From: Halanaerobiales bacterium
Lineage (GTDB): Bacteria > Bacillota > Halanaerobiia > Halanaerobiales > DTU029
Assembly (NCBI GenBank): GCA_025451675.1
Contig: JANWJZ010000086.1
Location: forward strand, 1 to 35,221
Direction of reading: 5' to 3'
Length of the DNA stretch: 35,221 nucleotides
Each line of letters opens with the position of its first letter. The stretch's first letter is position 1. Below, one piece after another: positions 1 to 35,221 of this stretch. The position numbers were made by a program, and so were the translations under genes. The notes beneath the pieces are model-generated. The model worked only from the letters and a program-made list of their open reading frames with translations, was not told where the DNA came from and did no database searches.

Positions 1-210
1 TATAAATTGGGTGATGATTATGACCCCACTGATTATATGGCAGCGATGGAAAAGGCCAATGAATGGGGGCACAGAATCCCCATCGGTATAATCTATAAGG
101 AGGAGAAAAAGACCTTCAGGGAAAGGCTGGCCATTGCCGATGAAGGTCCCTTAGTGGGAAGAAACATTAATCCGGCTGAATATTCGTTTTTGCTGGATGA
201 ATTCAGATAA
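1..210 (+). CDS. 2-oxoacid:ferredoxin oxidoreductase, beta subunit (C-terminal fragment)
   Basis: The open frame enters from the left edge and stops at TAA 208-210, so only about 69 C-terminal residues are visible. The segment around IPIGIIYKEEKKTFRERL matches the conserved C-terminal tail of the thiamine-diphosphate-binding beta subunit of 2-oxoacid:ferredoxin oxidoreductases (KorB/PorB-like), where an 'IPIG-x-hydrophobic-Y-x-E-E' stretch precedes the end. These enzymes oxidatively decarboxylate 2-oxoacids to acyl-CoA in the cytoplasm and reduce ferredoxin, typical of anaerobes. The cofactor-binding core lies outside the window, so the substrate cannot be read. An intrinsic terminator follows immediately, so this is the last gene of its operon. 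Confidence 0.75.
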   Translation, partial: YKLGDDYDPTDYMAAMEKANEWGHRIPIGIIYKEEKKTFRERLAIADEGPLVGRNINPAEYSFLLDEFR

Positions 211-235
211 AAGTCTATGTATTTTCTCTTCACTG

Positions 236-274
236 GGAATATACCTTATCTGTAGAGGTATATTCCTTTTTTTT
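236..274 (+). terminator. Intrinsic terminator after the oxidoreductase gene
   Basis: Perfect 10-bp stem GGAATATACC (236-245) / GGTATATTCC (257-266) with an 11-nt loop and eight T residues at 267-274. It lies 25 bp after the stop codon at 210. Confidence 0.9.
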
Positions 275-448
275 CTTGCCATTTATTTGAAAAAGGAGAA
301 ATACCCTTGCATACTGTTGAATTCTAATATAAAATGTAAACGCACTAAGTATTTTATAATTAACTATTTTAGAAATACAATAGGCAATTAGCATTTTCTG
401 GGATAGAGAGAGTCCATGAAAGAATATTTGGAAAGGAGGTGCCGGAAG

Positions 449-1483
449 ATGAAAAAAACTCTTAGTGTATTTTTGTTATTGGGTCTCTTGTTTTTTTCTG
501 GAAACCAGCGATTTATATCCGTTCCGGAATATGTAGAGCAGGATTTTGCTATCGCCCTTGCTGATATCAGTGCTTATCAGGATGGAGAAGCATCTCCTGA
601 GTTTATTAATCTCCATGTTGGGGATGAAAACCAGCAAACAATTACAGTGGCAACTGTTTCCACTGTTTTAAATAATGCGGTAAATGAGGAAGTTGAGGCA
701 GAGGGGGATAAGGTAGAAGTAGAGGTCCAGAGTATTGCCTCCGCCCAGAGTACTTCCGCTGTAAAGAAGGAATCCCTGCTGGAGCAGATAAGGATTCACA
801 GGGTTCAGAAAGGAGAAAGCCTCTGGATCATAGCGGCTAAATATGGTATTGATATTGATACACTTATTGGTGCCAATGATATCGCAGATATGAACAGGAT
901 ACGGATTGGTGATTCCCTGCAGATTTTACCCGTGAAAGGTATTCTTTATAAGGTAAACCCAGGGGAGAATCTGTGGACTATTTCCAAACAGTATAATATC
1001 TCCATTGATGAAATAGTTGAGGCCAATGCTATAGAGAATCCTGATCTGGTTCAGCCGGGAACAACCTTGCTTCTACCGGGGGCAAAACCGGAGTTAGGTT
1101 ATAAAGACCGGTTAGCCAAACAATTTATTTATCCAGTAAAAGGGAGGATATCTTCCTATTTTGGACCCAGATGGGGTAGAAATCATGATGGGATTGACTT
1201 TGCTGTCAATACAGGAACTGAGGTCAAGGCTGCCCGGGCCGGCAAGGTTATCTACAGTCAGTGGGCCAATGGCTATGGCTATACGGTGGTCATAGAACAT
1301 CAGAAAGGTGTACGGACTTTATATGCTCATAATTCCCGCCTTCTGGTCCATGGTGGCCAGTGGGTGGAACAGGGACAGGTGATTGCCCTTTCAGGAAATA
1401 CCGGTAACTCCACCGGCCCTCATCTGCATTTTGAGATTCAGATTAACGGCCAGCCGGTAAACCCATTGAATTATTTACGTTAG
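449..1483 (+). CDS. Secreted LysM / M23-family peptidoglycan endopeptidase
   Basis: A zinc metallopeptidase that should cut peptide cross-bridges in the cell wall or septum. The N-terminus is a signal-peptide-like segment (MKKT followed by a run of Leu/Phe). Two LysM peptidoglycan-binding modules lie at about residues 116-162 and 166-212, followed by a C-terminal peptidase M23 (LytM) domain from about 230 to 344. The metal ligands are present: H246-x3-D250 in NHDGID and the HLHFE motif at 325-329. A linker of about 80 residues rich in Glu, Val and Ser precedes the LysMs. The start was placed at ATG 449 because AGGAGGT (435-440) sits correctly upstream; an in-frame ATG at 416 has no good binding site. 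The gene is flanked by terminators, so it is probably monocistronic. Confidence 0.9.
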   Translation: MKKTLSVFLLLGLLFFSGNQRFISVPEYVEQDFAIALADISAYQDGEASPEFINLHVGDENQQTITVATVSTVLNNAVNEEVEAEGDKVEVEVQSIASAQSTSAVKKESLLEQIRIHRVQKGESLWIIAAKYGIDIDTLIGANDIADMNRIRIGDSLQILPVKGILYKVNPGENLWTISKQYNISIDEIVEANAIENPDLVQPGTTLLLPGAKPELGYKDRLAKQFIYPVKGRISSYFGPRWGRNHDGIDFAVNTGTEVKAARAGKVIYSQWANGYGYTVVIEHQKGVRTLYAHNSRLLVHGGQWVEQGQVIALSGNTGNSTGPHLHFEIQINGQPVNPLNYLR

Positions 1484-1504
1484 AAAAATAAAGAATAACG
1501 TTCT

Positions 1505-1529
1505 GGCGCTGTAAGGCGCCTTTTTTTAA
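1505..1529 (+). terminator. Intrinsic terminator after the M23 peptidase gene
   Basis: GGCGC / GCGCC stem with a short loop (TGTAAG) followed by seven T residues, about 20 bp beyond the stop at 1483. Confidence 0.8.
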
Positions 1530-1533
1530 TTGA

Positions 1534-1562
1534 AGCCGGCTAGATATGCTGGCTTTTTTTTA
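1534..1562 (+). terminator. Second, tandem terminator-like hairpin
   Basis: AGCCGGC pairs with GCTGGCT (one G-T pair) across a short loop, followed by eight T residues. It sits directly behind the first terminator, giving tandem termination between the peptidase gene and the next promoter. Confidence 0.65.
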
Positions 1563-1587
1563 TGTTCTCCTGAACCGGTGTAAAAGT

Positions 1588-1616
1588 TTGCATTTTCCTG
1601 ATTAATGTCTTAAAAT
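1588..1616 (+). promoter_or_regulatory. Sigma-A-type promoter for the DUF5685/DnaJ operon
   Basis: TTGCAT (1588-1593), 17-bp spacer, TAAAAT (1611-1616), about 30 bp before the GTG start at 1646. Confidence 0.6.
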
Positions 1617-1645
1617 GATAGTATTAGTATTCAGTTAAGAAATGA

Positions 1646-2557
1646 GTGAGTTATTTGTTTGGATATGTGCGGCCATGTAAAGAAGAGCTTAAAGTGAAAG
1701 ATTATGAGCAGTTTCGGGCTGTATATTGCGGCCTCTGTAAGGCCCTGGGGCGATCGGCCAATCAGTTGACCCGGCTTGGCCTTAATTATGATTTTACGTT
1801 TCTCGCTTTATTGTTGATGGCACTGGATGAAGAGGAGCCGCGGCTGGCAAAAGAAAGCTGTCTGGCTAATCCTTTCAGGAAGAAAGCAGTTTTTGCGACG
1901 AATAAGCATCTGGAATATGCTGCTGATATGACTAATATCTTTACCTACTTAAAATTGGTGGATGACTGGCAGGATGAGCGTTCTATCAAGGCCCTGTTGG
2001 CCATTCCTGTCTATTATTTTCCTGTAAGAATCGGAAGAAAGAGATATGAGGATAAATATAATCACTATAGAGAATTACTGCAGGAGCTGGCTGCTTTAGA
2101 GTCTTCGCAGGATAAACTACTTGATAAAAGTGCAGATCTTTTTGCCCGGATTATGACCATTATTTTTACACCGGATTATATAAATAACGAAAGAGAGAAA
2201 CGGATTCTCCAGTACCTTGGCTATAATCTCGGACGCTGGATATATGTACTGGATGCCTATAGTGATCTGGAAGAGGATTTGCAGAATTCTAATTATAACC
2301 CCCTTTTGTTGCAGTATGAATATAGGAAAGAGGAAGGGTTGGAGAACTTCAAAGAGCGGATATGGGAATCAGTGGAGTTTAACCTTACCTATACCCTGAG
2401 CAATCTGGCCAGAGCTTATGAGTTGCTGGAACTTTACAGGTATAAAGAGATACTGGACAATATTATTTATGTAGGTTTGTACAGAGTCATGAGGAATAAA
2501 TTGGAGGGAAGTGGAAGGAAAGATGAAAGATCCGTACAAAATACTGGGACTGAATAA
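1646..2557 (+). CDS. DUF5685 family protein
   Basis: A 303-residue soluble protein recognisable as the DUF5685 family of Firmicutes. Its N-terminus has the characteristic [11 protein letters not shown] and then YCGLCKALG, a pair of Cys motifs (CKE and C-x2-C) that could bind metal. The remainder is helical, with repeated acidic and aromatic residues. The biochemical function of the family is unknown to me. Translation starts at a GTG (VSYLFGY), with only a weak upstream purine run. The 3' end overlaps the following J-domain gene by about 35 bp in another frame, so the two are probably translationally coupled and may act together, for example as a J-protein with its client or partner. Confidence 0.8.
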
Positions 2558-3119
2558 AGGGGCAAGTAAGGAAGAGATAAGAGAGGCTTATCGTAAACTG
2601 GCCAGGAAATATCATCCGGACCAATATGCCAATAATCCCCTGTCAGATCTGGCCGAGGAGAAGATGAAGGAGATTAACTGGGCCTATAATTACCTGATGA
2701 ATGAGGCGCCTGATAGGGAGCGGGGAGGCGGTTCTAATGGCTATCAGTATTACTCCGATAGTAAGTACTATCAGGTCAGGGATTTGATTAATAGGAATCG
2801 GTTAATGGAAGCGGAGAGAATCCTTGATAATATCGGCAGCCGGGATGCTGAGTGGTTTTTCCTGAAGGGTATTATTTATATGCGAAGAGGCTGGTATGAT
2901 CAGGGTTATCAGCATATCAGCAGGGCAGTGGAGATGGACCCGGGTAATGAAGAGTACCGGGCTGCTTTAAGGAATATGGCCTATCAGGCCAGCAGTTATC
3001 GTAGGGCCGGGAGAGAAATGGAAGGGGATAGCTGTGATGCCTGTGACGTCTGTACCTGTTTGCTCTGTAGTGATTGCTGCTGTGAATGTATGGGCGGCGA
3101 TCTGATAAGCTGTTGCTAG
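2523..3119 (+). CDS. J-domain (DnaJ-like) protein with Cys-rich tail
   Basis: Residues 1 to about 65 are a J domain (DPYKILGL..., [13 protein letters not shown] with the HPD triad at 31-33), the part that stimulates the ATPase of DnaK/Hsp70. There is no G/F-rich or zinc-finger DnaJ region; instead a TPR-like helical stretch (about 85-160) with [14 protein letters not shown] follows. The last 29 or so residues hold 11 cysteines and a GGDL motif, suggesting a metal-binding or acylated tail. ATG 2523 was chosen over GTG 2511 because GGAAGG (2513-2518) is correctly spaced for it. It overlaps the DUF5685 gene upstream and a membrane-protein gene follows 10 bp downstream, so the three form an operon. 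It is not the housekeeping DnaJ. Confidence 0.85.
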
Positions 3120-3129
3120 GGGGTTGTCC

Positions 3130-3645
3130 ATGGTGGAATCTGGACAGGCCAGGACTATCGCCAGAGGGGGAATGACGGTATTATTGACAGTAGTAACCCT
3201 TTATCTGGTCAATATAATTCCTACAATAAAGATATTTTTATTTTCTTTGAGCACAGCTTTTCTATCAGTAGTGGTAATTGAAGATGGCAAAAGGGCAGCT
3301 TTTTTAACATTCCTGGCAACAGCCTTGCTGGGGTTAATCATTCTGCCCAATAAATTGCTCATGTTGCCATATATATTGTATTTTGGCTATTACGGGATAC
3401 TTAAGTCAATATTTGAAAGAGGGCCTGATATCCTGAGAGAATGGTTATTTAAACTCCTTTCCTTTAATCTGGCTTTATTTGTTTTTTACATAACTGGCAG
3501 ATGTTTGTTTCATTTCCCTTTTGAAAGCAAATTGCCTGTGATTTTTTTATTGATTCTGGCCCAGGTTTATTTCCTTATTTATGATTATTGTTATAGTCTC
3601 TTTATTGCTAATTATTATAAATATAGACAGATAATAGGCAAATGA
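3130..3645 (+). CDS. Polytopic membrane protein, function unknown
   Basis: A 171-residue protein that is mostly hydrophobic, with about five predicted membrane segments (for example LLTVVTLYLVNIIPTI, FLATALLGLIILP, LLMLPYILYFGYYGIL, a segment around FNLALFVFYITG, and LPVIFLLILAQVYFLI). No catalytic motif was recognised. ATG 3130 is preferred because AGGGGG (3118-3123) is about 6 bp upstream; a TTG at 3124 is an alternative. It is the third gene of the DUF5685/J-protein operon, so it could anchor that system to the membrane, which is only inference. General shape resembles small integral-membrane transport components (such as ECF S components), but I see no specific signature. Confidence 0.6.
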   Translation: MVESGQARTIARGGMTVLLTVVTLYLVNIIPTIKIFLFSLSTAFLSVVVIEDGKRAAFLTFLATALLGLIILPNKLLMLPYILYFGYYGILKSIFERGPDILREWLFKLLSFNLALFVFYITGRCLFHFPFESKLPVIFLLILAQVYFLIYDYCYSLFIANYYKYRQIIGK

Positions 3646-3674
3646 TTGACTATATTTTTTTCTGTAAATAATAA
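3646..3674 (+). promoter_or_regulatory. Promoter for the chemoreceptor gene
   Basis: TTGACT (3646-3651), 17-bp spacer, TAATAA (3669-3674). The -35 begins right after the stop codon of the preceding gene. Confidence 0.6.
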
Positions 3675-3770
3675 TAACTATTAATAAAAAAAGGATTTTG
3701 TCATTTTTGCGAGAATAATAAAGATAACCATAATAAGTTGGATATATGGAAAAATAGGGGGGTTTTGAAA

Positions 3771-5117
3771 TTGCAATTATTAAAGCGGATGACCAATAAT
3801 AGAGTTGTAAAATTTTTTACCAGTAGAAGTATTAAAACCAAATTTCTCTTTGGTATCGGTTTATTTATTTTACTATTAATCTTTGGCCTTTCCTCCCTAT
3901 ATTATTTTGAATTCTGGGGTGTTGTCAGGGAAGCGGGCCTGGAGGATATGGCATCTGCATCATTGAGGAAACTAATCATAATAACTATCGCGGCATATAT
4001 TATAGGAATATTTGTTGTTTTCTTTATGGGTATAGTTATCAGTAATCCAGTGATCAAAATTACCAGAATGGCTGAACGGCTTGGTTCAGGAGATTTGACA
4101 GTGGATAGTGAACTGCCCGAACTGGCCAGGGGAGATGAGATTGGAATCCTGGCAAAGTCCATTAAACAAATGGCGGATAATCTTAAGGAGATGATTTACC
4201 GGGTAAGGGAGCTGGCTGAGAATGTTGCCTCTTCCAGTGAAGAATTATATGCCGGCGGAGAACAGGTTGGGCAGGTGGCTGAACAGGTAGGAGCGGCCAT
4301 CCAGAATATTGCGGCTGGAGCAGAAGAGCAATCAGCGCAGGTAGATGAGAGTGTAGCGATTATAACTGACATGGTAGAAAGGATTTCCGAAGTAGGTAAG
4401 AGCTCTGTGGAAATGGACAGAGCTGCTGATGCCTTTGTAGAGAGATTGCAGGAAAGCCACCAGGCAGTCAGGACTTCTATAGAAAAGGTTAATGTGGTAA
4501 AGGCGGATACTGCAGAGGTGGCAAGGTTTATAGAAGAACTGGGCAGGACTTCTGAGGAGATTGGAAATATAATCGGTATCATCGGTAATATAGCTTCTCA
4601 GACCAATTTACTGGCTTTAAACGCTGCCATTGAGGCCGCCCGGGCCGGGGAAGCAGGCAGCGGCTTCAGCGTTGTTGCGGAAGAAATCCGGGTTCTGGCT
4701 GAGGATTCAGCCAATGCTACTGAGAAGGTAGTCAACCTGATCAGCCAAATCCAGGATAATGTAAAACTGGTTACAGGAAAAATGAACGCCAATATTGATA
4801 GTGTTGATAGCAGTGTTCAATCTATTGAGAGATTGCAGAAGGAATTTGCTGATGTACAGGCTCTTGTTATGAATCTGAAAGAAATGATGGAAGGAGTAGC
4901 AAGGCATACTGGAGAGATGGCCAGTGGTACTGACCGCATTGAGGCCACTATTAGGAATATAGCGGATATGAGCCAGGAATTTGCCAGTAATTCTCAAGAG
5001 GTTGCTGCCTCCAGTGAAGAGCAGGTTGCAGCTACACAGGAGATTGTTACCGCTGCCCGCCAGCTGGCAGATATGTCCCAGGAATTACTACTGGTAGTGG
5101 ATAAATTTCAAATATAA
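3771..5117 (+). CDS. Methyl-accepting chemotaxis protein with minimal sensor loop
   Basis: A chemoreceptor of about 448 residues that signals to CheA/CheW. It has two membrane helices (about 25-46 and 68-90) joined by only about 20 residues, a HAMP linker (about 90-145), and a long cytoplasmic coiled coil with the conserved hairpin tip [18 protein letters not shown] (277-294). With no extracellular domain, it probably senses membrane state or intracellular signals, or works through a partner. No CheR-tethering pentapeptide is seen at the C-terminus. Start: TTG 3771 has AGGGGGG (3756-3762) at ideal distance; TTG 3738 and 3765 and ATG 3789 are alternatives. It has its own promoter and a strong terminator. 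No other chemotaxis genes are nearby. Confidence 0.88.
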
Positions 5118-5130
5118 TTCCTGTATTTTT

Positions 5131-5169
5131 GCTCCGGGCCTTTTGTAAGAAGGGCCCGGAGCTTTTTTT
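5131..5169 (+). terminator. Intrinsic terminator after the chemoreceptor gene
   Basis: GCTCCGGGCC (5131-5140) pairs with GGCCCGGAGC (5153-5162) and is followed by seven T residues. It is one of the strongest hairpins in the window. Confidence 0.95.
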
Positions 5170-5195
5170 ATTGCAGGCCATGTTCCCTGTTTATC

Positions 5196-5224
5196 TTGTA
5201 TTGTCAGCCAGCAGGTTATATAAT
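5196..5224 (+). promoter_or_regulatory. Promoter for the YdcF-like/PHP genes
   Basis: TTGTAT (5196-5201), 17-bp spacer, TATAAT (5219-5224), about 57 bp before the ATG at 5281. Confidence 0.6.
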
Positions 5225-5280
5225 GTTATATAAAGTAGTTTTTGTTGGAAATTATAGTAGTGGAGAGTGAATAAAGAATA

Positions 5281-6070
5281 ATGCTGGCCATAGAAAAGGT
5301 TTTTTCTTCCCTTCTTTCTTTTCCGGGCCTTTTCCTTTTGATAGCACTGTTTATTACCGTTTATCTCTTCACAAAGAAACAACCCGTATATATCCGCCTT
5401 ATATCCTTGGGGAATCTAATAATGATGTTTATTTTGTTTACCAGTATAGGGACCAGCTTTCTTGTCCTGCCCCTGGAAAGGATATATCTGGATACAGGTT
5501 TTGGGGATTATCAAGAGGAATACCCCATTGTTGTGCTGGGTGGCGGTATTAAGTATGCCTGCCGGAGAGAATTCCGTTTTGAGTCCCTATTCATTGCAAC
5601 GGCTGGTCAAAGGACTGGAATTATATCATGAAAAGAAAAGGCCGCTAATCCTGAGTGGTGGGGTGGCTATCGGGCAAGATGGGTTCAGTGAGGCCAGACT
5701 GGCCGCCCAATGGCTGGAAAAAATGGGGGTTGACAGGGAAGACATCATCATTGAGGACCAGTCGAGGACTACTTATGAGAATGCCCTCTATACAAAAAAA
5801 TACCTGGAGGAATATATTGCTACTGGGTGGTCTGCTGAGCCAGGGGGAGTGAAAGTCTACCTGGTGACAAATGCCCTGCATCTCCCCCGTGCTGTCAGGG
5901 CTTTTAGAAAACAGGGTATAGAAGTTATCCCGGTCAGTTCCGGGGTAGTGGTGGATCATAGTAAGAGCTGGTTGTCTTATTTACCTAACCGGGATGCTTT
6001 ATGTGGTAATCTGATGGCCATACATGAATGGTTTGGACTGCTCTGGTATAAAATTACGGGTAGAATCTAA
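5281..6070 (+). pseudogene. YdcF/ElyC/SanA-family (DUF218) membrane protein, frameshifted
   Basis: One gene read in two frames. From ATG 5281 the first frame gives two membrane segments and the start of a DUF218 domain (PIVVLGGGIKY). The next segment (PAGENSVLSPYSLQRLVKG, LILSGG, then RTTYENALYTKKYL and VTNALHLPRAVRAFRKQGIEVIPV) is in the +1 frame and ends at 6070. The switch must lie at about 5551-5566, where one extra base (or two missing) joins the halves into a normal protein of about 262 residues. Left alone, frame 1 runs to a stop at 5631 and gives a truncated 116-residue protein. YdcF/ElyC proteins act at the membrane in envelope maintenance, though the exact reaction is unclear. The rest of the domain is intact, so a sequencing error or a very recent mutation is likely; programmed shifting is possible but unsupported. 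Confidence 0.8.
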
Positions 6071-6084
6071 GGAAGGTGATCTAA

Positions 6085-6945
6085 ATGCCAGCGGATTTAC
6101 ATTTACATTCTATATATTCTGACGGGAGCTGTACTCCAACGGAATTGGTTGAATTGGCCCGGGAGAGGGGCCTGGATACGGTAGCCCTGGCTGACCATGA
6201 CACAGTTGCCGGTCTAGATGAGATGATTCTGGTAGGAAAAGAGAGGGGTATCCAGGTGATACCGGCCATTGAGTTTTCCACTTATGAGGGAGATGTTGAA
6301 TTACATATCCTGGCCTATTATATCGACTACAGGAACCCTTCTTTTCAGGAGGAAATAAGAAAATTATACGAGAAGAGAAAAGAACGGGCGGCAGCGATGA
6401 TAGCCAGGTTGAATGAGCTGGGTATCGGGCTCAGTTATCAGCAAGTGAGAAAAATCGCCGGGACAGATTATATCGGCAGGCCCCATATTGCCCGGGCAAT
6501 GGTAGAGGCAGGCTATGTCAGGGAGATGAAGGATGCCTTTAGCCAGGAATATATCGGTAATGGCGGCAGGGCCTATTTGCCCAAATATAGGCTTGTTACA
6601 GAAGAGGCAATTAATCTGATTCATAATTACGGCGGTATTGCAATATTGGCCCACCCTTTTCATGTTAATGGCCGGGATTATATGGATAAACGGGCTATAG
6701 AAGCCCTAGTGCATTACGGTCTGGACGGCCTGGAGGTATATCATAGTAAACATAGCAGGGATATTACCGCCTATTACCTGACCATAGCCCGGGAGCTGGG
6801 GCTGCTGGTCAGTGGCGGCTCTGATTTCCATGGCGAAAATTCTCCCGGTGTTGAGATGGGTGATATTAAACTGGTTGACCGGTATGTGAGGAGAATCCAG
6901 GAGTATTGCCGGAAAAAGCAGTTGAGTTATAAAGCCAGGCAGTAA
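6085..6945 (+). CDS. PHP-domain phosphoesterase (YciV/TrpH-like, RNase AM family)
   Basis: The 286-residue protein has all PHP metal-site motifs: DLHLHSIYSDG with H6 and H8, ADHDT (36-40), PAIEFS with E63, LAHP with H190, and GGSDFHG (244-250). This layout, with a helical insert at about 85-165, matches the YciV/TrpH group. Characterised members hydrolyse 3',5'-nucleoside bisphosphates or trim the 5' ends of short RNAs using a multi-metal centre in the cytoplasm. AAGGAAGGTGAT upstream of ATG 6085 fixes the start. It lies 14 bp after the YdcF-like gene and is probably cotranscribed. Whether the substrate is RNA or a nucleotide cannot be decided from sequence. Confidence 0.85.
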   Translation: MPADLHLHSIYSDGSCTPTELVELARERGLDTVALADHDTVAGLDEMILVGKERGIQVIPAIEFSTYEGDVELHILAYYIDYRNPSFQEEIRKLYEKRKERAAAMIARLNELGIGLSYQQVRKIAGTDYIGRPHIARAMVEAGYVREMKDAFSQEYIGNGGRAYLPKYRLVTEEAINLIHNYGGIAILAHPFHVNGRDYMDKRAIEALVHYGLDGLEVYHSKHSRDITAYYLTIARELGLLVSGGSDFHGENSPGVEMGDIKLVDRYVRRIQEYCRKKQLSYKARQ

Positions 6946-7072
6946 AACCAGGCTGTTTCCGGTGCACGAATGAGCTGTTTCCCCCATATAATATATAGGG
7001 TTATTTTTTTGCAAATCCAGGATTTATTAAAAATTCTACAATGGAAAATACATATATGGGGGGATTGTCTAA

Positions 7073-8230
7073 ATGATCAGGCCGCATGGCGGTATACTGG
7101 TGAACAGGATTGCTGTGGGTGAGGCCCGGGAGGAGTTGCTGAGAAAGGCGGCAGAGTTTCCAGAGCTGGTCCTGAACAGGCAACAGCTGGGTGAATTGGA
7201 GAATATTGCAACAGGCCTTTATAGCCCACTGGAAGGTTTTCTGGATGAGCTTAATTATTATAGTGTTATTAATGAGATGCGCCTCGGGGACGGAACAGTC
7301 TGGACCATGCCAATTGTACTTGACGTCAGTGAGGAAGAAGCAAGATCCCTCAGGGTAGGTACTCAGGTAGCCCTGAAAGGGGCAGATGGGAAGATATACG
7401 GTATTCTGGACCTGGAGGATAAGTATGTGCCAGATCTGATCAGTGAAGCGGAGCAGGTTTATCAGACCATCGATGACAGGCATCCGGGAGTAGCCAATCT
7501 TTATAATAGAGGAGAGGTTTTGCTGGGCGGAAAGGTAACCCTATTAAACAGGCTCCAGTACCGGGAATTTAATGAGTACCGGAAGGACCCTGCCCAGGTG
7601 CGGGAGCTTTTTGCCAGAATGGGTTGGAAGACTATCGTAGGCTTTCAGACCAGAAACCCTATCCACAGGGCTCATGAGTATATACAGAAATGTGCCCTGG
7701 AGATTACTGATGGTTTATTGCTCTCACCACTTGTCGGGGAGACGAAGAAAACGGATATTCCGGCCAGGTACAGGATTGAAAGCTACGAAGTACTAATGGA
7801 TAAGATTTATCCAGCAGACCGGGTGAAAATGGTGGTCTTTCCAGTAGACATGAGATACGCCGGTCCCCGGGAGGCGGTTTTCCATGCTTTATGCCGCAAA
7901 AATCTGGGCTGTACCCATTTTATAGTCGGCCGGGATCATGCCGGGGTGGGTGATTTTTATGGTACATATGATGCCCAGAAGATTTTTGATCAATTTAAAC
8001 CAGAGGAAATCGGGATAATTCCTTTGAAATTTGAGCATGCTTTTTATTGTACCAGATGTGCTTCTATGGCTACTAACAAGACCTGCCCCCATGGCGAGGA
8101 GTATCATATTATTATGAGTGGTACAAAAATAAGGGAGCTGTTGCGTAAAGGCAAGAGGCCGCCAGTGGAGGTCAGCAGGCCGGAGGTGATAGATGTCCTG
8201 ATCAAGGCAGCAGCCTTCATGTATAATTAA
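7073..8230 (+). CDS. sat: Sulfate adenylyltransferase (ATP sulfurylase)
   Basis: It catalyses ATP + sulfate <-> adenylyl sulfate (APS) + PPi. At 385 residues it is the single-domain Sat type with no fused APS kinase. The nucleotide-binding motif [11 protein letters not shown] is at 192-202 and GRDHAG at 286-291, with MRYAGPREA around 260-268. A C-terminal Cys cluster (C326, C329, C338, with nearby His) matches the zinc-site variant found in many bacterial and archaeal Sats. The start ATG 7073 follows a GGGGGG-containing binding site. No APS reductase, APS kinase, sulfate transporter or sulfite reductase gene is near, so whether the role is assimilation, or the reverse reaction making ATP, cannot be told. 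Confidence 0.93.
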
Positions 8231-8351
8231 TTCCTCCGGGAAAAATGGAATCAAAAATTTAAGGGAAAATATAGAAGGGCATAGAGGAGAAAGAAACTCT
8301 GTGAAGAATATAGATATAAAATGTAGAATCTAATTACAAGGGGGTTGCTGG

Positions 8352-9212
8352 ATGAGTATTAAGATTGTTACGGATAGTGCAGCCGATTTGCCGCAGAAGA
8401 TTATAGATGAATATGGGATTAAGGTTATGCCCTTAATGGTTATGTTAGATGATCAGGTCTTTAAGGATGGAGATACAATCAAAGCGGAGGAATTATTCCA
8501 GGGAATGCGGGAAGGAAAGGTCTATAAAACTTCCCAGGCTTCTGTAGGGGATTTTGTGGAGCTCTTTAGCAGCTATATTGAGCAGAAACAGGATATTATC
8601 TATATTGCTTTTTCTTCTGCCCTGTCAGGTACTTATCAATCAGCAGTAATGGCGAAAAATCAAGTACTGGCTGAGGATGCCGGAATCAGCATTGATGTAG
8701 TTGATTCAAAATGTGCTTCTCTGGGTTTTGGTTTGGTGGTTTATCAGGCGGCAAAGATGGCCAGTGAAGGCAAGAGCAGGGAGGAGATACTGGCCGCAGT
8801 TGATTTCTATAGCAGACATATGGAGCATATCTTTACAGTGGATGACCTGGAATATCTCTACCGTGGAGGCCGGGTGACCAGGACCAGTGCTTTTTTAGGC
8901 GGTCTCCTGAATATTAAACCTATCCTCCAGGTAGAGGAGGGGAGATTGGTTCCCCTGGAGAAGGTAAAGGGCAGGAAAAGGGTTTTAAAAAGGATGCTGG
9001 AGATTATGAAGGAGCGGGGGGTAGGTTTTGGTTCCCAGACCATCGGTATCAGTCACGGTGATGATTTGGATACGGCCCTGGAATTAAAGGAGATGATCCG
9101 GGAGGAACTGGGTGTAGAGGATTTCGTGATTAATACTATCGGGGCTGCTATTGGCGCCCATGCCGGCCCGGGAACAATTGCTCTCTTCTTTTTAAACAAA
9201 TTGCCGGATTAG
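8352..9212 (+). CDS. DegV family fatty-acid-binding protein (FakB-like)
   Basis: A two-domain DegV fold that binds a fatty acid and presents it to the FakA kinase for acyl-phosphate formation. Family signatures are IVTDSAADLP at the N-terminus, KTSQ followed by FSSALSGTYQSA, and DDLEYLYRGGRVTRTSAFLGGLLNIKPIL, with GPGT close to the end. Its length (286 residues) is normal. AAGGGGG lies 6 bp before ATG 8352. No FakA gene is in the window, so the partner is encoded elsewhere. The stop codon overlaps the convergent bioY gene by 4 bp. Confidence 0.92.
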   Translation: MSIKIVTDSAADLPQKIIDEYGIKVMPLMVMLDDQVFKDGDTIKAEELFQGMREGKVYKTSQASVGDFVELFSSYIEQKQDIIYIAFSSALSGTYQSAVMAKNQVLAEDAGISIDVVDSKCASLGFGLVVYQAAKMASEGKSREEILAAVDFYSRHMEHIFTVDDLEYLYRGGRVTRTSAFLGGLLNIKPILQVEEGRLVPLEKVKGRKRVLKRMLEIMKERGVGFGSQTIGISHGDDLDTALELKEMIREELGVEDFVINTIGAAIGAHAGPGTIALFFLNKLPD

Positions 9213-9772
9213 AGGTATTTCTTTAAAGGAGTATATACCCTGGGGGTAATGATAGTTACAATCAGGATTTTCAGCAGATCGCCAGGCAGGAATGGTATCA
9301 TTCCTGCCTTTAATGTATCCAGAAAACCTAACTCAACCCCGGAGACCTTTGTCAGAATCAGGTAGAGGTAGGGGACTCCTATTATATAAGTAATCAAAAC
9401 ACCTGTAGTGGAGGCCAGGAATATGTTACGGTAGTTGATAGGCCTATTTTCTGTAAGTAAACCGGTAAAATAGGCAGCGACAACAAAGGCCAGGAGATAA
9501 CCGAAGCTGGGTTTAAATATATAGCCGGGGCCTCCTCCTTCGGTAAAGATTGGGACACCGCTAAGACCAATGACCAGATAGATGAGCTGGCTGAGGGCAG
9601 CCCTTCTTTTGCCCAATAAAACTCCCGCTAAAAGGACAAAAATAGTCTGCAGGGTTATAGGTACATAGGGTAAAGGTATCCTGATAAAGGCTCCGATAGC
9701 AGTCAGGGCAGCAAATAAGGCCATGAGATTGATACTTCTTATATCTGTAATTTTCTTCTTCTGTTTGCTCAT
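9209..9772 (-). CDS. bioY: Biotin transporter BioY (ECF S component)
   Basis: A 187-residue membrane protein with about six hydrophobic segments. The BioY signature is present: IRIPLPYVPITLQTIFVLLAG, then the loop FTEGGGPGYIFKPSFGYLLAF that shapes the biotin pocket. BioY captures biotin alone or together with the ECF energising module EcfAA'T, which is not encoded here. An AGGAAAGG binding site precedes the ATG at 9772. It lies 79 bp downstream of ridA on the same strand and may be cotranscribed with murB-ridA. An inverted repeat (TGGAC...GTCCA, about 9811-9838) sits upstream, but it does not match the BirA consensus I know. Confidence 0.9.
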   Translation of the reverse strand: MSKQKKKITDIRSINLMALFAALTAIGAFIRIPLPYVPITLQTIFVLLAGVLLGKRRAALSQLIYLVIGLSGVPIFTEGGGPGYIFKPSFGYLLAFVVAAYFTGLLTENRPINYRNIFLASTTGVLITYIIGVPYLYLILTKVSGVELGFLDTLKAGMIPFLPGDLLKILIVTIITPRVYTPLKKYL

Positions 9773-9851
9773 TTATGTACATCCTTTCCTGTATATTCTT
9801 GTTCCTGAATGGACTATACTTAAGAATCTTGTCCATCTTAAAGGTTTGCAT

Positions 9852-10226
9852 TTAGATCAGTTCGGCGATGACTTCAATTTCAATCTTGACATCCCGGGGG
9901 AGGCGGCTGACCTCTACACAGCTCCGGGCAGGATATGGCTCGGTAAAGAATCCGGCATAGACTTCATTGACCCTGGCGAAGTCATCCATATCTACTAAAT
10001 AAATGGTGGTTTTGATTACCTTTTCCAGGCTGCTGCCAGCCTCTTCCAGGATATGGCTTATGTTCCTCAGGCATTGCCGGGTCTGTTCCTGGATATCATC
10101 ACTGACCAGTTTTCCATCGGCATCCAGAGGGATCTGGCCGCTGACAAAGATGAGGTTTCCACTGATTATGCCCTGGGAATATGGGCCTATGGCCTGTGGG
10201 CTTTTTTCTGTATTTATATTTCTCAT
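9852..10226 (-). CDS. ridA: RidA family enamine/imine deaminase
   Basis: RidA hydrolyses reactive enamine/imine intermediates such as 2-aminoacrylate released by PLP-dependent dehydratases, protecting PLP enzymes. The 124-residue length is typical for a trimeric RidA. Visible signatures are [18 protein letters not shown], and [22 protein letters not shown], which contains the conserved Arg that binds substrate carboxylate and the C-terminal Glu. AAGGAGCT precedes ATG 10226. It is 57 bp downstream of murB on the same strand, so an operon is likely, although the functions are not obviously linked. Confidence 0.93.
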
Positions 10227-10283
10227 TACAAATCAGCTCCTTCTTAAAAATTCACCTATGACGTAATGAAAACTCTTTGTTAA

Positions 10284-11189
10284 TTAAAATTCACCTATAA
10301 AAAGGGGTTCCGGTTCCAGTTTAATGCCCTTTTCTTCATATACTTTATCCTGGACCAGTTTAATCAGTTTTATTACATCCGCTGCTGTGGCATTACCCCG
10401 GTTGATGATAAAACCGGCGTGTTTTTCTGAAATCTGGGCATCACCTATCCGGTATCCTTTTAAGCCCAGTTCTTCAATCATAGGTCCTACATAATGGCCT
10501 TCCGGCCTTTTGAAGGTGCTGCCGGCGCTGGGCCATTCCAGAGGTTGTTTTTCTTTTCTCCTCCTGTTCAGTTCTAACATTTTTGCCTTAATCTCTTCTT
10601 TGTCTCCCTCTTTCAGTTCCATGGTGACTGATAGGACGATAAGGGGTTTTTCCTGTAAAATACTGTGGCGGTAGGATAGCTTCAATTCTTCCTTGCTGTA
10701 GATATATTCATTGCCGAAATAATCCAGGAGGCTGGCTCCTTTTACGATATCCTTCATCTCGCTGCCATAGGCACCGGCATTCATGTAAAGGGCACCGCCC
10801 AGGCTGCCGGGAATTCCGCTGGCAAATTCCAGGCCGCTCAGGCCTGCGGCCAGGGCCTTATTGGCCAGGGCAGCCAGGGTGATTCCAGCCTCAGCTGTAA
10901 TTATGTTGCCTTCTATATTTACATTTTTTAATTCCCCTGTATAGATGACGATCCCCCTGTACCCTTTATCCCCTACTATGATATTGCTACCTTTACCCAG
11001 GATAAAGACGGGAAGCCGGTAGTCCTGCAGTAATTGCAGCAGTTTTACCAGGGCATTCTTTGATCTGGGTATGGCAAAGATATCTGCCTTGCCGCCGATT
11101 TTAAAAGTGGTATATTCTTTCAGTCCGTGGTCGTATCTCAGTTCCAGCTCCGGGATGCTGGTCAGGGCTTTTTTTAAGTTTTCCATCAT
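10284..11189 (-). CDS. murB: UDP-N-acetylenolpyruvoylglucosamine reductase
   Basis: An FAD enzyme that reduces UDP-GlcNAc-enolpyruvate to UDP-MurNAc with NADPH, an early cytoplasmic step of peptidoglycan synthesis. The 301-residue protein has the FAD-binding PCMH domain (TTFKIGGKADIF, FILGKGSNIIVGDKGYRGIVI, SGIPGSLGGALYMNAGAYGSE) and the MurB C-terminal domain. The catalytic Ser lies in PSAGSTFKRP, and the late motif LGLKGYRIGDAQISEKHAGFIIN is that of type II MurB. AAGGTG lies 9 bp upstream of ATG 11189. First gene of the probable murB-ridA(-bioY) unit, transcribed leftward. Confidence 0.95.
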   Translation of the reverse strand: MMENLKKALTSIPELELRYDHGLKEYTTFKIGGKADIFAIPRSKNALVKLLQLLQDYRLPVFILGKGSNIIVGDKGYRGIVIYTGELKNVNIEGNIITAEAGITLAALANKALAAGLSGLEFASGIPGSLGGALYMNAGAYGSEMKDIVKGASLLDYFGNEYIYSKEELKLSYRHSILQEKPLIVLSVTMELKEGDKEEIKAKMLELNRRRKEKQPLEWPSAGSTFKRPEGHYVGPMIEELGLKGYRIGDAQISEKHAGFIINRGNATAADVIKLIKLVQDKVYEEKGIKLEPEPLFIGEF

Positions 11190-11379
11190 ATATATCTACA
11201 CCTTCTTTGTTTTGCTGCGAGTGGCATTTTTCCTTTATAGTTAGTATATTTATTTTTCAGTTATCCAATTACTGAAAGGTATTGCAAAACGCAATAAGCT
11301 ACTTAAATTTTATTCTACCATATATAAAAAGTAAACCCAAGGGTAGGCTAAAATTTTAATATATTCAGGATATTTTTTA

Positions 11380-11415
11380 AAAGGAAGAGGGGAGATTGGT
11401 TATCTCCCCTCATTT
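11380..11415 (-). terminator. Terminator of the nifS-thiI operon
   Basis: 10-bp stem GAGGGGAGAT (11387-11396) / ATCTCCCCTC (11402-11411) with a 5-nt loop. Read on the minus strand it is followed by a T-rich tail (TTCCTTTT). It lies about 50 bp past the thiI stop. Confidence 0.75.
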
Positions 11416-11463
11416 TATTTACTCGGGATGGATTTGCGGAAAATATGATCAGCTGCCGGTTTA

Positions 11464-12642
11464 TTAGCCGATGATTACCGTTTCTGATTTTTCCATGGAT
11501 TCAGCGATGAGCTTTTCAATTTCCAGATCTTTTTCCGCTTCCAGGGTGTCCTTCAGGGTGGGCCTGGTTACCGGATGTTTGGGTACAAAGATTGTACAAC
11601 AGTCCTCATAGGGCAGGATTGAAGTTTCATAGGTACCGATCATCCTGGCAATCTGGATTATCTCTGTTTTATCCATGCTGATCAGTGGCCTTAGAACCGG
11701 CAGATTGGTTACTTCGTTGATAACGTGCATACTCTCCAGAGTCTGGCTGGCCACCTGGCCGATGCTCTCGCCGGTAACCAGGACCAGGTTCTTATTTTTT
11801 CGGGCCAGTTCTGTCGCAATCCTGAACATCATCCGGCGCATTATGGTGATGGTATATTTCGGCGGGCATTTTTTGCGGATTTCCATCTGGATATCGGTAA
11901 AATGATTGATAAAGAGGTTGATCTTGCCGCCATATTTACTCAGGATCCTGGCCAGGTCCAGGACTTTTTCTTTAGCCCGGTCACTGGTGTAGGGAAAACT
12001 GTGAAAATATATGGCGTCAAGGGTCATTCCCCTCTTTAAAGAGAGCCAGCCGGCCACAGGACTATCGATCCCTCCAGAGAGCAGGAGAAGCCCTTTCCCG
12101 CTGGTGCCCACCGGAAGGCCGCCAATCCCCGGAATGGATTCTGTATAGACCAGGGCCTTGTCCTTTCTGATTTCCAGGCTGAGCAAGTGGTCTGGCTCAT
12201 GGACATCCACTGTCAGCCGGCCAGGTTTTCCGGCATTAATATTCATTAAGAGATGGGCCCCTACTTCCCGGCTTATTTCCGGACTGGTGAGGGGGAAGTC
12301 TTTATTTGGCCTGCTGGTCTCTACTTTAAAGCTAGTTGGATATTCTTTTGCCGAATATGCGAAGATTTCCAGGGCCAGCTCCTTGATTTTTTCCAGGTCC
12401 AGCTCTGTGATGGCCACAGGACTGATGGAGACAATGCCCGGTATTAATTTTAATTTCTCGATATAAACTTCAGGATTATCCTCTATATAGAGATAGATCC
12501 GGCCATAGCTTTTCTCAATCTGAAAATTCCCTGTTTCCCGCAGGGCATTCTCTATATTCTCCACAAGTTTATTGACGAAAAAGGAGCGGTTTTTTCCTTT
12601 CAGGCTGATTTCACCAAACCTGACCAGTAGTGCTTTATACAT
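11464..12642 (-). CDS. thiI: tRNA 4-thiouridine synthase ThiI (rhodanese-less)
   Basis: ThiI adenylates U8 of tRNA and inserts sulfur to give s4U. The 392-residue protein has an N-terminal ferredoxin-like/THUMP region (1 to about 165) and a PP-loop ATPase domain with SGGIDSPVAG (189-198). The acceptor Cys is in YEDCCT (C348/C349) and another Cys is at 259. The C-terminal rhodanese domain of the E. coli enzyme is absent, as in Bacillus, where a dedicated NifS-like desulfurase supplies sulfur. Such a gene lies 34 bp upstream. ATG 12642 was chosen because AAAGGTGAT fits it; a GTG at 12651 overlaps that site. Confidence 0.95.
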   Translation of the reverse strand: MYKALLVRFGEISLKGKNRSFFVNKLVENIENALRETGNFQIEKSYGRIYLYIEDNPEVYIEKLKLIPGIVSISPVAITELDLEKIKELALEIFAYSAKEYPTSFKVETSRPNKDFPLTSPEISREVGAHLLMNINAGKPGRLTVDVHEPDHLLSLEIRKDKALVYTESIPGIGGLPVGTSGKGLLLLSGGIDSPVAGWLSLKRGMTLDAIYFHSFPYTSDRAKEKVLDLARILSKYGGKINLFINHFTDIQMEIRKKCPPKYTITIMRRMMFRIATELARKNKNLVLVTGESIGQVASQTLESMHVINEVTNLPVLRPLISMDKTEIIQIARMIGTYETSILPYEDCCTIFVPKHPVTRPTLKDTLEAEKDLEIEKLIAESMEKSETVIIG

Positions 12643-12676
12643 GATAATCACCTTTCGTATTTATGATAAGAAGAAT

Positions 12677-13822
12677 CTAGAAAAAGATTTCCAATTGTTC
12701 AGCGAGGACTTCCAGGGCATAGTCCAGTTCCTCAATGGTATTATAGGTAGAAAAGCTGACCCTGATGGTGCCGTCGATCTGTTCCATGGGCAGGCCGATA
12801 GAACGGAGCACATGGCTTTTTTCCCGGCTTTTCGAGTGACAGGCTGAACCGGTGGAAACAAAAACACCCTTTGCCTCCAGGCTATGGACTAAAACCTCGC
12901 CCCTGGTTCCCGGAAAGGAAACACTTAGAATATGTGGTGCACCGTCTTCCGGTGAGTTGATGATAACCTTCCTATCTATTTTTTCCAGTCCTTTTATGAA
13001 GTATTTTCTGAGCCTGTCCAGTTCCTGATTACAGGGATTTTGCTCTGTATAATCCGGTAAGGCATCCAGGGCTGGGATGAGGCCTGCGATTCCGGGAACA
13101 TTCTCTGTACCGCAGCGGTAACCATTTTCCTGCCCGCCGCCGGTCTGGAGGGCCCTCAGTTCTACTCCTTTTCTCTTATAAAGGGCACCGATGCCTTTTG
13201 GCCCATGGATTTTATGGCCGCTGATAGAAACCAGGTCTACCAGGTTTCTGGCTGGCTGGATCAGCATTTTGCCAAAGGACTGTATACAATCTGAATGGAA
13301 GAAGGTATTTGGATTCCTTTCCTTGATGATTTTACCGATATCAGCCAGGGGATGGATGGTTCCCAGTTCATTGTTGACATGCATGATACTGACCAGGATG
13401 GTTTCAGGGGTAATGCTTTCCCTCAGATCTTCCAGGGAAATCCGGCCATAGCGGTCTGCTTTCAGGAAAGTAACCTCAAAGCCTTCTTCCTCCAGGGCCA
13501 GAAAGGATTCCAGAACAGAAGGGTGTTCCACCTCAGTGGTAATCAGATGCCTGCCCCGGTTCTGATACTGGTAGGCGATTCCCTTGATGGCCAGGTTGTT
13601 GCTTTCCGTACCGCCGGAAGTAAAGATGATCTCTTCCGGTGAGGCTGCCAGTCTTCTTGCTATTTTCTGGCGGGCTTCCTTCAGGATCTTTTCTGCCTCC
13701 AGGCCTTTATTATGTAATGAAGAAGGATTGCCATAGTTATCCTGCAGGGTTTTTACCATGGCTTCAACTACTTCTGGCAAGGGTCTGGTTGTGGCACTAT
13801 TATCTAAATATACTTCTCTCAT
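12677..13822 (-). CDS. Cysteine desulfurase (NifS/IscS-like), likely ThiI sulfur donor
   Basis: A PLP enzyme that removes sulfur from cysteine as a persulfide and yields alanine. Over 381 residues it shows YLDNSATT at the N-terminus, EVEHPSVL (H100), SGHKIHGPKG with the PLP lysine K204, RCGTEN (237-241) and the mobile loop STGSACHS with catalytic C328. It lies directly upstream of thiI in one transcript, matching the NifZ-ThiI pair of Bacillus, so its job is probably tRNA thiolation rather than general Fe-S assembly. No iscU or sufU gene is nearby. ATG 13822 follows AAGGTGAT; GTG 13831 is a less likely alternative. Confidence 0.93.
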   Translation of the reverse strand: MREVYLDNSATTRPLPEVVEAMVKTLQDNYGNPSSLHNKGLEAEKILKEARQKIARRLAASPEEIIFTSGGTESNNLAIKGIAYQYQNRGRHLITTEVEHPSVLESFLALEEEGFEVTFLKADRYGRISLEDLRESITPETILVSIMHVNNELGTIHPLADIGKIIKERNPNTFFHSDCIQSFGKMLIQPARNLVDLVSISGHKIHGPKGIGALYKRKGVELRALQTGGGQENGYRCGTENVPGIAGLIPALDALPDYTEQNPCNQELDRLRKYFIKGLEKIDRKVIINSPEDGAPHILSVSFPGTRGEVLVHSLEAKGVFVSTGSACHSKSREKSHVLRSIGLPMEQIDGTIRVSFSTYNTIEELDYALEVLAEQLEIFF

Positions 13823-13858
13823 TTTGATCACCTTGATTTAATGAACTTGACAATTTGT

Positions 13859-13887
13859 ATTATAACATAGAAAACCATTCTCTACAA
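13859..13887 (-). promoter_or_regulatory. Promoter of the cysteine desulfurase-thiI operon
   Basis: On the minus strand: TTGTAG (complement of 13882-13887), 17-bp spacer, TATAAT (complement of 13859-13864), about 37 bp before the ATG. Confidence 0.65.
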
Positions 13888-13898
13888 AAAAATACCGT

Positions 13899-15449
13899 TT
13901 AAATGCGGAAATGCCTGAGGTCCTCAGTAGTAATTGCTTTGATAGCCAGCATGATAATTATATAGATGACGGCACTGATAAATAATACAATGGTAACCGC
14001 CAATTTAAAACTGATATTTATGGGGGCCAGTAATTTTTGCAGGAGAGGTATAGTATAGAAAAGTATAATACTGGCCAGCAGGGGTTTGGCAAAACAGTCT
14101 TTAATACTTATACTATATCCAATATTATCTCCGATGCAGATGAAATTAAGTATGGCTGAAAGGATAGTTCCGAGAGAAATACTGATGGCTGCACCATTGA
14201 TACCGGGGAAAGGGCCGGTGAGAAGGAAAATGCCCAATAATTTGATACCGGAAGCTATAAGCATATTGAGCAAAGAGAGGCCAGGCTTACCGAGGCCGTT
14301 GAGCATGCCATTGGAGACCTGTTGATAATAGAGAAAAGTACAGCTAAAGCCCATAATGGACAGGAGTTTTCCGGCCTGGGGATAGGCAAAGAGAAGCTCA
14401 CAGAGTTCAGTTCCCAGCCGGTGAAAAATAACGGTAAGGGGAAAACCCAGATAGGTACAGATCCGGATAACGTCCCGGTAGTTGTTTTTGATTTTCTGGA
14501 AATCTTTCCGGGCATAGGCATCAGCAATAGTGGGTACAAGGCTGGTAGTTAAAGCAATGGTTATCACTGTAGGCAGGTAGATTAACTGTTCGGCCATGCC
14601 GCTTAATTGGCCATAAAGGGAGGTAGCCCCGGCCAGGGAATATCCTTTCAGTTGTAACTGGCGGGGGATCAGGATGGCTTCGCCATTCATCATCAGGGAA
14701 TGGGCCAGCCTGGCCACTGTAATAGGTAGAGCCAGTCCGGCCATTTCCTTAAAATCTTTCCGATAATTGTAACGCAGATTTTTATATAATTTTTCCCTGT
14801 CTATACGGAAATCCCTGAATAGGTTATTTATAAAGAGGATGATTAATAGGATAAAAGCGGAGAATTCACCGATAGTTATACCCAAAGCTATAGCGGCTGA
14901 ACGGTAATGGATTGCATAATTGCGGAGCAGGGTGAGGAAGAGCAGGGTAACAAAAAACCGGCTAAGCTGCTCTGTGGTCTGAGCCAGGGCTGTCGGCATC
15001 ATATTATGCATGCCCTGAAAGAAAGCATTAAAACAGGAAGAGAGGGAGCCGAACAGGAGGGCCGGTAAGATGGCCAGGATGGGCAGGATTGTCCTGCTGT
15101 CTTTGTAAATTACAGTGCTGATAAATTCTGCCCCTGGAAGGATGATGGCAATCATCAGACTGCTCATACAGAGGACGAAGACAAGGGAAAGCTTCAGGAG
15201 ATTGTAGCTGCCCTGGAGATCATTTCTGGCCATCCTTTCGGGTAATAATTTGGACATGGCAGCTGGAAAACCGGATGTACTGAATAATAAGAGGGTGAAG
15301 AAAAGAGGAAAGACTCTCTGGAACAGGCCTAAACCCTCATCACCGGCCATCCTGACAATGATAATCCTTAAGATAAAGCCAATGACCCGGTTGAATAGTC
15401 CGGCAATCATCAGAATCAAGGCACCCTGCAAAAAAGTCTGTTTTCTCAT
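13899..15449 (-). CDS. SpoVB-like oligosaccharide flippase (MOP/PST superfamily)
   Basis: A 516-residue integral membrane protein with about 14 hydrophobic helices and the N-terminal signature GALILMIAGLFNRVIGFILRI ... AGDEGLGLFQRVFPLFF, typical of the SpoVB/MurJ-like branch of the MOP exporter superfamily. Members move lipid-linked saccharides such as peptidoglycan precursors or polysaccharide units across the cytoplasmic membrane, and SpoVB itself is needed for the spore cortex. No other sporulation gene is in the window, so a role in sporulation is not shown and a vegetative flippase is equally possible. An AAGGAAGG site precedes ATG 15449. It is transcribed toward the nifS-thiI operon, with a 76-bp gap. 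Confidence 0.85.
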   Translation of the reverse strand: MRKQTFLQGALILMIAGLFNRVIGFILRIIIVRMAGDEGLGLFQRVFPLFFTLLLFSTSGFPAAMSKLLPERMARNDLQGSYNLLKLSLVFVLCMSSLMIAIILPGAEFISTVIYKDSRTILPILAILPALLFGSLSSCFNAFFQGMHNMMPTALAQTTEQLSRFFVTLLFLTLLRNYAIHYRSAAIALGITIGEFSAFILLIILFINNLFRDFRIDREKLYKNLRYNYRKDFKEMAGLALPITVARLAHSLMMNGEAILIPRQLQLKGYSLAGATSLYGQLSGMAEQLIYLPTVITIALTTSLVPTIADAYARKDFQKIKNNYRDVIRICTYLGFPLTVIFHRLGTELCELLFAYPQAGKLLSIMGFSCTFLYYQQVSNGMLNGLGKPGLSLLNMLIASGIKLLGIFLLTGPFPGINGAAISISLGTILSAILNFICIGDNIGYSISIKDCFAKPLLASIILFYTIPLLQKLLAPINISFKLAVTIVLFISAVIYIIIMLAIKAITTEDLRHFRI

Positions 15450-15592
15450 CTTGACCTTCCTTTATATATAGTCTAAATATTAAGAGACAATCTATGATGG
15501 TTCTGGAAAAGGGGTACGCCAGATAGACTGGCTATTATATATGTATTTAATATGGCGGATAAATAGACATATAGAAATCAGTGTAAATATGT

Positions 15593-15627
15593 AAAAAAAT
15601 TCTACCCATTTTCCGGGTAGAATTTTA
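15593..15627 (-). terminator. Terminator of the six-LysM gene
   Basis: Stem ATTCTACCC (15599-15607) / GGGTAGAAT (15615-15623), 7-nt loop. On the minus strand it is followed by a run of T (A7 at 15593-15599 on the plus strand). Confidence 0.9.
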
Positions 15628-15639
15628 ATAGTTTATTTT

Positions 15640-16872
15640 TTAATTAGCATTGAACCAGGAGTTTACCGGTTTGCCATTTTCATATTCAATCCAGACGGCT
15701 TTACTCTCTTCATCCAGTGGAATTATGATGACAGTGCCTTCCTCAAACCTGGTGTTCTGGTCCCTCAGGTAATTGGCCCTGAGAAGTGATTTGATGGAAA
15801 TGCTGTTTTCAAAGGCTATATCAAAGATATATTCGCCACCCTTTTTGACTGTATAAATTTTATGCTGCTTGAATAAGGCAGGGTTAACTGGCATTAATAA
15901 TTTCTGGCCGGTGTAAATTTCTTCGTTTTTCTTCAGGCCATTGATGGCCCTTATTCCCTCTTCCGGGATTCCGTAAAATTCAGCAATGCTGGAGAGGGTA
16001 TCATTACGCAGAACCCGGTAATAGCTATTTACCTGGCCGCCTACCCTTCTCAGGTAGCTAAATTTAGTGGAATCCTTCAGTGGGATTACCAGTACCTCTC
16101 CTTCTTTGATATCGTTTACATTCTTAAGATTATTGAAGTTAATCAAGGCAGATGTTTTGATACCGAAGTTTTGAGCTATCTGCCAGATACGGTCTCCCTT
16201 TTGTACCCTGTAGAAGGTGTAGGGGAGATAATCCTGGTTTTGGCTGTTGTTATTTTGATCATTATTTTCCGGTTTTTCTCCAACTGGTTCAGTCTCCTTC
16301 AGGGGAACGATCAGTTTTCTGCCTACATAAAGGTCATAGGCATTCCTGATATTGTTCAGTTCAACCAGCTTCTGGACTGTAGTGCCATATTTCTGGGCTA
16401 TATTCCAGAGAATATCACCCGGTTTTACAGTATAATAAAAGTAGGTTCCTTCTACTGGTTTATTCTCCTTTTCCTCAACAGGGATCAGGATGGTCTGTCC
16501 AATATAGATATAATAGGGTGCTTTCATATTGTTTAATTTAATGATATCCTGAATTTCTACATTGTGATCCCTGGCAATTTTCCAGAGCAGGTCACCGGTT
16601 TTAACAGTATACCTAATATAATTTTTATTGTTGGGATTATTTCCAGAATTATTTCCACTGTTCTGACCCAGATATAGTTTTTGACCAATATAAAGGTTGT
16701 TGGGGTCACTTAAGTTATTTAGACGGGTGAGTTCTTCTATAGTGATACCTGTCTTCCGGGAGATAGCCCAGAGACTGTCGCCAGTTTTTACAGTATAATA
16801 TTCTGCCGCCAGAATAAGTGAAGTGGCGCAAACCATGAAAAGCAGCATTGATAGTATTAGTCTTTTTTTCAT
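15640..16872 (-). CDS. Secreted protein with six LysM domains
   Basis: A 410-residue protein with a signal peptide (MKKRLILSMLLFMVCATSLILAA would be cut near residue 23) followed almost entirely by LysM modules. Six are visible, at about residues 24-70, 86-132, 145-191, 218-263, 283-328 and 338-385. Linkers 1-2 and 3-4 are rich in Asn/Gln. Modules 1-4 carry the canonical YTVK-x-GD-xLW start; modules 5 and 6 are divergent. There is no catalytic domain, so it should bind peptidoglycan or chitin-like glycan as a scaffold rather than cut it. A short C-terminal segment (VWIEYENGKPVNSWFN) follows. The AAAGGAGAAG site precedes ATG 16872. It is divergent from the HD-GYP gene and bounded by its own terminator. 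Confidence 0.88.
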   Translation of the reverse strand: MKKRLILSMLLFMVCATSLILAAEYYTVKTGDSLWAISRKTGITIEELTRLNNLSDPNNLYIGQKLYLGQNSGNNSGNNPNNKNYIRYTVKTGDLLWKIARDHNVEIQDIIKLNNMKAPYYIYIGQTILIPVEEKENKPVEGTYFYYTVKPGDILWNIAQKYGTTVQKLVELNNIRNAYDLYVGRKLIVPLKETEPVGEKPENNDQNNNSQNQDYLPYTFYRVQKGDRIWQIAQNFGIKTSALINFNNLKNVNDIKEGEVLVIPLKDSTKFSYLRRVGGQVNSYYRVLRNDTLSSIAEFYGIPEEGIRAINGLKKNEEIYTGQKLLMPVNPALFKQHKIYTVKKGGEYIFDIAFENSISIKSLLRANYLRDQNTRFEEGTVIIIPLDEESKAVWIEYENGKPVNSWFNAN

Positions 16873-16907
16873 GACTCTTCTCCTTTCGTTTTAATTATTA
16901 CTTTTGC

Positions 16908-16937
16908 AGTATAACATATGTAATCTGTATATATCAA
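16908..16937 (-). promoter_or_regulatory. Promoter of the six-LysM gene
   Basis: On the minus strand: TTGATA (complement of 16932-16937), 18-bp spacer, TATACT (complement of 16908-16913), about 36 bp before ATG 16872. Confidence 0.6.
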
Positions 16938-17046
16938 TTGTAATATTTTCCAGTAGGAAAAAAGTATTATAATTTTGATAAAAGGCAGGATTTGTTTAAA
17001 AATTAGCGAATATATCTACAATAGTGAAAATACGGGAGGGTAAAAA

Positions 17047-18138
17047 ATGGCGCAAACCATTAGGGTGGAAATAGATAAATTGAGACCAGGAATGCGTGTA
17101 GCGAAGATGGTGGAAAACCAGCTTGGAGCAGTATTGCTAACTCCCGGCATGATACTGGATGAAAATATAATAATGAAGCTGCAGAGGATGGGGATTCCCG
17201 AGGTAGTCATCTATAATGAGACGGATAAAGAGGTAGAAGAGAATAAGCAGAAGTTTACTGAACAATATATTGATAGTATAGGCAATTTTAAAGAAGTGAT
17301 GTTTGATGCAAAAAGGCAGAATAATATAAATTTTGCCAGCCTGAAAAAGATTGCTGATAATTCCCTGCAGATGGATACTAACAGGGATATAGTATCCATG
17401 TTAAGCATGGTCAGGAGTGTTGATGAATATACTTATTCCCATTCGGTGAATGTAGGGATTCTGGCTATGATGTTTGGCCGCTGGGCTGGCCTGCAGGAAA
17501 AGGAAATAAAGCAATTACTTTATGCAGGCATGCTGCATGATATTGGTAAGGCAAAGATACCTGATGAAATTTTAAATAAAAGGGGCCCCTTGACCGAGCA
17601 GGAATATAATATCATGAAAACCCATACTGTTCATGGTTATCAGTTGACAAAAACCTGTACCCTTTTGTCTGAGAATATACGCCAGGCAGTATTATTACAC
17701 CATGAGCGGAATGATGGCAGTGGTTATCCTTTTGGCCATAAGAAAGATAAAATACCCTTTATGGCCAGGGTGCTGGCTATAGTGGATACCTATGATGCCA
17801 TGACTTCTGACCGGGTTTACAGGGATCAGCGTCCACCGTTTGAGGTTTTTGCCCTTTTTGAAGAGGACCTGCCAAGCTATGATCTCTTACTGACCAATGT
17901 GTTTATGAACCGCATGGCCCAGTTTTATCTGGGTGAGATGGTAGAACTGGACAATGGCCAGATGGGAGAGATAGTTTTTTTAAACCCCAATCAGATTTCC
18001 AGGCCAATCGTAAAAGTAGGGGATAAGTATATTGATCTTGCTGATAGCGAGTTGAATATTAAAAAAGTAGAGATAAAAAGGCCGGCCTATTTAAACAATA
18101 TTGAGGAGGCAGGACAGGAGGAAAACATATCCAGTTAA
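17047..18138 (+). CDS. HD-GYP domain cyclic-di-GMP phosphodiesterase
   Basis: A 363-residue protein with an N-terminal alpha/beta module (1 to about 60; LRPGMRVAKMV ... LLTPGMIL, DUF3391-like) and an HD-GYP domain (about 110-300). All catalytic motifs are present: H132, H164-D165 in HDIGKAKIP, H193/H196, HHE (218-220) and GYP (226-228), plus DTYDAMTSDRVYR. It should therefore hydrolyse c-di-GMP to pGpG/GMP with a di- or tri-metal centre in the cytoplasm. A small C-terminal domain follows (ELDNGQMGEIVFLNPNQISRPIVKV). There is no membrane segment, so its signal is cytosolic. GGGAGGG precedes ATG 17047. It is divergent from the LysM gene and convergent with the next. Confidence 0.92.
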   Translation: MAQTIRVEIDKLRPGMRVAKMVENQLGAVLLTPGMILDENIIMKLQRMGIPEVVIYNETDKEVEENKQKFTEQYIDSIGNFKEVMFDAKRQNNINFASLKKIADNSLQMDTNRDIVSMLSMVRSVDEYTYSHSVNVGILAMMFGRWAGLQEKEIKQLLYAGMLHDIGKAKIPDEILNKRGPLTEQEYNIMKTHTVHGYQLTKTCTLLSENIRQAVLLHHERNDGSGYPFGHKKDKIPFMARVLAIVDTYDAMTSDRVYRDQRPPFEVFALFEEDLPSYDLLLTNVFMNRMAQFYLGEMVELDNGQMGEIVFLNPNQISRPIVKVGDKYIDLADSELNIKKVEIKRPAYLNNIEEAGQEENISS

Positions 18139-18156
18139 CCCGAATAAGCAAGTTAA

Positions 18157-18519
18157 TCAGGCCAAAAGTTTTTTCCTTGATTTTATTTTTCTAATGATAA
18201 ATTCCATATTAAGGGAATTGATGATTACACCATCATTTAAAAAAGTGGCCGCCATGGTATTAAAACCAAGGAGAAAGGGAATATTGACACAATTATTATT
18301 GTATTTCTCCTTAATAATTATCAGGCCTACTTTTTTTTCTTTTCTGGCCCATTTTCTACTCTCTTTTTTATTCAACGGTTTGATTTCTATGTCGTGGATG
18401 GTAGTCTCAAATGAACTTATCCTGATCCCATCCTGTTTTGTTGTTATTTTCACCTTCTGGCCCTGGTAGTCTTCATATAATTTATTGAAGATTTCTTCAA
18501 AGGTTGAAAGTTGAAGCAT
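18157..18519 (-). CDS. Conserved-looking small protein, function unknown
   Basis: A 120-residue basic protein that I do not recognise. The N-terminal part (FEEIFNKLYEDYQGQKVKITTKQDGIRI ... TTIHDIEIKPL) looks like a small beta-rich fold. A Lys/Arg-rich stretch (KKESRKWARKEKKVG) follows, and then a hydrophobic segment (VNIPFLLGFNTMAATFLNDGVIINS). ATG 18519 is preferred over GTG 18528 because AGGAAGGTG is correctly spaced for it. The stop is 18 bp from the end of the convergent HD-GYP gene. It lies downstream of the orphan ybaB-like gene but beyond its terminator. Nucleic-acid binding is a guess from charge alone. Confidence 0.6.
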   Translation of the reverse strand: MLQLSTFEEIFNKLYEDYQGQKVKITTKQDGIRISSFETTIHDIEIKPLNKKESRKWARKEKKVGLIIIKEKYNNNCVNIPFLLGFNTMAATFLNDGVIINSLNMEFIIRKIKSRKKLLA

Positions 18520-18631
18520 TTTAAACACCTTCCTCTTAGATTAGTTAACTGACTGATGTTATTATTAGCCTGTTTCCTGAATTTTATACCCTGGCTGGCA
18601 GGAAATATTGGTGGAAAGGGGATATTTTAAA

Positions 18632-18663
18632 TAAAAAACCACCGTAGCGGTGGTTTAATTTTT
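18632..18663. terminator. Bidirectional terminator after the YbaB-like gene
   Basis: 8-bp stem AACCACCG (18637-18644) / CGGTGGTT (18648-18655) with a 3-nt loop. There is an A-run on the left (T-run for minus-strand transcripts) and TTTAATTTTTTTT on the right. Confidence 0.85.
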
Positions 18664-18664
18664 T

Positions 18665-18982
18665 TTAAAATAAACCTGGTATATCTGGAATATTTATATC
18701 TCCTACTATCTCTTTCTTTTTACTGACCTCCAGTTCCCTGGCTTTTTTCAGGGTGTTGTTGGTCGCTTCTACTACGGCCTGAATCAGGTTATCTTTTTTT
18801 ATACTACTGATCTGGCCAGGGTTAAAGCGATAGTCTTTGATTACTCCCTTGCCATCGGAAATGGCTGTAATGATTCCCTGGCTATCACTTCCCTCCACTG
18901 TTATTTGTTCAAGTTCCTTCTCCAGAGCAGCCATACCTTTTTTAATATTATTGATCTTTGTAATGATATCATTCATATCCAT
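18665..18982 (-). CDS. YbaB/EbfC-family nucleoid-associated protein (orphan paralogue)
   Basis: At 105 residues it has the YbaB length and layout: an N-terminal helix rich in charged residues, a central beta segment (ITVEGSDSQGIITAISDGKGVIKDYRFNP), a second helix (KDNLIQAVVEATNNTLKKARE) and a tail ending in PDIPGLF. YbaB dimers bind DNA without strong sequence specificity and help organise the nucleoid. The normal chromosomal copy sits beside dnaX and recR; this one does not, and its N-terminus lacks the usual Met/Gln-rich MxxMQKMMKQ start, so it is a divergent second copy or a homologue with a different task. AAAGGAGGTTA precedes ATG 18982. Confidence 0.75.
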   Translation of the reverse strand: MDMNDIITKINNIKKGMAALEKELEQITVEGSDSQGIITAISDGKGVIKDYRFNPGQISSIKKDNLIQAVVEATNNTLKKARELEVSKKKEIVGDINIPDIPGLF

Positions 18983-19171
18983 ACTTTTATAACCTCCTTT
19001 TTTATAAATATATGCTCCTGTTTTTCGCTTAATGAAAATACATAATTAAAAAAGGTTTAAATATATTTAAAATAAAAAAGGAAAAATATACCCTGCACAG
19101 AATTATTTAAGTATTTAATAAATTTTTGATAAAAATTAGTTAAAAATGCTTCTAAATTATATAGAAAATTA

Positions 19172-19200
19172 TTGACAGAAATTTTAAGGTCTGTTATTAT
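19172..19200 (+). promoter_or_regulatory. Near-consensus promoter of the efflux operon
   Basis: TTGACA (19172-19177), exactly 17 bp, TATTAT (19195-19200). It is followed at once by the GTGCAC repeats and lies 70 bp before the adaptor start. Confidence 0.8.
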
Positions 19201-19202
19201 AT

Positions 19203-19226
19203 TAGTGCACTAGGTAAATAGTGCAC
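19203..19226 (+). promoter_or_regulatory. Twin GTGCAC operator-like repeat at the efflux promoter
   Basis: TAGTGCACTA (19203-19212) is a perfect 10-bp palindrome, and TAGTGCAC recurs at 19219-19226. The repeats start 16 bp apart, immediately downstream of the -10 box and across the expected transcription start. The position suits repression by a dimeric regulator of TetR or MarR type. No such regulator gene is adjacent. Confidence 0.6.
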
Positions 19227-19269
19227 AAAGGTATTTAAAATAAGATTATAACGAAGAGAGGGGAGCATT

Positions 19270-20703
19270 ATGAAAAAAAAGAAAAAAATTATCATTATTT
19301 CCGTCATTATTATTGTCCTGGCAGTGCTTTTATTGGGACGGTGTGGTAATTCAGCAAACCAGAACCAGGTAGTTATGGTTAATGTGAAAACTGAAGAGGC
19401 GGTAAAAGAAACACTGGTAACCAAAGCCCTTGCTGACGGCAGTGTTAAAGCACGGGAGGAACAGGATATTAAGGTTCCCTTGACCGGGACAGTAAAAGAA
19501 GTATTTGTTAAAAGCGGAGATTTTGTGAAAGAAGGGACACCTTTATACAGCATAGAGGATAGGAATATAAGGTATTCTCTGGAGACCGTTCTGACTGGCT
19601 ATGAGGAGGCAAAGGTAAATTATGAGAATCTTCTCGATACATACAGGAATCAGGATAGGATTTCCCGGTTAAGGCTGGAAGAAGCCAGAAAAAACCTGGA
19701 GATAGCTCTTCTGTCATATCAGCAGGATTTGTCCTCTCTGGAAGCAGAGGAACTTAGATTGGTTCAGGAACTGGAAGAAATGGCTACTGCCTTGAAAAAA
19801 GCAGAAGAGGAGTTAAATGATAATAAGTACCTATATGAGAAAAATGCCATAGCTAAAAATACACTGGAGGCATCCAGGGAGAGATTTGAGGAACTGGAGC
19901 GGAATTATAAGCGGCTGGAGAATAATTTGAATATCTTCTTAGAGCAAAGGAAGCCCAATACACTGGAACTGGCCAGCCTGAAGATAGATAATGCCAGAAA
20001 TAATCTGGAATACCTGGAGGCCACTCTGGAAAAAGAAAAGATAACAGAAAAAGACCTGGAAGTTGCTAAATTAAAGTTAGCCAATATGGAAACTGAGATA
20101 GAAAAACTGCAAAAAGACCTGGAGATGGCCGTTGTTAAGGCGCCCATGACCGGGACAATTATGAATCTGGGGATTAAAAAAGGGGACAGGATAGTTGAAG
20201 GAGAGACAATAGGTAGTATTGCTAATCTGGATTCCTATATAGTTGAAGTAATGGTTGATGAAATAGATGTTAATGCAGTCGCTGTCGGACAGGATGTAAT
20301 AATTACCAGTGATGCTTTCAGTGCTGAGCTGGAAGGGGTAGTTACTTTTATTGCCCCCGGTGGTACCAATGTCGGTAATATCAATAAGTACAGGACGGAA
20401 ATTGATATAATAGATGCGAAAGGTTTATTGCGGCCCGGTATGTTTGTAAATGTGGAGATAATTACTAACAGGCTGGAAGACGTCATTGCCGTACCGTCTC
20501 TGGCTATCCTGGGTGATGATGAGAAATTTGTTTTTGTGGTTGAAGAGGGTATGGCCAGGAAACGCCCTGTAGAGGTCGGTATGCGGTCTTTGAGTAAGGT
20601 GGAGATCCGCGGTGTGGAAGCGGGAGAAAAGGTTATTATCGGCCCTTATAGTACTTTAATTACTCTGGATGACGGAAAGCCTGTATTTGAGATGGGAGAA
20701 TAA
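19270..20703 (+). CDS. MacA/HlyD-family periplasmic adaptor of efflux pump
   Basis: The 477-residue membrane-fusion protein links the inner-membrane ABC pump to the outer-membrane channel. A basic N-terminus and single membrane anchor (about 7-24) precede the first half of the lipoyl/barrel-sandwich domain (VPLTGTVKEVFVKSGDFVKEGTPLYSI). A long alpha-helical hairpin (about 100-290, heptad-rich in Glu/Leu/Lys) follows, then the second lipoyl half (VKAPMTGTIMNLGIKKGDRIVEGETIGSI) and beta-barrel/membrane-proximal domains. The long hairpin suggests a wide periplasmic reach. GAGGGGAG precedes ATG 19270. It is the first gene of a six-gene operon with ATPase, two permeases and two TolC-like proteins. 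The exported substrate is unknown. Confidence 0.9.
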   Translation: MKKKKKIIIISVIIIVLAVLLLGRCGNSANQNQVVMVNVKTEEAVKETLVTKALADGSVKAREEQDIKVPLTGTVKEVFVKSGDFVKEGTPLYSIEDRNIRYSLETVLTGYEEAKVNYENLLDTYRNQDRISRLRLEEARKNLEIALLSYQQDLSSLEAEELRLVQELEEMATALKKAEEELNDNKYLYEKNAIAKNTLEASRERFEELERNYKRLENNLNIFLEQRKPNTLELASLKIDNARNNLEYLEATLEKEKITEKDLEVAKLKLANMETEIEKLQKDLEMAVVKAPMTGTIMNLGIKKGDRIVEGETIGSIANLDSYIVEVMVDEIDVNAVAVGQDVIITSDAFSAELEGVVTFIAPGGTNVGNINKYRTEIDIIDAKGLLRPGMFVNVEIITNRLEDVIAVPSLAILGDDEKFVFVVEEGMARKRPVEVGMRSLSKVEIRGVEAGEKVIIGPYSTLITLDDGKPVFEMGE

Positions 20704-20719
20704 GGGGTGTATATAGGTG

Positions 20720-21430
20720 ATGATACAAGCCGAAAAGATAACAAAAATATATGGTAAGGGAGAGATAGCCGTCCGGGCTCTCAATGAGGTCTCCTTTTCA
20801 GTAAAGGAAGGGGAGTTCGTGGCCATAATGGGCCCTTCCGGCTCCGGTAAATCTACATTGATGAATATTTTGGGTTGCCTTGATACTCCCACTTCCGGAA
20901 AATATATATTGAATGGTACAGATGTCAGTAACATGAATGACAAGGAACTGGCCAGGATCCGGAACAGGAAGATTGGCTTTATCTTTCAGACCTTCAATTT
21001 ACTGCCCAGGTTGACTGCTCTGAAGAATGTGGAACAGCCCATGATTTACCGGGGTGTACGGAAAAAACAAAGAGAGGAGATAGCAAAAAGGGTCCTGACA
21101 GAAGTAGGCCTGGGGGACAGGTTACATCACCGGCCCAATGAATTATCCGGGGGCCAGCGGCAGCGGGTGGCCATTGCCAGGGCACTGGTCAATGAGCCGG
21201 ATATAATACTGGCCGATGAACCTACGGGAAACCTGGACTCCAAATCGGAAGAGGATATATTAAATATATTGAGGGATTTAAACCAGAGGGGTATTACAAT
21301 AGTAATGGTTACCCATGATTATGATGTAGCCCGTGTTGCCCACCGGATAGTGCACTTCAGGGATGGCGAGATAGTACGGGAAGAGAATCTGCTGCCGGAT
21401 GACGGAGGTGGCAGCCTTGAAATGGATTGA
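20720..21430 (+). CDS. ABC transporter ATPase, MacB/LolD type
   Basis: Nucleotide-binding subunit that powers the type VII (MacB/FtsX-like) ABC permeases next to it. The 236-residue protein has Walker A GPSGSGKST (38-46), the Q-loop in FIFQTFNLLPRLTALKNVE, signature LSGGQRQRVAIARAL (142-156), Walker B IILADEPTGNLDS (162-174) and the H-loop in MVTHDYDVARVAHRIVHF. This is the family of mechanotransmission pumps that work with TolC without carrying substrate across the inner membrane. ATG 20720 is preceded directly by an in-frame GTG (20717); AAGGGGTG (20702-20709) could serve either. Its 3' end overlaps the first permease gene. Confidence 0.95.
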   Translation: MIQAEKITKIYGKGEIAVRALNEVSFSVKEGEFVAIMGPSGSGKSTLMNILGCLDTPTSGKYILNGTDVSNMNDKELARIRNRKIGFIFQTFNLLPRLTALKNVEQPMIYRGVRKKQREEIAKRVLTEVGLGDRLHHRPNELSGGQRQRVAIARALVNEPDIILADEPTGNLDSKSEEDILNILRDLNQRGITIVMVTHDYDVARVAHRIVHFRDGEIVREENLLPDDGGGSLEMD

Positions 21431-22634
21431 GTATATCCGCCTGGCCTTTGCAGAAATATTCTACAATAAAATGAGGACCTTTCTGACCTTATTGGGTATA
21501 ATTATCGGGATAGCAGCAGTAATGATTATAATCTTTGTCGTTCATGGCGCTGAAATATATATCATGAGTGAATTGGAATCTGTCTTACCACTGGATTTGA
21601 TAGAGGTAAGCGGGCGCTGGGATTATGACAGGCAGCGTATGATGGCCAATGTGACTATGGAGGATATAAATTATATTAAGAATAAACTGGGTAAAGATAT
21701 CCGTTCTATCACAGCTATCTATCAAACGGATCTGGAACTCAATTACCAGGGCAGGGTCTATGATGCTGATATTATTGCCACCCTGCCGTCCTTTCAGGAT
21801 TTCTATAAGATGTCTTTCAGTGAGGGACATTTTTTCACAGATATAGATCTGGAGACCCGGAATCAGGTAGTGGTTCTGGGTTATGAGATAGCCCGGGAAC
21901 TATTTCCTGAGGGGGATGCCCTGGGGAAGAAAATTGATATTTACGGCCCATATACGGTAATAGGTGTATTATCAGAGTCATATAAATCTCCTTTGGTTAC
22001 TGGTGGTACAAATGATAACTGGGCTTTCATACCCCTGACTAACTTTGAAAGGTATTTCGGTATCAAAGACAGGTTTGCTGTTTTGATCCGGGCAGCAGAC
22101 AGGGGTAATATAGGCAGGACCCAGGCTAAAATTCTGGAGGCACTGGATGAGAAGTATGGTTTAGTTGAAGGGGAGTCAAAATTCCAGGCTTTTAATCTAA
22201 GTGAAGGTATAGAGGGGATCAGTATCATAAAAATTGTCCTGATGGTTTTATTGAGTGGCGTGGCCAGTATTACCTTGCTGGTTGCGGGAATCGGTGTAAT
22301 GAATATTATGCTGGTAATCATCACTGAGCGGACAAAGGAGATAGGTTTACGTAAGGCCCTGGGGGCCAGTAGAGGGGATATTTTGATACAGTTTATTATA
22401 GAAAGTATTTTCCTCTGCCTCCTGGGCGGGGTTCTGGGGATAGTCCTGGGTTACCTGGGTAGCAATCTGGCCCTGAATTATGCCCGCGAATTTATAAATT
22501 TAGAGGTAGCTGTTCCTTTCTGGTCAGTTATCCTCTCCCTGGCATTCACCTGTGGAGTAGGCCTGTTTTTTGGTATATATCCTGCAGCGAAAGCCGCTAA
22601 ACTGGATCCCATTGTAGCCCTTCAGTATGAATAA
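21417..22634 (+). CDS. MacB/FtsX-family ABC permease 1
   Basis: The 405-residue permease has one N-terminal membrane helix ([24 protein letters not shown]), a periplasmic MacB core domain of about 200 residues, then three C-terminal helices (VVLMV...[57 protein letters not shown]). The coupling motif ERTKEIGLRKALGAS and the end PAAKAAKLDPIVALQYE are classic. Start: TTG 21417 follows GGAGGTG (21404-21410) and gives MKWIEYIRLAF, matching the start of the downstream paralogue. ATG 21399 is in frame but has no spaced binding site. It overlaps the ATPase gene by 14 bp, indicating translational coupling. Confidence 0.92.
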   Translation: MKWIEYIRLAFAEIFYNKMRTFLTLLGIIIGIAAVMIIIFVVHGAEIYIMSELESVLPLDLIEVSGRWDYDRQRMMANVTMEDINYIKNKLGKDIRSITAIYQTDLELNYQGRVYDADIIATLPSFQDFYKMSFSEGHFFTDIDLETRNQVVVLGYEIARELFPEGDALGKKIDIYGPYTVIGVLSESYKSPLVTGGTNDNWAFIPLTNFERYFGIKDRFAVLIRAADRGNIGRTQAKILEALDEKYGLVEGESKFQAFNLSEGIEGISIIKIVLMVLLSGVASITLLVAGIGVMNIMLVIITERTKEIGLRKALGASRGDILIQFIIESIFLCLLGGVLGIVLGYLGSNLALNYAREFINLEVAVPFWSVILSLAFTCGVGLFFGIYPAAKAAKLDPIVALQYE

Positions 22635-22649
22635 GAAGGAGAGAGGTAG

Positions 22650-23867
22650 ATGAGATGGCTTGAGAGAATAAAAATATCCCTGACAGGGGTATGGAGTAAT
22701 AAATTCCGTTCTTTTCTTACCCTGCTGGGTATAATAATCGGTGTCAGTTCAGTTATCATAATGGTTTCCCTGGGCAGCGGTACCCAGAAGGTGGTCGGGG
22801 GCCAGTTTGAGGAGCTTTTTTCCAGACAGGTTTATTTAACGAGCAACCTGCAGCTTCCCTACAGGCAGAGGGGGGAATTATCCCTGGAAGATGTGGATTA
22901 TTTGAGAGAGTCCATGATAGGTGTAGTGGATGTGATTCCCTTTTTCCGTACCTGGCGGGATATAAACCACGGAGACAGGGAATATGTCACAGGAGTGGCA
23001 GGTGTTACGGAAAAGGCTCTGGAAGTCACTAATCTGAAACTGGAATATGGCCGGATGATCACTGAAGAGGATATAAGAAGCCGTGAACTGGTTGCGGTAG
23101 TAGGGCAGCGGACCCTTGAACAACTAATAGGCAGCACTGATTATAGCTCTTTTATTGGCAAAGAGGTCAAGATAGAAAACCATAAGTTCCTGATAATTGG
23201 AGTCCTGGGAGTGTCTGCTTCTACAGTGTCACTGTCAAATGACGTAGTCCTGATTCCCTTCACGACCTTCCGTGACATATGGAGGTGGGAGGGGCAGAAT
23301 CCAGAATTCTTTTTGATTACTTATGATTCCATGACCAGTGAACAGGATATAATAAAACAGGCAGAGTACCTGCTGAATAGTAAATATGGTACTGTCAGGG
23401 GTAAATCCAGGTTCCTGATGTCCGGTGTTGAGAGCGAGATAAATTTAATCAATAATATCATAAATATCATGACAATGGTCCTGGGCAGTATTGCGGCTAT
23501 TTCACTCCTGGTCGGCGGTATCGGGGTCATGAATATAATGTTGGTTACTGTCAAGGAACGGACCAGGGAAATAGGCCTGAGAAAGGCCATTGGTGCCAGC
23601 AGCCTGGATATACAGAGCCAGTTTTTACTGGAATCAATTATCCTCGCCGGTGGGGGAGGATTAATAGGCATACTAGTGGGAGTAAGTATATCTTCTTTGA
23701 TTAGCCTGATCCTGTCCATGAGTTTTGAGTGGTGGCAGGGGGGAACTCCTTTCTGGGTGGTATTTCTGTCTTTTGCAGTGACGACAGCGATTGGAATTAT
23801 TTTCGGTTTTTATCCTGCCTATAAGGCCTCTAAGCTGGATCCTATAGAGGCCCTGAGGTATGAGTAA
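22650..23867 (+). CDS. MacB/FtsX-family ABC permease 2
   Basis: A 405-residue paralogue of the preceding gene with the same layout: N-terminal helix ([23 protein letters not shown]), periplasmic domain ([14 protein letters not shown] ... [15 protein letters not shown]), and three C-terminal helices with [29 protein letters not shown] and the ending [16 protein letters not shown]. Two separate permeases suggest a heterodimeric pump rather than the MacB homodimer; both lack a fused ATPase domain, so the neighbouring stand-alone ATPase must serve both. AAGGAGAGAGG lies upstream of ATG 22650, 15 bp after the previous stop. Confidence 0.93.
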
Positions 23868-23925
23868 TAATATGAAAGCTATCAGGCATAAATATTTTCT
23901 GAAAATCAAAAAAAGGGGGATTACT

Positions 23926-24993
23926 GTGGGGGAGAAGGGTATGAAGAGGACTTTTTTGCTTTTTTCAGTTTCGTTTATCCTGTTAATATTCAGCGTCTTT
24001 GCAGTTGCCAGTGAGAATGCTGTCGGCCTGGATGAGATTGTTGCCCTGGCTCTGGAGAAAAATATAGATTTAAAACTGGCGGAACTCAGCCTGGAAGAGG
24101 CGAAAGTTGAATATAGAAAGGCCCAATTAAATAATTTATTGACAAACAGCAGATTAGTGGAATTACAGAGTGAGTTATACCTGGTCCAGGCAGAGGAAAA
24201 TTATAAAAATACAAAAAATGCGGTAATACTGGATATCATAAATAACTACCTGAGGTTGATCAGTTTAAAACAGCAGATAGAGACAGCAGAAAAGGAAGTT
24301 GAGCTGGAGGGGAACAGGGTTGAAGAGGTGGAGGCCCAGGTCAAGCTGGGTTACAAGAGCAGCCTGGAATTGTTTACACAGGAAAGTTCTTACCAGGCAG
24401 CGGTTAATGCCCTGGAGAAACTGAAGGGGGATCTGGAACAGAGCAATAGGGAAATCAGGTATAAGCTGGCCCTGGATGCAGGGACAGAGATAGTATTGAT
24501 TGAGCCGGTTAAACCTGAGATCTGGACCGTGTCTGAAGAGGATATATCTCTGGCAGCCAGTAGCAATACAGTACTGGATATAAGGGAGCAACAGGTAGAA
24601 GTAGCCAGGGGTGAACTGGAGAGAGCCAGGATTGCCGGACTTGCAGAATTGGAGATAAGGAAAAAGGAACTGGCCCTGGCTAAGGCGGAATTGGAACTGG
24701 AGAAGGAGAGACAAAACCAGGAGATGAAGTTCAATAATGCCTATCATCAGTATAATCAGGCGGTTAAAAACATGAATATGGCTGAAAATTCCCTGCTACA
24801 GGCTGAGGAACATTATAAAATCATAAAAGAACAGAATGAGGCTGGCTTCGTAAGTAATAATGATTTACTTGCTTCAGAATTGAGCCTGTACAAGGCCAGG
24901 GATATGTTTACTGGTGCTATAGCTGACTATTATACAGCCCTTATACAGTTACAGCAGTTATTGGGTATGGAGCTGGAGGTGGATCTTAGATAA
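23926..24993 (+). CDS. TolC-family helical protein apparently lacking beta-barrel strands
   Basis: It has a signal peptide (KRTFLLFSVSFILLIFSVFAVASE) and two TolC/OEP-type helical repeats (LDEIVALALEKNIDLKLAELSLEEAK and, in the second half, VLDIREQQVEVARGELERAR). In each repeat the two helices run straight into each other (around residue 75 and residues 235-255), where TolC proteins normally insert about 40-70 residues of beta-hairpin that form the outer-membrane barrel. At about 355 residues it is correspondingly short. It may therefore be a purely periplasmic helical element pairing with the adaptor or with the full TolC encoded next. GTG 23926 follows AAGGGGGA at good spacing; ATG 23941 also starts a valid signal peptide. 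Confidence 0.75.
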   Translation: MGEKGMKRTFLLFSVSFILLIFSVFAVASENAVGLDEIVALALEKNIDLKLAELSLEEAKVEYRKAQLNNLLTNSRLVELQSELYLVQAEENYKNTKNAVILDIINNYLRLISLKQQIETAEKEVELEGNRVEEVEAQVKLGYKSSLELFTQESSYQAAVNALEKLKGDLEQSNREIRYKLALDAGTEIVLIEPVKPEIWTVSEEDISLAASSNTVLDIREQQVEVARGELERARIAGLAELEIRKKELALAKAELELEKERQNQEMKFNNAYHQYNQAVKNMNMAENSLLQAEEHYKIIKEQNEAGFVSNNDLLASELSLYKARDMFTGAIADYYTALIQLQQLLGMELEVDLR

Positions 24994-26390
24994 TGAAGAG
25001 GAAGAGTCTTTTATTCATATTTATGGTTTTCCTGCTTTCTGTTACAGTAATTAGCGGTGAGATTTCCCTTGAAGAGGCTGTCAGGACCGGATTGGAGAAT
25101 AATCATGAGCTGGTGCAGAAGTATCAGGAACTAGTAAATTTAGAGCGGGAGCGGGCCAGCCTGGAGGCAGGAATAGATTGGACCTGGAAGCTGGGCGGTG
25201 ATTATGGGTATGCTTCTGAAAGAATTGATACCTATGGCCCCATAGAGAGCGGAGATAATCTGGTTTTTACCCTGGAGGGTGGGAAAATTACCCTGAAGGG
25301 CCTAGGTATTAACACCCGTTTTTCCCTGGCTGATTATGAACCTTTTAGTTTCAAAAACCTTGATGAAAACTACAAGTTTAGATTAGATATTTCCAGGAGG
25401 TTATTCCCTTTAACACCTACCACTGCCGAGAGAAACCTGCTCCAGATAGAGAACCGGATTAGCATTGCCGAACAGGAGATGAAAGAGGCAAGGATAAGGA
25501 AAGAGATAGAGTGGGTTTCAGCCTATCTCAATCTTCTGCGCTTACAGGAAAGGATACAGGACGCCCAGACCAGATACCGCCTGGCCCTGGAGAACCTGGC
25601 CAGTGTTGAGCTGCAGGCAGAAATGGGAGAGGCAGGGAAGGAGCAGCTCCTGGCAGCACAGCTGGCTGTTAAAGAAACAGAATTGCAGGAAAAGCAGCTG
25701 CTAAATACTTTCCTGCAGGCCAGGGATTCCTTCATCCTGGATACAGGAATCGATGGTGAACTCCTCCTGACTAAAGACAGTGATTACCTGCGGGGTTTTC
25801 TGGAAAGGGCGGATGCCATAGATATAGAATTAGGGACAGAAGAGATAGAGAGACTGTTAAGGGATAATAACCTGCAGTTGCGGCAGCTCAAGTTCAGCAG
25901 GGAATATGCAGAAGAGGAACTGAAATGGCAGGAGGATGAAGGAAAGATAAAGGTGGACACCTTTGGCAACTATAACTATGATGCCGGTTTGCCCGAAGAA
26001 TACAGGAGTTACTGGGAGCTGGGTGTAGGGGTAAGCTATGAATTCTATGATAGCGGAGAGCAGAAATTGGCTGTGGAAGGCATTGAAGCCAGGATAGAGA
26101 ATCTGGAGAGGGAATATGCCCATACTCTGGAGAGATTGAAACAGGAACTTGCGGCCATGTATGCCCAGTACCGGGTGGACCAGATGGCCCTGGAAATCAG
26201 GGCCCTTGGCCTGGAAAGGACAAGGCTCCAGGCAGCCCTTTATAAAGAACAGTATGATAACGGCCTGATCAGTGATAACCAATATGAAGAATTGGTATTA
26301 GCACTCAGGCAGGCCGAACTTGATTATAAAGAAGCCCTGGATAAAGTCAGATTTGACAAACTGCGTATCGCTTTATTTCTCGGGATATAA
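24993..26390 (+). CDS. TolC-family outer membrane efflux channel
   Basis: The 465-residue protein has a signal peptide (MKRKSLLFIFMVFLLSVTVISG), then EISLEEAVRTGLENNHELVQKYQELV, the N-terminal OEP helix. Unlike its upstream neighbour it carries amphipathic, aromatic-rich stretches suited to barrel strands in both halves (about residues 60-130, WTWKLGGDYGYASERID ... FRLDISRRLFP; and about 325-355, YWELGVGVSYEFYDSG). It should trimerise into the outer-membrane exit duct of the pump. Its ATG overlaps the preceding stop codon by 1 bp (TAATG), so translation is coupled. It is the last gene of the efflux operon, with a terminator close behind. Presence of this protein is direct evidence for an outer membrane. 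Confidence 0.88.
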   Translation: MKRKSLLFIFMVFLLSVTVISGEISLEEAVRTGLENNHELVQKYQELVNLERERASLEAGIDWTWKLGGDYGYASERIDTYGPIESGDNLVFTLEGGKITLKGLGINTRFSLADYEPFSFKNLDENYKFRLDISRRLFPLTPTTAERNLLQIENRISIAEQEMKEARIRKEIEWVSAYLNLLRLQERIQDAQTRYRLALENLASVELQAEMGEAGKEQLLAAQLAVKETELQEKQLLNTFLQARDSFILDTGIDGELLLTKDSDYLRGFLERADAIDIELGTEEIERLLRDNNLQLRQLKFSREYAEEELKWQEDEGKIKVDTFGNYNYDAGLPEEYRSYWELGVGVSYEFYDSGEQKLAVEGIEARIENLEREYAHTLERLKQELAAMYAQYRVDQMALEIRALGLERTRLQAALYKEQYDNGLISDNQYEELVLALRQAELDYKEALDKVRFDKLRIALFLGI

Positions 26391-26409
26391 TAAAGAATGC
26401 ACAGGGAGA

Positions 26410-26440
26410 AATAGCACAGAGAACTTCTGTGCTATTTTCA
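26410..26440 (+). terminator. Terminator of the efflux operon
   Basis: 10-bp stem AATAGCACAG (26410-26419) / CTGTGCTATT (26427-26436) followed by TTC. The T-run is short, but the position 20 bp after the last stop fits. Confidence 0.7.
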
Positions 26441-26632
26441 TGTCGAAAAATGTGGGAAAAAACGAGAACTACACCAAAGTATAGTAGAAATACAAGTTAA
26501 AATATGGTACTATTAATTCAATATAGGAATTTTCTGCTTTTTTGATTGGTGCTATATATATAATCTATAAATTTGTTACAACTGCAGTTCAATTATATAA
26601 GTAAAAAAAAGAGATAAAGAGGTGGTTTTTTT

Positions 26633-27127
26633 ATGAAGAAAAAATTTTTTTTATCAATTCTATTTCTAATTTTGATTTCGATCAGTATATGTGCAGCTAA
26701 TGAGAGAATTGGTATAGGGTTTTCATTTGATTTGCGTTACCTGAGTAAGCCACATTTTATTTTAAGTCTGGAAGGGGATTTAGGCGATAGTTTTAATTAT
26801 CGAGTTTCTAAAGATTTTGTAGGTGAAAAAGATATTAAATTAATGGTTGGAAAATATCTTGTTAATGAATCTGGCGACTTCCAATGTTCCTTTGCTCTTG
26901 GCATAAAGTATATAGAACAGGATGATTATAAATGGCTTTATAGAATAGAGATGACTTCTCAGGAGGCTTTTGAAGAAAAGTTGTTTTCTTTCTCTTCTGA
27001 AAATTATATATCAAGGTTTCTAATAGAAAACTATTATCCTGATCGTGATGGAACAATACAATTACATAAAATGTATTGGCCTAAGGATGAAAACTATTAT
27101 ATAAATTATATATTTTTTGATTGGTGA
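26633..27127 (+). CDS. Small secreted protein, function unknown
   Basis: A 164-residue protein with a clear signal peptide (MKKKFFLSILFLILISISICAAN). The mature part has alternating polar and hydrophobic residues (IGIGFSFDLRYL, FILSLEGDLGDSFNYRVS, FQCSFALGIKYIEQ), suggesting a beta-rich periplasmic or outer-membrane protein, and it ends in aromatic residues (NYIFFDW), as do many outer-membrane barrel proteins. I do not recognise the family. It is noticeably more AT-rich than the genes around it, consistent with an accessory or recently acquired gene. GAGGTGG precedes ATG 26633. It stands alone between the efflux terminator and a REP-like region. Confidence 0.6.
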   Translation: MKKKFFLSILFLILISISICAANERIGIGFSFDLRYLSKPHFILSLEGDLGDSFNYRVSKDFVGEKDIKLMVGKYLVNESGDFQCSFALGIKYIEQDDYKWLYRIEMTSQEAFEEKLFSFSSENYISRFLIENYYPDRDGTIQLHKMYWPKDENYYINYIFFDW

Positions 27128-27221
27128 AAAATCCCGGATTTTTAATAGCAAAAAAGTATAGCGGTGTAAATTAAAAGGTTAACATGATACTGTTCAAGTT
27201 ACACAATAGCATTTTAGCATA

Positions 27222-27246
27222 AAGAGAACCGTTCCCCTGTGTCGTT
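27222..27246. repeat. Degenerate REP-like element, partial copy
   Basis: AGAGAACCGTTCCCCTGTGTCGTT has the same core (GAACCGT-CCCCTGTGTC) as the full copies at 27327 and 32531, but its left arm does not pair (CATAAAGA in place of GACACAGG). A further loose TTGTGTCGT echo is at 27254-27262. Confidence 0.55.
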
Positions 27247-27266
27247 ATCCCTCTTGTGTCGTACCC

Positions 27267-27296
27267 TTGTGTTATCTACCTGTAATACGATATAAT
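27267..27296 (+). promoter_or_regulatory. Possible promoter for the pseudouridine synthase gene
   Basis: TTGTGT (27267-27272), 18-bp spacer, TATAAT (27291-27296), about 80 bp before the GTG at 27377. A REP-like hairpin lies between promoter and gene. Confidence 0.5.
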
Positions 27297-27326
27297 AGGG
27301 CCAATGCGAGGGGTTGTTTTACTATA

Positions 27327-27352
27327 GCACAGGAGAACCGTCCCCCTGTGTC
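27327..27352 (-). repeat. REP-like palindromic element, copy 1
   Basis: GCACAGG and CCTGTGTC arms flank AGAACCGTCCCC. Its reverse complement matches the copy at 32531-32557 almost base for base (one terminal difference). It forms a stable hairpin with an imperfectly paired centre, typical of REP/RAYT-associated repeats. Confidence 0.75.
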
Positions 27353-27376
27353 ATTGTGTTATGAGGAGGATTAATT

Positions 27377-28159
27377 GTGGAGATACCCGTTATTTTTGAA
27401 GATAATCATTTGCTGGCAGTAATAAAACCACCCAATATCCTGTCCCAGGGAGATAATAGCGGGGATAAGGATATGCTTTCTATATTAAAGGAAAAAATAA
27501 AAACCCGGGATAATAAACCGGGCAATGTTTATTTAGGTCTGCTCCACCGCCTGGACAGGCCTGTCGGGGGAGTCATGGTTTTTGCCAAAACATCCAAATC
27601 TGCCTCCCGGCTTTCCGCCCAGATCAGGGAGAGGGAATTTAAAAAGGGCTACCTGGCTGTAGTCCATGGTGTCCCGGAGAAAAAGAAAGATATATTGGAA
27701 AACTATCTCCTGAAGAACAGGAAGACAAATACAGTATCTGTTGTCGATAAAGGTACAGAAGGGGCCCAAAAGGCTGTGCTGGATTATGAGGTGTTAGACT
27801 ACTCTGATGGCTATAGCCTCCTTAAAGTTAACCTCCACACCGGAAGGCCTCACCAGATCCGGGTGCAACTGGCCGCCATAGGGTATCCCTTATATGGAGA
27901 CCAGCGTTATGGTTATAGGGTGAATAAAAAAGGCCAGCAGATTGCCCTCTGGTCCCATACCATTACCTGTAAGCATCCCATATTTAATGCTGAGCTTTCC
28001 TTTATCAGTTATCCTGCAAAAAGGGGAATCTGGAGCAAATTTGAGCTGGAGCAGGCAGGACAGGGTTGTACAATATTCCATGAGGACTGGACTCCGGAGC
28101 AGAGGAATGCCCTGTCAGAGAAGCTGATAATTATAAAGAAACAGAAAACATCTACGTGA
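27377..28159 (+). CDS. RluA-family RNA pseudouridine synthase
   Basis: Converts specific uridines in rRNA or tRNA to pseudouridine. The 260-residue protein has the RluA motif HRLDRPVGG with catalytic D60, FEDNHLLAVIKPPN at the N-terminus, KKGYLAVVHG, and LHTGRPHQIRVQLAAIGYPLYGDQRYG (from about 153). There is no N-terminal S4 domain, so it belongs to the short forms; the target base cannot be predicted. Translation starts at a GTG preceded by AGGAGGATT. It is monocistronic, with a terminator just after the stop. Confidence 0.93.
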   Translation: MEIPVIFEDNHLLAVIKPPNILSQGDNSGDKDMLSILKEKIKTRDNKPGNVYLGLLHRLDRPVGGVMVFAKTSKSASRLSAQIREREFKKGYLAVVHGVPEKKKDILENYLLKNRKTNTVSVVDKGTEGAQKAVLDYEVLDYSDGYSLLKVNLHTGRPHQIRVQLAAIGYPLYGDQRYGYRVNKKGQQIALWSHTITCKHPIFNAELSFISYPAKRGIWSKFELEQAGQGCTIFHEDWTPEQRNALSEKLIIIKKQKTST

Positions 28160-28187
28160 AAAAGCAGATTTTTAGTCTGCTTTTTTT
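28160..28187 (+). terminator. Terminator of the pseudouridine synthase gene
   Basis: Stem AAAAGCAGA (28160-28168) / TCTGCTTTT (28176-28184) with a 7-nt loop and continuing T-run. It directly abuts the -35 box of the iron operon. Confidence 0.9.
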
Positions 28188-28189
28188 AA

Positions 28190-28218
28190 TTGACAGAATG
28201 GAAAAAAAGTGCTATTAT
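28190..28218 (+). promoter_or_regulatory. Consensus-like promoter of the iron operon
   Basis: TTGACA (28190-28195), 17-bp spacer, TATTAT (28213-28218). Same -35, spacing and -10 as the efflux promoter, about 130 bp upstream of the first gene. Confidence 0.8.
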
Positions 28219-28230
28219 GATTAATGGAAA

Positions 28231-28245
28231 TGAAAGTCATTTTCA
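28231..28245 (+). promoter_or_regulatory. Fur-box-like site 1
   Basis: TGAAAGTCATTTTCA is a 7-1-7 inverted repeat with one arm mismatch, related to the Fur consensus TGATAATnATTATCA. It lies just downstream of the -10, over the expected transcription start, a typical place for iron-dependent repression. Confidence 0.65.
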
Positions 28246-28261
28246 TTTAAAACAAATTGAA

Positions 28262-28284
28262 TAAAGAACCGGTTCTTTTTTTAT
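28262..28284 (+). promoter_or_regulatory. Leader hairpin, possible attenuator
   Basis: AAAGAACCGGTTCTTT (28263-28278) is a perfect 16-bp palindrome followed by a T-run (TTTTATTTTT) inside the 5' leader of the iron operon. It could fold into a weak terminator or be a protein site. The tight loop makes the RNA hairpin only moderately convincing. Confidence 0.4.
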
Positions 28285-28297
28285 TTTTAGGGTTTAT

Positions 28298-28312
28298 TGA
28301 GAATCATTATCA
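28298..28312 (+). promoter_or_regulatory. Fur-box-like site 2
   Basis: TGAGAATCATTATCA differs from the 7-1-7 Fur consensus (TGATAATnATTATCA) at one position, and the flanks extend the palindrome (ATTGA...TCAAT). It lies about 38 bp before the first start codon of the feo cluster. Confidence 0.75.
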
Positions 28313-28349
28313 ATTGTGAAAAATTGCTCGAGAAAATGAGGGATGTACA

Positions 28350-28904
28350 GTGAATCGTGCAATTGCTAAAACGGTACGAAAATTTGAAGTTCTTGCTTCT
28401 AAAATCCTGCCCCTGTCCCGTATTTATATGTATCCATATCAACATATCGTACAGAGGGAAATAGAACTGGCAGACGTAGAGCCTGGAGCACAGGTATTGC
28501 AGATAGGTGCAGGTTCTGTACCATATACTGCCCTGTACCTGGCCGGGATGGGAGATTTTTATGTCACAGCCCTGGATATAGATCCTGTCGCTGTAAAATG
28601 TGCTGAAGGGTGGGTACAGAGGATGGGGTATTCTGACAGGGTAAGAGTAATGTACACTGGCGGTAATGATTATTCACTGGAAGATATCGCAGCGGCCTTT
28701 ATTGCCCTGCAGGTGGAACCGAAGGAAGAGGTTATGGATTATTTGATGGACCAGGGCCAGCAGGGGTTGAAGATAATCGTCAGGGAACCCAGCGAGCGCT
28801 ATGCCTCCCAGTATGATCCCATACCAGATAAATGGGTGCCGGTTTCCCGGATATACCAGGGCATGTCTACCTTCACTTATTCCAATCTATATATAAAAGC
28901 CTGA
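28350..28904 (+). CDS. Nicotianamine synthase-like / SAM-binding protein (NAS-like 1)
   Basis: A 184-residue protein with a Rossmann-type SAM site: VLQIGAGSVPYTALYLA followed by ALDIDPVAVKCAEGWV. The G-x-G-x-x-P-x-T-A-x-x-LA pattern, with Pro and Thr after the glycine loop, is that of nicotianamine synthases and CntL-like enzymes, not of ordinary methyltransferases. Those enzymes transfer aminobutanoyl units from SAM to make metal ligands. A paralogue lies in the same operon (30234-30821). It is first behind the Fur-type sites. GTG start at 28350 with GAGGGAT upstream. The later region (AAFIALQVEPKEEVMDYL, IIVREPSERYASQYDPIPD) is divergent and the protein is shorter than plant NAS, so a different SAM-dependent reaction is possible. 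Confidence 0.6.
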   Translation: MNRAIAKTVRKFEVLASKILPLSRIYMYPYQHIVQREIELADVEPGAQVLQIGAGSVPYTALYLAGMGDFYVTALDIDPVAVKCAEGWVQRMGYSDRVRVMYTGGNDYSLEDIAAAFIALQVEPKEEVMDYLMDQGQQGLKIIVREPSERYASQYDPIPDKWVPVSRIYQGMSTFTYSNLYIKA

Positions 28905-28962
28905 GCTATTCCAGGAAGGTTGTGCAAAGAACTAACTAAAGCTGGCCGGGGAGATGAAGAGA

Positions 28963-29955
28963 ATGAAAAGAGATAGGAAAACACTCCTGTCATTATTCCT
29001 GATACTCATATGTGTTATCCTGTTTTTTTATAAGTTCAATATAAGGGAAATCATAGCTGTGATTAATTTAATGCCTGTACATGTCATCCTGTCAGTACTT
29101 TTGTTACATATAATCACATTAGTACTGGGGGCTTTTAAATGGTATTTGATGCTGGCAGGTATTGGTCAGCGTAATAAAATGGGTCTTATATTTAATATTC
29201 ATATATCAACAATGTATTTTGATAATATTACACCCGGTGCAAAGATGGGAGGAGAGGGGGTCCGCCTATATTTGACGCGGAGATTACTGGATATAGATTA
29301 TGCCAGTGTAACCGGGCTTATTGGCCTGGATAAAGTTACAACCATGGTCCCTTTCATACTCATGTGCATAATGGCCTTAGTCGGGCAGTGGAGCTATTTT
29401 TATAAAAGTTCTCTGGGTAGATGGATTTTCATTGTCCTGCTTTTTTTAACATTTATCATACTTATAGCTATTGTGGCCATGCTGAATTTGGGGCGGAAGG
29501 GAAATAACATTAATAACAGTAAACCGTCAAGGGTAAAATCATTTCTGGCCAATGCGGGCCATGTATTCCGGATGCTTTTTACCAGTAAACGGGAGGCCTT
29601 TCTCTTATTCCTTCTTTCGGCCATTATCTGGTCCAGTTATCTTTTAAAGATGTATATACTGGCCCTGGCTATAGGTGTCAATATCCCCTTTCACACCTTA
29701 TCATCAGCCAGTATACTGGCCTATCTGGCTGGTATGTTACCCTTGACTCCTGGAGGATTGGGTTTTTTTGATGGTACCATCGGTGGCATTTTACTCCTAT
29801 TTAATGTCGATGAACTGGCCATAGGTACCCTGGTTTTATTGTATCGCCTTACTACATATTTCTTTACATTGTTGCTTGGCGGAATTTCCTCAATAATTCT
29901 TTTTAATAAAGTGAATGAGAAAAAAATTATCGATAAAGGAGGATATAAATGTTGA
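28963..29955 (+). CDS. UPF0104 / LPG-synthase-TM flippase-like membrane protein
   Basis: An approximately 330-residue protein with about eight membrane helices. Family signatures are ITPGAKMGGEGVRLYLTRRLL (the conserved 'PG-x-x-GE-x-R' loop) and LAGMLPLTPGGLGFFDGTIGG near the C-terminus. This family (AglD/MprF N-terminal flippase-like, TIGR00374) is linked to movement or synthesis of lipids and lipid-linked compounds; no catalytic MprF domain is attached. Its position between a NAS-like gene and feoA is unusual. It could move a metal ligand or lipid, but this is inference. ATG 28963 is at proper distance from GGGGAG (28948-28953); ATG 28954 is an alternative. The 3' end overlaps feoA by 7 bp. 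Confidence 0.8.
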   Translation: MKRDRKTLLSLFLILICVILFFYKFNIREIIAVINLMPVHVILSVLLLHIITLVLGAFKWYLMLAGIGQRNKMGLIFNIHISTMYFDNITPGAKMGGEGVRLYLTRRLLDIDYASVTGLIGLDKVTTMVPFILMCIMALVGQWSYFYKSSLGRWIFIVLLFLTFIILIAIVAMLNLGRKGNNINNSKPSRVKSFLANAGHVFRMLFTSKREAFLLFLLSAIIWSSYLLKMYILALAIGVNIPFHTLSSASILAYLAGMLPLTPGGLGFFDGTIGGILLLFNVDELAIGTLVLLYRLTTYFFTLLLGGISSIILFNKVNEKKIIDKGGYKC

Positions 29956-30233
29956 ATAAATGCCTGGATCCACACTGCAAACAAATTAAAAATGAACAAA
30001 AACCTCTGGCCTTTTTAAGCCCCGGACAGAGAGGTAAATTGGTTCAAATAGATGGTGGCCAGAAGATGAGAAAGCGTCTGGAGGCATTGGGAATCAGGCC
30101 CGGGAAAGAGGTATGTATGAAGAGTGCATTTTTTACCAGGGGACCTGTCGTGGTGAGCCTGGACGGACGCCTGATTGCAATAGGCCGGGGGCAGGCCCAG
30201 AAAATATATGTGGAAAAGGTAAGGGAAGATTAG
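29949..30233 (+). CDS. feoA: FeoA-family ferrous iron transport protein
   Basis: A 94-residue protein whose residues 20-94 form the SH3-like FeoA domain: FLSPGQRGKLVQIDGG, RKRLEALGIRPGKEV, and GPVVVSLDGRLIAIGRGQAQKIYV. FeoA assists the FeoB permease in the cytoplasm. The N-terminal 19 residues form an extension with two cysteines (C5 and C10) that is not part of the usual domain. AAGGAGGATATAA precedes ATG 29949, which overlaps the end of the flippase-like gene. The next gene begins directly after its stop codon (TAG ATG). Confidence 0.92.
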   Translation: MLNKCLDPHCKQIKNEQKPLAFLSPGQRGKLVQIDGGQKMRKRLEALGIRPGKEVCMKSAFFTRGPVVVSLDGRLIAIGRGQAQKIYVEKVRED

Positions 30234-30821
30234 ATGGTCGGTATCATATATGATTATTTTTTCAAAATAGTTATCCTTCTGGAAGATTTGTGCTGCAGGT
30301 ATATTGGTTTTGGGAAACTGTATCACCGTCTATTTTATCAGGGGATGATAGAGAGAGAAGTTGAATTGGCAGGCCTGAAACCTGGAGAACGGGTATTGCA
30401 CATAGGAGGGGGTTGTTTCCCCTTTACAGCTATATATCTTGCGTTGAAGGGGTACAAAGTACAGGTAATAGATATGGAGGCAAAGGCGGTAGAAAAGGCA
30501 AAAGCAGTAATAGAGAAATGGGGCCTGAAGGATTATATTGAGGTCCTTGAAGCCAACGGCCTGGATGTATCCGGTGAGGGTTTTGATGTAGTATGGATTT
30601 CCCTCCATGTACATCCAAAAGAAGAGATCATTAAAAAACTCCTGTCTACTTTACCCTCATCAGGGAGGATAATCTACCGGAACCCCAGAGGGGTTTTACG
30701 CCGCTTTTATCCGGTGGTGAAACCGGAACAGATTTTGAAAAAAGGGGATTATCACCTGGCTGATCAAATTATACAGAAAGAGTCTATAGTAATTTATAAT
30801 CAGGGTGGAGTGGTAGCATGA
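30234..30821 (+). CDS. Nicotianamine synthase-like protein (NAS-like 2)
   Basis: A 195-residue paralogue of the first gene of the operon. The core GERVLHIGGGCFPFTAIYLA, then VQVIDMEAKAVEKAK, FDVVWISLHVHPKEEIIKKLL and IIYRNPRGVLRRFYPVV lines up motif by motif with nicotianamine synthases: SAM loop with Pro-x-Thr, acidic D-x-E after strand 2, a late RxxxGxxxxxYP element. The match is closer than for NAS-like 1 and resembles the short archaeal form in size. NAS-type enzymes condense aminobutanoyl groups from SAM into metal-chelating opine precursors. Its ATG follows the feoA stop with no gap, and its end overlaps feoB by 4 bp (ATGA), so it is made in step with the iron permease. No opine dehydrogenase gene is present. 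Confidence 0.65.
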   Translation: MVGIIYDYFFKIVILLEDLCCRYIGFGKLYHRLFYQGMIEREVELAGLKPGERVLHIGGGCFPFTAIYLALKGYKVQVIDMEAKAVEKAKAVIEKWGLKDYIEVLEANGLDVSGEGFDVVWISLHVHPKEEIIKKLLSTLPSSGRIIYRNPRGVLRRFYPVVKPEQILKKGDYHLADQIIQKESIVIYNQGGVVA

Positions 30822-32524
30822 AAGTATTGTTGATGGGCAACCCCAATGTTGGTAAAAGTGTCTTATTTTCTGAACTGACCGGAATAACAGCCATGTCGGC
30901 CAATTATCCCGGGACTACAGTGAGCTACAGCCAGGGGCTTTTTGAAATAGACGGCCTGAAGATTTCCCTGGTGGATGTACCGGGAACCTATGCACTGGAT
31001 ATGGGGACAGAGGCTGAGGTGATTGCCAATGAATTCCTGGATAAAGGGGCTGATGCAATTGTAATCGTCCTGGATGCCACCAACCTGGAGAGGAACCTAT
31101 ATCTGGCCTTACAGGTACTGGATAGGGGTTTCCCCACTGTAGTGGCCCTGAACCTGATGGATGTAGCGAGGAACAGAGGTATTAAAATCGATATCAAGAC
31201 TTTAGGGGAAAAGCTGGGTGTCCCTGTTGTAGCGACTACAGCCGTAAAGGGCCAGGGAATAGAGGACCTGAAGAAAACCCTGCTGACTGTCCTGGAACAG
31301 AAACGTGTTCCAGGTATAAGATGGGGGAAACAGGATTACTGGAAGGCTGCAGAGAGAATTGCCAGAAAGACGCAGAGTTTTGAACAGGGTAAGAGGACCC
31401 TTGGGGATAGACTGGATGAAAAGATACTGCAACCTTTATCAGGTAGCCTTATTGCCATAGCAGTGACCCTTTTATCTTTTGCCGGTATAGTGGGTGTGGG
31501 GATGGGGGTCAGGAATTTTATACTGCGACCCATCTTTGATAATTTTATAGAACCTGTTATTAGGACTATAGTCATCAGTATAGTTCCTGCCGGGGTTTTC
31601 CAGAATATCCTTATAGGGGATTATGGGTTTTTGATAAAGACCATTGAATGGCCCTTGACCCTGATGTTTCCCTACGTGGTCTCCTTTTATATAGTCCTGG
31701 CCTTTCTTGAAGACAGCGGTTATATGCCCCGCCTGGCAGCCCTTTTAGATTCAGTCTTCAAAAAGATTGGCTTACAGGGAACGGCAATGATCCCATTCAT
31801 ACTGGGTTACGGTTGTGCCATACCTGCTATACTGGCTACCCGTTCTTTAAATGACAGGCGGGAGCGTAAGATGGTGTCTACCCTTATTGCCCTTGGGGTA
31901 CCCTGTATTTCCCAGACCGGTGCTTTTATATCTTTATTGGGAGCCAGGTCATTTTTATTGGTAATTGCATTATATCTTATCTCATTAACAGCGGTATTCA
32001 TAACAGGGCGGATTTTGCTGCGCCTAAATCCGGAACCGCCTGAACCGTTGGCCATGGAACTGCCACCACTGCTATGGCCAGAGATGAGAACGGTCAGCAG
32101 AAGGACCTGGCACCGCCTGAAGGGTACCATTACTGACGCTTTTATACCATTGACAATAGTAGTGGCCGTAACATCCATCCTGTATGAAACAGGTGGTTTA
32201 CATTATATAGGGAATCTCCTCAGCCCGCTGGTAGTAAAATGGCTGGGTTTACCGGCGGAAGCCAGTGTCGGTCTGATTGCGGGAATTGTAAGACGGGAAC
32301 TGGCGGTACTTCCGCTGCTGGAAATGAATCTGACCACTGCTCAATTATTTGTGGGGGCAGTAGTTGCCCTCTTTTACCTGCCCTGTGCAGCAGTCTTTGG
32401 TGTGCTGGCTACTGAATTCAGTGTCAAAGAAGCTGCAGGTGTAGGACTGATAACCATATTCCTGGCCTTCACCATAGGCGGCCTGTTTAATCACCTCTTC
32501 AAATTCATAGCCTTCATATTTTAA
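30818..32524 (+). CDS. feoB: FeoB-family ferrous iron permease (short variant)
   Basis: Imports Fe2+ across the inner membrane. The N-terminal G domain has G1 GNPNVGKS (7-14), the switch Thr in PGTTVSY, G3 DVPGTY (53-58) and G4 NLMD (112-115). A short helical linker leads to a membrane domain from about 205 with FLEDSGYMPRLA, GYGCAIPAILATRSL and, near the end, FYLPCAAVFGVLATE. At 568 residues it is about 100-200 shorter than common FeoBs. Where they have a Cys-(S/G)-A-R-L-P gate motif, this protein reads VPCISQTGAF. FeoA is separate, encoded one gene upstream. A variant metal preference is possible. The start overlaps the NAS-like gene (ATGA). Confidence 0.9.
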   Translation: MKVLLMGNPNVGKSVLFSELTGITAMSANYPGTTVSYSQGLFEIDGLKISLVDVPGTYALDMGTEAEVIANEFLDKGADAIVIVLDATNLERNLYLALQVLDRGFPTVVALNLMDVARNRGIKIDIKTLGEKLGVPVVATTAVKGQGIEDLKKTLLTVLEQKRVPGIRWGKQDYWKAAERIARKTQSFEQGKRTLGDRLDEKILQPLSGSLIAIAVTLLSFAGIVGVGMGVRNFILRPIFDNFIEPVIRTIVISIVPAGVFQNILIGDYGFLIKTIEWPLTLMFPYVVSFYIVLAFLEDSGYMPRLAALLDSVFKKIGLQGTAMIPFILGYGCAIPAILATRSLNDRRERKMVSTLIALGVPCISQTGAFISLLGARSFLLVIALYLISLTAVFITGRILLRLNPEPPEPLAMELPPLLWPEMRTVSRRTWHRLKGTITDAFIPLTIVVAVTSILYETGGLHYIGNLLSPLVVKWLGLPAEASVGLIAGIVRRELAVLPLLEMNLTTAQLFVGAVVALFYLPCAAVFGVLATEFSVKEAAGVGLITIFLAFTIGGLFNHLFKFIAFIF

Positions 32525-32527
32525 CTA

Positions 32528-32564
32528 AACGACACAGGGGGACGGTTCTCCTGTGTCGTTTTCT
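32528..32564 (+). repeat. REP-like palindromic element, copy 2, possible feoB terminator
   Basis: AACGACACAGG (32528-32538) pairs with CCTGTGTCGTT (32550-32560), followed by TTC, four bases after the feoB stop. The centre (GGGACGGTTCT) is shared with the copy at 27327 in the opposite orientation. It may have been captured as the operon's terminator. Confidence 0.8.
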
Positions 32565-32570
32565 TACGAA

Positions 32571-32588
32571 ACTACCTGATCAGGTAGT
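32571..32588. repeat. ACTACCT/AGGTAGT palindrome 1
   Basis: ACTACCTGATCAGGTAGT is a perfect 18-bp palindrome. A near copy starts 64 bp further on (32635) and a third variant forms a terminator at 33000. It lies upstream of the small membrane protein gene and is a candidate operator. Confidence 0.6.
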
Positions 32589-32634
32589 GTAGCTACAGTC
32601 AATAATTGATGATTAAGAGATAATTTTTTCCAAA

Positions 32635-32652
32635 ACTACCTGATTAGGTAGT
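32635..32652. promoter_or_regulatory. ACTACCT/AGGTAGT palindrome 2, operator-like
   Basis: ACTACCTGATTAGGTAGT, 17 of 18 bases identical to palindrome 1. Its last base is the first base of a possible -35 (TGTACA, 32652-32657) with TATATT 17 bp beyond (32675-32680), so a protein bound here would touch RNA polymerase. Confidence 0.5.
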
Positions 32653-32680
32653 GTACATTGATGGAATAATGTGGTATATT
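32652..32680 (+). promoter_or_regulatory. Possible promoter for the small membrane protein
   Basis: TGTACA (32652-32657), 17-bp spacer, TATATT (32675-32680). The -35 is weak (4 of 6). The start codon is 68 bp downstream. Confidence 0.4.
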
Positions 32681-32748
32681 TTAGTTAAGGGAGGAAGAAG
32701 GTGGACCTGGACAAGTATTGAGGAAAAATATAAATGAGGTGAGGACTT

Positions 32749-32931
32749 ATGATTGATGATTCTAAATCAGCACTCTTGCTTGTCGGCTGGTTGGCGTTCC
32801 TATTTGTTGCTATCTCGCTATTATTGAAATACATTTTTAATTTTTATGTCCCTTTAAAAAATATTTTATTAGGCCTGGTTCTGGCAATAATTTCTCTGGT
32901 GTTGGGTTATTCCGACATAAAGCTTATTTAA
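32749..32931 (+). CDS. Small two-helix membrane protein
   Basis: A 60-residue protein made of two membrane helices (SALLLVGWLAFLFVAISLLL and ILLGLVLAIISLVLGY) joined by a short loop (FNFYVPLKN). GAGGTGAGGAC precedes ATG 32749. No family is recognised. It has its own promoter region with paired palindromes upstream and a terminator carrying the same hairpin arms, so it is an independently controlled unit. Small membrane proteins of this kind often regulate transporters or respond to envelope stress, but nothing in the sequence shows that here. Confidence 0.65.
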   Translation: MIDDSKSALLLVGWLAFLFVAISLLLKYIFNFYVPLKNILLGLVLAIISLVLGYSDIKLI

Positions 32932-32999
32932 GTTAAATAATGGGGATTTAATTACAGATAACCTGTAAGATTTTCAAAATTTAATATTATTTTTTAATT

Positions 33000-33027
33000 A
33001 ACTACCTTAAAAAGGTAGTTTTTTTTA
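33000..33027 (+). terminator. Terminator with ACTACCT arms after the small membrane protein
   Basis: AACTACCTT (33000-33008) pairs with AAGGTAGTT (33012-33020), 3-nt loop, followed by six further Ts. The arms repeat those of the two upstream palindromes. Confidence 0.85.
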
Positions 33028-33032
33028 ATGTT

Positions 33033-33060
33033 TTGACGAATTATATTACTTTTATAGAAT
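33033..33060 (+). promoter_or_regulatory. Promoter 1 of the GAF-LuxR regulator gene
   Basis: TTGACG (33033-33038), 16-bp spacer, TAGAAT (33055-33060). Confidence 0.55.
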
Positions 33061-33070
33061 ATGTTTAATT

Positions 33071-33100
33071 TTGACAAATATGGTTCTGGTCTGATAAAAT
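33071..33100 (+). promoter_or_regulatory. Promoter 2 of the GAF-LuxR regulator gene
   Basis: TTGACA (33071-33076), 18-bp spacer, TAAAAT (33095-33100), about 45 bp before the ATG. With promoter 1 it makes a tandem pair. Confidence 0.65.
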
Positions 33101-33145
33101 AGGAATAAATACTGTGAAAGCTTAATGATAAAGGAGGGTAGCAGG

Positions 33146-33937
33146 ATGGAAAGAGCGTGCTCAGAAGTACTGGCTCAGGAGATCAGAAAATCATGGGAAA
33201 GATGTGCTGTGAGGTCATTGTCCCGGAATTTAGATAAAGTGGTGATAATAGACAAAAAACAGCTGGATTTATTGATTGATAGATACGAATTTTTGATAGG
33301 GCTATTCAGAAATATCGTTAGAGATGTGATTGAGCTTCTTGAGAAAGAATTATTATTCTTTTTAGTGGATAAAGACGGATTTCTGCTGGATTATATAGAT
33401 AATATTAAAGAAACGGAGACAGGCATCCCTCTGTGTAGTGGAATGTCCTTCCGGGAAGAGGATATGGGCACTAATGCTATCTCCCTGGCCATGCATCTGG
33501 GAAAAGGAGTCGCTTTTTCCCCTGTTGACCACTATTGCAGTATTTTTCACAACTGGTATTGTTATGCTGCTCCTATAATACATAATAAAGAGATTATCGC
33601 TTATTTAGATGTCTCAACTATTGATGAAAAAATGGAGAAGGAGTTAATAGTTATTGCTGACCTTATTATTAATTTAATTAATAAAGAATTGACTCATTAT
33701 GAGGGAATTAATTTATCTGAGAAAAAACCCGAAATTTCTAAACTTTCCGATAAACAAATAGAAGTTTTGCGCCTTTTGTCTTCTGGCATGACAGAAGAAA
33801 TGATTGGACAGAAGCTGGGTATATCTATAAATACGGTTAAATATCATAAGAAAAAAATATATGCTGTCCTGGGCACAAATAATTTGCCGTCTACTATAGT
33901 GAAGGCGATTAAAGTAGGATTAATTAATACTGCCTGA
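33146..33937 (+). CDS. AcoR-type GAF sensor fused to a LuxR-type HTH regulator
   Basis: A 263-residue transcription factor. The N-terminal part has the S-W-x-R-C element (IRKSWERCAV) and a GAF-like domain (about 50-180) with GTNAISLAMHLGKGVAFSPVDHYCSIFHNWYCYAAPI, the signature of AcoR/DhaR-type sigma-54 activators. In place of the AAA+ and Fis domains there is a LuxR/GerE HTH at about 200-260 (LSDKQIEVLRLLSSGMTEEMIGQKLGISINTVKYHKKKIY). It should sense a small ligand or redox state (conserved Cys in HYC and WYC) and act with the housekeeping sigma factor. AAGGAGGG (33131-33138) selects ATG 33146; ATG 33125 is an in-frame alternative. The target is unknown; the divergently terminated esterase gene next door is one candidate. 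Confidence 0.85.
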   Translation: MERACSEVLAQEIRKSWERCAVRSLSRNLDKVVIIDKKQLDLLIDRYEFLIGLFRNIVRDVIELLEKELLFFLVDKDGFLLDYIDNIKETETGIPLCSGMSFREEDMGTNAISLAMHLGKGVAFSPVDHYCSIFHNWYCYAAPIIHNKEIIAYLDVSTIDEKMEKELIVIADLIINLINKELTHYEGINLSEKKPEISKLSDKQIEVLRLLSSGMTEEMIGQKLGISINTVKYHKKKIYAVLGTNNLPSTIVKAIKVGLINTA

Positions 33938-33970
33938 AATAATAATGAATCGCAGAACCAGGATAAAAGA

Positions 33971-34024
33971 AAGAGGACATTTCCGGTATTCCAATTCCAT
34001 GCTGGAAATGTCCTCTTATTTTAT
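33971..34024. terminator. Bidirectional terminator between the regulator and esterase genes
   Basis: Perfect 14-bp stem AAGAGGACATTTCC (33971-33984) / GGAAATGTCCTCTT (34004-34017), 19-nt loop, ATTTT on the right and A-rich sequence on the left. It serves two convergent genes. Confidence 0.85.
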
Positions 34025-34056
34025 TTGCTAGCTATTTTTAAGTGTTATTGGCTTTG

Positions 34057-35221
34057 TTATTTGAATAAATCTGGCAATATATTGTAAATATACTGGTTAA
34101 CCCAATACCAGGTATGACCTGCACCTTCAGCTACCATGAAATAGAAGTTACCTTTATCCGGGTTTGATGAGTAGGTAAACATATCTACTTCTTTCATGGC
34201 TTCAATTTGATTGGCCATTGCTTCATAGGTGAAATCATCAGTTCCATTGGCGCAGAATAAATAGAAATCCTTTGCTGTGTATCCCTTTTCTTTAACAGCA
34301 TTGGCAAGGTTTTCAGCTATTTCTACCGGGTTATCCTGGCCAATCAATGCGGCTCCGGCAGATAAAGGAACATAATATTTGAAGTACTCAAGAGAGTTAA
34401 GGAAGACATGCCAGGTAGTCATTGAACCTCTGGAGAATCCACCAACTGCCCTATGTTCCCTGGAGGCAATTAATCCTTCTCTGTCAGTTGATTCTGCATA
34501 GGTACTATACCTGCTTTCAACAAAAGGTATAACTTCTTCTATTAATTCTTTATAATATTCATGGGGCATTATTCCCGGGCCGGTAGCCGGGCCGTCACTA
34601 TCTGCATAATATGTAGGTGTAACGATGATGAGTGGTTCTATATCTCCAAAGGCGATCATATTGTCTATAATCCTCTTCAATTCTTTATTGTCACCCGGGC
34701 CGCCAAGGACTGTATCTACATTCTCTGAGTTACCATGAATCATATATAATATATTATATTTTTTATCCGGATCATAATTAGGCGGCAGATAAATATTTAG
34801 AGGCTTGCTGTCTTTACCGGCTACTGCATTTACTGACCTGTAATAGACCCTCTCAATCCTGCCCTGTACTTCTGCTTCCATCCGGTATTTTTCCGGAACA
34901 GGCACAAACCATTTCTCATTGGCTGCTTCCTCAGTATATTCCAACTTATCGATAGCTTCCAATAAGTCTTTATATTGTTTGTCGATTTCCTTCTGGATGA
35001 TGTCAGCATTTCTATACAGACTTAAATCTATCTTAAGGGTGTTTCTCAAAAGGTTAATCATATCATAGGGATTAAGTCCAGGCTCTGCACCTTCTTCCTT
35101 GCCTAGGAGGATGACTTCACCGAATAAGGCGGTATTATCCCAGGCCATTCCTGTACCATCAAATAGGTTCAGGGTACCGGCTCTGTCGTTTCCCACGGCA
35201 TCATTAACCTGTAATTCAATA
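34057..35221 (-). CDS. CE1-type esterase (feruloyl/acetylxylan esterase-like), 5' end off window
   Basis: An alpha/beta-hydrolase of carbohydrate esterase family 1. The visible 388 residues include a beta-rich lead-in (IELQVNDAVGNDRAGTLNLF ... ALFGEVILLGK), which looks like the end of a carbohydrate-binding or lectin-like domain. The hydrolase follows: LNIYLPPNYDPDKKYNILYMIHG (oxyanion region), the nucleophile in GGFSRGS (G-x-S-x-G), an acid candidate in NGTDDF, and the His in AEGAGHTWYWV. Such enzymes remove feruloyl or acetyl groups from plant xylan outside the cell. The frame has no stop up to the right edge, so a GTG at 35196 is not the true start; the signal peptide and other modules lie beyond the window. 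Confidence 0.85.
   Translation of the reverse strand, partial: IELQVNDAVGNDRAGTLNLFDGTGMAWDNTALFGEVILLGKEEGAEPGLNPYDMINLLRNTLKIDLSLYRNADIIQKEIDKQYKDLLEAIDKLEYTEEAANEKWFVPVPEKYRMEAEVQGRIERVYYRSVNAVAGKDSKPLNIYLPPNYDPDKKYNILYMIHGNSENVDTVLGGPGDNKELKRIIDNMIAFGDIEPLIIVTPTYYADSDGPATGPGIMPHEYYKELIEEVIPFVESRYSTYAESTDREGLIASREHRAVGGFSRGSMTTWHVFLNSLEYFKYYVPLSAGAALIGQDNPVEIAENLANAVKEKGYTAKDFYLFCANGTDDFTYEAMANQIEAMKEVDMFTYSSNPDKGNFYFMVAEGAGHTWYWVNQYIYNILPDLFK

Follow-up and report, generated by a model that had tools for sequence, protein, structure and literature searches.

Here, we describe a five-gene operon from a Halanaerobiales bacterium in which two short genes related to nicotianamine synthase (NAS), g1 and g4, and a gene for a flippase-like membrane protein, FLIP, accompany the genes of the ferrous-iron transport proteins FeoA and FeoB. 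It lies on a contig of 35,221 nucleotides, hereafter called the window. Judged from their sequences, the NAS-like genes and the flippase, located beside a ferrous-iron pump, would appear able to make a metal-binding group from S-adenosylmethionine (SAM) and flip it across the membrane. We propose, with a probability of roughly 0.4, that the product of the operon is an iron chelator anchored in the membrane, in which a lipid head group would be built by the NAS-like proteins, flipped by FLIP, and used to pass Fe2+ to FeoB. The spread of the module, the fusions of g4 to FLIP and FeoA, and the presence of a probable phosphatidylserine synthase (PssA) in one branch suggest that the product is bound to a lipid and not secreted. 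No description of a NAS-like/FLIP/Feo module was found in the literature searched.

Organization of the operon

In the operon (28190-32560), a consensus promoter and two sites resembling Fur boxes precede five genes on the same strand, in the order g1, FLIP, FeoA, g4 and FeoB. The coordinates of the open reading frames agree with the five same-strand genes of the original prediction, and both the promoter and the two palindromes that it named were recovered. The features are as follows.

28190..28218, + strand: sigma-70-type promoter TTGACA-17-TATTAT with an extended -10; 11/12 consensus matches
28231..28245, no strand assigned: Fur-box-like palindrome TGAAAGTCATTTTCA; 3 mismatches to TGATAATNATTATCA, just 3' of the predicted start
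28298..28312, no strand assigned: Fur-box-like palindrome TGAGAATCATTATCA; 1 mismatch to TGATAATNATTATCA
28350..28904, + strand: g1, putative short NAS-like aminocarboxypropyltransferase, type 1; GTG start, 184 aa; catalytic E13, Y30
28954..29955, + strand: FLIP, UPF0104/TIGR00374 flippase-like membrane protein, kin to the MprF flippase domain; 333 aa
29949..30233, + strand: FeoA; 94 aa; PF04023 71 bits (cut-off 23)
30234..30821, + strand: g4, putative short NAS-like aminocarboxypropyltransferase, type 2; 195 aa; catalytic E17, Y35
30818..32524, + strand: FeoB ferrous iron transporter; 568 aa; TIGR00437 feoB (NCBIfam) 359 bits (cut-off 315.65), FeoB_N (Pfam) 174 bits
32530..32562, + strand: terminator-like hairpin CGACACAGG...CCTGTGTCG followed by a T run, read from the sequence; 32537-32552 partly listed by the motif scan

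The genes are closely packed. A gap of 49 nt separates g1 from FLIP, FLIP and FeoA overlap by 7 nt, FeoA and g4 abut, and g4 and FeoB share a 4-nt ATGA overlap. FLIP matches LPG_synthase_TM (PF03706) with 147 bits (cut-off 33.4) and TIGR00374 with 138 bits (cut-off 43.2), and scores far below the cut-offs for MprF and for the GlcN-PG flippase. No opine dehydrogenase and no dedicated importer or exporter was found among the scanned window genes. MacAB-TolC-like genes at 19270-26390 were considered as an exporter for the module and left out, as their linkage to it was not seen in relatives.

Among the 19 sites of the window that resemble promoters, the operon promoter, with its extended -10 TG, ranks first. 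TGAGAATCATTATCA is the only site within the window with one mismatch to TGATAATNATTATCA, and the chance of a box as good as this in the 154-nt leader is about 1e-4. A same-genus relative (locus L033) carries TGAAAATCATTTTCA where the window has TGAAAGTCATTTTCA. Among related loci, 44 of 89 leaders, near-duplicates among them, have Fur-like boxes at p<=0.05, and in three (L150, L160 and L164) a Fur gene lies directly 5' of g1. Together with the operon conservation across phyla and the gene fusions described below, these conserved leaders support the probable Fur-type co-regulation with FeoB that had been suggested.

Kinship of g1 and g4 with nicotianamine synthase

The proteins g1 and g4 are paralogues, as predicted, with 35% identity over 142 residues. 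Against the Pfam NAS family (PF03059), g4 scores 37.4 bits, above the cut-off of 27.1, while g1 scores 21.0 bits, which is below the cut-off yet its best Pfam match. In profile comparisons, g4 matches the archaeal nicotianamine synthase MtNAS (thermonicotianamine) at 1e-20, CntL at 9e-14 and the best methyltransferase at 7e-8; the corresponding values for g1 are 1.5e-15, 1.3e-13 and 3e-5. These matches cover MtNAS from about residue 92 onward. For both predicted folds (pLDDT 90 and 92), the top structural match is MtNAS; by query TM-score, CntL ranks highest for the g1 model, at 0.82-0.83. The CntL equivalog NF033601 gives 20.7 and 20.9 bits for the two proteins, against a cut-off of 350.

In MtNAS, the deprotonating residues are Glu81 and Tyr107 (PMC10491745). 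The position of the catalytic Glu (MtNAS E81, CntL E84) corresponds to E13 in g1 and E17 in g4, and that of the Tyr to Y30 and Y35, respectively. By profile, E17 of g4 aligns to the CntL residue that is a Gln in the E84Q mutant structure 7c9k. The Glu is retained in 133 of 134 aligned relatives (70/70 g1, 42/43 g4 and 21/21 single-copy proteins) and the Tyr in all 135, and the SAM loop is conserved together with these residues in all three subfamilies and many phyla. The NAS kinship that had been claimed thus holds on profiles, fold and catalytic residues. Best matches to ordinary methyltransferases, with NAS pocket residues missing, were looked for; instead, MtNAS and CntL came out on top by profile and MtNAS by structure, and the catalytic Glu and Tyr are retained.

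MtNAS (PDB 3FPE, 3FPF and 3O31; PF03059) shares with g1 and g4 the Rossmann core, the GxGxxPxT SAM loop and the equivalents of Glu81 and Tyr107. However, MtNAS has about 265 residues, and its reaction chamber is closed by a full N-terminal helical domain, most of which is missing here; in both models only a helical hairpin of two predicted helices, about 45 residues, precedes the core. Furthermore, g1 and g4 are located in a feo operon, unlike MtNAS. Their N-terminal helix is mildly amphipathic, a signal too weak to be retained as proof of membrane binding.

Distribution of the module and its link to phosphatidylserine synthase

In a contig scan built on a closer g1 set, the weak matches L185-L197, which have no FLIP, FeoA or FeoB neighbours, were set aside. 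The module is mobile as well as widespread, occurring in Bacillota, Desulfobacterota, Spirochaetota, Actinomycetota, Cloacimonadota, Chloroflexota and others. Most of the relatives found come from soda-lake sediments. Among 44 loci with full flanks, FeoB lies within 5 kb in 35, FLIP in 35 and both in 31. The type 2 protein, g4, is the one found fused to other members of the module: 13 loci have a fusion with FeoA, one has a fusion with FLIP, and one joins g4 to both. This conservation and these fusions support FLIP as a partner, as proposed. No opine dehydrogenase, receptor, or ABC or outer-membrane importer is present in the operon, and none was seen as a conserved member of related operons.

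The gene tree is composed of three subfamilies, g1 (SH-aLRT 96), g4 (91) and a single-copy group (87). The single-copy proteins could not simply be treated as g1, since the tree sets them apart. In this single-copy version the next gene is often of the PssA family. In a sample of 398 Bacillota genomes, a PssA-family gene follows the NAS-like and FLIP genes in 19 (18 by listed coordinates, and G173 by score among its close kin). Phosphatidylserine decarboxylase (Psd) was found in none of these 19, and in 122 of the 126 other PssA genomes of the sample. A single-copy NAS-like gene is present in 21 of the 23 PssA-bearing Bacillota of the sample in which Psd is missing. PssA is present in 29/29 single-copy genomes (background 36%), eight of which retain Psd and have PssA located elsewhere. 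The operonic PssA copies score about 90-138 bits against the TIGR00473 cut-off of 107; G415, G437, G335 and G332 lie above it and most lie just below. The PssA/Psd pattern falls at about four to five points of a gene tree whose resolution is poor, and this number is too small to allow a corrected test.

In raw counts, PssA and g4 tend to exclude each other. PssA is absent from 31 of 36 g4-bearing entries and present in 13 of 17 without g4 (Fisher 1.5e-5), a difference that is not significant with phylogenetically independent pairs; exceptions are G315 and several MAGs. Neither PssA nor Psd was found in the window's genome.

A candidate membrane-anchored chelator and its alternatives

In the proposed mechanism, Fur would control production of the anchored chelator. 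With SAM as donor, the proteins g1 and g4 would attach 3-amino-3-carboxypropyl groups to the head of a membrane lipid, which would thereby gain a metal-binding head of amino and carboxylate groups similar to nicotianamine. FLIP would bring the modified lipid across the cytoplasmic membrane to its outer leaflet, where the lipid would bind Fe2+ and hand it to the adjacent FeoB/FeoA. Because Fe2+ would be handed over by an anchored lipid, a soluble receptor or opine importer would be unneeded. In the single-copy branch, the acceptor may be phosphatidylserine from the neighbouring PssA; the alpha-amino group of this lipid would correspond to the amino acids that CntL and MtNAS use as acceptors. 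Where a branch has no PssA, as in this window, g4 may place one unit on a different lipid before g1 adds another. With PssA and Psd both missing from the genome of the window, some other lipid would have to serve as acceptor there; otherwise the proposal does not hold for this operon. FLIP belongs to the MprF lipid-flippase superfamily; to our knowledge, not all UPF0104 proteins are proven lipid flippases. We tentatively extend this reading to many phyla, in which NAS-type enzymes would build a membrane-anchored, nicotianamine-like lipid from phosphatidylserine or a different lipid, a dedicated UPF0104 protein would flip it and FeoB would gain an outer-leaflet Fe2+ ligand.

The strongest alternative is a soluble chelator resembling nicotianamine, made by g1 and g4 from SAM and an amino acid and exported by FLIP, which would keep Fe2+ soluble for FeoB. 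All characterised NAS relatives use free amino acids (PMC10491745), the catalytic Glu and Tyr are retained, and such a molecule would help where the sulfur of deeper soda-lake sediment is mainly iron sulfide (PMC6704655). We consider it less likely, as it leaves the PssA link and the absence of Psd unexplained, its exporter would be a member of a lipid-flippase superfamily, and the dehydrogenase, receptor and importer are missing here and not conserved in related operons. The opine form of a secreted metallophore was rejected on this last ground. The original prediction of an iron system stands in part, in its NAS kinship, probable Fur-type co-regulation and flippase partner; a lipid-bound product would be favoured over a secreted one.

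An unlikely reading keeps the product in the cytosol, where it would take over Fe2+ leaving FeoB, as plant nicotianamine acts inside cells (PMC10248798), with a separate role for FLIP. The g4-FeoA fusions would place the enzyme at the cytosolic face of FeoB; however, FLIP is linked as tightly as FeoB (35/44 loci each), and two lineages have it fused to g4. Quite improbably, g1 and g4 could be ordinary SAM methyltransferases that N-methylate the head group of phosphatidylserine or of a lipid derived from it, with the methylated product then moved by FLIP. This would account for PssA and FLIP, and fits the Rossmann SAM-binding core and the weak matches to many methyltransferases, but the NAS-type Glu and Tyr are invariant, the MtNAS and CntL profiles lead by at least about six orders of magnitude, and MtNAS is the best structural match. 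Non-catalytic SAM-sensing or scaffold proteins regulating FeoB, suggested by the FeoA fusions and by the FeoA homologue needed for V. cholerae FeoB pore assembly (PMC8749426), are very improbable given catalytic residues and a SAM loop conserved across three subfamilies and many phyla.

BtaA, of betaine-lipid synthesis, also transfers 3-amino-3-carboxypropyl from SAM onto a lipid, the acceptor being the hydroxyl of diacylglycerol; unlike the present module, it has no known link to iron. Mycobactin and other lipid-anchored siderophores hold a chelator at the membrane, a parallel in working only, as they are made by NRPS, a biosynthesis unrelated to this one, and bind ferric rather than ferrous iron. 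BtaA is apparently not homologous to NAS or CntL (PMC10491745). MprF and related lipid flippases (PF03706, TIGR00374) share the membrane domain family of FLIP; MprF flips an aminoacylated phospholipid, whereas FLIP has no synthase domain and its partner enzyme is NAS-like. The CntL systems for opine metallophores (staphylopine, pseudopaline) resemble the operon in the position of catalytic Glu84, in probable regulation by metal starvation and in the expected aminocarboxypropyl transfer, but the window operon has no opine dehydrogenase, racemase, exporter or importer. Compared with Feo systems (FeoA, FeoB and FeoC), FeoA and FeoB are canonical here, and the enzyme and flippase genes are extra. 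Genes for nicotianamine, methyltransferases or flippases go unmentioned in a survey of Feo evolution (PMC8749426).

If true, FeoB would be supplied with iron in a way not described before; the metal-binding lipid would represent a new class, and ferrous iron uptake assisted by a lipid would itself be a new mode. Delivery of Fe2+ to FeoB is poorly understood, and a conserved, often fused enzyme-flippase partner would add a defined ligand-handling step. No bacterial system for Fe2+ uptake is more widespread than Feo. NAS chemistry would extend from soluble metallophores perhaps to membrane lipids. Finally, the mechanism would explain the purpose of PssA in Bacillota that have no phosphatidylserine decarboxylase, and would account for iron acquisition by anaerobes in soda-lake sediments, which are alkaline and sulfidic.

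The operon and its control sites

All five genes of the original prediction were confirmed on the sequence at the positions first reported, as were its promoter and both Fur-like palindromes, and the junctions of genes 2 to 5 were found to overlap or abut.

28190-32560, operon encoding g1, a UPF0104/MprF-type flippase-like protein, FeoA, g4 and FeoB
28298-28312, Fur-like box differing at one position from the Fur 7-1-7 consensus; a match of this quality occurs nowhere else in the 35 kb
28350-28904, g1, a short nicotianamine synthase (NAS)-like protein
30234-30821, g4, a second short NAS-like protein

The chance of an equally good Fur box in the leader is about 1e-4. A perfect palindrome, AAAGAACCGGTTCTTT, located at 28263-28278 between the two Fur-like boxes, is a possible second operator. 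An operator-like repeat, comprising two copies of the palindrome ACTACCTGAT(C/T)AGGTAGTGTA, is found within 32570-32660, 3' of feoB and ahead of a 60-aa ORF. Among relatives, 44 of 89 leaders contain Fur-like boxes ahead of the module (p<=0.05, near-duplicates included), and in Desulfobacterota, for example at the Desulfonatronovibrio loci, a Fur gene lies directly 5' of the g1-flippase pair.

The window's genome has two Fur-family genes. It also has two more FeoB-like genes outside the operon, at C78:914 and C90:5834, with one frame of 670 aa and one of 273 aa. Upstream of the operon, with other genes in between, segment 19270-26390 encodes on one strand an HlyD-type fusion protein, an ABC ATPase, two MacB/FtsX permeases and two TolC-like OEP proteins, a set consistent with a diderm cell.

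Short NAS-type enzymes

Pfam and NCBIfam profiles support the identities of the flippase-like protein, FeoA and FeoB. Protein g4 scores above the Pfam cut-off for NAS; g1 falls under it, yet NAS is its top Pfam match. The two share 35% identity, in keeping with their description as paralogues. The proposed kinship to NAS was upheld by structure prediction: for both AlphaFold models (pLDDT 89.9 and 91.7), the archaeal enzyme MtNAS is the first Foldseek match, while CntL, the opine-metallophore relative, has the highest query-normalised TM-score for g1. Searches of PDB sequences, whether started from a single sequence or from a profile, also put MtNAS first; CntL is second in the profile searches, with methyltransferases some 6 or more orders of magnitude behind.

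In MtNAS, the acceptor amine is deprotonated by Glu81 and Tyr107 (PMC10491745), and the equivalent residues of AtNAS1 are essential (PMC10248798). The invariant Glu of the g4 profile aligned exactly to the position of CntL at which mutant entry 7c9k (E84Q) carries Gln, and Tyr35/Tyr30 of the short proteins aligned to MtNAS Tyr107. Across g1, g4 and a third, single-copy subfamily, the Glu is kept in 133/134 aligned sequences and the Tyr in 135/135. Because of these matches and conserved residues, g1 and g4 are short NAS-type enzymes that keep both catalytic residues, with activity predicted from their family. Unlike NAS, they lack most of the N-terminal domain; the acceptor side therefore differs, and is perhaps open to a larger acceptor.

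Distribution of the module

The order g1-flippase-g4-FeoA-FeoB is repeated, with small variations, across Halanaerobiia. A related NAS-like gene occurs in about 41 of 398 sampled Bacillota genomes, mostly adjoining genes for FeoA, FeoB and the flippase. A separate scan found 47 close loci, of which 45, judged by their record titles, belong to soda-lake MAGs or to haloalkaliphilic isolates, a bias partly built in because the query came from haloalkaliphiles; this count refers to the close loci. The 47 loci carry the same gene set in Bacillota, Desulfobacterota, Spirochaetota, Actinomycetota, Cloacimonadota, Sumerlaeota, Chloroflexota, Acetothermia and Mollicutes. So many phyla in a single habitat suggests horizontal transfer of the module. 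Soda-lake MAG codes are as in PMC6146748 and PMC6704655. Where 5 kb is available on both sides, FeoB lies within that distance at 35/44 loci, the flippase at 35/44 and both at 31/44.

Three Desulfonatronospira loci (L149, L156, L167) have two-gene g1-flippase units, FeoB not being within reach. Two longer NAS-like genes (L122, L123), of another Bacillota family, fall outside the short clades. At L096:6466-10050, a 210-aa NAS-like gene lies next to a SloABC/MntABC-like metal ABC transporter of the Mn/Fe type, which hints at a role alongside a different importer of metals.

As originally proposed, no feo operon of this kind was found described in the open-access literature searched, which yielded no account of feoB together with NAS-like or UPF0104 genes. 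Nicotianamine, methyltransferases and flippases go unmentioned in a survey of Feo evolution (PMC8749426). The opine-zincophore map, in which feo is not mentioned, uses the dehydrogenase as its handle and would miss the module, which has none (PMC7438024). The component families are thus known, and their combination appears undescribed.

Phosphatidylserine and a proposed role

In one branch, a CDP-alcohol phosphatidyltransferase gene of the phosphatidylserine synthase (PssA) family directly follows the flippase gene. PssA is present in 145 and phosphatidylserine decarboxylase (Psd) in 152 of the 398 Bacillota genomes. Psd is absent from all 19 genomes with operonic PssA and present in 122 of the 126 others with PssA; on the gene tree, the joint PssA/Psd state shifts at no more than some 4-5 points, on weak branches, which leaves the corrected test without power. 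Of the 23 genomes that have PssA and lack Psd, 21 carry a single-copy NAS-like gene, and PssA is present in every one of the 29 single-copy genomes. G118 and G237 are the sole sampled Bacillota with PssA yet without both Psd and a NAS-like gene. The PssA/NAS-like pairing recurs in a Mollicutes MAG (L182). Since PssA is present and Psd absent, phosphatidylserine in these organisms is apparently not destined for phosphatidylethanolamine; their PssA gene travels with the NAS-like, flippase and Feo genes. Furthermore, the alpha-amino group of phosphatidylserine is of the same kind as the acceptor group of CntL and MtNAS. PssA is mostly absent where g1 and g4 are both present, the window's genome included. 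Substitution of g4 for PssA was considered (uncorrected Fisher 1.5e-5) but was not upheld with independent pairs.

From the observed genes, homology, residues, fusions and association statistics, we propose, with a probability of roughly 0.4, that the NAS-like enzymes make a lipid-anchored chelator serving Feo. By family knowledge, they would transfer an aminocarboxypropyl group; the associations suggest that the acceptor may be a lipid, that the flippase-like protein would flip the product, and that Fe2+ would then be handed to FeoB. That the product is instead a soluble chelator is doubtful, though it is the leading alternative. A chelator kept inside the cell is unlikely, methylation of a lipid slightly more so, and a non-catalytic role of the NAS-like proteins is the least probable.

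At 13 loci, g4 is fused N-terminal to FeoA, and at L088 it is fused C-terminal to the flippase; no g1 fusion was seen among the loci examined. In a Spirochaetaceae MAG (L179), flippase, g4 and FeoA form a single protein of 597 residues. Pfam verified the flippase and FeoA ends of the fusion proteins. This physical chain, with FeoB adjoining, argues that enzyme, flippase and transporter work together.
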